Shown: positions 1-53,413 of the stretch, piece after piece
Layout: each line of letters starts with the position of its first letter
Position numbering within the stretch: the first letter of the stretch is position 1
NCBI GenBank assembly: GCA_022823775.1
Contig: JAJEHI010000036.1
Span: forward strand, 1 to 53,413
Reading direction: 5' to 3'
Length of the DNA: 53,413 bases
Source of the DNA: Defluviicoccus sp.
GTDB lineage: Bacteria > Pseudomonadota > Alphaproteobacteria > MPNO01
The notes under the pieces: model-generated
The model's input: the letters and a program-made list of their open reading frames with translations, nothing else
The model's database searches: none
What the model was told of the DNA's origin: nothing
Made by a program: the position numbers and the translations under genes

Positions 1-1
1 G

Positions 2-106
2 CGCCTCAACATCATGCATCGCCGCTCCATCCTCAACATCAAGGACCCGCCCAAAACGCCGCCAAACGATGCAAGGCAGATCAGTCTCCAACTCAACCAA
101 TGCTAA
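2..106 (+). CDS. 3' fragment of an unidentified protein, possibly a transposase C-terminus
   Basis: An open frame enters from the left edge and ends at a TAA at 104-106, giving 34 residues that begin RLNIMHRRSILNIKD. The LNxMHRRxxLN pattern recalls the C-terminal helix of ISAs1-type transposases, where a similar hydrophobic/arginine helix precedes the end of the protein. The match is short and from memory, so the family call is weak. It could be the tail of an insertion-sequence gene outside the window. No terminal inverted repeat or target duplication could be defined. Confidence 0.3.
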   Translation, partial: RLNIMHRRSILNIKDPPKTPPNDARQISLQLNQC

Positions 107-192
107 ACCGGACACCAGTGGCTCAAGGCCGGGGTGACAACGGGGGACACGGACGGTCGGTGCGGGCGACCTCCGCCACCGCTCCCTCTGTC

Positions 193-301
193 GTCATGCC
201 CGGACTCGTTCCGGGCATCCACGCGTTGCGGAATCGAGGCATGAACGGGAACGCCGGGCCGGCCGACGGACGTGGATGGCCGGAACGAGTCCGGCCATGA
301 C
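193..301. repeat. Paired-hairpin palindromic intergenic element
   Basis: Two 31-bp arms at 193-223 and 271-301 are inverted copies of each other with two mismatches. Each arm is itself a hairpin: 9-bp stems 196-204/210-218 with loop CTCGT, and 276-284/290-298 with loop ACGAG. The two mismatches between arms are a C/G swap on both sides of the same stem pair, so each hairpin stays fully paired. This is the REP/BIME-like element whose shadow translation contains VMPGLVPGIH, common between genes in Alphaproteobacteria. The rest of 107-525 shows no convincing gene. Confidence 0.8.
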
Positions 302-525
302 GGCGGCGGGTGACGACCGGGGAAACCGGGGCGGTGACGGCGACGGGCGATGCCGACGAACCGAAATGCGTGTCCCGACTCGCGCGAACCGGCGGAAACC
401 CGCTCGTACTCAAGCGTCGCGACCCGTCCGCCGAAGTTAAACCGGACAGCGGTGGCGCAAGTCCGGCGGTGACCGGGAAGCCGGACGGCACGGCAAGTAC
501 ATAGCCGCCACGGCTTTCGTCCCCC

Positions 526-2142
526 TTACCCCCGCCCATCCTCCAGCATCATCGCCGCGCCTTTCTCGGCGATCATGATGGTGGGGCTGTTGGTGTTGCC
601 CGAGGTGATGGCAGGCATGACGGAGGCGTCGATCACGCGGAGGTTCTCGATGCCGTGGAGCTTCAGCCGGTCGTCCACCACGGCCTGCGGGTCGTGGCCC
701 ATCCGGCAGGTGCCGACCGGGTGGAAGATGGTGGTTCCGATGTCGCCCGCGGCCTTCGCCAGCTCCTCGTCGGACCGGCGTTCTCCGCCCGGCAGCACCT
801 CTTCCGGCGTGTACGGGGCGAGCGATGGCGCGGAGGCGATCTTCCGGGTCAGGCGGATCGCATCCACCGCCGTCCGCCGGTCGCCCGGCGTCGACAGGTA
901 GTTGGGCGCGATCGCCGGCGGCTCCTCCGGGTCGGGCGACTTGAGCGTCACCGTTCCCCGGCTCTCCGGGCGCAGGTTGCAAACCGAGGCGGTGAAGGCC
1001 GGGAATTCGTGCAGCGGCTCGCCGAACCGGTCGAGCGACAGCGGCTGCACGTGGTATTGCAGGTTGGCGGTTTCGCGCGACGGATCGGACTTCGTGAACA
1101 CGCCGAGCTGGCTCGGCGCCATCGAGAGCGGCCCGCGCCGGAACAGCGCGTATTCGAGCCCCATCGCCGCCTTGCCCCACAGGCTGTTGGCGCGCTGGTT
1201 GAGGGTGACCGTGTTGGCGACGCGGTAAATCAGGCGGAGCTGCAGATGGTCCTGCAGGTTGCCGCCGACGCCGGGGAGATCGTGCAGCACCGCGACGCCC
1301 TTGTCGCGCAGGAGCCCGCCCGGCCCGACGCCCGAGACCTGGAGGAGATGGGGCGAGCCGATCGACCCCGCCGCCAGGATCGTCTCGCCCGCCACGTCGA
1401 CCCGGGTCTCCGCGCCCTTCAGCCGGAATTCGAGCCCGCTCGCCCGCTTCCCCTCGAACAGGATGCGCCCCGCCTGGGCGTGGGTGAGCACGGTGAGGTT
1501 GGGGCGCCCCCGGGCCGGTTTCAGGAACGCCTGCACGGCGCTCCAGCGCGCGCCGCGCCGCTGGTTGACGACGAACTTGCCGGTCCCCTCGTTGTCGCCG
1601 TCGTTGAAGTCCGGCGTGGGCCGGATGCCGATGTCGTTGCAGGCGCGCTCGAAGGCATCGAGGATCTCCCAGCCGAGCCGCTGGCGCTCGACCCGCCATT
1701 CGCCGCCGGTGCCGTGGAATTCGTCCGATCCGCCGAAATGGTGCTCGGACTTCCGGAACCACGGCAGCACGTCGTCCCAGCCCCAGCCTCGGTTGCCCAT
1801 CTGGGCCCAGCCGTCGTAGTCGCGCGCCTGGCCGCGCATGTAGATCATGCCGTTGATCGACGAGCAGCCGCCCAGCACCCGGCCGCGCGCATAGTTGAGC
1901 GCCCGCCCGTTCAGCCCGTCCTCGGGCTCGGTCCGGAAGCACCAGTCGGTGCGCGGGTTGTTCTGGGTGTAGAGATAGCCGACCGGGATGCGGATCCAGA
2001 AATAATCGTCCCTGCCGCCGGCCTCCAGCAGCAGCACCCGGTTGCGCGGATCCTCCGACAGCCGGTTGGCCAGCACGCACCCGGCCGACCCCGCGCCGAC
2101 GATCGCGTAGTCGAAGCTGCCGATGCTGGCGGACCCCGTCAT
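526..2142 (-). CDS. GMC family FAD-dependent oxidoreductase (choline dehydrogenase-like)
   Basis: Predicted flavoprotein alcohol dehydrogenase/oxidase of 538 residues, the usual GMC length. The N-terminal ADP-binding Rossmann motif GAGSAG is at residues 16-21, followed by VLLLEAGG. The GMC signature GRVLGGCSSINGMIYMRG lies at 87-104. Near the C-terminus HPVGTCRMG supplies the catalytic His474, and Asn518 of GNTNSPT completes the His-Asn pair with the 44-residue spacing seen in choline oxidase. A GGGGAGG Shine-Dalgarno precedes ATG 2142. BetA-like in overall sequence, but no betaine aldehyde dehydrogenase or BetI neighbour is present, so the alcohol substrate is unknown. It follows the START-like gene on the same strand. 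Confidence 0.9.
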   Translation of the reverse strand: MTGSASIGSFDYAIVGAGSAGCVLANRLSEDPRNRVLLLEAGGRDDYFWIRIPVGYLYTQNNPRTDWCFRTEPEDGLNGRALNYARGRVLGGCSSINGMIYMRGQARDYDGWAQMGNRGWGWDDVLPWFRKSEHHFGGSDEFHGTGGEWRVERQRLGWEILDAFERACNDIGIRPTPDFNDGDNEGTGKFVVNQRRGARWSAVQAFLKPARGRPNLTVLTHAQAGRILFEGKRASGLEFRLKGAETRVDVAGETILAAGSIGSPHLLQVSGVGPGGLLRDKGVAVLHDLPGVGGNLQDHLQLRLIYRVANTVTLNQRANSLWGKAAMGLEYALFRRGPLSMAPSQLGVFTKSDPSRETANLQYHVQPLSLDRFGEPLHEFPAFTASVCNLRPESRGTVTLKSPDPEEPPAIAPNYLSTPGDRRTAVDAIRLTRKIASAPSLAPYTPEEVLPGGERRSDEELAKAAGDIGTTIFHPVGTCRMGHDPQAVVDDRLKLHGIENLRVIDASVMPAITSGNTNSPTIMIAEKGAAMMLEDGRG

Positions 2143-2184
2143 CCCGTGCCTCCCCGCGCCTTGCCGGCCATGACGAGGACCGGA

Positions 2185-2664
2185 TCAGCCGGCCGCGATC
2201 GCGCCCTCGCCGACCAGCCTCCGCACCGTATCGACCGTCGACTGGACCGCCTTGAGATAGGTGTCCTCCATGCCGGCCGCGTAGGCGGCTTCCTCGGCGC
2301 TGCCGTGCTCCATGTCGTCGCGGCTCAGGGTGAAGGTGAAACGGAGCAGGAGCTCGCCGTTCCCGCCTTCGAGGATCTCGTTCAGGATGGTTCCCTTCTC
2401 GATCCCGTCGAGCCGCTCGAACGCGACCCTGGTCTCGGGCTCGAACTCCACCCTCTCCCGCATCGCCCGGCCGCCGATCCGGATCGACCGCACGAGCCAG
2501 TTCTCGCCGCGCTCCTCGACCTCGCATGTCTCCATCACCGGCACGAAGGGGAGCGCGTTCTCCCCCTTCATCACCAGCCCTCGCCAGGGCGCCGCGCGGT
2601 CGAGAACCCTGTCGCCGGGACCCAGGTCCGCGTTGACCGATACCGTCTTGTCGACCGTGAACAT
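2185..2664 (-). CDS. SRPBCC/START-like protein, AtaL-like (DUF1857)
   Basis: A 159-residue protein beginning MFTVDKTVSVNADLG. The alternating strands, WLVRSIRIGG, VEFEPETRVAF and a long C-terminal helix (TYLKAVQSTVDTVRRLV) fit the helix-grip fold of AtaL-like/DUF1857 proteins, which bind small hydrophobic ligands; no enzymatic activity is assigned. ATG 2664 was chosen over a longer in-frame start at 2862 because GGGGAGA lies just upstream and the extra N-terminus is arginine-rich and unlike the family. It lies 42 bp upstream of the GMC gene on the same strand, so the two are probably co-transcribed. Confidence 0.75.
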   Translation of the reverse strand: MFTVDKTVSVNADLGPGDRVLDRAAPWRGLVMKGENALPFVPVMETCEVEERGENWLVRSIRIGGRAMRERVEFEPETRVAFERLDGIEKGTILNEILEGGNGELLLRFTFTLSRDDMEHGSAEEAAYAAGMEDTYLKAVQSTVDTVRRLVGEGAIAAG

Positions 2665-2883
2665 CGCCGTCTCCCCGATCCGTCCGCCTATCGTGCGCGC
2701 TCGCGGCCCCGGCGTAAACTCGCCGCGGCATTCGGCGGTGTCTCGCCTTGAGATCCGGCGCTTGCGGCAGGTCTCGGGCCGGTTCGGCTTCGGCGCCCGC
2801 GCGTCGATCGGCGCGACGACCCATTCCATGTCCCGCAACGTATCCGAGACCCGGGCGGCCATGGCGGGCGACGACGCAGGCTC

Positions 2884-3366
2884 CTAAGGCCTGGAGCGAG
2901 TTCTGAAGAGAACGTACACCGCAAAGGCCCGACGGTCTTTGGCGGAAGCGGATCGGAACCGTTGGATCGTTACCCTCGCGGCCGCGATATCTCTCTGGAC
3001 TTCCAATTTGGCGAACCGGGCGGATGGATCGTAATCCGCCAAATGACGCTTTTCTTGTAGCGAGACAAAGAGATGGGCAAAGTCTTCTATATCTTGCGGA
3101 AATTTTGACAAGAAATTCTTGTTCGTACAGTTGTTCTTAGCGACTCCATGTTCCAATGCACGATACACTTGTCGCCACGCCGGTTCGCTCCTATCCGCAT
3201 TCGGACCGCCGACCAGTGTGGTAGCACAGCAATTCGCAAGGCAGTGAAACATGGCATAGTAAGCCGTGCTCGCTGCCCTGCGCAGGTTAGATTGCCGCGG
3301 TCGTCTGTTCTTTCCGGCTCCTGTTACCAGTTCTTCGGCAGTACTCAGTAAGTCATCCCACTGCAT
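2884..3366 (-). CDS. HEPN-like domain protein, probable toxin of a two-gene module
   Basis: A 160-residue, mostly helical protein. The segment RRAASTAYYAMFHCLANC near residues 29-46 matches the YYAMFH helix of HEPN domains, and LQEKRHLADYDPSARF carries the R..ADY element often seen in the second half of such domains. HEPN proteins are frequently RNases or adenylylation targets in toxin-antitoxin and abortive-infection modules. The start overlaps the end of the upstream gene by 14 bp, implying coupled translation. Base composition is clearly more AT-rich than the flanks, consistent with transfer. The family assignment rests on these motifs; a canonical RxxxxH motif is not obvious, so RNase activity is uncertain. 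Confidence 0.6.
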   Translation of the reverse strand: MQWDDLLSTAEELVTGAGKNRRPRQSNLRRAASTAYYAMFHCLANCCATTLVGGPNADRSEPAWRQVYRALEHGVAKNNCTNKNFLSKFPQDIEDFAHLFVSLQEKRHLADYDPSARFAKLEVQRDIAAARVTIQRFRSASAKDRRAFAVYVLFRTRSRP

Positions 3367-3655
3367 TCTTTACCGTTTTCATATCGGAACTGGACAGATA
3401 GGAAATTACGGGGAAAGCATCTTCTGTGAGTTCTTGCAACAAGCGGGGGCGCATGCGTCGGACCACGCCGGACGCCAGCGTTGCGTCGAACTGGTCGTCA
3501 GTGCCGTTAAAAACGACATAGACGCGAAGAATCTCCTCGTCATCCTCGTTGGAGGTGCGGACGACGTGTACGTCGCCGATTCGGTCGACGCCAAAGACTC
3601 CCCGCAGGACATCCCTGATGACGCTCTTCAGCTTTCGGTTTTCAGCCATGGCCAC
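3353..3655 (-). CDS. Small conserved-looking partner of the HEPN-like protein
   Basis: A 100-residue acidic protein with alternating strands and helices (DVHVVRTSNEDDEEILRVY, then PVISYLSSSD). Its position directly upstream of, and overlapping, a HEPN-like gene resembles minimal nucleotidyltransferase-HEPN pairs, in which the small partner is the antidote. However, the GSxxRG nucleotidyltransferase signature is absent, so it may be a diverged or unrelated partner. ATG at 3655 or the third codon (3649) are both possible starts. I do not recognise the family. Confidence 0.5.
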   Translation of the reverse strand: MAMAENRKLKSVIRDVLRGVFGVDRIGDVHVVRTSNEDDEEILRVYVVFNGTDDQFDATLASGVVRRMRPRLLQELTEDAFPVISYLSSSDMKTVKNAVG

Positions 3656-3670
3656 AATCCTGTAGGCAGC

Positions 3671-3862
3671 TTACCGTGCGGTTGCGCGACGCTCGTCCCC
3701 GGGGCCTTTCGGCATCGCTAGACCCTTATGGTCTTCGCCGGCCTGTAGGCTCTCCCTGGCATGTTTTGCATTGGCCATCTCCCACCGCCCACAGGGTATC
3801 ATTCCGCCCCGCTCGATCCTGTCAAAGGAATTCTGTGCAACGAAGCCGTGCGTCGCCGACAT
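3671..3862 (-). CDS. Possible small protein upstream of the HEPN pair
   Basis: A 63-residue frame starting MSATHGFVAQNSFDR and ending 15 bp before the HEPN partner gene. GAGAGGA stands 6 nt before the ATG, a good ribosome site, which is the main reason for listing it. Codon use is less GC-biased than neighbouring genes, like the two genes downstream. No motif is recognised. It may be a third member of the cassette, a leader peptide, or the remnant of a decayed gene. Confidence 0.3.
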   Translation of the reverse strand: MSATHGFVAQNSFDRIERGGMIPCGRWEMANAKHARESLQAGEDHKGLAMPKGPGDERRATAR

Positions 3863-3970
3863 GGGATTCCTCTCGACCACGTTCCATGCGCGGCTGGGGC
3901 CGCAGGCGTTTCAAGCCGAGACGCTGCCCGGCGTTCGGCATTCACGCATCCAGTCGAGGAGACCCAGGAC

Positions 3971-4381
3971 ATGAACGAAACCCCGGACCTGCCGCCGGAG
4001 ATCGAGGCCTTCGTCGAACCCTGCTACGTCGATGCCTTCGGGACCGTTCCGCCGATACCCAACGAGCGGCTTCGCACCGGCGCGGCGCTGGATCCCGCGC
4101 TCACGCTGGCCAGCGAAGAGGCGCGCAGGAGCGCGCTGTTCTCCGACGTGTTCGACAACAAGACCGCGCAGCTGCTGGTCGTCGCGATCATGGCCGGAAC
4201 GGGAAGCCCCGGTCTCAAGTGGCACGTTCTCGCCGCCCGGCGCTACGGCGCGAGCTGGCAGGAACTCTACAAGACGATCGAGATCGCCGCCTTCTTCAAG
4301 GGCTTCGGGGCGCTTCAGGAGGGCGGGCTTGAGGTGGGCCGGCTGTGGCGGGAGGAAGAAGGCGGGACCGGAACCCGCTGA
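3971..4381 (+). CDS. Carboxymuconolactone decarboxylase (CMD/AhpD-like) family protein
   Basis: A 136-residue all-helical protein. The core KWHVLAARRYGASWQELYKTIEIAAFFKG matches the CMD repeat, with His in the WHVLAAR helix and the GAS-x-EL turn. No CxxC motif is present, so it resembles the decarboxylase/lactonase-type subgroup rather than the thiol peroxidase AhpD. Family members act on aromatic-derived lactones or have unknown roles. ATG 3971 has GAGGAG upstream; the longer in-frame extension back to 3761 lies in the intergenic spacer and was rejected. It stands alone, divergent from the HEPN cassette. Confidence 0.8.
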   Translation: MNETPDLPPEIEAFVEPCYVDAFGTVPPIPNERLRTGAALDPALTLASEEARRSALFSDVFDNKTAQLLVVAIMAGTGSPGLKWHVLAARRYGASWQELYKTIEIAAFFKGFGALQEGGLEVGRLWREEEGGTGTR

Positions 4382-4408
4382 CGCGCCGCCGCGGAGACCG
4401 CGCCGCCC

Positions 4409-5395
4409 CTACTCCGCCGCCTCCGGGCGGGGGGAGACGCCGGCGCCGGCGGCCCGGTGGATCTTTTCGATATAGTGCTCGCCGAGGGTCACCGCGTCGC
4501 CGGCGTCGTCGAAGATGCCGTTCAGCATGGCGTCGTGGTTGGGCTGGTGGAAGAACACCAGCGATATCCGGTCGCGCCGCGCCGCGCCCGCGGGCGGGTT
4601 CGCCACCCGGTGCAGGGTCGAGGCCCAGCGGCCCCCCGTCCAGCGAGCCATCGCATCGCCGAGGTTGCAGACGAAACCGTCCGGCGGCGGGCTCACGTCG
4701 GTCCAGCCGGCGCGCGGCATCCTGACCTGCAGCGTCCCCGGCACGTCGTCGCCGCGGAGGATCGTGAGCGTGCCGTAATCGGTATGGGCGCCCGCGCGCA
4801 GTTGGCTCTCCGCCGGGGATTCGGTCTGCGCCGGGTAGCGGATCAGCCGCATCACGCAGGCCGGGCGGTCGATCTTGTCGGCGAAGAAATCCTCGTCCAC
4901 CCCGAGCGCCATCGCCATCGCCCCCATCAGCCGGCCGCCGAGCCCGAGCAGGGTGCGGAAATATTCGTCCACCGTCTCGCGGAAATTCTCCGGTCTCGCG
5001 GGATAGCGGTTGTCGCCGAAGAAATAGGCCGCGGTCTCGCCTTTGTAATAGGGATCGTCCGGCACGTCCGGCTGCCCCATCGCGTAGGCTTCCTGCAGGT
5101 CGGGCGGGGTCTTCACCCCGAGCGTGTAGGCGAGCGAGCGGTCGGCGAACGGGTAGTAGCCGCGCCCGACCCGGCTCTCCGGGCGCAGGATCGCGCGCTT
5201 CTTGGCCACCGGCAGGGCGAAGAAATCGGCGGCCGCCTGGCGGGTGCGGGCGATCAGATCGGCCGGAACCCCGTGGCCGACGATGCAGAAGAAGCCCGAT
5301 TCCTCGCAGGCCGCGGCGATTTGGTCCGCGACCTTGCGCTTGTCCTCGTCCCCGCCGTGCAGATAGGGGCCGACATCGATGACCGGGATCGCCAT
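4409..5395 (-). CDS. Isopenicillin N synthase-like 2-oxoglutarate/Fe(II) oxygenase
   Basis: A 328-residue non-haem iron oxygenase. The DIOX N-terminal domain begins IPVIDVGPYL. The iron facial triad is visible as His204-x-Asp206 (GAHTDYGTL) and His262 (TLHRVANPP); Arg276-x-Ser278 in DRISLVFF binds the 2-oxoglutarate carboxylate. ATG 5395 is preceded by AGGAGG at an 8-nt spacing, so the start ten codons upstream is rejected. Substrates across the family range from peptides to flavonoids and none can be named here. It is monocistronic or co-transcribed with the small coiled-coil gene upstream (52 bp away). Confidence 0.88.
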   Translation of the reverse strand: MAIPVIDVGPYLHGGDEDKRKVADQIAAACEESGFFCIVGHGVPADLIARTRQAAADFFALPVAKKRAILRPESRVGRGYYPFADRSLAYTLGVKTPPDLQEAYAMGQPDVPDDPYYKGETAAYFFGDNRYPARPENFRETVDEYFRTLLGLGGRLMGAMAMALGVDEDFFADKIDRPACVMRLIRYPAQTESPAESQLRAGAHTDYGTLTILRGDDVPGTLQVRMPRAGWTDVSPPPDGFVCNLGDAMARWTGGRWASTLHRVANPPAGAARRDRISLVFFHQPNHDAMLNGIFDDAGDAVTLGEHYIEKIHRAAGAGVSPRPEAAE

Positions 5396-5447
5396 GGGCT
5401 TCGCCTCCTCTCGGGACCGCGGCAAACCGCTCCCGGCCGAGGGTCGT

Positions 5448-5711
5448 TCATGCCGGAGCGTCGGTCAACTCCAGGCGTCGCTCGATGCGCTCGAGCCGTT
5501 CGCCCATGTGGTCGAGCCGTTGATGCACGAGCGCGAGATCGCCTTGCAGGTTAGCGAACTGACCCTGCTGGTTGGCCATGTTGCGCTCGATCGAGGAGAC
5601 GCGTTGCCGGATGTCGCTCAGCTCGGTCCGGAACTCGCGCCGCATGTCCGCGATCTCGCTTCGGATCCCGCGCAGTTGCTCCAGCACCAGGTTCTCGATT
5701 TCGGCGTTCAT
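5448..5711 (-). CDS. Small coiled-coil protein
   Basis: An 87-residue hypothetical protein beginning MNAEIENLVLEQLRGIRSEI and composed of heptad repeats (ADMRREFRTELSDIRQRV, ERNMANQQGQFANLQGDL, HQRLDHMGERLERIERRL). Leucine, isoleucine and methionine fall at a/d positions along almost the whole chain, so it should form a parallel coiled coil. There is no signal or membrane segment. Similar short coiled-coil proteins are frequent in alphaproteobacteria without known function. It precedes the 2OG oxygenase on the same strand. Confidence 0.65.
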   Translation of the reverse strand: MNAEIENLVLEQLRGIRSEIADMRREFRTELSDIRQRVSSIERNMANQQGQFANLQGDLALVHQRLDHMGERLERIERRLELTDAPA

Positions 5712-5853
5712 CGCTTCAGCCTAACCGGAAACCACCGGCTTCCGATAGATGAATCCGGGCACCCGGCCGATGGACGGGCCGGGACCGTCGGTTATGGTGA
5801 TAGAGGAGATCGTGCGCGGTCTCCACGGAAAACGCGGTTGCCGGGGGAAGACG

Positions 5854-6507
5854 ATGCCGACGGTGGCGGTTATCGGGGCGAGCCGGGGCATCGGGCTCGG
5901 GCTGGTCGAAGTATACGCGGGCGAAGGCTGGCGGGTGCACGCGACGACGCGAACCCCGCGCGATCCGGGCGCGCTCGGCGAGGTGGCGGGCGAGGTGCGG
6001 ATCCACGGGCTGGAGGTCACCGATGCCGCGCAGCGGGAGGCGTTTCGGGATGCGCTGGGCGGCGAGGCGATCGACGTGCTGATTCACAACGCGGGTGTCT
6101 ACGGCGACGGGATGACCGCGGCCGAGGTCAACCGCGTCAACGCCGAGGCCCCGATCCAGACGGCCGAATTGCTGATGGACGCGGTGGCCCGCGGCGCGCA
6201 GCGCAAGATCGCGCTGATCACCAGCACGATGGGCGCGCGCCGGGGATCGCGCCGCGGCCTCGGCAAGTACGGCGACTCCAAGGCGGCGCTCAACGACCGG
6301 TTCCGCGCGCTCGCCGGGAGCTGGCGCGAGCGCGGCTGCCTCGCGGTCGTCATCCATCCCGGCTGGGTCCGCACCGACATGGGCGGGCGCAACGCCGCCA
6401 TCTCGGTGGCCGACAGCGCGCGCGGGATTTACGACGTCATGGCCGGGCTCGACGAATCGCGGCACGGCCGGTTCTGGAACTGGGACGGGCGCGAGCACCC
6501 TTGGTAG
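5854..6507 (+). CDS. SDR family oxidoreductase (C-factor/sniffer-like)
   Basis: A 217-residue short-chain dehydrogenase. The nucleotide-binding motif GASRGIGLGL is at residues 8-17, the NAG motif is in IHNAG, and the YxxxK active site is KYGDSKAAL. The compact length and the closing HPGWVRTDMGG resemble the C-factor/sniffer type of carbonyl reductase. ATG 5854 follows a GGGGGAAG ribosome site; the in-frame extension from 5749 is non-family sequence. The substrate is unknown. It ends facing the GMC gene, with a two-hairpin repeat between the two 3' ends. Confidence 0.85.
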   Translation: MPTVAVIGASRGIGLGLVEVYAGEGWRVHATTRTPRDPGALGEVAGEVRIHGLEVTDAAQREAFRDALGGEAIDVLIHNAGVYGDGMTAAEVNRVNAEAPIQTAELLMDAVARGAQRKIALITSTMGARRGSRRGLGKYGDSKAALNDRFRALAGSWRERGCLAVVIHPGWVRTDMGGRNAAISVADSARGIYDVMAGLDESRHGRFWNWDGREHPW

Positions 6508-6540
6508 GGAGAGGCGGCGGGCGTTTGTGCCGGCGTGGGC

Positions 6541-6641
6541 CACCCTCCCCCGGCCCCTCCCGCAAGCGGGAGGGGAGACGGTAAGGATGGGTCGGCGAGG
6601 GGGTCCCCTCTCCCCAGCGGGGAGAGGGTTAGGGTGAGGGG
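6541..6641. repeat. Two-hairpin composite repeat, copy A
   Basis: Two perfect hairpins lie between convergent genes. The first is a 10-bp stem at 6554-6575 (CCCCTCCCGC / GCGGGAGGGG, loop AA); the second is a 10-bp stem at 6606-6628 (CCCTCTCCCC / GGGGAGAGGG, loop AGC). The same pair recurs at 9357-9458 and 16460-16552, there in the opposite orientation. Here it may also act as a bidirectional terminator. It is a BIME-like non-coding repeat. Confidence 0.8.
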
Positions 6642-6643
6642 CG

Positions 6644-8242
6644 TTACGCCGCGCCGGCCTTGATCAGGTCGGCGGTCTTTTCGCCGATCATGATCGCGGG
6701 CGCGTTGGTGTTGCCGCCGACGATGGTCGGCATGATCGAGCAGTCGGCCACCCGGAGTCCGTCCACGCCCTTCACGCGGAGCTCCGCGTCGACCACCGCG
6801 AGATCGTCGTTGCCCATCCTGCAGGTGCCGACGGGGTGGAAGATCGTCGCCCCGAAGCGCCGGATATAGGCGGCGAGCTCCTCGTCGGTCCGGACCTCTT
6901 CGCCGGGCTCGATCTCGCGCGGCCGGTACTTGTCGAAGACCGCGGCGTGGTTGATCCGCCTCGCTTCCTTCAGCCCCCTGATCAGCACCCGGAGGTCTTC
7001 CTCTTCCGAGAAGAACCGGGGATCGATGACCGGCGGCGCGTCGGGATCGGCGGAGGCAAGCGCCACCGTGCCCCGGCTCTTCGGCCTGAGCAGCACCGCG
7101 TGGCCCGAATAGCCGTGACCGTACTCGATCATCTTCGGCGGCGGCGCGCGGTGGCCCGGCACGAAGACGAGCTGGATGTCGGGCCGGTCGAGGCCCGGCT
7201 CGGTGCGGATGAAACCGCCTGACTCGATCAGGTTCGACGAGAAGATGCCGCGCCGCGCGAAAACGTATCTGACGGCGTCGAAGGCGAGGGACGGCATCTT
7301 CGGCCAGGACCATCCCCAGGGGATGCGCGACTCGGTGCGCATCATGGTCATGATCGCGACATGGTCCTGGAGGTTCTTTCCCACGCCCGGCAGATGGCGG
7401 ACCGGATCGATCCCGACCTTTTCGATCTCCGCCCGGTCGCCGATGCCGGACAGCATGAGGATCTTGGGCGAGGAAATCGCGCCGGCCGAGACGATCGTCT
7501 CGCGGCGGGCGGCGACGAAGCGCCCGCCCGGCAGCTCCACGCCGGTCGCGCGCCCGTTCTCCAGCCGGACGCGCCTCGCCGGGGCGTCGGTCATGACGGT
7601 GAAGTTCGGCCGCTTCATCGCCGGGCGGATATAGCCCATCGCGGTCGACCAGCGCCGGCCGTTCTTCTGGGTCACCTGGTGGAGGCCGACCCCGTCCTGG
7701 GTGTCGCCGTTGAAATCCGGGTTGTGGCGGTGCTGAAGCGACTCGCAGGCCGCGACATAGTCCTTCTCCAGCGGGCTCACGGTGTTGCAGAAGGTGACAT
7801 TGAGCGGCCCGCCGGTGCCGTGATGTTCGCTGTCGCCGAACTGTTCGTTGTGCTCCGATTTCAGGAAATAGGGCTTCACGTCGGCCCACGACCAGCCCGG
7901 ATTCCCGAGCGCCGCCCATTCGTCGTAGTCGAGCGGGTTGCCCCGGATGTAGACCATGCCGTTGATCGAGCTCGTCCCGCCGAGCGTCTTGCCCCGGGGC
8001 ATGAAGATCGGCCGGCCGTTCATGGTCTCCTGCGGCCGGGAGAAGAACCGCCAGTTGACCTTGCGGTGGTCGGGAAGCCGCATGATGCCGGTCGGGACGT
8101 GGATGAAGGGGCTGCGGTCGGGCGGCCCCGCCTCCAGCAGGCAGACGGAGACGGACGGGTCCTCGGTCAGCCGGTTGGCGATCGCCGCCCCGGCCGAGCC
8201 GGCGCCGACGACGACATAGTCGAAGGAAGGGGTGTCGCTCAT
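6644..8242 (-). CDS. GMC family FAD-dependent oxidoreductase
   Basis: A 532-residue GMC flavoenzyme. The FAD Rossmann motif GAGSAG is at 13-18, the GMC signature GKTLGGTSSINGMVYIRG is near 83-100, and the catalytic pair is His469 (HPVGTCRMG) and Asn513 (GNTNAPA), again 44 residues apart. It is a paralogue of the GMC gene at 526-2142. The gene starts 9 bp after the end of the aldo/keto reductase gene, so the two form an operon in which a primary alcohol could be oxidised and a carbonyl reduced. GGGAAAGG precedes the ATG. The substrate is unknown. Confidence 0.9.
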   Translation of the reverse strand: MSDTPSFDYVVVGAGSAGAAIANRLTEDPSVSVCLLEAGPPDRSPFIHVPTGIMRLPDHRKVNWRFFSRPQETMNGRPIFMPRGKTLGGTSSINGMVYIRGNPLDYDEWAALGNPGWSWADVKPYFLKSEHNEQFGDSEHHGTGGPLNVTFCNTVSPLEKDYVAACESLQHRHNPDFNGDTQDGVGLHQVTQKNGRRWSTAMGYIRPAMKRPNFTVMTDAPARRVRLENGRATGVELPGGRFVAARRETIVSAGAISSPKILMLSGIGDRAEIEKVGIDPVRHLPGVGKNLQDHVAIMTMMRTESRIPWGWSWPKMPSLAFDAVRYVFARRGIFSSNLIESGGFIRTEPGLDRPDIQLVFVPGHRAPPPKMIEYGHGYSGHAVLLRPKSRGTVALASADPDAPPVIDPRFFSEEEDLRVLIRGLKEARRINHAAVFDKYRPREIEPGEEVRTDEELAAYIRRFGATIFHPVGTCRMGNDDLAVVDAELRVKGVDGLRVADCSIMPTIVGGNTNAPAIMIGEKTADLIKAGAA

Positions 8243-8251
8243 ATCCTTTCC

Positions 8252-9262
8252 CTACCCGACGATCGGCCTGCGTCCCCGCACGGGATAGCGCGGCCAGGTA
8301 TAGCCGGGCGTCGCGGGATGTCCCGGCGCCACCAGCTTGTCGCAGAACGCCTCGTCGCGCGCGGTGAACTCGGCGTCGAGCGCCCCGAGATAGGCCTGCC
8401 ACTGTTCCACCGTGCGGGGACCGGCGATGACGCTGGAGACCAGCCGGTTGTTGAGCAGCCAGCGGATCGCGAAATCGGCGACGCTCCTGTCGTCGAGGAA
8501 GATGCGCCGCTCGATCCTGGACACCGCCCGGAACGCCTCCTTCCGCATGTCCCGGTCGAGGATGCTGGCATCGCCCCTCCCGGCGCGGCTGTCGTCGGGC
8601 GGCGCGGTTCCGGGCCGGTACTTGCCGGTCAGCACGCCGCGCGCCAGCGGCGAGTAGGGGGCGACGCCGATGCCGTAATGCTCGCAGGCCGGCAGCAGGT
8701 CGGATTCGGGCTGGCGGTTGAGGAGGTTGTAGAGCGGCTGCGCGACCACCGGGCGCGGGGCGCCCAGCGCGTCGCACAGCCGGACGATCTCGCCCACCTG
8801 CCAGGCGCGGTGGTTGGAGAAGCCCCAGTAGAGCGCCTTCCCGCTGGCGACGATGTCGCCCATCGCCGCGATGCTCTCCTCGAGCGGCGTGTCCCAGTCG
8901 ACATGGTGCATGTAGTAGATGTCGAGATAGCCGGTGCCGAGCCGCTCGAGAGACCGGTCGATCGCTTCCAGCATCCACTTCCTCGACAGCCCGAGCTTGC
9001 GCTCGGGGGGGCCGTCCAGCTGGCCGACCTTGCTCGCCAGGATCCAGTCCTCCCGGTCGTCGGCGAGCAGCGTGCGCAGCATCTCCTCGGACCTGCCGCC
9101 GTTATAGGCGTCCGCGGTGTCGATGAAGTTGACGCCGCGCTCGCGCGCGATATCGACGATGCGCCGGGCCTCGTCCTCGTCCGTCGTCGCGCCGAAATTC
9201 ATCGCGCCGAGACAGATCGCGGAAACCCTTAGGCCGCTCTTGCCGAGATAGCGATAGTCCAT
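8252..9262 (-). CDS. Aldo/keto reductase
   Basis: A 336-residue (alpha/beta)8 barrel NAD(P)H oxidoreductase. The catalytic tetrad is visible: Asp48 and Tyr53 in FIDTADAYNGG, Lys78 in ASKVG, and His119 in YYMHHVD. ATG 9262 follows GGAAGGAG; the in-frame start nine codons earlier lies within the ribosome site and was rejected. The C-terminal part (LVSSVIAGPRTVEQWQAYL) binds the cofactor phosphate in this family. It is first in an operon with the GMC gene. Sequence style resembles YghZ/Tas-type reductases. Substrate unknown. Confidence 0.9.
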   Translation of the reverse strand: MDYRYLGKSGLRVSAICLGAMNFGATTDEDEARRIVDIARERGVNFIDTADAYNGGRSEEMLRTLLADDREDWILASKVGQLDGPPERKLGLSRKWMLEAIDRSLERLGTGYLDIYYMHHVDWDTPLEESIAAMGDIVASGKALYWGFSNHRAWQVGEIVRLCDALGAPRPVVAQPLYNLLNRQPESDLLPACEHYGIGVAPYSPLARGVLTGKYRPGTAPPDDSRAGRGDASILDRDMRKEAFRAVSRIERRIFLDDRSVADFAIRWLLNNRLVSSVIAGPRTVEQWQAYLGALDAEFTARDEAFCDKLVAPGHPATPGYTWPRYPVRGRRPIVG

Positions 9263-9356
9263 TTCTTTCTCCTTCCACCCCGCCCCCAAGGTACCGACCC
9301 GGCGCGCGGAGTCGACCGGGAAAGAGATCCGCGCGACCGGTGCGGTTCCGGTGTCC

Positions 9357-9458
9357 CCCTCTCCCCGACCCTCTCCCCGCGGGGGAGAGGGGGGATTCGC
9401 CCGCCGCCCGTTCCCTTACCTTCTCCCCTCCCGCCCGCGGGAGGGCCCGGGGGAGGGT
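9357..9458. repeat. Two-hairpin composite repeat, copy B
   Basis: Hairpin CCCTCTCCCC / GGGGAGAGGG at 9369-9391 followed by CCCTCCCGC / GCGGGAGGG at 9426-9445, then a GGGGGAGGGTGG tail. Orientation is opposite to copy A and the same as copy C. It fills the 285-bp divergent spacer between the aldo/keto reductase and the MFS exporter. Because both flanking genes start away from it, a terminator role is unlikely for this copy, which favours a mobile or structural repeat. Confidence 0.8.
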
Positions 9459-9482
9459 GGGCCGGGTCGGCGCGAACCGATA

Positions 9483-9505
9483 AGGTCGGACAATGCTCTA
9501 GTCTC
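9483..9505 (+). promoter_or_regulatory. 23-bp motif shared with 16586-16608, possible promoter
   Basis: AGGTCGGA-C-AATGCT-C-TAGTCTC matches the site at 16586-16608 at 21 of 23 positions. TAGTCT (9499-9504) could serve as a -10 element, placing transcription start near 9511, 37 nt before the MFS start. No clear -35 hexamer is visible. Both copies follow a composite repeat, so the motif may be part of a longer repeat unit instead. Confidence 0.4.
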
Positions 9506-9547
9506 CGCGTTGCCCGCCGATCGCACACCCGTCCGGAGGTCCCGCCC

Positions 9548-10741
9548 TTGAAGCCGCCCGGCAATCTGGGATTTGCATTCCTCCTCGCGCTGACCTCGAT
9601 GGCGACCGCCATCGGGATCGACGGCACGCTTCCGGCGATGCCCGCGATGGTCGAGGGGCTGGAGTCGAGCCGGACCCTGGTGCAGCTCAGCCTCAGCATG
9701 TTCATGGTCGGGGTCGCGGTAGGGCAACCGATCCCCGGCCCGCTGTCGGACCGTTTCGGCAGGAAGCCCGTCATCGTCGGCGGCCTGCTGGTCACCGCCG
9801 TCGCGGCGCTCGGCTGCGCGCTCGCGGAGACCGTCGAGATGCTGATCGGGTTCCGCTTCCTGCACGGAATCGCGGCGGCGTCCGGGTTCATCGTCGCCCG
9901 CGCCGTGGTGCGCGACCGCTACGAACGCGCCGCCGCCGCGCGCGTGCTCTCGCTGGTTCTGTTCTTCTTCTGCTTCGGCCCCCTGATCGCGCCCATCGTC
10001 TGCGCCCACCTGACGGTGTCGTTCGGCTGGAACGCGATGTTCTGGTTCATCGCCGTCTACAGCGTCCTTGTGGCGCTGCTCTTCGCCGTCGCCTTCCGGG
10101 AGACCCTCGAGCGGCCCGATCCCGGCGCGCTCCGCATCGCGCCGATGCTGAGGAATTTCGCGGAAATCTCGCGCAGCGTGCCGTTCTGGGCCTACACCGC
10201 CTGCGCCGCCGCGTCCTACGGCATCCTGTTTTCCTTCCTGTCCGGGTCGCCGCACGTGATCATCACGTTCTTCGGCGAGAGCGAGACCGCCTACGCCTAC
10301 ATGTTCGCCGGCTGCATGATCGGTTCCATGTTCGGGATGCTGGCGAGCGCCCGGCTGGTCGGACGCGTGGGCGTGGACCGCCTGCTGAGATGGGGCGTGT
10401 GGGGCGCGTCGCTGTTCGGCCTGGCGCTGGCCGCGCTGGCCTGGGCGGGAGTCCACCACTGGCTCGCGGTGATCGGCCCGATGTTCTTTTCGATGTTCGC
10501 CTTCTCCTTCATCTATCCGCAATCGGTCGCCGGCGCGCTGCAGCCGTTTCCGCATGTGGCGGGCGCGGCGTCGTCGCTGGTCGGCTTCACCCAGCAGATC
10601 GTCGGCGCCGCGGCGGGGGTGATCGTCGCCGCGCTCACCACCGACGGCACGCAGACCGCGCTCGCGCACGGCGTCCTGCTGTCGTCCCTGGCCGCGCTGG
10701 CGGTCTACGCGCTGGTGGTCCGCCGCCATCGGACGGTGTAG
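9548..10741 (+). CDS. Bcr/CflA-type MFS drug exporter
   Basis: A 397-residue inner-membrane proton antiporter of the 12-TM DHA1 type. TM1 carries the ID-x-TLPAMPAM pattern typical of Bcr/CflA proteins, and loop 2-3 has motif A, GPLSDRFGRKPV, at 64-75. Motif B is represented by ARAVVRDRYE, with its conserved arginine in TM4. Translation appears to begin at TTG 9548, because GGAGG lies 9 nt upstream and no ATG fits before TM1. Likely role: efflux of small hydrophobic drugs or metabolites. It is monocistronic. Confidence 0.88.
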   Translation: MKPPGNLGFAFLLALTSMATAIGIDGTLPAMPAMVEGLESSRTLVQLSLSMFMVGVAVGQPIPGPLSDRFGRKPVIVGGLLVTAVAALGCALAETVEMLIGFRFLHGIAAASGFIVARAVVRDRYERAAAARVLSLVLFFFCFGPLIAPIVCAHLTVSFGWNAMFWFIAVYSVLVALLFAVAFRETLERPDPGALRIAPMLRNFAEISRSVPFWAYTACAAASYGILFSFLSGSPHVIITFFGESETAYAYMFAGCMIGSMFGMLASARLVGRVGVDRLLRWGVWGASLFGLALAALAWAGVHHWLAVIGPMFFSMFAFSFIYPQSVAGALQPFPHVAGAASSLVGFTQQIVGAAAGVIVAALTTDGTQTALAHGVLLSSLAALAVYALVVRRHRTV

Positions 10742-10831
10742 GGGGCGGCCGGGCCGGTCCGTTTGCCCGGGATCGCGGGGGAGCGGGACGGGGATGTGCC
10801 GCGTCACGGCGCCCGCCGCTCGCCGCAACCG

Positions 10832-12079
10832 CTATGCGGGGCCGGCCCCGTGGTGATGTTCGGACCGGGCGTAGTGCTGGCGCAGGAGGTCGATGCCGTA
10901 ATCGTTGCCGTTGGGCGTTCGCACGATCGTGTGGATGTGGAACCGCGCCGGTTCCGGGTTGGTCAGGAAGACGCCCGAGTGATGGTCGAACTCGATGAAC
11001 ACGACCGGGCTCTGGATCCGGTAGTAGAAGGTGCTCTCCTCCCCGGTCCCGCCGATCCAGCAGAAATGCGTGTCCGCGAGATGGCGCTCGACCTCGTCGA
11101 GCCTCGCCTTCAGCGGGCCGGGCGGAAGCGGCTCGACATGGCACGCCACGAGGTCGAGCAGGTCACGCGTCTGCCGGCCCGACAGCGCGTCGCAGGGCAG
11201 CCCCTCGTAAGGCACCACCCGGTTGTCCTGATGCGCGCCGCCGAGATGGAGATGGTCGGCGAAATGCCAGCGGCCGGGGGGATGGTCCTCGCCCTTCATC
11301 GAGTGCGAGACAAGCGCGCGGCCGCGCTTCTCCGGCGAGAGCGAGCGCATCAGGGCAAGCCCCTTGTGCTCTTCGTCCTCGAACAGGCCGAGGCCGGCGT
11401 GCGGTCCCGCATCCGCATGGGCCGGTTCGGCCCCCATGAAGCAGGGCGTGAGCACCATCCGTTCCCCGATCACGAGGCAGTTGAGGCTGAGATGGTGGCC
11501 GAAGAGCTGCCACCCCCAGGGTTCCGCCGGCGACGGCGTTCCGAACAGGCAGAACGTGAAGCTCCATTCGCCGAGGACGGCCTCGCCGCCCACCAGTTCG
11601 CCCAGGAAGCCGTTGAGACGCATCACCGCGCGGGTCTTTTCGAACCCGCGCGGGCTGAGCCCGGCGCGCAGGACTTCGAGCACGGCTTCGCGCAACTCCG
11701 GGCCGATCTCGTCGAGGCGGAGACCGTGGTCTTCCAGATAGAGCTCGGTGTTCTGCCAGCGCCGCCACATTTCGGAGCCGACCGGGAAATGCGCCTTCGC
11801 GCGCTGCGCGGACGACATGCGGTCGAGCAGGGCGCGCGCGGCTTCCGCCATCGCCGCCGCGGGCGCGCCGTGGGGCTCCAGCGAGAACAGCCCCGCCCGG
11901 ACCGCGCCGTCCGTCGTGATGCCGGCGAACGGCCGTTCGCTCAATTCCGACCAGCCTTTCAGGAGTTCCCGCGCCCGTTCCGACCGGGTCCGGTTGGCGG
12001 TGTGCTCGGCCGGCGTGGCGCCGGCGATCCGCGATTGCCCGGGGGAGGGGACGTAGGGGCGGAAATCGGTGCGGGTCAT
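10832..12079 (-). CDS. DUF3500 domain protein
   Basis: A 415-residue protein matching the DUF3500 family in length and features: an early GLFSLEPHG-like segment, EMWRRWQNTELYLEDHGLRLDEI, a central FCLFGTPSPAEPWGWQLFGHHLSLN and a C-terminal FIEFDHHSGVFL. Numerous His/Asp/Glu residues in the second half suggest metal binding, but no biochemical role is known. No signal peptide is seen. The ATG (12079) overlaps the stop of the ThDP-enzyme gene as ATGA, so the two are translationally coupled; this links the protein to 2-oxoacid or related C-C bond chemistry by context only. Confidence 0.82.
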   Translation of the reverse strand: MTRTDFRPYVPSPGQSRIAGATPAEHTANRTRSERARELLKGWSELSERPFAGITTDGAVRAGLFSLEPHGAPAAAMAEAARALLDRMSSAQRAKAHFPVGSEMWRRWQNTELYLEDHGLRLDEIGPELREAVLEVLRAGLSPRGFEKTRAVMRLNGFLGELVGGEAVLGEWSFTFCLFGTPSPAEPWGWQLFGHHLSLNCLVIGERMVLTPCFMGAEPAHADAGPHAGLGLFEDEEHKGLALMRSLSPEKRGRALVSHSMKGEDHPPGRWHFADHLHLGGAHQDNRVVPYEGLPCDALSGRQTRDLLDLVACHVEPLPPGPLKARLDEVERHLADTHFCWIGGTGEESTFYYRIQSPVVFIEFDHHSGVFLTNPEPARFHIHTIVRTPNGNDYGIDLLRQHYARSEHHHGAGPA

Positions 12080-13710
12080 TTTCTCTCCGGATGGGCGAAC
12101 GGCCAGGGCGAGGCCTCGCTGCCCGTCTCGATGGGGACTTCGATCAGCACGGGTCCGTCCTCCCCGAAGCCTTCCTCGATGGCGCTCCGCAGCGCGGCCG
12201 GGGTGGAAGCGCGCACCCCCTTGGCGCCGAAGCTCTCGGCCAGCCGGACGAAGTCGGGATTGCGCAGCTCCGAGCCGATCAGCCGCCCGTCGAACACCGT
12301 CGACTGGTCGCGGTGGACGTTGCCGAAGGCGCTGTTGTCGAACAGCACGGTGACGAGATTGACGCGGTACTGCACCGCCGTCGCCAGTTCCGCGAGGCCG
12401 AACATGAACCCGCCGTCCCCGGTTATCGAGACCACGCACTTGTCCGGGTTGGCGATCTTCACGCCGACCGCGGTCTGGAACCCGAAGCCGAGGCTTTCCT
12501 GGTAGCCGCAGGTCACGTATTGGCGCGGCCCGTAGACCGGGAAGGCGTAGCGCGCGGCGAACCCCGCCTGGGTGATTTCCTCGACGAAGAACCCGTCGCG
12601 CGGCAGCGCCTCGCGGATCGCCTTCAGGAAGCCCACCTGCGGCTGGATCGCCTCGACCGCGGCTTCGGCCGCCGCCGAGTAGCCGCGGAACTCGTCGGCA
12701 CGGGATTCGCGCCTGTCGATGGTGGCGCCCAGCTCTTCGATCAGCGCGGCGGTGCCGAGTTTCGCGTCCGTTACGACCCCGGCGTCGGGCCGGACCCGCA
12801 CGAACTCGGTCGGATCGATGTCGATGCGGACGGTCTTGATGCCCTCCGGCATCCAGCGCCAGCGGAAATGCACGAGTTCCAGCCGGCTTCCGATGCCGAT
12901 CAGCAGGTCGCATTTGGGCCAGTACTCGTAGGCCGCGCTGGAGAGCAGCCCGTAGGGGCTGTCGTCGCTCACCACGCCCTTGCCGCTGCGGAAGCTGGTG
13001 ACCGGCGCCTGGATCAGCTCGGCGAGCGCCGCTACCTCATCGGATGCGTGCTGGGCGCCGGCGCCGACGACGATCAGCGGGTTGCGCGCTTCGCGGACCA
13101 GCCGGGCGATCTCCCCGATCCGGTCGGTATCCGGGGCCGGCGGCGGGGGGACGGTCCGGTCGACGTCGAGATCGACCCGCGCGGCCTTGCCGAAGACGTC
13201 CCATGGCGCCTCGATCGCGGCCGGCCTGACGCGCCCGCCGTGCATCCGCCGGAACGCCTCCGCCACCGCCCGGGGCGCTTCGGTCGCATGGTCGATGCGG
13301 TCCGCCCAGCCCGTGAAGCCGCGCAGGGTCGCGAGCTGGTCCGGCAGCTCGTGAAGCTGGCCGCGGCCGCGGCCGATCAGATCGGACATGATGTTGCCGG
13401 TCACGCAGAGGACCGGCGCGTTGGCGCCGTAGGCGACGCTGAGCGCGGATGCCGAGTTGAGCACGCCGGGCCCCGGAACCACGGTGTAGACGCCGGTCCG
13501 GCCGGTCGACTTGGCATAGCCGTAGGCCAGGTGGCCGGCGCCCTGCTCGTTGCGCGTGGTGACGAAGCGTATCCGGTCGCCTTCGCGGGCCAGCGCGTCG
13601 GTGAAGTGGTACATGTGCGCGCCGGGGATGCCGAAAACGGTGTCCACGCCGTGCGACAGGAGCGACTTGGCGATCGCCTCGCCGGCGGTCAGTCTCGGGA
13701 GTTCGTTCAC
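12076..13710 (-). CDS. Thiamine-diphosphate-dependent enzyme (acetolactate synthase large subunit-like)
   Basis: A 544-residue ThDP enzyme with the three-domain order PYR, central Rossmann and PP. The catalytic glutamate is Glu55 in TTRNEQGAGHLAYGYA. The ThDP/Mg motif GDG-x(26)-N spans 431-459 (GDGGFMFG ... DNSAFG). It lacks the FAD-binding pattern and regulatory subunit partner that would mark biosynthetic IlvB, so it may be a decarboxylase or carboligase of the benzoylformate decarboxylase/oxalyl-CoA type. It is the first gene of a two-gene operon with the DUF3500 protein and is divergent from a GST cluster. Confidence 0.85.
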   Translation of the reverse strand: MNELPRLTAGEAIAKSLLSHGVDTVFGIPGAHMYHFTDALAREGDRIRFVTTRNEQGAGHLAYGYAKSTGRTGVYTVVPGPGVLNSASALSVAYGANAPVLCVTGNIMSDLIGRGRGQLHELPDQLATLRGFTGWADRIDHATEAPRAVAEAFRRMHGGRVRPAAIEAPWDVFGKAARVDLDVDRTVPPPPAPDTDRIGEIARLVREARNPLIVVGAGAQHASDEVAALAELIQAPVTSFRSGKGVVSDDSPYGLLSSAAYEYWPKCDLLIGIGSRLELVHFRWRWMPEGIKTVRIDIDPTEFVRVRPDAGVVTDAKLGTAALIEELGATIDRRESRADEFRGYSAAAEAAVEAIQPQVGFLKAIREALPRDGFFVEEITQAGFAARYAFPVYGPRQYVTCGYQESLGFGFQTAVGVKIANPDKCVVSITGDGGFMFGLAELATAVQYRVNLVTVLFDNSAFGNVHRDQSTVFDGRLIGSELRNPDFVRLAESFGAKGVRASTPAALRSAIEEGFGEDGPVLIEVPIETGSEASPWPFAHPERK

Positions 13711-13846
13711 TCTATGCCCATTCCGGTATGTTCCCCTTAACCGTACCTTCCCGTCCCGACCGGCGCACCAGCCCCGCGCGACCTTACCCGGGCCCGGCTG
13801 TCGCGATATTGTTGGGCCGTCCCCAACGACGAACGGAGCCCGCCCG
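13711..13846. promoter_or_regulatory. Divergent promoter region between ThDP enzyme and GST genes
   Basis: A 136-bp spacer with starts facing outward on both sides. GATATTGTT at 13804-13812 could contribute a -10-like element for the plus-strand gene. CGGAG ahead of 13847 is the ribosome site. No operator palindrome is clear. Confidence 0.35.
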
Positions 13847-14818
13847 ATGGGTCATTTGCTGAACGGCGCGTGGACCCACGACGACGTGCTGGTGGAGAAT
13901 GCGAACGGCCTCTACGTCAAGAAGCCGTCGAGATTCCGCAACCGGATCGCCGCCGACGGGTCTTCCGGCTACCCCGCCGAGGCCGGGCGCTATGTGCTCT
14001 ATTCGTCGGTGTCCTGCCCGTGGGCGCACCGGACCGCGATATTCCGCGTGCTCAAGAAGCTCGAAGGCGCGATCGAGCTGGTCGATACCGAGCAATCGCC
14101 CGACCGCCAGGGATGGGCTTTCGTCGACGGCCCGCACACGGTTCCCGGCACCGATCGCCGGGTGAACTACCTGCACGAGATCTACGCGCTGGGCGAGCCC
14201 GGCTGCACGACCCGCGTGACGGTGCCGATGCTGTGGGACAGCACGACGGGCACGGTCGTCAGCAACGAGTCCTCCGAGATCGTCCGCATGTTCAACACCG
14301 AGTTCGCCGCCGTCGCGGAGCCCACGCCCGACTACTACCCGCCGGCGCTGCGGGACGAGATCGACGCGATGAACCAGAGGGTGCTCACGGGCATCAACAA
14401 CGCGGTCAACGGCTGCGGGCGCTCGTCGACGCAGGAGGCCTACGAGCGGTCCCTCGACCTCCTGTTCTCGACCCTCGACGCGTTCGACGAGCTTCTGTCG
14501 CGCCAGCGCTATCTCTGCGGCGACGTGCAGACCGAGGCCGACTGGCGCTTCTACCCCAACCTGATCCGCTTCGACCCGATTTACTATGTCGGCTACAAGT
14601 GCAACCTGCGCCGGCTGGAGGACTATCGTCACCTGTCCAACTATCTGCGCGACCTCTACCGGACGCCGGGGATCGACGGCGTGAGCGACGTCGCCTCGAT
14701 GAAGCGGCAGGTGTTCTCGCCGGCGGGCCCGATCGGCGCCAACGGTATCGTCCCGCGCGGCCCGGTCGTCGACCTCACCCGGCCGCACGATCGGGACCGG
14801 TTCGCCATCGCCGCGTAA
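13847..14818 (+). CDS. Glutathionyl-hydroquinone reductase (Xi-class GST, YqjG/PcpF-like)
   Basis: A 323-residue thioredoxin-fold/GST protein. The Xi-class active site is SCPWAHR with catalytic Cys57; downstream are VPMLWDSTTGTVVSNESSEI, YPPALRDEIDAMN and FYPNLIRFDPIYYVGYKCN, all characteristic of glutathionyl-hydroquinone reductases. These enzymes reductively remove glutathione from glutathionyl-hydroquinones formed during quinone or chlorophenol metabolism, in the cytoplasm. It heads a run of three GST-fold genes, with the next gene 41 bp downstream. ATG 13847 is favoured over an upstream in-frame extension by CGGAG placement and by the family N-terminus. Confidence 0.9.
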   Translation: MGHLLNGAWTHDDVLVENANGLYVKKPSRFRNRIAADGSSGYPAEAGRYVLYSSVSCPWAHRTAIFRVLKKLEGAIELVDTEQSPDRQGWAFVDGPHTVPGTDRRVNYLHEIYALGEPGCTTRVTVPMLWDSTTGTVVSNESSEIVRMFNTEFAAVAEPTPDYYPPALRDEIDAMNQRVLTGINNAVNGCGRSSTQEAYERSLDLLFSTLDAFDELLSRQRYLCGDVQTEADWRFYPNLIRFDPIYYVGYKCNLRRLEDYRHLSNYLRDLYRTPGIDGVSDVASMKRQVFSPAGPIGANGIVPRGPVVDLTRPHDRDRFAIAA

Positions 14819-14859
14819 TCCATACGCAAATCGAACCTTCCGCACCTCAAGGAGAAGTC

Positions 14860-15459
14860 ATGAAGCTTTACTACACCAAGGGTACCTGCTCGTTCGCGCC
14901 GCATGTCGGGCTGCGCGAGGCCGGGCTGGATTTCGAGCTCGCGCCGGTCAATCTGCAGGAGAAGAAGCTGGCCGACGGGAGCGACTATCGCGCGGTCAAC
15001 CCGCGCGGCTACGTGCCCCTGCTGGAGCGCGACGACGGCAGCACGCTGTCGGAGTGCGCGGTGATCCTGCAATGGGTCGGCGACCGGATGCCCGAATCCG
15101 GCCTGATCCCCGTGCCGGGAACCGACGCGCGCTACCGGGTGCAGGAATGGTTGAGCTTCGTCGGCGGGGAGCTGCACAAGGGCCTGCCGCCGATCTTCCT
15201 GCCGCATATTCCGGACGCCATGCGGCCGATCGCGCGGGCGCGGCTGGAGCTGAGGCTGAACTTCCTGAACGAGTCGCTGGAGGGCAGGGACTGGCTGACG
15301 GGCGACCGGTTCACCGTCGCCGACGTCTATTGCGGCGCCATCCTCAACTGGACGAAGCCGGCGAAATACGACCTCGGCCAGCATCCCAACGTGGCGGATT
15401 TCTACGAGCGGTTCTGCGCCCGCGACGCCGTGGAGGCGGCGCACGCGGCGGAAGCCTGA
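14860..15459 (+). CDS. Beta-class glutathione S-transferase
   Basis: A 199-residue GST. Residue Cys10 in KGTCSFAPH matches the beta-class catalytic cysteine, NPRGYVPLLE holds the cis-proline, SECAVILQW the glutathione gamma-glutamyl contact, and His106 (GGELHKGL) the second beta-class active-site residue. The C-terminal helical domain ends with a typical FTVADVYCGAIL N-cap motif. AAGGAGA precedes the ATG. Likely cytoplasmic detoxification or disulphide reduction. It lies 41 bp downstream of the Xi-class GST, so probably in the same transcript. Confidence 0.92.
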   Translation: MKLYYTKGTCSFAPHVGLREAGLDFELAPVNLQEKKLADGSDYRAVNPRGYVPLLERDDGSTLSECAVILQWVGDRMPESGLIPVPGTDARYRVQEWLSFVGGELHKGLPPIFLPHIPDAMRPIARARLELRLNFLNESLEGRDWLTGDRFTVADVYCGAILNWTKPAKYDLGQHPNVADFYERFCARDAVEAAHAAEA

Positions 15460-15484
15460 GGCTGGCGGGAGGGGAGGACGCAAG

Positions 15485-16348
15485 GTGGTCCAGCTTCTCG
15501 AAAGCGATATCCGGACGCGCGACGTGCTCGGCTGGAAAGGTGTGCACCTGTTCCACTTCCACAGCTCGTCGTGCTCGCAGAAGACACGGATCGTGCTCAA
15601 CCTGAAGAATGTCGACTGGACGTCGCATCATGTCGACATTTCGAAGAGCGAAAATCTCGTTGAGCGGTATCTCGGCATCAATCCGCGCGGTCTGGTGCCG
15701 ACCCTGATCGTCGACGGCGAGGTCCATATCGAGAGCAACGACATCGTTTCGCTGCTGGACGCGCGGTTTCCCGAACCGCGCCTGATCCCCGAGGGCCGCG
15801 AGGCGGAGATGGCCGGGTTCCTGCGCCACGAGGACGATCTCCATCTCGACCTGCGCACGATCTCCTTCCGCTTCACCCAGCCGCGCGGCCGCGCGCCCAA
15901 GTCGGAGGAAGTCCTGGCCGACTACCGCGCCGGGGGCAGCGGGACGGTGCTCGGGAAAACCGATTCGAACAAGGCGGTGGAGATCGAATTCTGGGAACGC
16001 ATTGCCCGCGACGGCATCACCGACGAGGCCGTCCGGGTTTCGGCCGGGCGCTTCCGCGACTCGTTCGAGGATCTCGACCGCCGGCTGGAGGACGCGCGTT
16101 ACATCATGGGCGAGCGGTTGAGCATGGCCGACATCGCGTGGTTCATCTACGTCAACCGGCTGATCCGCTGCGGCTATCCGATGGAGCGGCTGCATCCCCG
16201 CCTGTTCGCGTGGTTCGGGCCGCTCCGCGCGCGGCCCGAATTCGCCCGCGAGGTCGAGGTCCCGGCCGAAATCCAGAAGGCGGTCGAGGAAAACCAGCGC
16301 CGGCAGCGCGAAGCGGGCGAGACCCTGATCGACGTCGCCGGCCTTTGA
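15485..16348 (+). CDS. GST family protein with extended C-terminal domain
   Basis: A 287-residue GST-fold protein starting at GTG, with GGGGAGG upstream. The thioredoxin-like domain contains HFHSSSCSQKTRIVLN (Ser/Cys active-site region), NPRGLVPTLI with the cis-proline, and HIESNDIVSLLD. The C-terminal helical domain contains an insertion rich in charged residues and the conserved MADIAWFIY N-cap. It resembles the beta-etherase/fungal-like branch more than beta-class GSTs, but the substrate is unknown. It is 25 bp downstream of the previous GST and completes the cluster. Confidence 0.8.
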   Translation: MVQLLESDIRTRDVLGWKGVHLFHFHSSSCSQKTRIVLNLKNVDWTSHHVDISKSENLVERYLGINPRGLVPTLIVDGEVHIESNDIVSLLDARFPEPRLIPEGREAEMAGFLRHEDDLHLDLRTISFRFTQPRGRAPKSEEVLADYRAGGSGTVLGKTDSNKAVEIEFWERIARDGITDEAVRVSAGRFRDSFEDLDRRLEDARYIMGERLSMADIAWFIYVNRLIRCGYPMERLHPRLFAWFGPLRARPEFAREVEVPAEIQKAVEENQRRQREAGETLIDVAGL

Positions 16349-16459
16349 GACGCGAACCGTTTCGCCGAAATGTAAATTCCGTGGCTGTTCCGGACCGGCG
16401 ACGGGTTGGAGCATTCTTCGGCCGGGCACGATCGCGGCCGGCTGTCGCCCGGGAGGTCC

Positions 16460-16552
16460 CCCCTCATCCTGACCCTCTCCCCGCTGGGGAGAGGGGACTC
16501 CCCCGCTTCCTTACCTTCTCCCCTCCCGCTTGCGGGAGGGGCCGGGGGAGGG
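16460..16552. repeat. Two-hairpin composite repeat, copy C
   Basis: Hairpin CCCTCTCCCC / GGGGAGAGGG at 16473-16495 (loop GCT), then CCCCTCCCGC / GCGGGAGGGG at 16520-16541 (loop TT), with the same TTACCTTCT spacer as copy B. It occupies the 265-bp gap between the GST cluster and the intradiol dioxygenase. It could terminate the GST transcript, although no T-tract follows. Confidence 0.8.
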
Positions 16553-16585
16553 CGGCGACCCGGTACTGACCGCCGCGACCCGGTC

Positions 16586-16608
16586 AGGTCGGAAAATGCT
16601 GTAGTCTC
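16586..16608 (+). promoter_or_regulatory. 23-bp motif shared with 9483-9505, possible promoter
   Basis: AGGTCGGA-A-AATGCT-G-TAGTCTC. If TAGTCT (16602-16607) is a -10 element, transcription would start at or next to the ATG at 16614, giving a leaderless or nearly leaderless message. This fits the absence of a Shine-Dalgarno immediately before that ATG. Confidence 0.4.
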
Positions 16609-16613
16609 GCGCA

Positions 16614-17189
16614 ATGACGAACCGCATCGTGACCCGGCGAAAGGCGGTGGCCGGTCTGGCGGCCGGCGCGGCGGCCTTGCCTCTCCTGGCGAGCGCCGGC
16701 CCGGTGTCCCGCAAGTGCACGCCGAACACGCCCGCGCGGACCGAGGGACCGTACTACACGCCCTCGACGCCGCGCCGCGCCGACCTCCGCGAGCCGGATA
16801 CCGGCGGCGAACCGACGGTCTTGCAAGGATTTGTGCTCACGCCGGATTGCCGGCCCGTCGCGGGCGCGGCGGTCGACCTTTGGCATTGCGACGAGCGGGG
16901 CCGGTACGACAACGAGGGCTTCCGGTATCGCGGGCACCAGCTCGCCGACGCGGGCGGCGCGTTCCGGTTCGAGACGATCCGGCCCGGCCTTTATCCCCGG
17001 CGCGCGCCGCATTTCCACGTCAAGGTGCGGGGCGGGGCGACGCGGCTCCTGACGACCCAGCTCTTCTTTCCCGACCGGCCGTACGACAATATCGGCGACC
17101 CGATCTATCGCGAAGAGCTTCTGCTGCGGCTGGACCGCGAGGACGGCACCTGGTTGGCGCGGTTCGACTTCGTGCTCGCGCCCGCCTGA
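16614..17189 (+). CDS. Exported intradiol ring-cleavage dioxygenase family protein
   Basis: A 191-residue protein of the protocatechuate/catechol 1,2-dioxygenase fold. The N-terminus TRRKAVAGLAAGAAALPLLASAG is a signal peptide with a twin-arginine-like start (one R-R pair, no full SRRxFLK), suggesting export after cofactor insertion. TEGPYY (43-48) is a family hallmark. Fe(III) ligands are visible as Tyr98 (GRYDN), Tyr127 (GLYPRR), His133 and His135 (HFHVK). It should cleave catechol-type rings between the hydroxyls in the periplasm. No downstream beta-ketoadipate genes are adjacent, so it may act on an external aromatic compound. Confidence 0.85.
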   Translation: MTNRIVTRRKAVAGLAAGAAALPLLASAGPVSRKCTPNTPARTEGPYYTPSTPRRADLREPDTGGEPTVLQGFVLTPDCRPVAGAAVDLWHCDERGRYDNEGFRYRGHQLADAGGAFRFETIRPGLYPRRAPHFHVKVRGGATRLLTTQLFFPDRPYDNIGDPIYREELLLRLDREDGTWLARFDFVLAPA

Positions 17190-17266
17190 GGCGCGGCGCT
17201 GGACGGCGCCGCCCCGGACAGCGATAGTCGAGCCATGCGGCACGACGGCGAAAAGGGGCGAAGCGA

Positions 17267-17650
17267 ATGGGCGCGACTCACGTCACGGTAACCGTTCGGA
17301 ACCCGGCCGACCCGGAGAAATGCTGGGAGGGGCTTTTCCTGGTCGATACGGGCGCGACCGACTCCCTGGTGCCGGGGCCGCATCTGGACGCCATCGGGCT
17401 CAAGCCCAGGGGGAAGCGGGTCTACGAACTGGCGGACGGGAGCGAGATCGTCATGGACATCACGGTCGGCGAGATCGAATTCATGGGGGAAACCGTCGGC
17501 GGGACGATCCTCTACGGCGCGGCCGACACCGAGCCCCTTCTCGGGGTGACCGCTCTCGAGTCGGTCGGCATCGAGGTCGATCCGGTCAGCCAGCGGCTGG
17601 AAAGGCTTCCCGCCGTGCGCCTCAAGGGCGTCCGGGCCGGTGTCGGGTGA
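17267..17650 (+). CDS. Retropepsin-like aspartyl protease family protein
   Basis: A 127-residue single-domain protein. LVDTGATDSLVP at 26-37 is the DTGA catalytic motif of clan AA aspartic proteases; the flap-like strand YELADGSEI and the closing LLGVTALESVGIEVD match the second hydrophobic-hydrophobic-glycine motif. Such small proteins dimerise to form one active site. There is no signal or membrane anchor, so it is probably cytoplasmic. AAGGGG precedes the ATG. The biological substrate is unknown. It lies downstream of the intradiol dioxygenase on the same strand, 77 bp away. Confidence 0.8.
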   Translation: MGATHVTVTVRNPADPEKCWEGLFLVDTGATDSLVPGPHLDAIGLKPRGKRVYELADGSEIVMDITVGEIEFMGETVGGTILYGAADTEPLLGVTALESVGIEVDPVSQRLERLPAVRLKGVRAGVG

Positions 17651-17716
17651 CGAAGCCGCCGCGCCGGCAGATGTCCCCACTCGTTCCACGACCGGCGGAT
17701 ATGCGGGTCACCCCAG

Positions 17717-19789
17717 TCACGCAGGACGCACCCAGACCGCCGTGTCGTGATAGACGGCGCCGCCAAAGGGCGGGCCGGGCTCGGCGCTGACCAGCGCGTT
17801 TACGCCGAGCCCTTCCTCGAAGGCGGCGTTCGGCCAGATGCTTTCGACGATCGCCACGCCGCGCTGCAAGCCGTCGAACTCCTCGGCGTGGACGACGATG
17901 CTGGCCCTCCGGTTGCCGATCCGCACGCGGTCGCCGTCGCTCGCGCCCATCGCCTCCAGGTCCCCGGGATGCAGCTTGACCGTCGGCCGCCCCTCGCGCC
18001 CCTGCGAGGTCGGCGTCTCGGTGAAGCTTGAGTTGAGATAGTTCCGGGACGGCGCGGTCACGAGCCGGAAGGGGCGTTCGTCGTCCGCCTCGTCCACGAT
18101 CGCGAAATGATCGGGAAGCCTGGGCATCCGGTTGGAGTCGCGGCCGACCGCGGACCAGTCCGGGCGGAAGCGGAACCTTCCGTCGGGGTGGCCGAACCCG
18201 TCGCGGAAACGCATCCCTTCGGACGGTTTGGCGCAGTCGATCCAGCGCCCGTCCGCCGCCGTCTCCGCGTCGCCGAGCCCGGAGGCCTTGAGCGTCGCGT
18301 CGATCATCTCCCATGCCGTCATGCGGAAGCCGGGGTGATCGGCGCCGAGGCGCTGCGCCAGTCCGCACAGGACCTCGTGGTTCGACCGGCATTCGCCGAG
18401 CGGCTCGATGACCCGGCGCGCGATCTGGAGATAGGTGTGGCCGCCGGCGGCGTACATGTCGTCATGTTCCAGGAACGTCGTCGCGGGCAGGACGATGTCG
18501 GCCATCGCCGCGGTCTCGGTCATGAACTGCTCGTGGACGCATACGAACAGGTCGTCGCGCAGGAACCCTTCGCGCACCTTCGTCGTTTCCGGCGCGACCA
18601 TCATCGGGTTGGTGTTCTGGACGAACATCGCCTTGACCGGCCGCCGGTCCGTCCCGTCGCGCGGATCGCCGGTCAGGACCGGACCGATGCGCGCCTGGTC
18701 GAGCACCCGGGTGGACTTGTCCATCGCGTCGAGGCCGCGGATCAGCGTGAAATCGACCGGGAAGAGGTCGGCGTTCGAATAGAGCGCGCCGCCTCCGCGA
18801 TGGCGCCACTTGCCGGCGACGGTCGGAATGCAGGTGACGGCGTGCATGCTGGCCGCGCCGTTGCGCGAGCGCGTGAAACCGTAGCCGACCCGCATATAGG
18901 CGCGCTCCGTTCGCCCGTAAAGCGCGGCGAAATCCTCGATTTCGGCGGCGGAGAGGCCCGTGATCTCGGCGGCCCAGCCCGGCCCGCGGGATTGCAGATG
19001 GGCCTCCAGCTCGGCCGGGCAGTCGGCGTATTCCTCCATGAAATCCCGGTCGGCGTAACCGTCGCGGAACAGGACGTGCATGACGGCGCTGGCGAGGGCC
19101 CCATCGGTTCCGGGCCTGAGCGCCAGGTGCAAGTCCGCCTGTTCGGCCGTGCCGGTGCGGTAGGGATCGACGACGACCAGCTTCGCGTCCCGGCTTCTGC
19201 GCGCCCGCGCGATATGGGTCATCACGTTGACCTGGGTGTTCACCGGATTGCCGCCCCAGACCACGATCAGGTCGGCGTCCTGCATTTCCCGCGAGTCGGT
19301 GCCGTACTTGACGCCTACCCCGGCGCGCCACCCGGCATCGGCCAGCGCGACGCAAAAGGTGGAATGCTGGCGCGCATAGCGCATGGCGTGGCGCAGCCGG
19401 TCGATGCCGTCGCGCTGCACGAGCCCCATCGTGCCGGCGTAGAAATAGGGCCAGACGGCTTCGCCGCCCCACTCGTCGGCCACGGTCTTCAACCGGTCCG
19501 CGACCTCGTCCAGCGCCTCGTCCCAGCCGATCGGAGCGAACGCCTCGATGCCCGTGCCCTTGCCGCCGACGCGCCGCAGCGGCGTCGTCAGGCGGGCCGG
19601 GTGATGCACCCGCTCGGCGTAGCGGGCGACTTTCGCGCAGACCACGCCGGCGGTGTAGGGGTTGCTCTTCGCGCCGTGGACGCGGCCGACGGTCCGCGCG
19701 TCGAGCCGTTCGACGTCCAGCGCGCAGGCGCTCGGGCAATCGTGCGGGCAGGTCGAGGGAACGATCTCTGGCGCGGCGTCGAGCGGCAT
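17717..19789 (-). CDS. Molybdopterin-dependent oxidoreductase (MopB family, Fe4S4-containing)
   Basis: A 690-residue enzyme of the DMSO reductase family. Cys14, Cys18, Cys22 and Cys52 (CPHDCPSAC ... VCAK) bind an N-terminal [4Fe-4S] cluster. Further on are VVWGGNPVNTQVN, DPYRTGTAEQADLHLALRPGTDGAL (pterin binding), FVQNTNPMM, and a C-terminal molydopterin-dinucleotide-binding domain (FRLVTAPSRNYLNSSF to the end). No twin-arginine signal is present. ATG 19789 has GGGAG upstream; a start 22 codons earlier adds arginine-rich sequence and was rejected. Sequence features suit the anaerobic dehydrogenase group close to BisC/thiosulfate-reductase-like proteins. Substrate unknown. Confidence 0.88.
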   Translation of the reverse strand: MPLDAAPEIVPSTCPHDCPSACALDVERLDARTVGRVHGAKSNPYTAGVVCAKVARYAERVHHPARLTTPLRRVGGKGTGIEAFAPIGWDEALDEVADRLKTVADEWGGEAVWPYFYAGTMGLVQRDGIDRLRHAMRYARQHSTFCVALADAGWRAGVGVKYGTDSREMQDADLIVVWGGNPVNTQVNVMTHIARARRSRDAKLVVVDPYRTGTAEQADLHLALRPGTDGALASAVMHVLFRDGYADRDFMEEYADCPAELEAHLQSRGPGWAAEITGLSAAEIEDFAALYGRTERAYMRVGYGFTRSRNGAASMHAVTCIPTVAGKWRHRGGGALYSNADLFPVDFTLIRGLDAMDKSTRVLDQARIGPVLTGDPRDGTDRRPVKAMFVQNTNPMMVAPETTKVREGFLRDDLFVCVHEQFMTETAAMADIVLPATTFLEHDDMYAAGGHTYLQIARRVIEPLGECRSNHEVLCGLAQRLGADHPGFRMTAWEMIDATLKASGLGDAETAADGRWIDCAKPSEGMRFRDGFGHPDGRFRFRPDWSAVGRDSNRMPRLPDHFAIVDEADDERPFRLVTAPSRNYLNSSFTETPTSQGREGRPTVKLHPGDLEAMGASDGDRVRIGNRRASIVVHAEEFDGLQRGVAIVESIWPNAAFEEGLGVNALVSAEPGPPFGGAVYHDTAVWVRPA

Positions 19790-19951
19790 CGCGCGGGTCT
19801 CCCGGCGGCGGCGCGGAATGCGGAATCTAGGTGTGTCCGCCCGGCCGGGCAACACAGGCGATGCGGAGCTTCCCCAAGATTGACACCGAGTCGGGCGTCG
19901 GGCACCGTTTCGATTGCATAGCCCAACGGAAATGCCCCAAAGGAGGAAGGA

Positions 19952-20929
19952 ATGAGACTAGCGCTCACAGTCGCGACGGTCGCCGGTGCCGCGTGCCTCG
20001 CGGCAACCGTCGCCACGGCCGCGGAAACCAGTTTCAAGGCCGGCTACTTCATCAGCAACAAGCAGTCGCTCACCCGCCAGGCTTTCGATGCGTTCGTCGC
20101 CAAGGTCAACGCCGACGGCAAGGGGCTGATCCAGATCGGGCAGGTGGTGGGACCGGAAGCCATTCCGTCGCGCCAGCTCGGCAACGCGGTGAAGACCGGG
20201 CTGCTCGACCTCGCCGGCACGCCGCCGGCCTACATGGCGAACCTGGTCAAGCTCGCCACCGGGTTCACGCCGACCACCAAGTCGGCGCCCGAGATGCGCA
20301 AGAACGGCGCCTGGGACATCTTCAAGGACCTGTTCGCCAAGCAGGCCAACATGCACCTCCTGTCGATGTACGGCGGCGATATCGTTTTCCACATCTACTC
20401 CAACAAGGAGATCAAGTCGCTGGCCGACTTCAAGGGCCTCAAGATGCGCACGTCGAACACCTACAAGGCGTTCTTCGACGCGCTCGGGGCGCGCACCCTG
20501 AACATGCCGCGGCGCGAGATCTTCACCTCCATGGAGCGCGGCGCGGTCGACGCCTATGCAAACCTCGACAGCGAGGTGATGGCGCTGGGCTGGTTCGAGG
20601 TGTCGAAGTACAAGCTGCTGCCGGGCTTCTACCACCCGATCATCGTGGTCGGCGTCAACATCGGCAAATGGAACAAGCTGAACGCGAAGCAGCGGGACGT
20701 GCTGACCAAGACCGGCCTCTATCTGGAGAACGAGCTTTCCGCCGACCTCGGCAGGAAAGATCGGGCGATCGGAGAAAGGCTGATCAGCGAGAAGGGGATG
20801 AAGCTGCTCAAGCTGTCCGACGCCGACACCAAGAAGTTCCTCGATATCGCCTACACCGCGCAATGGGACGTGGTGGAGAAGCGCGATCCGGTCGTCGGCA
20901 AGAAGCTGCGCGCCCTGATCGGCAAGTAA
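19952..20929 (+). CDS. dctP: TRAP transporter substrate-binding protein (DctP family)
   Basis: A 325-residue periplasmic solute receptor. A signal peptide occupies about residues 1-23, with a likely cut after ATA. The mature protein has the DctP fold: VGPEAIPSRQLGNAVKTGLLDLAG in the first domain, LADFKGLKMRTSNTYKAFFDALGARTLNMPRREIFTSMERGAVDAY with the carboxylate-binding arginine region and the ER-G-x-VD-x motif. A strong AAAGGAGG precedes the ATG. It heads a TRAP operon with DctQ and DctM downstream. The ligand is probably an organic acid, but it cannot be specified. Confidence 0.92.
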   Translation: MRLALTVATVAGAACLAATVATAAETSFKAGYFISNKQSLTRQAFDAFVAKVNADGKGLIQIGQVVGPEAIPSRQLGNAVKTGLLDLAGTPPAYMANLVKLATGFTPTTKSAPEMRKNGAWDIFKDLFAKQANMHLLSMYGGDIVFHIYSNKEIKSLADFKGLKMRTSNTYKAFFDALGARTLNMPRREIFTSMERGAVDAYANLDSEVMALGWFEVSKYKLLPGFYHPIIVVGVNIGKWNKLNAKQRDVLTKTGLYLENELSADLGRKDRAIGERLISEKGMKLLKLSDADTKKFLDIAYTAQWDVVEKRDPVVGKKLRALIGK

Positions 20930-21001
20930 CGTCGCGGACGGGGCGGCGGCGCGCGGGCATTCCGGGCCGCGCTCCGCCGCCAACCGCGTTGGGGCGGTCG
21001 G

Positions 21002-21526
21002 ATGTGGAAAACCGGCGGTCTGTTTGACCGGCTGCTCGGCCTGACCGGGGCCCTGCCCGGCGTGATCGTGGCCCTGCTCGCGGTCGGCGTCGCCGCCGAG
21101 GTGGTGGCGCGCAACCTCGGCCTGTCCGGTTTCTACTGGATGCTGGAGGCCGTCGAATACGGGTTGCTGACGCTGACCATGGTGGGCGCGGCCTATGTGC
21201 TGAGCATCGGGCGCCACGTCACCGTCGACCTCGTGCTCTCCGCGTTGCCGCCCGGCGTCTACCGTTACTTCCGGATCGGCATCAACCTCGTCATCGTCGT
21301 GGCGGCGGCGGTTATCGTCTATTACGGCGCGATCACCACCCACCTCGCCTGGGTCGAGGATTCCACGCTCTACAAATCGTTCGACATCAAGGAATGGATC
21401 CCGATGGCGGTGGTGCCGGGCGGGATGGCTCTGTTCCTGATCGAGGCGGTGCGCCAGCTGGTTCGCTCTCTCGGCCCGGATGCCGGCGAAACGGCACCGC
21501 GCGGCGAGCGGCCGGAGGCGTTCTGA
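21002..21526 (+). CDS. dctQ: TRAP transporter small permease (DctQ family)
   Basis: A 174-residue inner-membrane protein with four predicted TM segments: about 18-40 (ALPGVIVALLAVGVAAEVVA), 50-72 (MLEAVEYGLLTLTMVGAAYVL), 93-112 and 133-153. HVTVDLVLSALP after TM2 is the conserved DctQ loop. It pairs with DctM to form the permease that couples uptake to a sodium or proton gradient. It is located between the receptor and large-subunit genes; the DctM start follows its stop by only 3 nt. Confidence 0.92.
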   Translation: MWKTGGLFDRLLGLTGALPGVIVALLAVGVAAEVVARNLGLSGFYWMLEAVEYGLLTLTMVGAAYVLSIGRHVTVDLVLSALPPGVYRYFRIGINLVIVVAAAVIVYYGAITTHLAWVEDSTLYKSFDIKEWIPMAVVPGGMALFLIEAVRQLVRSLGPDAGETAPRGERPEAF

Positions 21527-21529
21527 ACG

Positions 21530-22846
21530 ATGGAGTGGTACTGGGCGCTCCTGTTCCTGCTGGGCATGGTGCTGGTGCCGATGTTCCTCGGCGTGCCGGT
21601 CGCGATCGCCTTCCTCTCCGCCAATATCATCGGCGCGTTCCTGTTCCTCGGCGGCGGGGCGGGGCTGATCCAGCTCGAGCGCAACGTGGTCGACGGGCTG
21701 GTGCGTTTCGCCCTGGCGCCGGTCGCCATGTTCATCCTGATGGGCGAGATCCTTTTCCATACCGGCGTGGCGATACGCGCCATCGACGCGGTCGACCGGC
21801 TGATCGCCCGGGTGCCGGGAAGGCTGTCGCTGGTGGCGGTGGCGGGCGGCACGGTGTTCTCGACTCTGTCGGGCTCCAGCATGGCCAATACGGCGCTGCT
21901 CGGCACCACGCTGATGCCCGAGATGCGCCGCCGCGGCTACCACAACTCGATGGCGATGGGTCCGATCCTCGGCACCGGCGGGATCGCCATGCTGATCCCG
22001 CCGTCGAGCCTAGCGGTGCTGTTGGGCAGCCTGTCGGGGATCTCGATCGCCGCCATCCTGATCGCCGGCGCGATTCCCGGGCTGATCATGGCCGCGGTCC
22101 ACTTCTCCTACGTGATGATCCGCTGCCGGCTCAACCCCGCGCTCGCCCCGCGCTACGACATGCCGGACGTGAGCGCATGGCAGCGCGTCCGCCCGGTGCT
22201 GATCTACGTGGTGCCGCTGCTCGGCCTGTTCGCGGTGGTCGTCGGCAGCATCCTTGTCGGCGTGGCCACCCCGACCGAATCCGCTTCGCTCGGCGCGATC
22301 GGGGCGGTGTTGGCGGCCGCCTGCTACCGCTCGCTTACCTGGAAGGGTCTCTGGACCGCCATGGTCGAGACCGGAAAGCTCGCGGTGATGATCTATTTCA
22401 TCATCGCGGCATCGCTCACCTTCTCGCAGATACTGTCGTTCTCCGGCGCGACGACCGGGCTTCTCTCGCTGATCCAGCAGATCGACCCGACGCCGCTCTC
22501 CCTCCTGATCGCGATGATGGCGCTGATGCTGCTGATGGGCTGCTTCATGGACCCGGTCAGCATCATGCTGATCACGCTGCCGTTCTTCATCCCGCTGGCC
22601 GAGCTGATCCGCATCGACCTGATCTGGTTCGGGGTGCTGATGCTGCTGGCGCTCGAGATCGGCCAGACCACCCCGCCCTTCGGCATGCTGCTGTTCGTGA
22701 TGCGCGGCGTCGCCCCGCCCGAGACCACGATGGGCCAGATCTACGCCGCGGTCGCGCCCTTCGTGTTGCTCGAGGTCGGCATCCTTGCCTTTCTGATGGC
22801 GGTGCCCGCCGCCGTAACCTGGCTGCCGCAACTCATGGCCGGATAG
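21530..22846 (+). CDS. dctM: TRAP transporter large permease (DctM family)
   Basis: A 438-residue membrane protein with about 12 hydrophobic helices. FLGVPVAIAFLSANIIGAF, FILMGEILFHTGVAIRAIDAVDRL, SGSSMANTALLGTTLMPEM, GIAMLIPPSSLAVLLG and VGVATPTESASLGAIGAV are the standard DctM landmarks, including the two discontinuous-helix regions of the ion-transporter superfamily. It catalyses ion-driven import with DctQ and the receptor. An imperfect 7-bp stem (GGTTGCC / GGCAACC, 22856-22885) lies between its stop and the next gene. Confidence 0.93.
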   Translation: MEWYWALLFLLGMVLVPMFLGVPVAIAFLSANIIGAFLFLGGGAGLIQLERNVVDGLVRFALAPVAMFILMGEILFHTGVAIRAIDAVDRLIARVPGRLSLVAVAGGTVFSTLSGSSMANTALLGTTLMPEMRRRGYHNSMAMGPILGTGGIAMLIPPSSLAVLLGSLSGISIAAILIAGAIPGLIMAAVHFSYVMIRCRLNPALAPRYDMPDVSAWQRVRPVLIYVVPLLGLFAVVVGSILVGVATPTESASLGAIGAVLAAACYRSLTWKGLWTAMVETGKLAVMIYFIIAASLTFSQILSFSGATTGLLSLIQQIDPTPLSLLIAMMALMLLMGCFMDPVSIMLITLPFFIPLAELIRIDLIWFGVLMLLALEIGQTTPPFGMLLFVMRGVAPPETTMGQIYAAVAPFVLLEVGILAFLMAVPAAVTWLPQLMAG

Positions 22847-22924
22847 GCGGACGGCGGTTGCCAGCGCAGGTCCCGGCGGGCAACCTTCCGGCAATAGACG
22901 ACCTCATCGGCGGAGCGGATTTCA

Positions 22925-23656
22925 ATGCAACTCGAGGACAAGGTCGCCGTCGTTACCGGCGCGGCCTCCGGCTTCGGCGAAGCCATCGCCCGGCGCTATG
23001 CCCGGGAGGGCGCCCGTGTCGTCATAGCCGACCTGAACGACCAGACGGGAGGCAGGATCGCGGACGAGATCGGCGGCGCCTATGTCCATGCCGACGTTTC
23101 CGACCGGGACGACGTGCGCGCGACGGTGCGGACGGCGGTCGACCGCTACGGCCGGCTCGACACGATGGTCAACAATGCCGGCGTCACCCATGTCAACCGG
23201 CCGATGCTGGAGGTGGGCGAAGAGGAGTTCGACCGCATCTTCGAGGTCAACGTCAAGGCGATCTATCTGGCGGCGATCGAGGTCGTGCCGCTGATGCGCG
23301 AGCAGGGCGGCGGCTGCATTATCAACACGGCATCGACGGCGGGGCTCCGCCCGCGCCCCGGCCTCACCTGGTACAACGCGTCCAAGGGCGCGGCGATCAC
23401 GATGACCAAGTCCATGGCCGCCGAGCTCGGGCCTGACAATATCCGGGTCAACGCGCTTTGCCCGGTCGCGGGAGACACGCCGCTGTTGCCGTCCTTCCTG
23501 GGCGCCAATACCCGGGAGGCCTTCGAGGCGACGGTGCCCCTCGGCCGCCTCTCGACATCGGAGGACGTCGCCAAGGCGGCGCTGTGGCTGGCGAGCGACG
23601 AGGCGAGCTTCATCACCGGGGTCGCGCTCGAGGTGGACGGAGGCCGCTGCGTCTAG
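22925..23656 (+). CDS. SDR family oxidoreductase (FabG/glucose-dehydrogenase type)
   Basis: A 243-residue classical short-chain dehydrogenase. TGAASGFGEAIARRY is the NAD(P)-binding motif and IADLNDQTGG gives an acidic residue after beta-2, suggesting NAD preference. NNAG is present, the catalytic Ser is in NTASTAG, and YNASK is the active site. The C-terminal VALEVDGGRCV is typical. GGAG precedes the ATG. It follows the TRAP genes by 78 bp on the same strand, so it probably oxidises the imported compound or its first product. Confidence 0.88.
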   Translation: MQLEDKVAVVTGAASGFGEAIARRYAREGARVVIADLNDQTGGRIADEIGGAYVHADVSDRDDVRATVRTAVDRYGRLDTMVNNAGVTHVNRPMLEVGEEEFDRIFEVNVKAIYLAAIEVVPLMREQGGGCIINTASTAGLRPRPGLTWYNASKGAAITMTKSMAAELGPDNIRVNALCPVAGDTPLLPSFLGANTREAFEATVPLGRLSTSEDVAKAALWLASDEASFITGVALEVDGGRCV

Positions 23657-23696
23657 CGGCGACGGAGCCAGGCCGAAACGACGGAGGAGAGGGCAT

Positions 23697-24152
23697 ATGA
23701 TCGAGACCAAGGGCGTGGTGCACTTCACGATTCCGGTCACCGATCCGGAGCGGAGCGAGAAGTTCTACCGAGAAGTGCTCGGGCTGGAGACCATTCAGGT
23801 GGTGCCGCCGATCGGGATGGTGTTCATGAAATCGGGCGAAGACCATGTCATCCTGACGCGCAGCAAGACGCCGGTCGATCCCAACCCCGGCAAGGAGTTC
23901 CTGATCCATCACGCGTTCCGGGTCGAGCTCGACGCCTATGACGACGCCAAGCGGCAACTCGCCGAGCAGGGCATCGAGATCATCTTCGAGGAGGAACGGC
24001 ACGAGGGCGTGTTCCACGGCCGCCAGTGCTATTTCCACGACCCGGACCGCAACGTGCTCGAGATCATCGCGCTCGAGAAGATCGGCGAGGGCTTCGGCGA
24101 CGCCGCGCGGCAACCCGGTTTTTCGCCGTTCTCTTCGGAAGAGGCCGGCTAG
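23697..24152 (+). CDS. VOC superfamily protein (glyoxalase/extradiol dioxygenase fold)
   Basis: A 151-residue vicinal-oxygen-chelate protein. The first beta-alpha-beta module starts VVHFTIPVTDPERSEKFYREVLGL with a metal-ligand His; the second includes HHAFRVELDAYDDAKRQL, and FHDPDRNVLEIIAL supplies the final Glu ligand. It could be a metal-dependent lyase, isomerase or dioxygenase. GGAGGAG precedes the ATG. It sits between two SDR genes in the TRAP-led cluster, supporting a role in a short catabolic route. Confidence 0.85.
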   Translation: MIETKGVVHFTIPVTDPERSEKFYREVLGLETIQVVPPIGMVFMKSGEDHVILTRSKTPVDPNPGKEFLIHHAFRVELDAYDDAKRQLAEQGIEIIFEEERHEGVFHGRQCYFHDPDRNVLEIIALEKIGEGFGDAARQPGFSPFSSEEAG

Positions 24153-24173
24153 GCCCCGGGACGGTCGGCGGAC

Positions 24174-25007
24174 ATGGGCGGCAAGCTGCGGGACAGGGTC
24201 GTCATCGTCGTGGGCGCGGGCTCGGTCGGGCCCGGCTGGGGCAACGGCAAGGCGGCGGCGGTCCTGTTCGCGCGCGAAGGGGCGAAGGTTCTGGCGGTCG
24301 ACATCGACGCGGACGCCGCCGAGGAGACGGCCGGCATCGTCGCCGGCGAGGGCGGCATTGCCGAGACCTTCGTCGCGGATGTCAGCCGGGCGGACCGGGT
24401 CGATGCGATGGTGGAAGCCTGCCTGGACCGGTTCGGTCGGATCGACGTGCTGCACAACAATGTCGGGATCGTCGCGCCCAAACCGACCGTCGAGGTCGAC
24501 GACGCGGAATGGGATCGGATTGCCGCGGTCAACCTGAAGAGCATGTTCCTGACCTGCCGCGCGGTGCTGCCGGCGATGGAACGGAACGAATACCGCGTCG
24601 ACGCCGAAGGCCGCAGAATCGGCCGGGGCGCCATCGTCAATATCTCGTCTGTCTCCGGCATCCGCTGGACCGGCGTTCCCTACGTCACCTACTCGGTCAC
24701 CAAGGGCGCCGTCCTGCCGCTGACCCGGTCGATCGCGCTGGAATACGCGGAGAAGGGCATCCGCGCCAACGCGATCCTGCCGGGTTTGATGAACACCCCG
24801 ATGATCGTCGAGCCCCTGAAGGAGGCCTATGGCGGGGGCGATGTCGGCCGGATGGTCGAGGCTCGCGACGCGCAATGCCCCACCGGCTATATGGGCGACG
24901 GCTGGGACGTCGCCCACGCCGCACTGTTCCTCGCCAGCGACGACGCCCGTTACGTCACCGGAGCCGAGCTGGTGGTGGATGGGGGGATCAGCGCCAAGCT
25001 TGTGTAA
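24174..25007 (+). CDS. SDR family oxidoreductase
   Basis: A 277-residue short-chain dehydrogenase. The N-terminal motif is unusual, GAGSVGPGWGNGKA, with an insertion inside the usual TGxxxGxG stretch. NNVG replaces NNAG. Catalytic Ser is in NISSVSGIRW and the YxxxK site is YSVTK. The end VTGAELVVDGGISAKLV is canonical. VDIDADAAEE places an Asp after beta-2, consistent with NAD use. It starts 22 bp after the VOC gene and closes the TRAP-SDR-VOC-SDR cluster. Confidence 0.88.
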   Translation: MGGKLRDRVVIVVGAGSVGPGWGNGKAAAVLFAREGAKVLAVDIDADAAEETAGIVAGEGGIAETFVADVSRADRVDAMVEACLDRFGRIDVLHNNVGIVAPKPTVEVDDAEWDRIAAVNLKSMFLTCRAVLPAMERNEYRVDAEGRRIGRGAIVNISSVSGIRWTGVPYVTYSVTKGAVLPLTRSIALEYAEKGIRANAILPGLMNTPMIVEPLKEAYGGGDVGRMVEARDAQCPTGYMGDGWDVAHAALFLASDDARYVTGAELVVDGGISAKLV

Positions 25008-25066
25008 CGACGTCCGAAAACGCCGCCATCGGACCCTCCGTTTCGTCTGAGCATCGCACTCAGGAA

Positions 25067-25411
25067 TCAAACAGCGGCCACGAGCATGATCTCGACCTGC
25101 GTGCCCGGCGTCAATTCGACACCGACGGCGGCGCGCGCGGGCAGACAGGCGGGGTCGAGCCAGGCCATCCAGACCTCGTTCATCGCGTCCTTCTGCGAAA
25201 GATCGGCCATATAGACCGTCGCGGACAGAATGCGCGACTTATCGGTGCCCGCTTCCGCAAGAAAGCCGTCGATCTGCGCGAGGACTTGCTCGGTCTGGCC
25301 CTTGACGTCCGCTGTCTTGTCCTGGGCGACGATGCCCGAAAGATAGGCCAGGCCGCCATGCACAACCGCGCGGGCGTTCCAGGCGCCCGGCTTTATTCTG
25401 TCGATGGTCAT
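25067..25411 (-). CDS. RidA/YjgF/UK114 family protein
   Basis: A 114-residue trimeric enamine/imine deaminase-fold protein. The conserved arginine lies in PARAAVGVELT and the glutamate in VEIMLVAAV at the C-terminus, the two residues used by RidA to hydrolyse reactive 2-aminoacrylate-type imines. HGGLAYLSGIVA and QTEQVLAQIDGFLAEAG are also typical. ATG 25411 follows AAGGAG; the longer open frame upstream has no family similarity. It is separate from, and antiparallel to, the TRAP cluster. It may be a general house-cleaning protein or a specialised member. Confidence 0.88.
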   Translation of the reverse strand: MTIDRIKPGAWNARAVVHGGLAYLSGIVAQDKTADVKGQTEQVLAQIDGFLAEAGTDKSRILSATVYMADLSQKDAMNEVWMAWLDPACLPARAAVGVELTPGTQVEIMLVAAV

Positions 25412-25721
25412 CGCTCGCTCCTTTCCAGCGCCCTTGCAATCGATGGTAGCCAACATCGGCCCGGATGGCGAACGCGGGTCGGCAGAATCGATACCGAACG
25501 CCGACATGCCGGGTTCGTCGCCGTCCTCGTCGTCCTTTTCGATCTTTGCCCTGGCGATGGCTCCTATCCGGTTACGCTCACGCGATCGGATTTGTTCGGC
25601 CAGACGGCGATCTCGCGCTGTACACGATGGCCGCCGTGTGGGATGACTCTGACGTCGTTCTGCAACCGGTTTGTCCCAAATGCAGTTCCCCCGAAACAGC
25701 ACGAGCCGGCAGTAAGGATCG
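25412..25721. other. Intergenic region between divergent RidA and phosphate permease genes
   Basis: A 310-bp spacer with no frame showing recognisable protein sequence, no tRNA and no strong hairpin. It should carry promoters for both flanking genes. GC content falls towards the right side, matching the less GC-rich phosphate permease gene. Confidence 0.4.
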
Positions 25722-27215
25722 TTGAACGCGCCGAGAAGAAACTCCGCGGCCCGCTACGTCAACGACCTGAGGCGATACGGGTTTAGCCAATCCCAGTTCT
25801 ACAGCCTGCGCGGTACCGTCGTTCCGCTGGGCCTGGCGATCGTCTTTCTGGCGACGGTCAGCCTTCTCGTCGCCGGGTCTCACAGCGCCTTTGGCGAGGA
25901 CTGGCTGATTGTCGCCATCGGGGCGGTGATCGGCGGCTACATGGCGCTGAATATCGGCGCCAATGACGTAGCCAACAACATGGGCCCGGCCGTCGGCGGC
26001 AAGGTTCTGACGGTTACGGCCGCCATTCTGATCGCTGCGGTGTGCGAGGCCGCGGGCGCCATGCTCGCCGGCGGCGATGTCGTCAAAACGATCTCCAAAG
26101 GGATTATCGCGCCGGGCGACGAAGTCGGCGTCGGCGCATTCAGAGACTTGATGCTGAGCGCGCTGTTCGCAGCTGCCCTGTGGATAAACCTGGCGACCGT
26201 GCTGAATGTCCCGGTTTCGACGACGCACTCGATTGTCGGGGGTGTGCTCGGCGCCGGTGTCGCTGCCGCGGGTCCCGGGTTGGTCAACTGGATAACGATG
26301 GCGAACATTGCCGCCAGCTGGGTGATTTCGCCTGTCGTCGGTGCGGTCATAGCTGCCGCATTTCTATACTTCATCAAAGTCCGTGTGCTGAACGTGGAGA
26401 ACCGGCTGGAAGCCGCCAACAAATGGGTGCCCCTCCTGATCGCGACGATGGCCGCGGCGTTCGCCGCCTACATGGCGATGAAGGGGCTGAAGAAAGTCTG
26501 GACGCCCTCCGGCGTCGAAATCATCCTGTTTTCCGGCGGCTCGTTCCTGGTCGCGTACGTGTTGTCGCGTCCCTTTATCGCCAAGCGCGTCGACCGTCTG
26601 GAAAACCGCAAGAAGGACATTTACAGCCTGTTCGATGTGCCTCTGATCGGGGGCGTCGCGCTGCTGTCTTTTGCCCATGGCGCCAACGACGTTGCCAACG
26701 CCGTCGGCCCATTGGCCGCCCTCGTTTCGACGGTCGGCGAGCAAGGGGAAATTGCGGGCAAGGTAACGATACCGCTCTGGGTCATGGCAGTGGGGGCATT
26801 CGGAATTGCCCTTGGCCTGGGCCTTTTCGGGCCGAGGCTGATCACCGTTGTCGGAGAGAAGATAACGCGCCTGAATTCGCCCAGAGCCTATTGCGTCGCG
26901 CTGTCCGCAGCTATCACCGTCCTGATCGCGACGACATTGGGCCTTCCCGTAAGTTCGACCCATATCGCCCTTGGCGCGATCTTCGGCGTCGGATTCCTGC
27001 GTGAAGTTCTCGAGAACCCGAACAGGCGAAAACTGCGGCCGGGGCACAAGCTGAATGCGACATCCAACGATGCCTTCAACAGCAGGGGCTTTCGTTCCGT
27101 CCGCCGGCTGGTGCGGCGCCGGTACGTTTTCTCGATTGCCGCTGCCTGGGTGATTACGGTACCCGCTTCGGCGGCGCTCGCGGCTACGATCTACGGGCTG
27201 TTGCAGATTCTCTGA
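25722..27215 (+). CDS. pit: PiT family inorganic phosphate transporter
   Basis: A 497-residue inner-membrane symporter. The PiT signature GANDVAN occurs twice, at about 79-85 (GANDVANNMGPAVGG) and 319-325 (GANDVANAVGPLAAL), and each half also has the VSTTHSIVGG / VSSTHIALGA element near the substrate site. About ten TM helices are apparent with a cytosolic loop between halves. Translation begins at TTG 25722 after AAGGA. It imports metal-phosphate with protons or sodium. The 3' end overlaps the Nudix gene by 32 bp. Codon use is less GC-biased than neighbouring genes. Confidence 0.9.
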   Translation: MNAPRRNSAARYVNDLRRYGFSQSQFYSLRGTVVPLGLAIVFLATVSLLVAGSHSAFGEDWLIVAIGAVIGGYMALNIGANDVANNMGPAVGGKVLTVTAAILIAAVCEAAGAMLAGGDVVKTISKGIIAPGDEVGVGAFRDLMLSALFAAALWINLATVLNVPVSTTHSIVGGVLGAGVAAAGPGLVNWITMANIAASWVISPVVGAVIAAAFLYFIKVRVLNVENRLEAANKWVPLLIATMAAAFAAYMAMKGLKKVWTPSGVEIILFSGGSFLVAYVLSRPFIAKRVDRLENRKKDIYSLFDVPLIGGVALLSFAHGANDVANAVGPLAALVSTVGEQGEIAGKVTIPLWVMAVGAFGIALGLGLFGPRLITVVGEKITRLNSPRAYCVALSAAITVLIATTLGLPVSSTHIALGAIFGVGFLREVLENPNRRKLRPGHKLNATSNDAFNSRGFRSVRRLVRRRYVFSIAAAWVITVPASAALAATIYGLLQIL

Positions 27216-27621
27216 TCCAAGGCTTCAGCCGTTCGAATTGATCGATGAGAAACAGATAGTCCTCGCTGTAGGCTACGCGGGCCGAATGTTCGATCAGCGC
27301 CCAATGGCGCTGTCGCTTTTCCATTTCCGGCCACTCGTCGGTTTGCTCGGTTACGAGGAACGGATAATAAGTCACGGGAACGCGAACCTTTTCGCGTTCG
27401 ACCTGTTTCGTGATTGTGACGGTGAAGGGATAGTCCTCAAGCACGATCCCTCGTACCCCCGCTTCCTCATATCCCTCGCGGCAACATGTTTCTACGTGGG
27501 TTTCGTCCGATTTCTGTCTGCCTTTCGGCAATATCCACCGTCCCCGGGTTTGCGATGTGACGAATAGCAGGGCGACCGCTTCGCCCCGCATATCGAAGGG
27601 GATGATGCCAATTCTGTGCAT
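27184..27621 (-). CDS. Nudix hydrolase
   Basis: A 145-residue Nudix-fold pyrophosphatase. The box GRQKSDETHVETCCREGYEEAGV fits GX5EX7REUXEEXGU apart from Gly at the first hydrophobic position. WILPKG precedes it, and the late segment WALIEHSARVAYSEDY is typical of the DIPP-like (diphosphoinositol polyphosphate/dinucleoside polyphosphate) branch. Start choice is uncertain: ATG 27621 is used, but GTG 27678 in frame would add MSKPVKLTRRGVLKSAEAG. The gene converges on, and overlaps by 32 bp, the phosphate permease, an arrangement that makes a polyphosphate-type substrate plausible but unproven. Confidence 0.82.
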   Translation of the reverse strand: MHRIGIIPFDMRGEAVALLFVTSQTRGRWILPKGRQKSDETHVETCCREGYEEAGVRGIVLEDYPFTVTITKQVEREKVRVPVTYYPFLVTEQTDEWPEMEKRQRHWALIEHSARVAYSEDYLFLIDQFERLKPWIRESATARRS

Positions 27622-27878
27622 GCCCGCCTCTGCGGATTTCAGTACGCCGCGTCGTGTCAGCTTAACCGGTTTCGACACACGCGCTACCGAGAGGGCAACC
27701 GGCCGGTTGTCGGGTCGCACATTCGAAAAACCGTCGTACCCCGCACCGTCATCCCATGATAGAAGACCGTGCTCTTCGTTCCAGCCCTGCTGGACCGGAC
27801 TTGTCCTCGATGTCGGATCGTCGGCTACTTTGCCGCGGCCCGGTCGCGCAGGCATCGACACGGACCCGCTGCGCGCGG

Positions 27879-28757
27879 TCATTCTCCCCGGTAACGGAAC
27901 GCGAAGGCCTCGCCCTCGGGCACGATGCGCCCGGCGCTCGGGTTGGGGAAATGCGACGGCAGGACGGTGACGTTCGTATCGGCGTAGCGGTCGAGAAAGG
28001 CCTTCCGTGTCTCTCGCGCGGCCGCCCGGTCGGCGCAGGCGATCGTGCTCCAGTCCGGGATGTGGCACTGGATCATGTGGTGCATCAGATCGCCGCAGAT
28101 CAGCGCCTCCTCGCCGCCCGACGCGATGCGAAGGCCGACCTGGCCCGGGGTGTGGCCGGGAAGCGGCGCGAGCGTTATGCCGTCCTCGATCTGGTGGTCC
28201 ATCTCCACCAGCAGCTCGCGCTTCGCCTCGAGGATGGGGATCACGCTGTCGGCGACATAGTCGCCGGTCCGGGTCATCAGCCCCCGTTCCGACTGGGACA
28301 GCCAGTATTCGAGCTCGGTGCGAGCGAAGATGTATCTGGCGTTGGGGAAGGTCGGCACCCAGCGGCCGTCCTCCAGCCTGGTGTTCCAGCCGACATGATC
28401 GACATGCAGATGGGTGCAAAGGACGAAATCGATGTCTTCCGGTCGGGTGCCGGTCGCGAGGAAGCGGTCCATCCAGGGGAACTCGGCGTCGTCGAAGAAC
28501 TCCCGGTTGCGCGGCTTGCTATTGCCGACGCAGCTGTCGACCAGGATGGTGTGGCGGGGCGTCCTGATCAGGAAGGCCTGGATCGCGATCACGACCAGCC
28601 CGCTGTCGGGCCGGTAATGGCGCGGCACCATCCATCCCGCGTGCGGCGCGACCGCGGCCTCGTCCCAGTCGGGAAAAAACGCTTTGGCTTCCAGCAGGGG
28701 CATTTCCATCTCGACGATCCGGGTGAGGCTTACGTCGCCGAAGGTGAAGTCGTACAT
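27879..28757 (-). CDS. MBL-fold metallo-hydrolase
   Basis: A 292-residue metallo-beta-lactamase-fold enzyme. THLHVDHVGW is the HxHxDH dinuclear zinc motif; PLPGHTPGQVGL holds the next His ligand, ICGDLMHHMIQ the bridging Asp, and LPSHFPNP the last His. The pattern and length match the N-acyl homoserine lactonase/glyoxalase II-like group, so a lactone or ester substrate is likely. It starts 12 bp after the Rieske oxygenase stop on the same strand and is probably in its operon, perhaps hydrolysing a product of that enzyme. Confidence 0.88.
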   Translation of the reverse strand: MYDFTFGDVSLTRIVEMEMPLLEAKAFFPDWDEAAVAPHAGWMVPRHYRPDSGLVVIAIQAFLIRTPRHTILVDSCVGNSKPRNREFFDDAEFPWMDRFLATGTRPEDIDFVLCTHLHVDHVGWNTRLEDGRWVPTFPNARYIFARTELEYWLSQSERGLMTRTGDYVADSVIPILEAKRELLVEMDHQIEDGITLAPLPGHTPGQVGLRIASGGEEALICGDLMHHMIQCHIPDWSTIACADRAAARETRKAFLDRYADTNVTVLPSHFPNPSAGRIVPEGEAFAFRYRGE

Positions 28758-28769
28758 GGCCGGCCTCCC

Positions 28770-29783
28770 TTACCGTTCGCACCGCATCTCCGCGATGCGC
28801 TTGTGGACCGCGATCAGGAACTTGTCCGCCTGGCCCGGCACGTCGATCGGGTCGCCGAACGCGATCTTGTTGCGCTGCTGAGCCTCGACCATCGGGATGT
28901 CTTCGGTCCGGATCGTGGTCTCCTGCTCGCGCCGCATGTCCTCGTCGTTGGGATACCCGCCGTCCAGCGCGAAGTCGCGGGTAAAGGCGAAGAAATAGTG
29001 GCTCGACGTCTCGGTCTCCGGCGTCATGATGTGGTCGTGGTTGATGAGGATCCGGTTCTCCCGGTTCTCCATCGCCAGCTCGATGTTGATCGTGTTCGTC
29101 GGCCGCCAGTTCTGCGAGGTGGTCCGCGTGACCGGTTCGGTGAAACCGCCCCAGGCAGCTGCCATCGGCCCCAGCGCGACGTTCTTCAGCACCCGCCGGC
29201 TGTGAACCGAGCCGGGGTTCGTCCAGGTCTCCATTTCCTGGCGGACGGTGTCGGTCTCCCCCCGCTGACCGGCGCGGGAGCCGAAGCTGCCGGCATGGAG
29301 GAAATCGGCGTGGCTGACGTCCAGCAGGTTGTCGGCCATGAGCTGGTCGTTGGCGTTGGCGTGGAACCGGCTGAGAATCGACGAGCGGTCGTCGGCCACC
29401 AGCCATGGCATCTCCGGAATCTCCGCCGGATCGGCCCGGGACGGATCGCCAAGCCAGGCCCAGACGAACCCCTCCCGCGCCGCGACCGGGTAGCTCTCGA
29501 TCCGCGCGTTGCGCGACACCGTTTCCTGGTGCGGGACGTGGACGCAGCGCCCGTCGGCTGCCATGACCCAGCCGTGATAGCCGCACATGATCTCGTCGCC
29601 GATCACCCGGCCCATCGACAGCGGCGCCTGGCGGTGCGGACAGCGGTCCTCCAGCGCCACCAAAGTGCCCGACTTCGCGGTCTGGAACAGGACGATCGGC
29701 CGGTTGCAAATCACCCGTCCGATCGGCCGGCTCGATATTTCGGAAGCAAGAGCGACGCAGTACCAGACGTTTTCCAAGAACAT
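28770..29783 (-). CDS. Rieske oxygenase alpha subunit (vanillate O-demethylase-like)
   Basis: A 337-residue aromatic ring-hydroxylating or O-demethylating oxygenase. The Rieske [2Fe-2S] ligands are Cys48-x-His50 and Cys67-xx-His70 (CPHRQAPLSMG ... CGYHGW). Mononuclear iron ligands His158 and His163 lie in NLLDVSHADFLH. Size and motif spacing fit VanA-like single-component oxygenases that need a separate reductase, which is not in the window. ATG 29783 has GGAGACAGGG upstream. Co-transcribed with the MBL gene and divergent from a LigF-like GST, suggesting processing of methoxylated or ether-linked aromatics. Confidence 0.9.
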   Translation of the reverse strand: MFLENVWYCVALASEISSRPIGRVICNRPIVLFQTAKSGTLVALEDRCPHRQAPLSMGRVIGDEIMCGYHGWVMAADGRCVHVPHQETVSRNARIESYPVAAREGFVWAWLGDPSRADPAEIPEMPWLVADDRSSILSRFHANANDQLMADNLLDVSHADFLHAGSFGSRAGQRGETDTVRQEMETWTNPGSVHSRRVLKNVALGPMAAAWGGFTEPVTRTTSQNWRPTNTINIELAMENRENRILINHDHIMTPETETSSHYFFAFTRDFALDGGYPNDEDMRREQETTIRTEDIPMVEAQQRNKIAFGDPIDVPGQADKFLIAVHKRIAEMRCER

Positions 29784-29858
29784 GCCGCGACCCTGTCTCC
29801 GGGCTCCGCCCGGCAATCGTTGTCGTGATAGTTTAGCCGCCGGGAGCGGGGAGGGGCC
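29784..29858. promoter_or_regulatory. Divergent promoter region between Rieske oxygenase and LigF-like GST
   Basis: A 75-bp spacer. GATAGTTTA (29828-29836) is a plausible -10 region for the plus-strand GST gene, about 20-30 nt before its ATG. No regulator-binding palindrome is evident. Confidence 0.35.
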
Positions 29859-30662
29859 ATGCTGACGCTGTACCACCAGGGAAGCTCGGTTTGCGCGGCC
29901 AAGGTGCGGATCGTGCTCCATGAGAAGCGGGCGGAGTGGACGGGCGAGATCGTGGACGTGCTGAGGGGCGAGCAGTTTCAGGACTGGTATCTGGCGCTCA
30001 ACCCCAACGCGGTCGTGCCCACCTTGGTCGACGACGGCCGGCCGATCGTCGAATCGACGGTGATCTGCGAGTATCTCGACGACATCCTGCCCGCCCCGCC
30101 GCTCAGATCCGCCGACGCCTACGACCTGGCCGCGATGCGTATCTGGACCAAGCGGATCGACGAGCGGCTGCACCCGATGACCAGCGTGCTGACCTATTCG
30201 GCCTCGCACCGGCACACCATCCTCGACAACAACACGCCGGAGCAGGTCGAGGCGATCATCGAGGAGACCCGCGACCCGGTGAAGCGCCAGCGCAAGCGCG
30301 AATGGATCGAGCTCGGGATCGAAGCGCCCAGCGCGCGCGCCGCCGTCGCGGAGTTCGAGAAGACGCTGGCCGACATGGAAGCAGCTCTCTCGCGCACCCC
30401 GTGGCTCGCCGGCGACGCCTATTCTCTCGCCGATGTCGGCATGACGCCCTACGTCAACCGGTTGTCGATGATGGGTATGGAAGGCTTCTGGAACGGCCGG
30501 CCCAACGTCGAGGGCTGGTTCGCGCGGGTGCGCGACCGCGCGAGCTTCCTGCCCGCACTGATCGACGCGGTTCCCGACGATCTGACCGCTTCGCTCGCCA
30601 CCTACGGCGCCCGGAGCTGGCCCAGGGTCGAGGAGATGCTGGAGACCCTTCGCGCGGACTGA
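29859..30662 (+). CDS. Glutathione S-transferase, LigF-like
   Basis: A 267-residue GST. The N-terminal domain reads LYHQGSSVCAAKVRIVLHEK, NPNAVVPTLV with the cis-proline, and IVESTVICEYLDD, which closely parallels the VESTVICEYLED motif of the lignin beta-etherase LigF. The C-terminal domain contains RIWTKRIDERLHP and SLADVGMTPYVNRL. LigF-type enzymes cleave beta-aryl ether bonds using glutathione. Actual ether cleavage is inferred only from this motif and the neighbouring Rieske gene. GGGGAGGGG stands before the ATG. Confidence 0.87.
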   Translation: MLTLYHQGSSVCAAKVRIVLHEKRAEWTGEIVDVLRGEQFQDWYLALNPNAVVPTLVDDGRPIVESTVICEYLDDILPAPPLRSADAYDLAAMRIWTKRIDERLHPMTSVLTYSASHRHTILDNNTPEQVEAIIEETRDPVKRQRKREWIELGIEAPSARAAVAEFEKTLADMEAALSRTPWLAGDAYSLADVGMTPYVNRLSMMGMEGFWNGRPNVEGWFARVRDRASFLPALIDAVPDDLTASLATYGARSWPRVEEMLETLRAD

Positions 30663-30673
30663 ACGGCCCCGCC

Positions 30674-31783
30674 CTATGGCGAGCCGCGAAAGGCGTCGAT
30701 TCCGAGTTCGGCGCGCAGATCCGCGGTCCCGGCTTCCTTGGCGGGCTCCAGCGGAATCCCCGTCGCGTCGGCGACACGATCCAGCGCCGAATAATTGGCT
30801 ATGACCGCGGCCGCGTCGACGAGCGCGGCGTCGCCCAGGGCATTCCGCAGGCGTTTCCGGACATCGGTCAGCGGCGTCCCGTCGTCGGCCAGCGTCGCCT
30901 CGGCGAAAGCCTTCAGCAGGCTGCCATGCGGGATGCCGCCGTCTCCCGCTTCCTCGTCGACGATGGCGTTGAGATCGACCGCGTCTCCCGTTGCTCTGGC
31001 GCTCGCACGGAGCATCTCGGCATGGGTGACGGTTCAGTAGAAGCACCCGTTAACGGCGGAAACGCGTCCCGCGATCAGCTCCATCTGGGCGCGGTCGATG
31101 GCCCGGTGCCGGCCCGCGACATCCGCGATCAGCCGCCCCGGGAGATATTGCGCGTCGACCATGTCGAACAGCCCCGACGCCTCGCGGGGAACCAGGCTGA
31201 GCGCGCGCCGGACGAACGTGGGGTCCGGCGAGACATAGACGTTGTCGAGGCACGCTTCCGCCGCCGTCCGGTCTTCCGGCGCCAGCATGGGTACCCAGGC
31301 CGTTCCGGACTTCGCGCCCGCCGGCCGCGCCCTCGAAGGTTCGCCCGGTTCGGGTTCGGGCAAGGGGTGCGGGGCGACACCGATCGCGCGGCAGAACATG
31401 TCGACCGCGATCGTCGTCGCCGTTACGCCGACGGTCTCGACGAACTCGGCATCGCCGATACCGCTTTGCCGCGCGCGTTCGAACCAGGCGTGGGTCAGAC
31501 GGCCGGGGTCCGTGGCGACCCGGTGAACGACCTCCACGAGGTTTTCGGGCAGATCGGTCGCCGCCCGGTGGGATCCCTCCACGGCATACGGGGACAGCGC
31601 GGCCTTGCATTCCGCGCAATAAGCGCAGTCCCGGGCCGCTCTCGTCTCGGCGGCGATCGCGAGGCGGCGCTCCGCCCGGAACCATGTGCCGGCCCGCGCA
31701 AGCCTCAGCCATGCGCGCTCGTGGGCGGCGGCCAGATCCTCGCGGACGACGACGTCCGCGGCGTCGTAGGAGAGCAGGCCCAT
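30674..31783 (-). CDS. Two-domain AhpD-like selenoprotein with in-frame TGA (CxxU)
   Basis: Reading through one TGA at 31034-31036 (codon 250) gives 369 residues with two AhpD/CMD-like helical domains. Domain 1 has Cys53-AY-Cys56-AE-Cys59 but Lys60 where His is expected, and no Glu twelve residues earlier. Domain 2 has Glu235, Cys247-FY-[TGA250] and His254; the spacing equals Glu118, Cys130, Cys133 and His137 of mycobacterial AhpD, so TGA stands for the second catalytic cysteine. The frame stays open for 119 codons after it and is rich in helical sequence. ATG 31783 was chosen; earlier in-frame starts run into the divergent TauD gene. Predicted role: selenol-based peroxide or disulphide reduction. 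A nonsense mutation in a pseudogene is the alternative. Confidence 0.8.
30992..31014 (-). promoter_or_regulatory. Candidate bacterial SECIS element
   Basis: Beginning 20 nt after the TGA, the message can fold as GCUC-CGUGC-GAGC (closing U.G pair below), a 5-nt loop with G at position 2, starting 24 nt past the TGA. An alternative uses UGCUC with GAGCA and a 13-nt loop starting CG. Both place a G in the first two loop positions, within the distance range known for SelB-dependent hairpins. The stem is short and was found by eye only. Confidence 0.5.
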
Positions 31784-31865
31784 ACAGGCGATCCCGATCG
31801 GACGGCTCCCAGAATACCCTGTATCCGCCGTGCAGCGGAGCGCTATCGGCACTACTATCGCCGCC
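31784..31865. promoter_or_regulatory. Divergent promoter region between selenoprotein and TauD-like gene
   Basis: An 82-bp spacer that should hold both promoters. GCTATCGGCACTACTATCG (31842-31860) contains two ACTATC/CTATCG-like elements close to the TauD start. No Shine-Dalgarno is evident before ATG 31866, and only a weak CGGGAT lies before ATG 31783. Confidence 0.3.
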
Positions 31866-32723
31866 ATGACTGTCGAGATCGTTCCGCTGTCGCCCGACAT
31901 GGGCGCCGAAATCCGGGGCGTGGACCTTTCGCGCCCGCTCGATTCCGCGGTCGCATCCGTCCTGCGCACGGCCTGGCTGGATTACGTGGTGCTGGTCTTT
32001 CGCGGCCAGACGCTCGACGACGAAGCGCTCAGGCGGAGCGCCGACTGGCTGGGCGAACCGTCGGATATCTCGATGCCGGTCGACCGGCGCGGAGACGACG
32101 ATGCCTCGATCGCGTTGATCTCGAACATCCGCGATGAGACCGGGAATCCCATCGGGGCGCTCGGCGACGGCGACATGTGGTTCCACCACGACAACAGCTT
32201 CACCGCGGCGCCCGACAAGGCGACGTGGCTCTACGCCGTCGAGCTGCCCGGAAGCGGCGGGAACACCCTGTTCGGCAACTGCTACCGCGCCTACGAGGCG
32301 CTGCCCGAGCGGCTGCGCCGGTCGCTGGCCGGAAGAAAGGTTCTTCAGGTCTACGACTACACGCTCAAGGAGCGGCCCGACATCGCGGACCTCGACGGGG
32401 TCCCGCATTTCTGGCAGCCGGCGGTGATCGTCCATCCGGCGACGCGGAAGAAGGCGCTCTATGTCGACCGGCTGATGACCGCGGCTGTCGAAGGCTACGG
32501 GCGGGCGGAGAGCGAAGCGCTGATCGAGGAGGTCTGCGCCCATGTCGAGCGGGTCGACTACGAGCATGTCTGGCGGGCGGGCGACTATGTGATCTGGGAC
32601 AACCGCTGCTCGGTGCATGCGCGCACCGATTTTCCCGCCGACCGGCGCCGCCTGCTGAAACGCGGCAAGGTCGGGGGCGAGCCGCTGCTGGCGGACGTTC
32701 CGCCGTCGCGGGACGCTCACTGA
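31866..32723 (+). CDS. TauD/TfdA family 2-oxoglutarate dioxygenase
   Basis: A 285-residue Fe(II)/2OG dioxygenase. VEIVPLSPDMGAEIRGVDLSRPL is the family N-terminus. The iron triad is His107-x-Asp109 (WFHHDNSF) and His251 (SVHARTDF), with the 2OG-binding arginines in DRRRLLKRGK. Family members oxidise taurine, sulphonates, phenoxyacetates or carnitine-like compounds; this one cannot be placed more precisely. ATG 31866 (Met13 of the longer open frame) matches the family start. Its stop overlaps the convergent LLM gene by 7 bp. Confidence 0.9.
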   Translation: MTVEIVPLSPDMGAEIRGVDLSRPLDSAVASVLRTAWLDYVVLVFRGQTLDDEALRRSADWLGEPSDISMPVDRRGDDDASIALISNIRDETGNPIGALGDGDMWFHHDNSFTAAPDKATWLYAVELPGSGGNTLFGNCYRAYEALPERLRRSLAGRKVLQVYDYTLKERPDIADLDGVPHFWQPAVIVHPATRKKALYVDRLMTAAVEGYGRAESEALIEEVCAHVERVDYEHVWRAGDYVIWDNRCSVHARTDFPADRRRLLKRGKVGGEPLLADVPPSRDAH

Positions 32724-33724
32724 TCGGCGCGGATCGCCGGCAGGACGCGCTCCCCGAAGAGCTCCACCGTCCCCGCCGGGTCCGACGCGACGCTGACGGT
32801 GAACATGACACGCTTCAGCCCCGCCGCCCTGGCGGCGCGCAGTTGATCGAGGCATTGCTCCGGGGTGCCGTAAATCGCGAAGCGTCCCGCCAGGTAATCG
32901 AACAGCCCGAGCTCGTCGACCAGCCGCGCATCGGCCTCTCCCGGCCGGGTGCTGTAGCGCCTGCGCAGCTCCCGGACCGGCTCGTGGTATTCCGCCGGCA
33001 CTCCGCGCTCCGCGAGATCGTCGCCCGAGAGAATGTAGCCGCCCGCCATGAAGGCCAGGATCGCGCCCGCCCGCCGCCTCGCGGCGTCGCCGTCCCGGTT
33101 GCAGTCGAGGCTGGCGATCTGCCACGTCTCGACCGCGCCCGCGCCGCGTCCGCTATCCCGCGCGCCTTCGGCGACCAGGGCTTCGGAGTAGCGGAGATTG
33201 TCCGGGGCTATGCCGAAATTGACGAAGGCGCCGTCGGCGATCCTGCCCGCCAGTCCGAGGGTCCTCCGGCCTGAAGCGGCCAGGAAGACGCGTACGCCGC
33301 CGCGCGCCCAGGGAATATGGGCTTCCGCGCCGCCGAGCGATGCCGGCTCTCCGGACGTCAGCGTCTTTACGAAGCGTATCCCGTCGTCGAGCCCGGCCAG
33401 ATCGGAGCTGGGCAATCCCAGATTCCGCGTACCGCTGTGTCCCGCGCCCAGCCCCAGCACGACGCGGTCCGGGGCAAGCAGCTCCAGCGACGAGACGGCG
33501 GCGGCCGAAACCGCCGGATGGCGCGACGACAGGTTGGTGACGCAGAGAGCTATCCGCGCCTTCCGCACGTCGCGGGCGACGATCGTGGCGGCGACCCACG
33601 GGTCCATCGCGTTGCCCGGCGTATCGGCGATGCCGATCGCGTCATAGCCCCAACGGTCGGCGGCTTCCGCCATCCGCCCGGTCAGCTCGGGCGTGTAGGG
33701 CCAGAAGAAGAATCCGATCTCCAT
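32717..33724 (-). CDS. LLM class flavin-dependent oxidoreductase
   Basis: A 335-residue luciferase-like monooxygenase fold protein (TIM barrel). Landmarks include RMAEAADRWGYDAIGIADTPGN, LAPDRVVLGLGAGHSGTRNLG, VRVFLAASGRRTLGLAGRIADGAFVNFG and the C-terminal FAIYGTPEQCLDQLRAARAAGLKRVMF. The pattern is close to F420- or FMN-dependent reductases of the Mer/NrdH-like LLM group; cofactor choice is not decided by sequence alone. ATG 33724 has GAGGACC upstream. It is monocistronic and convergent with the TauD gene. Confidence 0.87.
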   Translation of the reverse strand: MEIGFFFWPYTPELTGRMAEAADRWGYDAIGIADTPGNAMDPWVAATIVARDVRKARIALCVTNLSSRHPAVSAAAVSSLELLAPDRVVLGLGAGHSGTRNLGLPSSDLAGLDDGIRFVKTLTSGEPASLGGAEAHIPWARGGVRVFLAASGRRTLGLAGRIADGAFVNFGIAPDNLRYSEALVAEGARDSGRGAGAVETWQIASLDCNRDGDAARRRAGAILAFMAGGYILSGDDLAERGVPAEYHEPVRELRRRYSTRPGEADARLVDELGLFDYLAGRFAIYGTPEQCLDQLRAARAAGLKRVMFTVSVASDPAGTVELFGERVLPAIRADQ

Positions 33725-34025
33725 CTTCGGGGTCCTCGATCGGTGGAGGGTCCGGAAAGCCCGCCCGGCCCGAAGCTTGTCGTCGCTCCTCGGTTCGCGC
33801 GGGCCCTGGACCCATCCTACCATTCCACGGGTTCCGGCCGCGCGGCGCACCCGAATTGCCCTTGGCTTTTGACGCCAAAGACTGCACGATCCAAGAGCAA
33901 GTGACCGGATGCGAGCGGCAAATTCAGGCCAAGTAACGGATCGTCGACAGGGGTATCCAGGCTTAACGATTACATGATGCCCGGGAACGTGTTTTCGAAG
34001 TGGGCCGGTTAAGGACAAGAAGACG
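33725..34025. other. Intergenic region upstream of LLM and STAS genes
   Basis: A 301-bp divergent spacer without a supported gene. It contains a short hairpin CTTGGC / GCCAAG (about 33861-33879). GGAAC (33984-33988) followed 17 nt later by CGGTT resembles the EcfG-type extracytoplasmic sigma promoter (GGAAC-N16/17-CGTT), 16 nt before the STAS start codon. Confidence 0.4.
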
Positions 34026-34364
34026 ATGGATCTGACCGTCGAACGGCACGACAACGTCTTGTCCGTGGGAGTAAAAGGGCGGCTGGACTGGTCCAACTCC
34101 GAAGCGTTCAGGGATGCGCTCGGGGATACGATCGAGGACACCGACCGAGCGGTGATCATGGATTTCGGCGAGCTGGACTTTATCGGCAGCTCCGGGCTCC
34201 GCGTTATCCTCGTGACCGCCAGGTTGCTGGTCGAACGCGACGCGACGCTGTTGCTGTGCGGCCTCTCGGATCCGGTTCGGGAGGTATTCAGGATTACCGG
34301 TTTCGAGCGGCTTCTTCCGATACACGAGACCCTGGCCGAGGCGCGCGCGTCTCTTGGCGCCTGA
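34026..34364 (+). CDS. STAS domain protein (anti-sigma factor antagonist-like)
   Basis: A 112-residue single STAS domain. ELDFIGSSGLRVILVTARLL includes Ser55/Ser56 in the position phosphorylated in SpoIIAA-type antagonists (D/G-SSGL). The preceding VIMDFGELDF strand and the final ITGFERLLPIHETLAEA are canonical. It probably binds an anti-sigma kinase or takes part in partner switching, but no kinase, phosphatase or sigma gene is adjacent. AAGGAC precedes the ATG. A possible ECF-type promoter lies upstream. Confidence 0.87.
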   Translation: MDLTVERHDNVLSVGVKGRLDWSNSEAFRDALGDTIEDTDRAVIMDFGELDFIGSSGLRVILVTARLLVERDATLLLCGLSDPVREVFRITGFERLLPIHETLAEARASLGA

Positions 34365-34491
34365 TCCGGCGAGGGCGGCCGGCCGTTCCGATAATTTCTT
34401 GGTCCCGCGCGGGCGGAACGGGTAGTCTCCCAATACGGCGATCCGAACGGCAAGACCGGCTCTCGCCGGTGGAAATGCGGGAGAATGCGCG

Positions 34492-35043
34492 ATGGCGTAC
34501 ACACTCGAACGATTTTGCGAAGACTGCCGGACGGCGCTGGACGCCGATGACGGCGATGGCGGGCGCGAGGCGGTGCGCGCCAATCTGGGACGGCTGCTGG
34601 CCAACGAGGACTTCGTCGCCGCCCATTGCGGACCGGACGCGGAACGCGGCGTCCACCGGCTCTACGAGGATCCCGATCTCGGCTTCGTGGTGCTGGCCCA
34701 TATCTACGAAAAGGGCGTCGAATCCCCGCCGCACGATCACGGCCCGTCCTGGGCGATCTACGGTCAGGCGGTCGAGCACACCGACATGACGGTATGGCGG
34801 GAAACCGGCGTGGCGCCGGGCGGGTCCGAGCCCATCGTGGAACCGGCGGAGCGCTACCGGCTCGATCCCGGCATGGTCGGCGTCTTCCATCCGAACGACG
34901 TCCACTCGATCGCGTTCCCCGACGGGGCGCGCTTCGTCCGGGTGACCGGCACCGATCTCGACAAGGTGGTTCAGCGCCGCTTCAACCTCAGGGAAAACAC
35001 CGTCGACGGCGACAGGCCGGTGCCGGCTCCGGCCGACGCCTGA
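34492..35043 (+). CDS. Cupin-type metal-binding protein (cysteine dioxygenase-like fold)
   Basis: A 183-residue protein. Central PPHDHGPSWAIYGQAVEHTDM contains the HxH-like metal motif and the following Glu/His of a small cupin barrel, and HPNDVHSIAFPDG supplies the later His ligand. The helical N-terminus (LERFCEDCRTALDADDG) resembles COG5553-type double-stranded beta-helix proteins related to cysteine dioxygenase. It may be a thiol or small-molecule dioxygenase. CGGGAGA precedes the ATG. It lies 25 bp upstream of an MBL gene on the same strand. Confidence 0.75.
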   Translation: MAYTLERFCEDCRTALDADDGDGGREAVRANLGRLLANEDFVAAHCGPDAERGVHRLYEDPDLGFVVLAHIYEKGVESPPHDHGPSWAIYGQAVEHTDMTVWRETGVAPGGSEPIVEPAERYRLDPGMVGVFHPNDVHSIAFPDGARFVRVTGTDLDKVVQRRFNLRENTVDGDRPVPAPADA

Positions 35044-35068
35044 TCCGCGCGAAGGAGGGAAGGCCGCG

Positions 35069-36088
35069 ATGAATCCAGCCCGGCAGACCCCGTTCAGGGC
35101 ACCCGTCGTCGAGCGATTGGCGGTCCGGGTGGTGGTCGATTCGCACTACGAGCGGTTCCTGCCGCCGGCCGAGCACGATCACGTCGCCATCGAGCATGTC
35201 GGAAGCATTCCCGGGCGGCCCATGTCCACCCTGGCCGGCGAATGGGGGCTCGCTCTCCACCTGGAGTCGCGCGCCGACGGGGCGAAGGCGGAATACATGC
35301 TGGACTTCGGCTATACGCCCGACATCCTCAACCGCAACGTCTCCCTGCTCGATATCGACCCGGCCCGGCTCGACGGGCTGATCCTGAGCCACGGCCACCG
35401 CGACCATTACGGCGGGCTGGACGGGTTCGTGACCCAGCACCGCAGAACGATGAAGGACGACCTCTCGCTCTTCGTCGGGGCGGAGGAAGCCTTCTCCGTC
35501 CGCTGGGTGCCGGCGGGACCGCCCAAGCCCGGCGCCAAGCGGGAATTCGTTTGCTGGGGCGCGCCCGACCGGACGAGCCTGGTGTCGCAGAACGTGGTGC
35601 CGGTCTGCTGCCCGCATCCGCATGCGCTGCCGGGGCCGTTCACCACCGGCTACATCGCCCGCGATACCTTCGAGGAGGTCACCGGCGGCTCCATGCTCGC
35701 CCCTTACGACCATTTCTCCGACTCCGAGCGGCGCGGCGAGCTGGTGGCCGACAGCCACCCCGAGGAGCACGCGACCTGCTATGTCGTCAGGGGCCGCGGG
35801 CTGGTGGTGATCTCGTCCTGCGGCCATGCCGGCATCGTGAATTCGGTCAAGACGGCGATGGCGGTCTCCGGCATCGACAAGCTTCACGCCGTCATCGGCG
35901 GCTTTCACCTGACGACGGCGAAGCCGGATTACATCGAGCACACCGTCGACGAGCTCGAGCGGCTGGTGCCCGACGCGGTGGTTCCGATGCACTGCACCGG
36001 GGTCGGGTTCATCGAGGCGATGCGCCGGCGGATGCCGGAAAAGCTGGTGGCCTCGAACCTCGGCAGCCGCTTCACCTTCGGCGTCTAG
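35069..36088 (+). CDS. MBL-fold hydrolase, dihydropterin phosphate synthase-like (COG1237)
   Basis: A 339-residue MBL-fold protein. ILSHGHRDHYGG is the HxHxDH motif; later are DSHPEEHATCYVVRGRGLVVISSCGHAGIVN and IGGFHLTTAK with the final metal ligands, followed by VVPMHCTG. The SSCGHAGIVN segment is characteristic of the archaeal/bacterial MptN/COG1237 group that includes dihydropterin-aminobenzene-phosphate synthase-like enzymes. AAGGAGGG precedes the ATG. It is probably co-transcribed with the cupin gene. The actual substrate in bacteria is unknown. Confidence 0.85.
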   Translation: MNPARQTPFRAPVVERLAVRVVVDSHYERFLPPAEHDHVAIEHVGSIPGRPMSTLAGEWGLALHLESRADGAKAEYMLDFGYTPDILNRNVSLLDIDPARLDGLILSHGHRDHYGGLDGFVTQHRRTMKDDLSLFVGAEEAFSVRWVPAGPPKPGAKREFVCWGAPDRTSLVSQNVVPVCCPHPHALPGPFTTGYIARDTFEEVTGGSMLAPYDHFSDSERRGELVADSHPEEHATCYVVRGRGLVVISSCGHAGIVNSVKTAMAVSGIDKLHAVIGGFHLTTAKPDYIEHTVDELERLVPDAVVPMHCTGVGFIEAMRRRMPEKLVASNLGSRFTFGV

Positions 36089-36489
36089 CGCCCGGCCGGC
36101 CGGGCAGGGGCGCGACTCCCCGTCCGAAACCCGCTCCGGTCCCGCCTCGGGATCGGCCGGCCCGGCCTTGAGCGGGAAGGCTCGGCCGCGGATCGAACCG
36201 CGGCGAATTTCATCCCGCCCGACCGTTTCCGACCCCGCGCGCCACGTCATCAAGACGTAACCCGTCCGCCCGGAACCGGGCGCGATCCGATCCGTGAACG
36301 GCAAGACGTGAAGGACTCGACCGATATTCGAGTAAGTAAAAGAAACCTATTTTCAACAATAACTTAGGGAATTTTACGAACTCGAAATAACCATAACAAA
36401 AACAGAATAGCGCCATCGTCCCCAAGCAATAAGTCATGCCCCGATCTTACTGCGCAGTAGCAGTAGTTGAACAACTCCATGGAGGGGCT
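36089..36489. promoter_or_regulatory. Long upstream region of the porin gene with AT-rich leader
   Basis: The left part is very GC-rich and includes a perfect 7-bp hairpin GCCGCGG / CCGCGGC (36185-36204) that may end the MBL transcript. From about 36325 to 36430 the sequence becomes strikingly AT-rich, unlike anything else in the window, and probably holds a strong porin promoter. ACTGCGCAGT (36449-36458) is a perfect palindrome and AGTTG-AA-CAACT (36465-36476) an inverted repeat just before the GGAGGGG ribosome site; either could be an operator or a leader hairpin. Confidence 0.5.
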
Positions 36490-37683
36490 ATGAGAAAGCA
36501 ACTGATGGCCGGCACGGCCCTCGTCGCGGCGGCGATGCTCGTCGCGGGGGGCGCGGCCGCCCAGGACAAGAAGATGATGAAGCCGTCGATCAGCGTGAAC
36601 GGCTACCACGAGCAGATGCTCAGTGCCGTCCTCGAAGACGACCTGAACACGACGTCGATCAACCCCCCTGGGATCGATGTTCGCAGCGATACCGAGGTAC
36701 ACTTCAACGGGCGCGCGGCACTCGATAATGGGATAAAGATCCACGCTCGCTGGGAGTTGGAGGGGAACACGCATACGCGTCATCGGTCAGGTGACGACGA
36801 GAACGAGGTCGAGAACGACGCCGACCGAACGGCCAGAAACGTAGCAGCAGCAAGCGGCAAGCCTTCCCCAGCGAACGGAGACGACCAGATCGACGAGATG
36901 TGGCTGTCGGTCTCCGGTTCGTTCGGCCAGGTAATCGTCGGTTCGACCGACAATGCGGCCGTGAAGATGCTGACCGGAATGACCGGCGCGTGGGCGACCA
37001 ATGTCGGCCAGAACTTCCACTTCAACTCGGAGTCTTGGATCCCGTCGGCAGCCGGGACGGCCGGCGGCCGATTCCACGTGATGCACGACGCTCGTATTCG
37101 TGAACACGGCGGTGGCGGCGACTCGGAGAAGCTCACCTACATTTCGCCGAAGTTTGGCGGTTTCCAAGTCGGTGGGTCCTATATCCCGTACGCGGACCAA
37201 GACAAACACACGACGCACGATATCGATCTCGGCCGTCACGACGGCATGGCCGGCGCGGTCTCCTACACCGCCAAAGTCGGCGACGTTGGCGCGGCCGTTG
37301 GCGCCGGCTGGAGCGCGATGCAGGGTGCCGGCAACGACGACGACTTGAACGAGTGGGTGATCACCGGCCGCCTCGACTTCGGCGGCGGCTTCCGCGTCGC
37401 GGTTGCACACCAGCAGACAACCGGGCCGGACAATCTCAAGGGCTCTGTCACGGAAGGTGGCGTGCGCTACACGGTCGGCCCCAATGCCTTCAGCTTGGTG
37501 GGTTCCTATGGCGAACTCGAAAACACCCAAGCGTCCTACACCGCTGCCAAGGCGGCCTATCGGCGTACGTTGGGTGCCGGCGTGTTCTGGCATGCGAACT
37601 TCTGGACGAACCGCTCCGAGAGCGACACGGGAGTGGAGAATTCCGGCTCCGCAGTCTCGAGCGGCATGACGGTGGTCTTCTAG
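36490..37683 (+). CDS. Outer-membrane porin
   Basis: A 397-residue outer-membrane beta-barrel. A signal peptide (MRKQLMAGTALVAAAMLVAG, cut after about residue 24) precedes a mature protein with alternating amphipathic strands, Gly/Asp-rich loops and a C-terminal MTVVF, the phenylalanine signal for barrel assembly. INGYHEQML and VHFNGRAALDNGIKIHARWELEG fit the alphaproteobacterial porin family (Porin_4-like). ATG 36490 follows GGAGGGG. Codons are less GC-biased than those of neighbouring genes, as expected for a highly expressed gene. A good intrinsic terminator follows. Confidence 0.9.
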   Translation: MRKQLMAGTALVAAAMLVAGGAAAQDKKMMKPSISVNGYHEQMLSAVLEDDLNTTSINPPGIDVRSDTEVHFNGRAALDNGIKIHARWELEGNTHTRHRSGDDENEVENDADRTARNVAAASGKPSPANGDDQIDEMWLSVSGSFGQVIVGSTDNAAVKMLTGMTGAWATNVGQNFHFNSESWIPSAAGTAGGRFHVMHDARIREHGGGGDSEKLTYISPKFGGFQVGGSYIPYADQDKHTTHDIDLGRHDGMAGAVSYTAKVGDVGAAVGAGWSAMQGAGNDDDLNEWVITGRLDFGGGFRVAVAHQQTTGPDNLKGSVTEGGVRYTVGPNAFSLVGSYGELENTQASYTAAKAAYRRTLGAGVFWHANFWTNRSESDTGVENSGSAVSSGMTVVF

Positions 37684-37735
37684 AACTGCTCACACTTTTT
37701 CCGGGACCGGCACAGCCGGCCCCGGACCACTTTCG

Positions 37736-37762
37736 AAGGGCGGCGCGAGCCGCCCTTCTTTT
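37736..37762 (+). terminator. Rho-independent terminator of the porin gene
   Basis: Perfect 9-bp stem AAGGGCGGC / GCCGCCCTT with loop GCGA, followed by CTTTTAT. It lies 53 bp after the porin stop. A weaker GC-rich hairpin precedes it at about 37701-37725. Confidence 0.85.
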
Positions 37763-37989
37763 ATGTCCGCCTCCGCTTCGACCGGACTCGAACTCCGTTC
37801 GGACGGATTCGAACCGCAACCGGTGCGGGCCGTCATCACTTCGGGACTCCGCGGGGCCGCGTCGGGGACGCCGGTCTTCTCCCCTGCAACGCGGGCGTTG
37901 TCCCGGGGCCGATGCAGGGGTCATACTCTTTCCCGGTGGGAAACGTCCGGGCGGGACGATGCCGCCCGGCGCAACAGGGAGACAGCACG

Positions 37990-39060
37990 ATGAAAAGGCT
38001 TACCCGCTTTTCCGGCCGCGCGGCTTTCGGCGCGGCGTGCGTGCTTGCGGCGCTTGCCGTCCATCCGGCCGCGGCGCAGCATACCCACGAGATCAAGATC
38101 GGCTTCGTCACCATCAACGATTCCAACCACGTGTCTTCGCAATGGCTCAAGGAGGCGTTGGAGAAACGGACCGGGGGGAAGCTCAAGGTCAGCATCTTCC
38201 CGGCCGCCCAGCTCGGCATCATCCCGCGTCAGCTGGAAGGCATCCAGCTCGGCACCCAGGCGTTCTTCTTCACCCCGCCCGGGTTCTTCCAGGGTATCAA
38301 CCCGGCCTTCCAGGCGCCGGACGCGCCGGGCATGTTCGATTCGCACTGGCACCAGCATCTGACGATGAACGAGCCCAGCGTGCGCGCGGCGTGGGACAAG
38401 CTCGGCGAAAAGGCCGGTATCGTACCGGCCTATATCTGGAGCGCGGGCGTGGGCGCGATCGCCTCGCGCGAGCCGATCCGGACCCTGGCCGACCTCAAGG
38501 GCAAGAAGCTCCGCGTGCTCGCCACCAAGATGGAGATCGCGCTGATGGATACTTTCGGCGCGGCCGGCATACCGATCCCGTACTCGCAGGTCGTCCCGTC
38601 GATCCAGAAGCGGGTCGTCGACGGCGCGCGCAGCGCGATCATCGTCATGGGACCGTCCAAGTTCTACACCGTGGCGAAATATCTCACGCGGACCGCCGGC
38701 GGCTATATCCCGGTCGCCGCCTATGCCAGCCTGGCGCGGATGAAGAAGCTGCCCAAGGACCTCCAGACCGCGATCTGGGAGGAGGCCGCGAAGCTCACCG
38801 ACCCGACGGTCGAGGTCGCGATCGAGATCACCCACCATTGGGAGAAGCAGTGGGTCAAGGAAGGCGGCGAGGTCATCGATCTGTCCGATGCCGACCGCAA
38901 GGAGTTCTTCCGCCGCGCGAAGCCGCTGGGCGACAAGATCCTGGGCTCCAACCCCAAGATCGCGCCGATGTACAACCTCATCAAGGCGGCCGCCGAGAAG
39001 ACCCGCGCGGCGGCGGCGGAGAAGCACAAGGCCACGATGATGAGGCTCGAAAAGAAGTAG
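37990..39060 (+). CDS. dctP: TRAP transporter substrate-binding protein (DctP family), orphan
   Basis: A 356-residue periplasmic receptor. Signal peptide about 1-29, ending HPAAAQ. The mature part has FPAAQLGIIPRQLEGIQLGTQAFFFTP, LADLKGKKLRVLATKMEIALMDTFGAAGIPIPYSQVVPSIQKRVVDGARSA, the DctP substrate-binding region with the conserved arginine. GGGAGA precedes the ATG. No DctQ or DctM gene adjoins, so it is an orphan that may use a permease encoded elsewhere, or the one at 49275-51146. The C-terminus is unusually rich in Lys/Ala (helical). Confidence 0.88.
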   Translation: MKRLTRFSGRAAFGAACVLAALAVHPAAAQHTHEIKIGFVTINDSNHVSSQWLKEALEKRTGGKLKVSIFPAAQLGIIPRQLEGIQLGTQAFFFTPPGFFQGINPAFQAPDAPGMFDSHWHQHLTMNEPSVRAAWDKLGEKAGIVPAYIWSAGVGAIASREPIRTLADLKGKKLRVLATKMEIALMDTFGAAGIPIPYSQVVPSIQKRVVDGARSAIIVMGPSKFYTVAKYLTRTAGGYIPVAAYASLARMKKLPKDLQTAIWEEAAKLTDPTVEVAIEITHHWEKQWVKEGGEVIDLSDADRKEFFRRAKPLGDKILGSNPKIAPMYNLIKAAAEKTRAAAAEKHKATMMRLEKK

Positions 39061-39135
39061 CGTAACCCGCGGACGATCCCGGCCGGGGCGGATGTTCCGG
39101 CCGGCCTCCCGCACCGAGCACGAGAGGATCGAGCG

Positions 39136-40026
39136 ATGTCCGAAACGATGATTCGCGTCCGCGTGGCGCCCAAGGGCATGGGTATCCACGAGTTCGTCGC
39201 CATGGAAGAAGGCTTTTTCCGCGACGAGAACCTCGACGTCGAGTTCGACATGCAGGTCTTCCGGGGCACCCAGGCAAGCTGGAAGGGGCTGGACTATTTC
39301 GACCGTCCCCAGGACCGGCCGTTCGCTGAAAACGGCGCGGAAAACCTCATCCAGTGCGCCTGCCAATGGGGCACGGTCAGTAACGCGGCGTCCGGCATGG
39401 GGAAGGCGGTGCGCGACTGCTACGGCGTATCGCCCTGGGGCGTCTTCGTGCGTCCCGATTCGTCCATCCGGACCCCGCAAGATTTGGCGGACGTGCCGAT
39501 CGCGGTCGGGATGCGCGCGGGCAGCCATTTCAACGTGCCCTACAGGCTGGAGAAGTACTTGCCTCTCGAGCGGATAAACTGCCTCAACGTCGGCGGTTTC
39601 TCGGCGCGGCTGGAAGCCCTGATTTCCGGCGAGGTGGAAGCGGCGAGCCTGCTGCCCCCGCAGATCGACATGGCCAGACAGCTCGGCATGCGTGCGGTCG
39701 TCGAGGACGAATTCATGACCATCTGGTGGGTTCCGGAATCCATGCCGCGCGCGGCGGTGCGCGGCTACATCGACGCCCTCGCCCGGGCGGACCGGGCCAT
39801 CGAGGCCGATCCCGGGAAGTACCTGCCGGCGTGGCGCCACTGCATCCCCGAAGCGTTCGCGGACCGCGACTGGGACTTCGCACGCTTCAGCCGCGGCGAG
39901 CGGTTCGTCAGGGCGCCGCTTCCCGACGGGCTCATCGAGGAGATCTTCGAGCAGGTCGACCGTTGGGATCTCGCCCAGTATATCGAGGACCGTTCGCCCG
40001 ACCGCCTGCTCTACGCGGCCGAATAG
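39136..40026 (+). CDS. NMT1/THI5-like (SsuA-fold) protein without signal peptide
   Basis: A 296-residue protein with a type II periplasmic-binding fold. [28 protein letters not shown] at the start and [46 protein letters not shown] in the middle match the NMT1/THI5/SsuA pattern, in which the early segment describes the protein going from helix to strand. The N-terminus [10 protein letters not shown] has no signal or lipobox, so it may be cytoplasmic and enzymatic rather than a transporter receptor. It lies 75 bp after the TRAP receptor. The ligand is unknown. Confidence 0.7.
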
Positions 40027-40055
40027 GGTCCGGCGGCAACCGGGCTCGCGGCGGA

Positions 40056-40577
40056 ATGCGCGACCGTATCGAGATCTTCGAGGGCGACATCACGACGCTC
40101 GCGGTCGGTGCCATCGTGAACGCGGCCAACAACGCGCTCCTCGGCGGCGGCGGGGTCGACGGCGCCATCCACCGCGCGGCCGGGCCGCGCCTGCTGGAGG
40201 AATGCCGCGCCCTCGGCGGGTGCGAGACCGGCGACGCCAAGGCGACCGGAGGCTACGACCTGCCGGCCCGTTTCGTGATCCATACCGTCGGCCCGGTCTG
40301 GCAGGGCGGCAACCGGGGAGAGCCCGAACTCCTCGCGAGCTGCTACCGCCGCTGTTTCGAAATCGCGGAGGAAACGGGAATCGCCTCCATCGCGTTTCCG
40401 GCGATCTCCACCGGCGTCTACGGATACCCGCTGGAGGAGGCCACCCGCATCGCGGTGACAGAAACCGTGTCCCGCCTGGAATCGGGCGGTGGGATCGACA
40501 AGGTCGTATTCGCCTGCTTCGGCGCGGAAGTCCGGGACATGTACGCCGCCGTCGTCGACGAATTCCTCCCCGGCTGA
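40056..40577 (+). CDS. Macrodomain protein (O-acetyl-ADP-ribose deacetylase-like)
   Basis: A 173-residue single macrodomain. [24 protein letters not shown] at about 20-43 is the MacroD/YmdB ADP-ribose-binding loop with the catalytic Asn and Asp, and [13 protein letters not shown] is the second binding loop. Such enzymes remove acetyl or ADP-ribosyl groups from ADP-ribose derivatives and reverse mono-ADP-ribosylation, in the cytoplasm. No toxin-like ADP-ribosyltransferase adjoins. It starts 29 bp after the previous gene, with a weak ribosome site. Confidence 0.92.
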
Positions 40578-40651
40578 GAGCGAGCCCGGCTCTTGCTCGA
40601 TTTCCCCGTGGGCGGCCCCCCGACTAGACGCAATCGCCCGGAGCCCGGCCG

Positions 40652-42631
40652 ATGATCGATGCCGTTCTGGACGGTCTCGTTCTGGTGTTCCAGTGGCCGG
40701 CGATCGGGTTTCTGGTGCTCGGCGTCCTCCTGGGGATCTGGCTCGGCGCGGTCCCCGGGCTCGGCGGCATCATCGGCCTGGTGATCCTGCTGCCCTTCAC
40801 CTACGGGATGGATCCGGTCTCCGCCTTCGCGCTGCTGCTCGGCATGTTCGCGGTCACCTCGACCAGCGACACCATCGCCTCGGTGATGCTCGGCATCCCC
40901 GGTACCGCGGCGTCGCAGGCGACCATCCTCGACGGCTACCCGATGGCGCAGCAGGGCAAGGCCGCCCGCGCGTTCGGCGCGGCGTTCACCGTCTCCGCCT
41001 TCGGCGGCGTGTTCGGCGCGCTGATCCTGGCGGTGTCGATCCCCCTGGTCCTCCCCATCATCCTCGCCTTCGGGTCGCCCGAATTGCTGATGCTGGGGGT
41101 GCTGGGGCTCGCGATGGTGGGCTCGCTCAGCGGCGGCTCGATCCTCAAGGGGCTGATCGTGGCCCTGCTCGGGCTGATGATGTCGATGATCGGCTATGCC
41201 GAGATGGCGGCGATCCCGCGCTACTGGATGGGAACCACCTATCTTCTCGACGGGCTGCCGCTGATCCCGGTGGTGCTCGGCCTGTTCGCGATCCCCGAGC
41301 TGATGGAGCTCGCGATCCGCGACTCCTCCATCGCCCGCATCCCGAAGGAGCAAAGCCGGGGCGGCGGCATGCTGGAAGGGATCAAGGATGCCTTCCGGCA
41401 CTGGTGGCTGACGCTCCGCTGCGCCGCGCTCGGCACCTATGTGGGCATGCTGCCGGGGCTCGGCGCGGCGGTGGTCGACTGGTTCGCCTACGGGCACGCC
41501 GTGCAGTCGGCCAGGGACGCATCGAAGTTCGGACAGGGCGATGTCCGCGGCGTGATCGCTCCGGAAGCCGCGAACAACGCCACCCGCGGCGGCGCCCTGC
41601 TCCCGATGGTGGCGTTCGGCATTCCGGGGAGCCTCGGGACCGCCATCCTGATGGGCGCGCTCCTGATCCAGGGCCTCAAGCCCGGCCCGGAAATGCTGAC
41701 CGACAAGCTCGACCTCACCTTCAGCATGATCTGGACCATCGTGATCGCCAATATCCTGGTGGCCGGGCTCCTGATGGTCTGGAGCAATCAGGTCGCCAAG
41801 GTGGCCTTCATCCGGGGTCACCTGATCGTCCCCGGGGTGATCCTGTTCGTGTTCATGGGGGCCTGGCTCGGCGGCGCGTCGATGGGCGACTGGATCGCCT
41901 GCCTCGCGATGGGGATCGTCGGTTTCGTAATGAAGCGCGGCGGCTGGCCGAGGCCGCCTCTGGTACTTGCCCTGATTCTCGGGCCCATCCTCGAGAACGC
42001 CTATCACATCAGCATGCGGGTGCATGGCGGGCCGGGCTGGCTGGGCCGGCCGATCGTGCTGGTGATCGTCGCCCTGGTCGTCCTGACCCTGGCGCTGTCC
42101 GCCTGGCGCTTCGCCACGTCGAAACGCCGTCCCGATGCCCCATCCGTCGGCGAGGGCACGGAACGCAATCTCTCGATTTCCGTTCCGCTGGCCGCGTCGA
42201 TGTCCGCGCTGTTCCTGTGGGCCGCGCTCGAGTCGCTGGCCTGGCCGGCGATGGTTCGGCAATTCCCGCTGACCGCGGCCATTCCGGCGGCGGCCCTCTC
42301 GCTGGCGGTGCTCTGGATCGAGGGCCGTGCGCTGCGCGGCGCCGTGCGCGAGGCCGGGGGCATTCGCGTCGTGGCGGCCGGCGAAGCGCAAGACGCCGTG
42401 CTCGGGCGGGCCTCGATCTTCTTCGGCTACCTGATCGCCCTGCTCGCGGCGGGCTACCTGTTCGGCCAGATGGTGGCGTTGCCGCTGTTCATCGCGGCCT
42501 ATCTGTGGCGCTGGGGCGGGTACGGGTGGGCGGTCTCGCTCGGTTATGCGGCGGGCGGCTGGGCGGTTCTCTACCTCTTCTACGGCAAGGCGATGAACGT
42601 TTTCTGGCACCAGCCGCTGCTGTTCGGCTGA
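40652..42631 (+). CDS. tctA: Tripartite tricarboxylate transporter TctA-TctB fusion
   Basis: A 659-residue membrane protein. Residues about 1-500 are TctA: PGLGGIIGLVILLPFTYGMDP, GIPGTAASQATILDGYPMAQQGKA, GMLPGLGAAVVDWFAYGHA and GLKPGPEML are hallmark segments. The remaining 150 residues are four hydrophobic helices (about 510-655) resembling the small subunit TctB, so both permease parts are joined. It uses a proton or sodium gradient to take up a carboxylate delivered by a TctC receptor. The partner receptor lies convergently downstream at 42698. Confidence 0.88.
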   Translation: MIDAVLDGLVLVFQWPAIGFLVLGVLLGIWLGAVPGLGGIIGLVILLPFTYGMDPVSAFALLLGMFAVTSTSDTIASVMLGIPGTAASQATILDGYPMAQQGKAARAFGAAFTVSAFGGVFGALILAVSIPLVLPIILAFGSPELLMLGVLGLAMVGSLSGGSILKGLIVALLGLMMSMIGYAEMAAIPRYWMGTTYLLDGLPLIPVVLGLFAIPELMELAIRDSSIARIPKEQSRGGGMLEGIKDAFRHWWLTLRCAALGTYVGMLPGLGAAVVDWFAYGHAVQSARDASKFGQGDVRGVIAPEAANNATRGGALLPMVAFGIPGSLGTAILMGALLIQGLKPGPEMLTDKLDLTFSMIWTIVIANILVAGLLMVWSNQVAKVAFIRGHLIVPGVILFVFMGAWLGGASMGDWIACLAMGIVGFVMKRGGWPRPPLVLALILGPILENAYHISMRVHGGPGWLGRPIVLVIVALVVLTLALSAWRFATSKRRPDAPSVGEGTERNLSISVPLAASMSALFLWAALESLAWPAMVRQFPLTAAIPAAALSLAVLWIEGRALRGAVREAGGIRVVAAGEAQDAVLGRASIFFGYLIALLAAGYLFGQMVALPLFIAAYLWRWGGYGWAVSLGYAAGGWAVLYLFYGKAMNVFWHQPLLFG

Positions 42632-42640
42632 GTCCTCCCG

Positions 42641-42671
42641 AAAAAGAAGGCGGGGCCGCGCGGGCCCCGCC
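42641..42671 (-). terminator. Intrinsic terminator of the TctC gene
   Basis: On the minus strand, a 9-bp stem GGCGGGGCC / GGCCCCGCC (42649-42671, loop CGCGC) is followed by TTCTTTTT, with the T-run at 42641-42648 in plus coordinates. Convergent with TctA-TctB, so it may also slow readthrough from that side. Confidence 0.8.
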
Positions 42672-42697
42672 GATACGCCGCTGCGGCGGGAACTTCC

Positions 42698-43774
42698 TCA
42701 GTTCTGCCCGATCTTGCTCACCCTCTTGAGCGTCGCCAGGATTTCGTCGTCGACCTTGCGGAACGAACTCTGGATCTGCAGCGCTTCCTCCGTGGTGACG
42801 AAGTTGATCCCGGTGCCTCCGAGGCGCTTGGCCTCCGGCTCGACATAGGCGGGGTCGCTCGCCGCCGCCTGGTAGGCCTTACGCAGAATTTCGGCGGGTT
42901 CCCCGGGCGTTTTCGGTGCCGCGAACACGGTCATCGTCGCATTGCTGAGCGCCATCGAATACCACTTGTAGGTCTTCCAGAGCGGTCCGGAGGGCATCTT
43001 CCCGTGCACCTCCTTGTAGACCTCCTCGAAGCTCGGCACGCCCTCGAACGACGTCGCCTTGACGATGTTCCCGTCCCTGTCGAAGTTCGGATGCGACCAG
43101 AGTGCGATGGCCGATCCGTCCTTCAGCATCGTGTCCCTGAAGAAAACGTGATAGCCGATGCTGCCGCTGTTGGCGGCTTGCACCTCGTTGGACATGAAAG
43201 CCGGGCGGATCTTCGCCATGCCGCGATAGCCGCCGATGAAGCGGTAGTTGGCGCCGATCATCTCCATCGAAAGATTGCCGAGGAAATCCAGCATCTGGTC
43301 GGGACGCCGGCCGCCGACATTGAACGATTTCGCCTTCATCACGTCCGCCGATTTCTTGATGCCGGGCGCCACGTCCGTACGCATCAGGGTCACCCGGTCG
43401 AGCCCGCCGGCGCCGATCATGACCAGCTCCTCCGGGACGTAGCGCAGGGCTGGATCGCCGGCGATGATCCCGGGCGCGGCCCAGGGCCCCAGATACAGCG
43501 TCAGCCCGTCCGAGCGGGCGCGTTCCTGCAGGAAGTTCAGCGCCTTCGCGCCGCCCGCGCCCGGCATGTTCTTCACGATCACCTTCGGGTTGCCGGGAAT
43601 GTGCTTCGGCCAGTGCCGGACGAAAGCGCGCGTCAGCCGGTCGAGCCCGCTGCCGCCGGGTACCGGGCTGAGGACGGTGATCGTCTTGCCCTCGAAATAA
43701 TCCTCGGCCTTCGCCACGCCGCCCGTCGCGACCAGAATCGCGGCAGCGAGAACCGCCATGAGACGATGTAGCAT
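42698..43774 (-). CDS. tctC: TctC-type tripartite carboxylate transporter receptor
   Basis: A 358-residue periplasmic binding protein. Signal peptide about 1-23 (LMAVLAAAILVATGGVAKA). YFEGKTITVLSPVPGGSGLDRLTRAF and VIVKNMPGAGGAKALNFL are the TctC/Bug hallmark segments that hold the carboxylate ligand between the lobes. The PNG/Asp-containing loop here is replaced by GPWAAPGII. GGGAGGG precedes the ATG. It is convergent with the TctA-TctB gene rather than in one operon, so expression may be controlled separately. An intrinsic terminator follows. Confidence 0.88.
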   Translation of the reverse strand: MLHRLMAVLAAAILVATGGVAKAEDYFEGKTITVLSPVPGGSGLDRLTRAFVRHWPKHIPGNPKVIVKNMPGAGGAKALNFLQERARSDGLTLYLGPWAAPGIIAGDPALRYVPEELVMIGAGGLDRVTLMRTDVAPGIKKSADVMKAKSFNVGGRRPDQMLDFLGNLSMEMIGANYRFIGGYRGMAKIRPAFMSNEVQAANSGSIGYHVFFRDTMLKDGSAIALWSHPNFDRDGNIVKATSFEGVPSFEEVYKEVHGKMPSGPLWKTYKWYSMALSNATMTVFAAPKTPGEPAEILRKAYQAAASDPAYVEPEAKRLGGTGINFVTTEEALQIQSSFRKVDDEILATLKRVSKIGQN

Positions 43775-43913
43775 CGAGTCCCTCCCTGATTTCCGTGTTT
43801 GCCATAGGGTTTTGGCACCGAACCCTCTTTTGCGCTAGTGGGATGCCGGCAAGCTGTGCATTTTGACCGATCGGAGACCGAACCGCCGAAGAGGCGGCCG
43901 CAGGAGGACGAGC
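43775..43913. promoter_or_regulatory. Divergent promoter region between TctC and arylsulfotransferase-like gene
   Basis: A 139-bp spacer. GGTTTTGGCACCGAACCC (43808-43825) contains an imperfect inverted repeat. GCGCTAGTGGGATG (about 43833-43846) may include a -10 element for the plus-strand gene, and AGGAGG serves its start codon. Confidence 0.3.
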
Positions 43914-45455
43914 ATGAAGTTTTCATCCCCGCCGACGATCTCGGCCAACCCCAACCCGCGCGTGCCGCTCGCCGCCGTGGTCGAATTCGAGACCGACGCG
44001 GCTTCGCGGGCGATCGTCGAGGTATCGTGCGGCGGACGGGCGTGGCGGGCTCGGGCGGACGAGACTCCGCGTACCCGGCACCGGGTACCGCTGGTCGGCG
44101 TGCGTCCCGGCGAGACCTGCGCGGCGAGGGTCGCGGCGGAAGACGCCGGGGGCAACCGCATCGAGGCCGCCGCGCCGCTCTCCTTCGCCGCGCCGCCGTT
44201 GCCCGACGAATTCCCGCCCTTCGAGGTGACGGCCTGCGTTCCGGAGAAGCGCGAGCCCGGCGTGATGCTGTTCAACATCCGGCATTCGCCGGCCTCGGAA
44301 CATCTGCCGGATTACGGGGTCGTCGTCGCCGTCGACCGCGAGGGCGAGATCGTCTGGTACTACCGCATCGACGAGGCGGTGGGCGACGTCCGCAGGCTGG
44401 CCAACGGCAACATCCTCTATGTCGCCGACGGGCGGGTCTGCGAGATCGACCTGCTGGGCGACACCGTCGCCGAGTGGTACGCCGAAGGCCGCTGGAAGGA
44501 CAGGATCCCGCCCGCCGGCGCGATCCCGGTGGCGACCGGCATGTTCCATCACGCCGTCATCGAGCTGCCGTCGGGGAATATCGCCGTCTGCAGCATGGAG
44601 ATCCGCGACATCGAGGGATTCCCGCTGTCGGAGGAAGACCCCCACGGGGAAACCGAGACGGCGCGCGTGGTCGGCGACGTGATCGTCGAGTTCGCGCGCG
44701 ACGGCTCGGTGGTCGAGGAATACCGGCTGCTGGATCTGCTCGACCCGAGGCGGGTGTGCTACGGCAGCCGCGCGGCCTACTGGGTGCGCCGCGGCTATCC
44801 CGGCACCTGCGACTGGAGCCACACGAACGGGCTCGCCTGCGACGGCGGGGGAATAATCGCCTCGGTGCGCCACCAGGACTGCCTGATCCGGATCGACCGG
44901 GCGAGCGGCGCGCTCGACTGGATCCTCGGCACCCCCGCCAACTGGCGCCCGCCCTGGTCGGACCGGCTGTTGCGGCCGGCCGACGGGCTCGAATGGCAGT
45001 ACCACCAGCACGACTGCTCGATGACGCCGGCCGGCACCGTGATGTGCTTCGACAACGGCAACCACCGCGTCACGCCCCCCGACGCCAAGCCGGACGATGC
45101 CGGTTGCTACAGCCGGGCCGTCGAGTTCGCCGTAGACCGGGAAACGCGAACCGCGCGGCAGGTCTGGTCGCGCGGGCCGGAGCACGATCGCACCTACTCC
45201 ACATTCCAGAGCGGCGCGTTCCGCCTGCCCCGAACCGGCAACACGTTCATCGACTATGGCGGGGTATGCACGGTGGACGGGGTCCCGTCGGGCCAGGTCT
45301 ATGCCGGCCACTGCAAGGCGCGGCTGATCGAGGTCACGCCGGGATCGCCCGGAGAAACGGTGTTCGAGATGATCGTGAACGACCGCTCCGACAAAGACCC
45401 GGTCGCCTGGTCGTCGTTCCGGGCCGAGCACTTTCCCGAATTCGGCACCGGCTGA
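43914..45455 (+). CDS. Arylsulfotransferase (ASST)-like beta-propeller protein
   Basis: A 513-residue protein similar to bacterial aryl-sulfate sulfotransferases. ANPNPRVPLAAVVEFETDAASRAI is the N-terminal beta-domain; propeller blades follow, with EWQYHQHDCSMTPAGTVMCFDNGNHR containing a His in the position of the catalytic His of ASST (QH-x-x). Unlike secreted ASST, no signal peptide is visible, so it may be cytoplasmic. It starts at ATG 43914 with AGGAGG upstream. It lies 21 bp before ABC transporter genes of the sulphonate/taurine type, which suggests sulphur-compound handling. Confidence 0.8.
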   Translation: MKFSSPPTISANPNPRVPLAAVVEFETDAASRAIVEVSCGGRAWRARADETPRTRHRVPLVGVRPGETCAARVAAEDAGGNRIEAAAPLSFAAPPLPDEFPPFEVTACVPEKREPGVMLFNIRHSPASEHLPDYGVVVAVDREGEIVWYYRIDEAVGDVRRLANGNILYVADGRVCEIDLLGDTVAEWYAEGRWKDRIPPAGAIPVATGMFHHAVIELPSGNIAVCSMEIRDIEGFPLSEEDPHGETETARVVGDVIVEFARDGSVVEEYRLLDLLDPRRVCYGSRAAYWVRRGYPGTCDWSHTNGLACDGGGIIASVRHQDCLIRIDRASGALDWILGTPANWRPPWSDRLLRPADGLEWQYHQHDCSMTPAGTVMCFDNGNHRVTPPDAKPDDAGCYSRAVEFAVDRETRTARQVWSRGPEHDRTYSTFQSGAFRLPRTGNTFIDYGGVCTVDGVPSGQVYAGHCKARLIEVTPGSPGETVFEMIVNDRSDKDPVAWSSFRAEHFPEFGTG

Positions 45456-45476
45456 GCCGCCGGGGGAAGACGCACG

Positions 45477-46244
45477 ATGGAACTGCGCCTCGACGGTCTC
45501 CATCATGGCTATGGCCCCGTCGAAGTCCTGCGGGGAATCGATCTCGACATACCGGCCGGCCGGATCGTCTGCATCGTGGGGCCGTCGGGCTGCGGCAAGT
45601 CGACCCTGCTCCGGCTGATCGGCGGGCTGGAACTCCCCAACCGGGGCAGCGTGATCCAGATCGGCGAGGCGCCGCCCGATTCCCTCAATCCGCTGACCTA
45701 CATCTTCCAGGACTTCGCGCTGCTGCCGTGGCGCACCGTCGAGGGAAATGTCCGGCTCGTGCTGGAAGACCACGGTTTCGGCCGCGACGAAAACGCGCGC
45801 ATCGTGGACGACGTCCTGGCGCGCACCCGGCTGTCGGAGTTCCGCGACGCTTTCCCGCGTCAGCTTTCCGGCGGCATGAAACAGCGTGTCGCGATCGCCC
45901 GCGCTCTCTCGGTGTCGCCCGAATTCCTGCTCATGGACGAACCGCTGTCGGCGCTCGACGCCCAGACGCACGAACTGCTGATGGACGACCTTATCGATCT
46001 CTGGACGCGCGAGCGGTTCTCCGCCGTCTACATCACCCACAACCTCCAGGAGGCGGTCCGGCTGGGCCATCGGGTGGTGGTGCTGTCGCGCCGCCCGGGG
46101 ACGGTCCGCGAAATTATCGAGATCGATCTCCCGCTCGACGCGCGCGCCGGGCATACGCGGGAGCTGGAAACCCATCGGCAACATCTCTGGCGGCTGATCC
46201 GCGACGAGGCCCAGGCGGCGGAGCTGGAGCTGGTCGATGGCTGA
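45477..46244 (+). CDS. ABC transporter ATP-binding protein (SsuB/TauB-like)
   Basis: A 255-residue ATPase. Walker A GPSGCGKST at 35-43, the Q-loop FQDFALLPWRTV at about 78-89, the signature LSGGMKQRVAIARAL at 130-144 and Walker B LLMDEPLSALD at 151-161 are intact, with H-loop His in YITHNLQEA. The FQDFALLPW pattern is characteristic of nitrate/sulphonate/taurine importers. GGGGGAAG precedes the ATG. It overlaps the permease gene by 8 bp. No receptor gene adjoins; the SsuA-like protein at 39136 lacks a signal. Confidence 0.9.
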   Translation: MELRLDGLHHGYGPVEVLRGIDLDIPAGRIVCIVGPSGCGKSTLLRLIGGLELPNRGSVIQIGEAPPDSLNPLTYIFQDFALLPWRTVEGNVRLVLEDHGFGRDENARIVDDVLARTRLSEFRDAFPRQLSGGMKQRVAIARALSVSPEFLLMDEPLSALDAQTHELLMDDLIDLWTRERFSAVYITHNLQEAVRLGHRVVVLSRRPGTVREIIEIDLPLDARAGHTRELETHRQHLWRLIRDEAQAAELELVDG

Positions 46245-47040
46245 ACCCGGAAGAGCGGGTCGCCCGGTGTCGTTCCGGGGCGGCGGCTTCATGCCGCGGC
46301 CGGTGGGCGCGGTAGGGCCGCTGGTGTTCCTGGCCATCGTCGGGCTGTGGGAGGCGGGATCCCGCAGCGGGCTGATCTCCCCCCTGGTGATGCCGGCGCC
46401 TTCGGAGGCCCTGGCCGCCCTCGGCCACCTGCTGGAAACCGGACTTCTCTGGAAACATCTCGGCGCTTCGCTCCAGCGGCTGCTGGTCGGCTGGACGGTG
46501 GGGACCGTGCTCGGGATCGCCGTCGGCGTCTCGATCGGGCTGTTCTCGCTCGCCCGGTCGGGGCTGGCGCCCATCGTCGCGGCGATTTTTCCGATCCCGA
46601 AGATCGCCCTCCTGCCGCTCTTCGTGATCTGGTTCGGTATCGGCGAAGGCTCCAAGATCGCCACCATTCTCTTCGGCACGTTCTTTCCCACCGTGATCGC
46701 GACATACGGGGGCGTCGACAATGTCGACCGGAGCCTGATCCGTATGGGCCAGTCCTTCGGGCTGTCCTGGTCCTCGATCGTGCGCAAGATCATTCTGCCG
46801 GGCGCGCTGCCGGCCATCCTGCCGGGATTCCGGATATCCGCCGCCATCGCCATCGTGCTGCTGGTCGCCGCGGAGATGATCGGCGCCGAATTCGGGGTCG
46901 GCGCCTACATCCTGCTCGCCGGCAACCTGATGGCGACCGACGAGCTGATCGCCGGCGTGGTAATCCTTTCCATCATGGGGCTGACGGTGAACTGGCTGAT
47001 CGCGCGGGCGGAACGTTTCCTGCTCAGGTGGCGCCTGTAA
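46237..47040 (+). CDS. ABC transporter permease (SsuC/TauC-like)
   Basis: A 267-residue inner-membrane permease of the nitrate/sulphonate/bicarbonate family. Hydrophobic helices include VGPLVFLAIVGLWEAG, LGIAVGVSIGLFSL, IVLLVAAEMIGAEFGVGAYILLAGNLM and GVVILSIMGLTVNWLI. The EAA loop SFGLSWSSIVRKIILPGALPAILPGFRIS contacts the ATPase. The gene starts inside the ATPase gene (8-bp overlap), indicating coupled translation. The transported substrate is inferred only by family. Confidence 0.9.
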   Translation: MAEPGRAGRPVSFRGGGFMPRPVGAVGPLVFLAIVGLWEAGSRSGLISPLVMPAPSEALAALGHLLETGLLWKHLGASLQRLLVGWTVGTVLGIAVGVSIGLFSLARSGLAPIVAAIFPIPKIALLPLFVIWFGIGEGSKIATILFGTFFPTVIATYGGVDNVDRSLIRMGQSFGLSWSSIVRKIILPGALPAILPGFRISAAIAIVLLVAAEMIGAEFGVGAYILLAGNLMATDELIAGVVILSIMGLTVNWLIARAERFLLRWRL

Positions 47041-47070
47041 CCGCCGACTCCCCTCCCGAATTGCGCGGTC

Positions 47071-48003
47071 TCAGCGCGCCCGCTCGGACGCGACCTGCTT
47101 GACGATCTCGCGCAGGCGCTGGAACGGAGCGAGGCCTTCGGCGGAGCGGCGCCAGACGATCCCGGTGCGATAGCTGTATCGTCCCAGCTCCACCGGCAGG
47201 GGCTTGAGTTCGGGTTCCCGTATGCTGGCGAGGAACTGTAGGGGCAGCCAGGAGAGGTAGGGGCCCCTTCCCAGCATGAAGAGCCCGACCGCCCGGGCGC
47301 GGACGACGGTTCGCACCCGCTTGCTCGTCCGCCGGTAGAGCTCGTCGATGACCCTGGCGATGGACGGGCGGTCCGTCAGGCGGTCCGAGAATCCCGGAAC
47401 CGGTCCGTCGTAGTCGATCCAGGGGTAGTTCGCGAGGTCGGGGAGCGCCACCGACCCGTCCTGGAGCGGATGATCCCGGTGGGCGACGATGCCCGAGGCG
47501 ACCTTCAGGAAGCCCCGGCATGCGAGGAACGGCGGAAAGGGATCGTGGACATCGACCCCGCCGCAATGGAGGTCGCTTTCGCCCTCGGTCAGCCGGCGTA
47601 TGCCTTCGCTGGCGTTCGCCGTCCGCAGCTTGAGTTCGACGCCCGGGTAGACGTCGTGGAACCGGGCGACCGCATCGGGGAGAACGGCATACATCCAGGT
47701 CGGACCCGCCGTGATCCGCAGACAGCCGGTGCGGCCGGAAACGGTGTCCTGGATCTTGCCTTCCGCGATTTCGATTTCCCGAAGGATGTCGCGGGCCAGG
47801 GCGGCGACCATGGTCCCGAGCTCGGTGAGGCGTACGCCCGTCGGGATACGCTCGAAGAGCCGCCCTCCGAACTGGTCCTCCAGCTTGGCGATCACGCGGG
47901 AAAGCGCCGGCTGGGTGATCCCGAGCCGATCCGCCGCCGCGAGGATTTTGCTCGTTTCGGCGACCGCCAGGAACTTGATCAGGTCGCTCCGCTTCTCGAA
48001 CAT
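47071..48003 (-). CDS. LysR-type transcriptional regulator
   Basis: A 310-residue regulator. The N-terminal winged helix-turn-helix KFLAVAETSKILAAADRLGITQPALSRVIAKLEDQFGGRLFER (residues 10-52) is canonical, followed by the periplasmic-binding-like ligand domain starting at GCLRITAGPTWMYAVLPDAV. ATG 48003 is preferred; longer in-frame starts at 48051 or 48192 lack ribosome sites. It is divergent from the amidohydrolase, and LysR genes commonly control the divergently transcribed gene with a small-molecule inducer. The TRAP/Rieske locus downstream of the amidohydrolase is a further candidate target. Confidence 0.9.
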   Translation of the reverse strand: MFEKRSDLIKFLAVAETSKILAAADRLGITQPALSRVIAKLEDQFGGRLFERIPTGVRLTELGTMVAALARDILREIEIAEGKIQDTVSGRTGCLRITAGPTWMYAVLPDAVARFHDVYPGVELKLRTANASEGIRRLTEGESDLHCGGVDVHDPFPPFLACRGFLKVASGIVAHRDHPLQDGSVALPDLANYPWIDYDGPVPGFSDRLTDRPSIARVIDELYRRTSKRVRTVVRARAVGLFMLGRGPYLSWLPLQFLASIREPELKPLPVELGRYSYRTGIVWRRSAEGLAPFQRLREIVKQVASERAR

Positions 48004-48148
48004 GGTGCCGGGCCTCGCTTTCAGGGTGCCGAACGTGCTTGCTCGCGGCATTGATTTGGGGATTTTCGGTCGGTTCCTCCCATATCGTTTTCGTGGGCTT
48101 TCCATAATGTCGTGTAATGCCGTCCCAACGCTGGAAGGAAACCGGATC
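48004..48148. promoter_or_regulatory. Divergent control region of LysR and amidohydrolase genes
   Basis: A 145-bp spacer that is less GC-rich than its surroundings. TTTCCATAATGTCGTG (48100-48115) and CATATCGTTTTCG (48081-48093) are the AT-rich stretches in which LysR T-N11-A sites would be sought, but I cannot fix one with confidence. GGAAGGAA precedes the amidohydrolase ATG. Confidence 0.4.
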
Positions 48149-49264
48149 ATGACGGACGCCCCCACGGCGCCGGTGAACGAACCCCGGGCCAACGTCGACT
48201 ATCTCGCCATCGACGCGGACGGGCACGTCCACGAGGAAGACTCTCTGTTCAGCGACTATCTCGAGCCCGCCTTTCGCGGCCGCACGGCCGGGTGGACGCT
48301 GAATGCCGACAGGAACCGCCGTTTCGTCGTCGACGGGGAGGAACACCCGCCCTTTCCCAGGGAAATCTCGGTGCGCAAGCCGATGCCGCCCGAGAGCCGC
48401 ATAAAGGTCCTCGACAAGGAACGTATCCGGCTCGCGGTGCTCTACCCCTCCGCCGCCCTGGTGGCGGGTTATCTCGAACCGCGCTTCAGCCACGCGGCGA
48501 TGCGTGCCTACAACCGCTGGATGGCGGACTGGTGCGGCGCCTTTCCCGACCGCCTGAAATTCGCGGCCCCCGTGGCGCTCTACGATGTCGACGAGGCGGT
48601 CCGCGAGGCGCGTCGCGCCGTCGCGGATCTGGGGGCGATCGCGGTTACGGTGCGCCCCAACCCGGTCGACGGGAAACGGCTGGACCATCCGGACCGCGAG
48701 CCGCTCTACGCCACCGTCGCGGAGCTCGGCGTCCCGCTGGTCGTTCACGAATCGACCGGCGATCCGGCGACCGCGGGCGCCGACCGGTACGGAGGGATGA
48801 TGCGTCCCGAGAGCTATGTCTTCCACCACATGGTCTCGCACCCCTTCGAGCAGATGATGGCGGCGATGGCGCTGATCTGCGGCGGCGTTCTGGAGCGCCA
48901 TCCGACGCTCAAGGTGGGTTTTTTCGAAGCGGGCTGCTCATGGGCGCCTTACTGGCTTTCCCGTCTCGACGACCATTTCGAGCACCCGAAGCTCGGCGGC
49001 TACATGGAAGGCCTTACCATGCGCCCGAGCGAGTACTTCCGACGCCAATGCGTCGTGACCTGCGATCCGGGAGACCCCACCGTCCCGCTCGCGGTCGAGG
49101 GGCTGGGCGCGGACCGGATCCTGTTCGCGACCGACTACCCGCATTTCGATTCGGGCGCCGGGCCGGTGAACGAATTTCTCGAGGCGGCACCGCTCGACGA
49201 CACCGCGCGGCGGCGGATCCTCTGGAGCAATACCGCGGAGTTCTACGGGCTGTCCGTCGGCTGA
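48149..49264 (+). CDS. Amidohydrolase family protein (PF04909/ACMSD-like)
   Basis: A 371-residue TIM-barrel metal-dependent hydrolase or decarboxylase. IDADGHVHE (His26-x-His28) provides the first metal ligands, VHESTG the next His, HMVSHPFEQM the following one, and LFATDYPHFDS the final Asp. This sequence style fits amidohydrolase-2 enzymes such as ACMSD and hydroxybenzoate decarboxylases. It decarboxylates or hydrolyses an unknown aromatic- or lactone-type compound. GGAAGGAA is 7 nt before ATG 48149. It is divergent from the LysR gene and convergent with the TRAP operon. Confidence 0.9.
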   Translation: MTDAPTAPVNEPRANVDYLAIDADGHVHEEDSLFSDYLEPAFRGRTAGWTLNADRNRRFVVDGEEHPPFPREISVRKPMPPESRIKVLDKERIRLAVLYPSAALVAGYLEPRFSHAAMRAYNRWMADWCGAFPDRLKFAAPVALYDVDEAVREARRAVADLGAIAVTVRPNPVDGKRLDHPDREPLYATVAELGVPLVVHESTGDPATAGADRYGGMMRPESYVFHHMVSHPFEQMMAAMALICGGVLERHPTLKVGFFEAGCSWAPYWLSRLDDHFEHPKLGGYMEGLTMRPSEYFRRQCVVTCDPGDPTVPLAVEGLGADRILFATDYPHFDSGAGPVNEFLEAAPLDDTARRRILWSNTAEFYGLSVG

Positions 49265-49274
49265 GCGGGTCGGC

Positions 49275-50588
49275 TCAATCCATCAGCCCGGGGAGCCACA
49301 GCACGGTCCCCGGAAAGGCGATCATCACCGCCATGACGATCAGGTTCAGCCCGACGAAGGGGAGCGCCGCGCGGTAGACGTCGTTCATCGTCGTCGAGGG
49401 CGACGCGATGCCCTTCATCACGAACAGCGACAGGCCGAAGGGCGGCGAAATCGTCGCCATTTCGAGGTTGAGGACCATGATCGCGCCGAACCAGACCGGG
49501 TCCCAGCCCATCGCGGCGACGATCGGCATGAAGATCGGGATCGTGACCATGACGATGGAGGTCTGCTCGATGAACATGCCGAGAAAGATCACCGCGAGCT
49601 GCATCAGGATCAGGATGACGATGGGATGGACCGGCAGGTCGGTGGCGAGACGGGTGATCGCGGGCGTGACGCCGGAGAAGCTCAGCAGCTGACCGAACGC
49701 GGCTGAGCCGGTGAGGATCAGGAGCACCATGACCGAGAGCGAGGTCGCCGAGCCTACCGCCTTCTTCACGACCTCCCAGGTGAGCCGGCCGTACAGCGCG
49801 GCGACGACGAAGCTGAGCAGCGCGCCGACCGCCGCGGCCTCCGTCGGCGTGGCGATGCCGAGGAAAATCGTGCCGATGACGAGCAGAATGACCGAGACCG
49901 GCGGCAGGACATAGCGGGCCGAGTCCGCGAGCCGGCGGGGCAGCGGGGTCGGCTGGACGGTATAGGCCGGTGCCAGCGACGGCTGCAGGTGGCATCGGAT
50001 GACGATGTAGGCGACATAAATCAGGGCAAGCAGCAGGCCCGGCACGACGATCGCGATCAGCAGCTTGCCGACCGAGAACCGGCCGAGGCTCGCGAGGATC
50101 ACGGCAAGCGCGCTCGGGGGGATCATGATCGCGAGGCTGCCGCTTGCGAGGATCGGGCCGAGCGACATCGATTTCGCGTAGCCCCGGCGCTCCATGTCCG
50201 GGGCGAGCGTCGAACCCAGCATCGCGACGCTTCCCATCGCCACGCCCGTCAGCGTCGCGAACAGGGCGCCCGCGCCCACCGCGAGCACCGCCAGCCGCCC
50301 GGCGATGCGGCCGAGCCACTGGTCGAGGACGTCGATCATCCTGAACGCAACCCCGGAATGGAACATCACCGTTCCCATGAGGATGAACATCGGCAACGGC
50401 ACCAGGACGAAGGTCGAGACCGATGAGTCGATGCTGAGGATCAGCTGGTTGAGCCCCATCGCGCCGCCCCAGAACACGTAGACGCCGACGAGGTTGACCA
50501 GCATGAAGGCGACCGCCACCGGAAGGCCGGCCAGCAGCAATACGCCGAGCCCGCCGAAGAAGCACAGAAGGTAGAACCACCACTCCAT
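49275..50588 (-). CDS. dctM: TRAP transporter large permease (DctM family)
   Basis: A 437-residue membrane protein with about 12 helices. LLAGLPVAVAFMLVNLVGVYVF, FILMGTVMFHSGVAFRMIDVLDQWLGR, TGVAMGSVAMLGSTLAPDM, SLAIMIPPSALAVILASLG and IATPTEAAAVGALLS are standard DctM segments. It is a paralogue of the protein at 21530-22846. It follows the DctQ gene by 6 bp on the minus strand and is the last gene of the TRAP-Rieske locus. Confidence 0.93.
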   Translation of the reverse strand: MEWWFYLLCFFGGLGVLLLAGLPVAVAFMLVNLVGVYVFWGGAMGLNQLILSIDSSVSTFVLVPLPMFILMGTVMFHSGVAFRMIDVLDQWLGRIAGRLAVLAVGAGALFATLTGVAMGSVAMLGSTLAPDMERRGYAKSMSLGPILASGSLAIMIPPSALAVILASLGRFSVGKLLIAIVVPGLLLALIYVAYIVIRCHLQPSLAPAYTVQPTPLPRRLADSARYVLPPVSVILLVIGTIFLGIATPTEAAAVGALLSFVVAALYGRLTWEVVKKAVGSATSLSVMVLLILTGSAAFGQLLSFSGVTPAITRLATDLPVHPIVILILMQLAVIFLGMFIEQTSIVMVTIPIFMPIVAAMGWDPVWFGAIMVLNLEMATISPPFGLSLFVMKGIASPSTTMNDVYRAALPFVGLNLIVMAVMIAFPGTVLWLPGLMD

Positions 50589-50594
50589 CCGGGC

Positions 50595-51146
50595 TCAACC
50601 GATCCCAGCGGACGGGGCGGGCGCCATCCGCCGCCAATGGCGCCAGGCTCGACGCGCGAACTGGAGGCCCAGGAACAGGCAGCCGACCGGGATCGCCACC
50701 AGGTTGATCGCGCGCGGAATCTCCAGCTCCGCCGGTATCCGGATTCCTCGTTGCCACGAGGTCACGGTCTCGAACGCTCCGAACCCCGACACCGCGAGAC
50801 AGACCAGAGCGCCGACGACCGAGCCCCAGATCAGGAGTTGCCGCCGGACCTCCGGTCCGATGCGGCCGACCAGCAGGTCGAGCGTTACATGCTCCTCCCG
50901 GCGCAGCACCCAGGCGGCGCCGAGGAAGGTTATGTAGAGCAGCATCGTGCCGCTGATCTGGTCGATTCCGATCAGGCCTTCGCGAAGTCCGTAGCGGAAG
51001 ACGACCTTGATCGTCGTGGTCAGCATGACCGCGACCATGAGCACCGCGGCCAGTATCGCCCCGCCGTCCACGATCAGGTCGAAGACCCGCGCCGCGCGCG
51101 CGCCGCGCGCGTCCGTCCCCCGCCGGTCAGGGATGCTCCCGGTCAA
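50595..51146 (-). CDS. dctQ: TRAP transporter small permease (DctQ family)
   Basis: A membrane protein of up to 183 residues with four TM segments: about 29-49 (VDGGAILAAVLMVAVMLTTT), 64-84, 105-125 and 145-165. EEHVTLDLLVGRIGP is the conserved loop after TM2. The start is uncertain: the frame opens at TTG 51146 within a direct repeat TTGACCG, and no clear Shine-Dalgarno is present, so the true start may be a few codons later. It lies between the Rieske gene (54 bp upstream) and DctM. Confidence 0.88.
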   Translation of the reverse strand: MTGSIPDRRGTDARGARAARVFDLIVDGGAILAAVLMVAVMLTTTIKVVFRYGLREGLIGIDQISGTMLLYITFLGAAWVLRREEHVTLDLLVGRIGPEVRRQLLIWGSVVGALVCLAVSGFGAFETVTSWQRGIRIPAELEIPRAINLVAIPVGCLFLGLQFARRAWRHWRRMAPAPSAGIG

Positions 51147-51199
51147 CGGTCAACGGCTCGATGCGCGGTCCACAAAGGATTTCCCTTGCGCGCGGTTGT

Positions 51200-52390
51200 C
51201 TATTCCGCGGCCGTTTCCAGCCGCGGGTCGTGCTCCGGCGCGGGCGGCCCGTCGCTGGATGTCTCTTCGTCGTCCGCTGGCCGGCGCGCGTTCTCCACCA
51301 TGAACTTTCGCCAGGCGACAACGCCGACATCGGTGCGCGAGAGCTGTTCGGCGTTCGAACGCACACCTTCGACGATTTTCTTGTCCTGGTCGGAAAACAC
51401 CCAGTCATGGGTCCAGGATTGCCACAGCGTCCAGCCGACCCGGTCGAGCAGGGTCCCGAGAGCGTGACGGCGGCGGAAGGCGTTCAACGAGTAGAACAGC
51501 GTCGTCTCCGCGTCGACGGGCGTGACCCAGCGGCACATGAAGTAGTCTCCCGCCGGTCGGCCCACCAGGGTCACGGCCGGCAGGCGCGACATGTGCCGGT
51601 ACCTGATGCCGTATTGCCTTGCCGCCCGGGATCTCTCCGGGTCCATTTCCTTGCCCCGGCCGCGCGGTTTCAGCCTGCGCCAGAACGCCTCCCGGGGCGG
51701 CGGGAAATCTCCCAGGCCGGGATAGCTGGCCTCCGTTATGCCCCCGCGCGGGGTGTAGCCGAGCCCCTTGCAACCTTCCAGCGGGGTCGTCGCGATGCGG
51801 CTGGCGAAGGGGAAGATCGGCTGGAAGATCAGCTCCGGCGAGTTCCTGTGCACGAAGGGGGCGTGGAGGTCGTAGCAGAGATTGTCGTTCAGGACCCGCC
51901 AGTTGCAGCGGTAGGTCCGCCAGGTCGAAATCGTGTGCCACCCGTCTGTATCGGCCAGGCATTCCGGCAGGTCGTCTTCCAGCGACACGGCGTCCATGTC
52001 GCCGACGAACAACCAGATCACCCCGCGATGTTCGCGAACCGGGTAGGACTTTAACTTCGCCTCCGGAGGGATGGCGGTGTCGGGACCTTCCATGAGCTTG
52101 GCGACGCACTGGCCGGTCTCGCCCGAGTAAGTCCAGCCATGGTAGGGGCAGGTGAGGGTTCCGGTGCCCGGATACAGGCATCTCCCCCGCGACAGCCGCG
52201 CGCCGCGATGGGCGCACTGGTCCCTGAGCGCGTAAATCCCGCCCTTGTCGCGGAATAGAACGACCTCCTCGCCGAGCAGCTTGACCGTCTTCGGCCGCCG
52301 GCGCAGCCGCCATGTCGCGAGGACCGGGTACCAGTAGTTCCGAAAGCCCAGCTCCGGCAGTCCGGTCCCGGCGTAGACGTCGGCGCTCAT
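51200..52390 (-). CDS. Rieske oxygenase alpha subunit
   Basis: A 396-residue aromatic ring-hydroxylating oxygenase large subunit. Rieske ligands are Cys59-x-His61 and Cys81-xx-His84 (QCAHRGARLS ... CPYHGW). Mononuclear iron ligands His176 and His181 sit in NLCYDLHAPFVHRN. Length and spacing fit three-component or single-component Rieske oxygenases of the phthalate/OMO group; a reductase is missing from the window. GGGGGAT precedes the ATG. Located between the TRAP receptor (71 bp upstream) and DctQ genes, so it is likely to oxidise the imported compound. Confidence 0.9.
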   Translation of the reverse strand: MSADVYAGTGLPELGFRNYWYPVLATWRLRRRPKTVKLLGEEVVLFRDKGGIYALRDQCAHRGARLSRGRCLYPGTGTLTCPYHGWTYSGETGQCVAKLMEGPDTAIPPEAKLKSYPVREHRGVIWLFVGDMDAVSLEDDLPECLADTDGWHTISTWRTYRCNWRVLNDNLCYDLHAPFVHRNSPELIFQPIFPFASRIATTPLEGCKGLGYTPRGGITEASYPGLGDFPPPREAFWRRLKPRGRGKEMDPERSRAARQYGIRYRHMSRLPAVTLVGRPAGDYFMCRWVTPVDAETTLFYSLNAFRRRHALGTLLDRVGWTLWQSWTHDWVFSDQDKKIVEGVRSNAEQLSRTDVGVVAWRKFMVENARRPADDEETSSDGPPAPEHDPRLETAAE

Positions 52391-52460
52391 CCGGATCCCC
52401 CGCGAGAGAGTCGCCGCGCGGCCGCGGGCCGGCGAAAAACGCCGGCCCGCCGTTCGACGC

Positions 52461-53413
52461 TTACTTGTAGCCCAGCAGACGCCGGGCGGTCGCGTACTCG
52501 TCCGCGCTCATCACCGACTTGAACTGCGCCCAGAGCGCCTCGCTCGCGGTCTTCCGCCAGTGTTCGGCCTCCTCATCGGAGAAGGTCACCAGCTTCATGC
52601 CGCCCTTCAGCATGTCCTTGAGCTGCTGCGCCTGGTATGCCGAGACCCAGCCCTGCGACCACGCCTGGGTCCGGCCGGCGGCTTCGAGCATGACCTTCTT
52701 CGCGTCGCCGGACAGCTTGTTCCACTTGGCGAGGTTCATCTTGACGCTGACGCCGTTCCGGTAGAGCGGATGGGCGATGATGAACTTCGATATCTTGTGC
52801 CATCCGAAGGCGGTGAAGCCGTCGTAATACGGCCAGGTAAAGCCTTCGACGGTGCCGCGCTCAAGCGCCAGATAGACCTCGCTCGGCGGCAGGGTCACCG
52901 GCTCCGCGCCGATCGCCCTGACGAAAAAGCGGGTCAGCGGAGGCACGCGGATCTTGCGCCCCTTGAGATCGCCGAGGCCGGAGATCGCCTTCTGCGTATA
53001 CATGAAGTGGTTGCCGGTATGCGGCTCGCCCGAGAAGTGGCCGAGATAGCGCACGCCCTTGCGCTCGAACATCTTGGCGATGAACTCGAACAGTTCGCTG
53101 CCCGGCCCGTTGTCCGGAATCTCGTGAGGCGACATCTCCGAGAAATAGCCGCCCGGCACGACGCCCGCCCAGTAGTTGGGCGCGCCGTACCAGACATCGA
53201 ACAGGCCGCGGACCAGCGCCTCCGGCTGATCGAACGTGGGCACCACGTCGCGCGATCCCTTGAACGCGATCTCGACCGTGCCCTTGCCCATCTTGTTGAC
53301 GGTGTCCAGGTACTTGATGCCGATATCGGCCGCCGATGACACCTTGGGCGGCCACGAACCGACCATGGTCAGCTTGGCCGGCTCGGCACGGAGTTCGGCG
53401 GCGCCGACCGTCA
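52461..53413 (-). CDS. dctP: TRAP transporter substrate-binding protein (DctP family), 5' end outside window
   Basis: At least 317 residues of a TRAP receptor, open to the right edge. The first visible residues (VGAAELRAEPAKLTMVGSWPP) are probably the start of the mature protein, so the signal peptide is outside the window. LGDLKGRKIRVPPLTRFFVRAIGAEPVTLPPSEVYLALERGTVEGFTWPYYDGF is the DctP binding region with conserved arginine. The C-terminus is complete. It heads the minus-strand locus followed by the Rieske oxygenase, DctQ and DctM. The internal Met at 53366 is not the true start. Confidence 0.88.
   Translation of the reverse strand, partial: TVGAAELRAEPAKLTMVGSWPPKVSSAADIGIKYLDTVNKMGKGTVEIAFKGSRDVVPTFDQPEALVRGLFDVWYGAPNYWAGVVPGGYFSEMSPHEIPDNGPGSELFEFIAKMFERKGVRYLGHFSGEPHTGNHFMYTQKAISGLGDLKGRKIRVPPLTRFFVRAIGAEPVTLPPSEVYLALERGTVEGFTWPYYDGFTAFGWHKISKFIIAHPLYRNGVSVKMNLAKWNKLSGDAKKVMLEAAGRTQAWSQGWVSAYQAQQLKDMLKGGMKLVTFSDEEAEHWRKTASEALWAQFKSVMSADEYATARRLLGYK

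Follow-up and report, generated by a model that had tools for sequence, protein, structure and literature searches.

On the minus strand of a 53,413-nucleotide contig of Defluviicoccus sp. (this whole stretch is called the window below), a long reading frame at 30674..31783 is interrupted by one TGA codon. The locus raises the question of whether this codon ends the gene or is read as selenocysteine (Sec), and, if it is read through, what the full-length protein of 369 aa would do. An earlier note, made from the letters alone, had proposed an AhpD-like two-domain selenoprotein with a CxxU active site. Translation of 30674-31783(-) confirms the single frame on which that proposal was built: 369 codons are open save for the TGA at codon 250 (31034..31036, minus strand), which is preceded by VNGCFY and followed by TVTHAEML, and 119 codons remain after it. 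Glu235, Cys247, TGA250 and His254 also occupy the positions claimed for them. The start is placed at the ATG because many database homologues are 249 aa long, exactly the part from the same ATG to the TGA; no promoter match was found for this gene.

Membership of family NF041238

The gene is a further member of a known family, in print since 2005. Its product matches NCBIfam NF041238 (AhpD_rel_CFYUT, “alkylhydroperoxidase-related (seleno)protein,” an equivalog model) with 469.2 bits against a cut-off of 175, and the match spans both halves, from 1 to 356 of the 357 profile positions and residues 13-366 of the protein. The sequence CFY-TGA-T in the gene corresponds to the family motif C-x-Y-U-T with the TGA at U. 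PF02627 (carboxymuconolactone decarboxylase family, CMD) gives 26.6 bits at residues 226-270 (gathering cut-off 23), and the Pfam cut-off is exceeded in the C-terminal half only. Scores for TIGR00777 (AhpD) and TIGR01926 (peroxidase-related enzyme) reach just 22.2 and 56.4 bits, below the cut-offs of 191.95 and 81.8, respectively.

In the available parts of a 2026 review, NF041238 appears as “AhpD-related protein (hypothetical protein 1, Sargasso Sea metagenome)” with CxxU (PMC13188914). The 2005 paper, as far as its available text goes, describes this “hypothetical protein 1” from four sequences with a CxxU motif and a predicted SECIS, and gives a possible redox role and nothing further (PMC1088965). 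Since NF041238 matches the gene and both sources already list the family, a novel family is ruled out, and the impression that the duplicated AhpD-like form had gone undescribed is not borne out: it is already covered by the NCBIfam model and, in its available parts, by the review. No description of the fold, the duplication or the gene neighbours was found in the available parts of these two sources. An open-access literature search met the NF041238/CFYUT family only in the review, and Defluviicoccus together with selenocysteine only in a sponge microbiome paper. The GOS survey, in its available parts, likewise lists CxxU AhpD-like selenoproteins, named AhpD-like 1 and AhpD-like 2, under COG2128 and pfam02627 (PMC2398784). 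Compared with NF041238, nothing essential differs in the full-length match, the CFYUT motif or the Sec position; what sets this case apart from the family in general is a Defluviicoccus sp. genome with five copies. Beyond the known family, the analysis adds these five copies, an apparently decayed N-terminal half with a Sestrin2-like predicted fold, and a TGA-containing peroxiredoxin-like neighbour.

Decoding of the in-frame TGA

The TGA is retained throughout the family. By an HMM search, used in place of an earlier motif search that missed 28 of the 113 loci, the 113 fetched loci give 94 distinct genes, all of which (the window gene included) have TGA at the same column, one row being short of that column. 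A second stop inside the alignment occurs in 12 of the 94, always within the last four residues, where it is the terminal stop. Within the order, 50 rows above the cut-off come from 22 of 27 genomes and 48 carry the TGA (counted by hand); the remaining two are fragments ending short of the site (profile 1-234 and 1-148). The earlier note had named frameshifts or further stops in close relatives as a threat to its reading: these order rows show a single extra stop, a TAA within a fragment from G015, and a fragment under the cut-off, in G024, has TGA and TAG. In the class sample, all 52 matches have exactly one TGA and are found in 27 of 385 genomes, where copy numbers are lower bounds, at most five candidates having been scored per genome. 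In the phylum sample, the family is found at E <= 1e-30 in one of 398 genomes, that of Defluviicoccus sp. itself.

Selection is likewise visible past the codon. Among ten pairs of five genus orthologues, dN/dS is 0.17-0.44 downstream of the TGA and 0.15-0.29 upstream of it; selection past the TGA is thus purifying, and the downstream part behaves like translated protein, as had been surmised from its 119 codons. Furthermore, 13 of the 219 listed database proteins are full-length, and 12 of these have Cys at the Sec site. The thirteenth (P0122), itself named “alkylhydroperoxidase-related (seleno)protein,” has Val in place of Sec (CFYVT).

The assembly, of 198 contigs with completeness 100 and contamination 4.75, also contains genes for Sec insertion. 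A tRNA-Sec gene (selC, 75 bits) with anticodon TCA, selA (572 bits), selB (457 bits) and selD (311 bits) were all found, on contigs other than that of the window. Within the window, a tRNA scan found none and an Rfam search gave no match at the gathering score; none of the five NF041238 copies of this genome lies on a contig carrying selA or selD. In the class sample, selA occurs in 56 of 385 genomes, which include all 27 family-bearing ones, and no family member was found in the other 29. The selD of the genome (L034:2625-4919, contig C195) encodes a fusion protein of 764 aa, in which a pyridine nucleotide-disulphide oxidoreductase domain (Pyr_redox_2) is combined with AIRS. Relatives of this fusion are convergent to an NF041238 gene in four loci (L112, L113, L119 and L154).

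A predicted SECIS apical hairpin lies at 31000..31014 (minus strand). In the MFE fold, the stem GCUC/GAGC (31010-31013 with 31001-31004), starting 20 nt past the UGA, closes the loop CGUGC (31005-31009), starting at 24 nt. The bacterial SECIS model, as given in the available text of the review, asks for a loop of 3-9 nt with G in its first two places, a stem of 4-16 bp, a distance of 16-37 nt from the UGA and an MFE <= -7.5 (PMC13188914). Compared by hand, the hairpin that the earlier note wished to see scored agrees with this model on all four points (a CGUGC loop, a stem of 4-5 bp, a distance of 24 nt and an MFE of -19 kcal/mol over 60 nt). Thermodynamic stability by itself fails as evidence for a SECIS, the 60-nt energy being no better than that of shuffles (z -0.56). 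Codon choice is more telling: in a table of 43 genes from the earlier motif search (16 duplicates of 59 rows dropped) with 95 conserved degenerate columns, bias peaks, besides the TGA, at Arg259, Leu258 and Ser261. Arg259 is CGT in 40 of the 43 genes, against 10% CGT among Arg codons, and Leu258 is CTC in all of them. A loop of the form N-G-[U or G] is found in all 94 distinct genes, with all four stem pairs in 79 and three of four in 15; one gene has Ser (AGT) instead of Arg and still retains the loop G-U. At the sequence level, this codon conservation is stronger evidence for a SECIS than the folding energy.

Reading of TGA250 as Sec is therefore a strongly supported prediction, and the codon is almost certainly a genuine Sec codon; the Sec genes, the Cys homologues and the SECIS-like hairpin together uphold the earlier proposal of a two-domain AhpD-like CxxU selenoprotein. 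A real stop, or a decaying gene, with a functional N-terminal product of 249 residues would agree with the output of gene-callers, whose products, mostly 245-263 aa, end at the TGA. This is highly improbable, however, given the purifying selection past the codon, the frames open to the end in 94 of 94 genes save the TGA, the Cys in full-length homologues, the complete Sec machinery and the conserved synonymous codons of the hairpin. Recoding of TGA as another amino acid, such as Trp or Cys, has nothing more than the open frame in its favour and is virtually negligible, since a tRNA-Sec with anticodon TCA is present, a paralogue (L023) ends at TGA as its own terminal stop, and the alignment puts Cys rather than Trp at the site. 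Ordinary annotation easily misses such genes: 204 of 206 short database homologues end at C-x-Y/F immediately ahead of the Sec site, and the records of this conserved redox enzyme family therefore lack its catalytic third.

Domain organization and predicted fold

Structure modelling predicts two fused AhpD-fold domains in a sestrin-like arrangement. The C-terminal domain (residues 184-345; 30749..31234, minus strand) is, by PF02627 and the structure model, an AhpD domain with its active-site residues, E235, C247, Y249, Sec250 and H254 (31022..31081, minus strand). Glu, Cys, TGA and His are all found in 95 of 96 rows, the remaining row being gapped. Sec follows Glu by 15 positions and Cys by three, His comes four positions after Sec, and Tyr stands one before it. 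The same spacing is seen in YP_296737.1 of R. eutropha, for which the available text gives Glu74, Cys86, Tyr88, Cys89 and His93 (PMC4674687).

The N-terminal domain (residues 1-146; 31346..31783, minus strand) looks like a decayed AhpD domain that keeps a CxxC and is without Glu and His. This reading is based on an hhalign comparison of the N-domain against the C-domain; in addition, when the N-domain is modelled separately, AhpD-like chains are the first structure matches. Its CxxC, Cys53-Cys56 (31616..31627, minus strand), is complete in 79 of the 91 rows having a letter at position 53. The domain carries Cys53 and Tyr55 together with Lys60 where His would sit. A first domain with CxxCxxC and lacking His and Glu had been described in the earlier note; the absence of the two residues stands, but a third Cys (59) is present in only 6 of 96 rows, which rules out a conserved CxxCxxC and leaves CxxC as the motif.

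Among known AhpD-fold proteins, human Sestrin2 (5t0n, 5dj4, 5cuf) ranks above every single-domain AhpD in the search with the predicted fold, with which it shares the fused two-domain arrangement at an identity of about 12%. The catalytic residues are placed in the opposite way: Sestrin2, as the available text has it, has a catalytic N-domain (Cys125, Tyr127, His132) and a C-domain without those residues (PMC4674687), whereas the NF041238 gene has E, C, Sec and H in its C-domain and only CxxC in its N-domain, where Lys60 in place of His breaks the sestrin set. No sestrin family was found among the listed Pfam matches, and no sestrin chain in a PDB sequence search, both up to E 10 with filters that drop weak matches; nor were sestrins found tied to prokaryotic two-domain alkylhydroperoxidases or selenoproteins in the open-access literature. 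TIGR01926 peroxidase-related enzymes and their kin (6k40, 2prr, 2oyo, 3c1l) have the same fold as the C-domain, and 2prr has the Glu/Cys/Tyr/Cys/His spacing in common with the gene; these are chains of <200 aa with CxxC, in contrast to 369 aa with CxxU and a score below the TIGR01926 cut-off. The active-site logic of Glu, Cys, Cys and His is also that of M. tuberculosis AhpD (TIGR00777; 1knc, 1gu9), for which the earlier note gives Glu118, Cys130, Cys133 and His137; its chain has 177 aa against 369, and the gene has Sec for the second Cys. The duplication together with the sestrin-like predicted fold offers testable chemistry for a family without a known function, and would make NF041238 a simple model, from bacteria, of fused AhpD domains.

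Gene copies, neighbourhoods and candidate chemistry

The Defluviicoccus sp. genome has five NF041238 genes with one TGA each; the other four share 41-52% identity with the window gene. Five NF041238 loci are likewise present in each of four same-genus genomes, one of these loci (in G002:C47) being matched in two pieces. A tree of 93 rows built with FastTree places the window and C98 copies in genus-only clades (support 1.0) and the C45 and C52 copies with genes from other families (0.997 and 1.0), as it does, more weakly, the C192 copy (0.844); the grouping with other families points to duplications that are in part old. Five diverged copies per genome, each with its TGA retained, suggest that selenium gives these bacteria a real benefit.

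Around the window copy, a glutathione S-transferase-like (GST) gene (29859..30662, plus strand) is convergent and a TauD/TfdA dioxygenase gene (31866..32723, plus strand) divergent, and a luciferase-like (LLM) flavin oxidoreductase gene follows at 32717..33757 (minus strand); they recur in two, three and four of the four same-genus orthologous loci, respectively, and in one of these (G005) the LLM gene is directly upstream on the same strand. Also nearby are a Rieske oxygenase gene, found in two of the four loci, and a metallo-beta-lactamase-fold gene. A protein of 183 aa encoded at 34492-35043 (plus strand; two of four genus loci) resembles cysteine dioxygenases or cupins by eye, and no Pfam match was found for it at E 0.001. 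The other copies have different surroundings: a ring-hydroxylating Rieske gene, an AsnC regulator and thioredoxin reductase for C45, an EamA transporter for C192, dnaK for C98, and a TRAP-type transporter and amidohydrolase for C52.

In seven of the 27 family-bearing class genomes, a copy lies <=4.6 kb from selA; in an eighth (L154), some 60 bp separate a copy from an Ndh-SelD-like gene. In three genomes (G117 of one genus, G148 and G251 of another), the family gene is immediately preceded, in the same orientation, by a peroxiredoxin-like gene that has a TGA of its own in frame (GHWUPYC), and selD- and selA-like genes lie on the other side; the peroxiredoxin-like gene of G251 has a Pfam AhpC-TSA match. 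By eye, these TGA-containing genes (L126:3290-4078, L131:1496-2278(-), L132:1514-2302(-)) show a hydrophobic N-terminus. A further small gene is directly downstream in two of the three genomes, redoxin-like in one by a sub-cut-off match. Where flanks of class copies were fetched, which is for part of them, the nearest genes are mostly unrelated to redox or unidentified.

The conserved TGA, the active site, the Sec machinery and these neighbours therefore make a selenol-based AhpD-type reductase the best reading: probably, the gene encodes an NF041238 member with TGA read as Sec, in which Cys247-x-x-Sec250 reduces organic hydroperoxides or oxidised peroxiredoxins. Chemistry on peroxides or peroxiredoxins as such is somewhat better than an even prospect, the substrate being deduced. 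Sec250, at the second cysteine position of the AhpD motif, would be activated by a Glu235/His254 relay and attack a peroxide or the disulfide of a partner; Cys247 would then resolve it into a Cys-Sec bond, to be reduced by a thiol partner such as thioredoxin, glutathione or a lipoyl protein. This reductant and the role of the N-domain, whose CxxC may pass electrons on or help to hold the fold together, are likewise putative.

M. tuberculosis AhpD reduces AhpC, and the Sec protein could similarly do no more than reduce the disulfide of a peroxiredoxin, as an adaptor of the AhpD type with little peroxidase activity of its own. The TGA-containing peroxiredoxin-like gene directly upstream in three genomes and the small downstream gene in two of them fit such a role; it is doubtful nevertheless, as the pair was seen in three genomes of two genera and is not seen around the five copies of Defluviicoccus sp. 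This adaptor role amounts to the best reading in a more restricted version. Reduction or dehalogenation of a small aromatic or xenobiotic by the Cys-Sec pair of the same selenoprotein, like that of the debrominase Bmp8, is unlikely: the Bmp8 match reflects a common fold only, Glu235, Cys247 and His254 are kept as in AhpD-type peroxidases, and other copies recurrently adjoin TGA-containing peroxiredoxin-like genes, thioredoxin reductase and sel genes.

If the selenol-based AhpD-type reductase is placed in a wider frame, a tentative picture emerges, which we consider possible. NF041238 might be a bacterial, Sec-powered counterpart of the sestrins, a fused AhpD pseudo-dimer whose C-half is catalytic with Sec and whose N-half has decayed to a CxxC relay. 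With the TGA-containing peroxiredoxin beside sel genes, it might form an all-selenium peroxide system of the AhpC/AhpD type, and old paralogues, of which this Defluviicoccus group has five, might be specialised by substrate or partner.

Two further arrangements of copies were seen. The locus in two pieces mentioned above (L072, G002:C47:79100-81200) has two adjacent family matches in one frame that overlap on the profile (1-148 and 132-355), as if this paralogue had an internal repeat or insertion. In G322:C9 (L139/L162), two NF041238 genes form a tandem pair, with the TGA in both.
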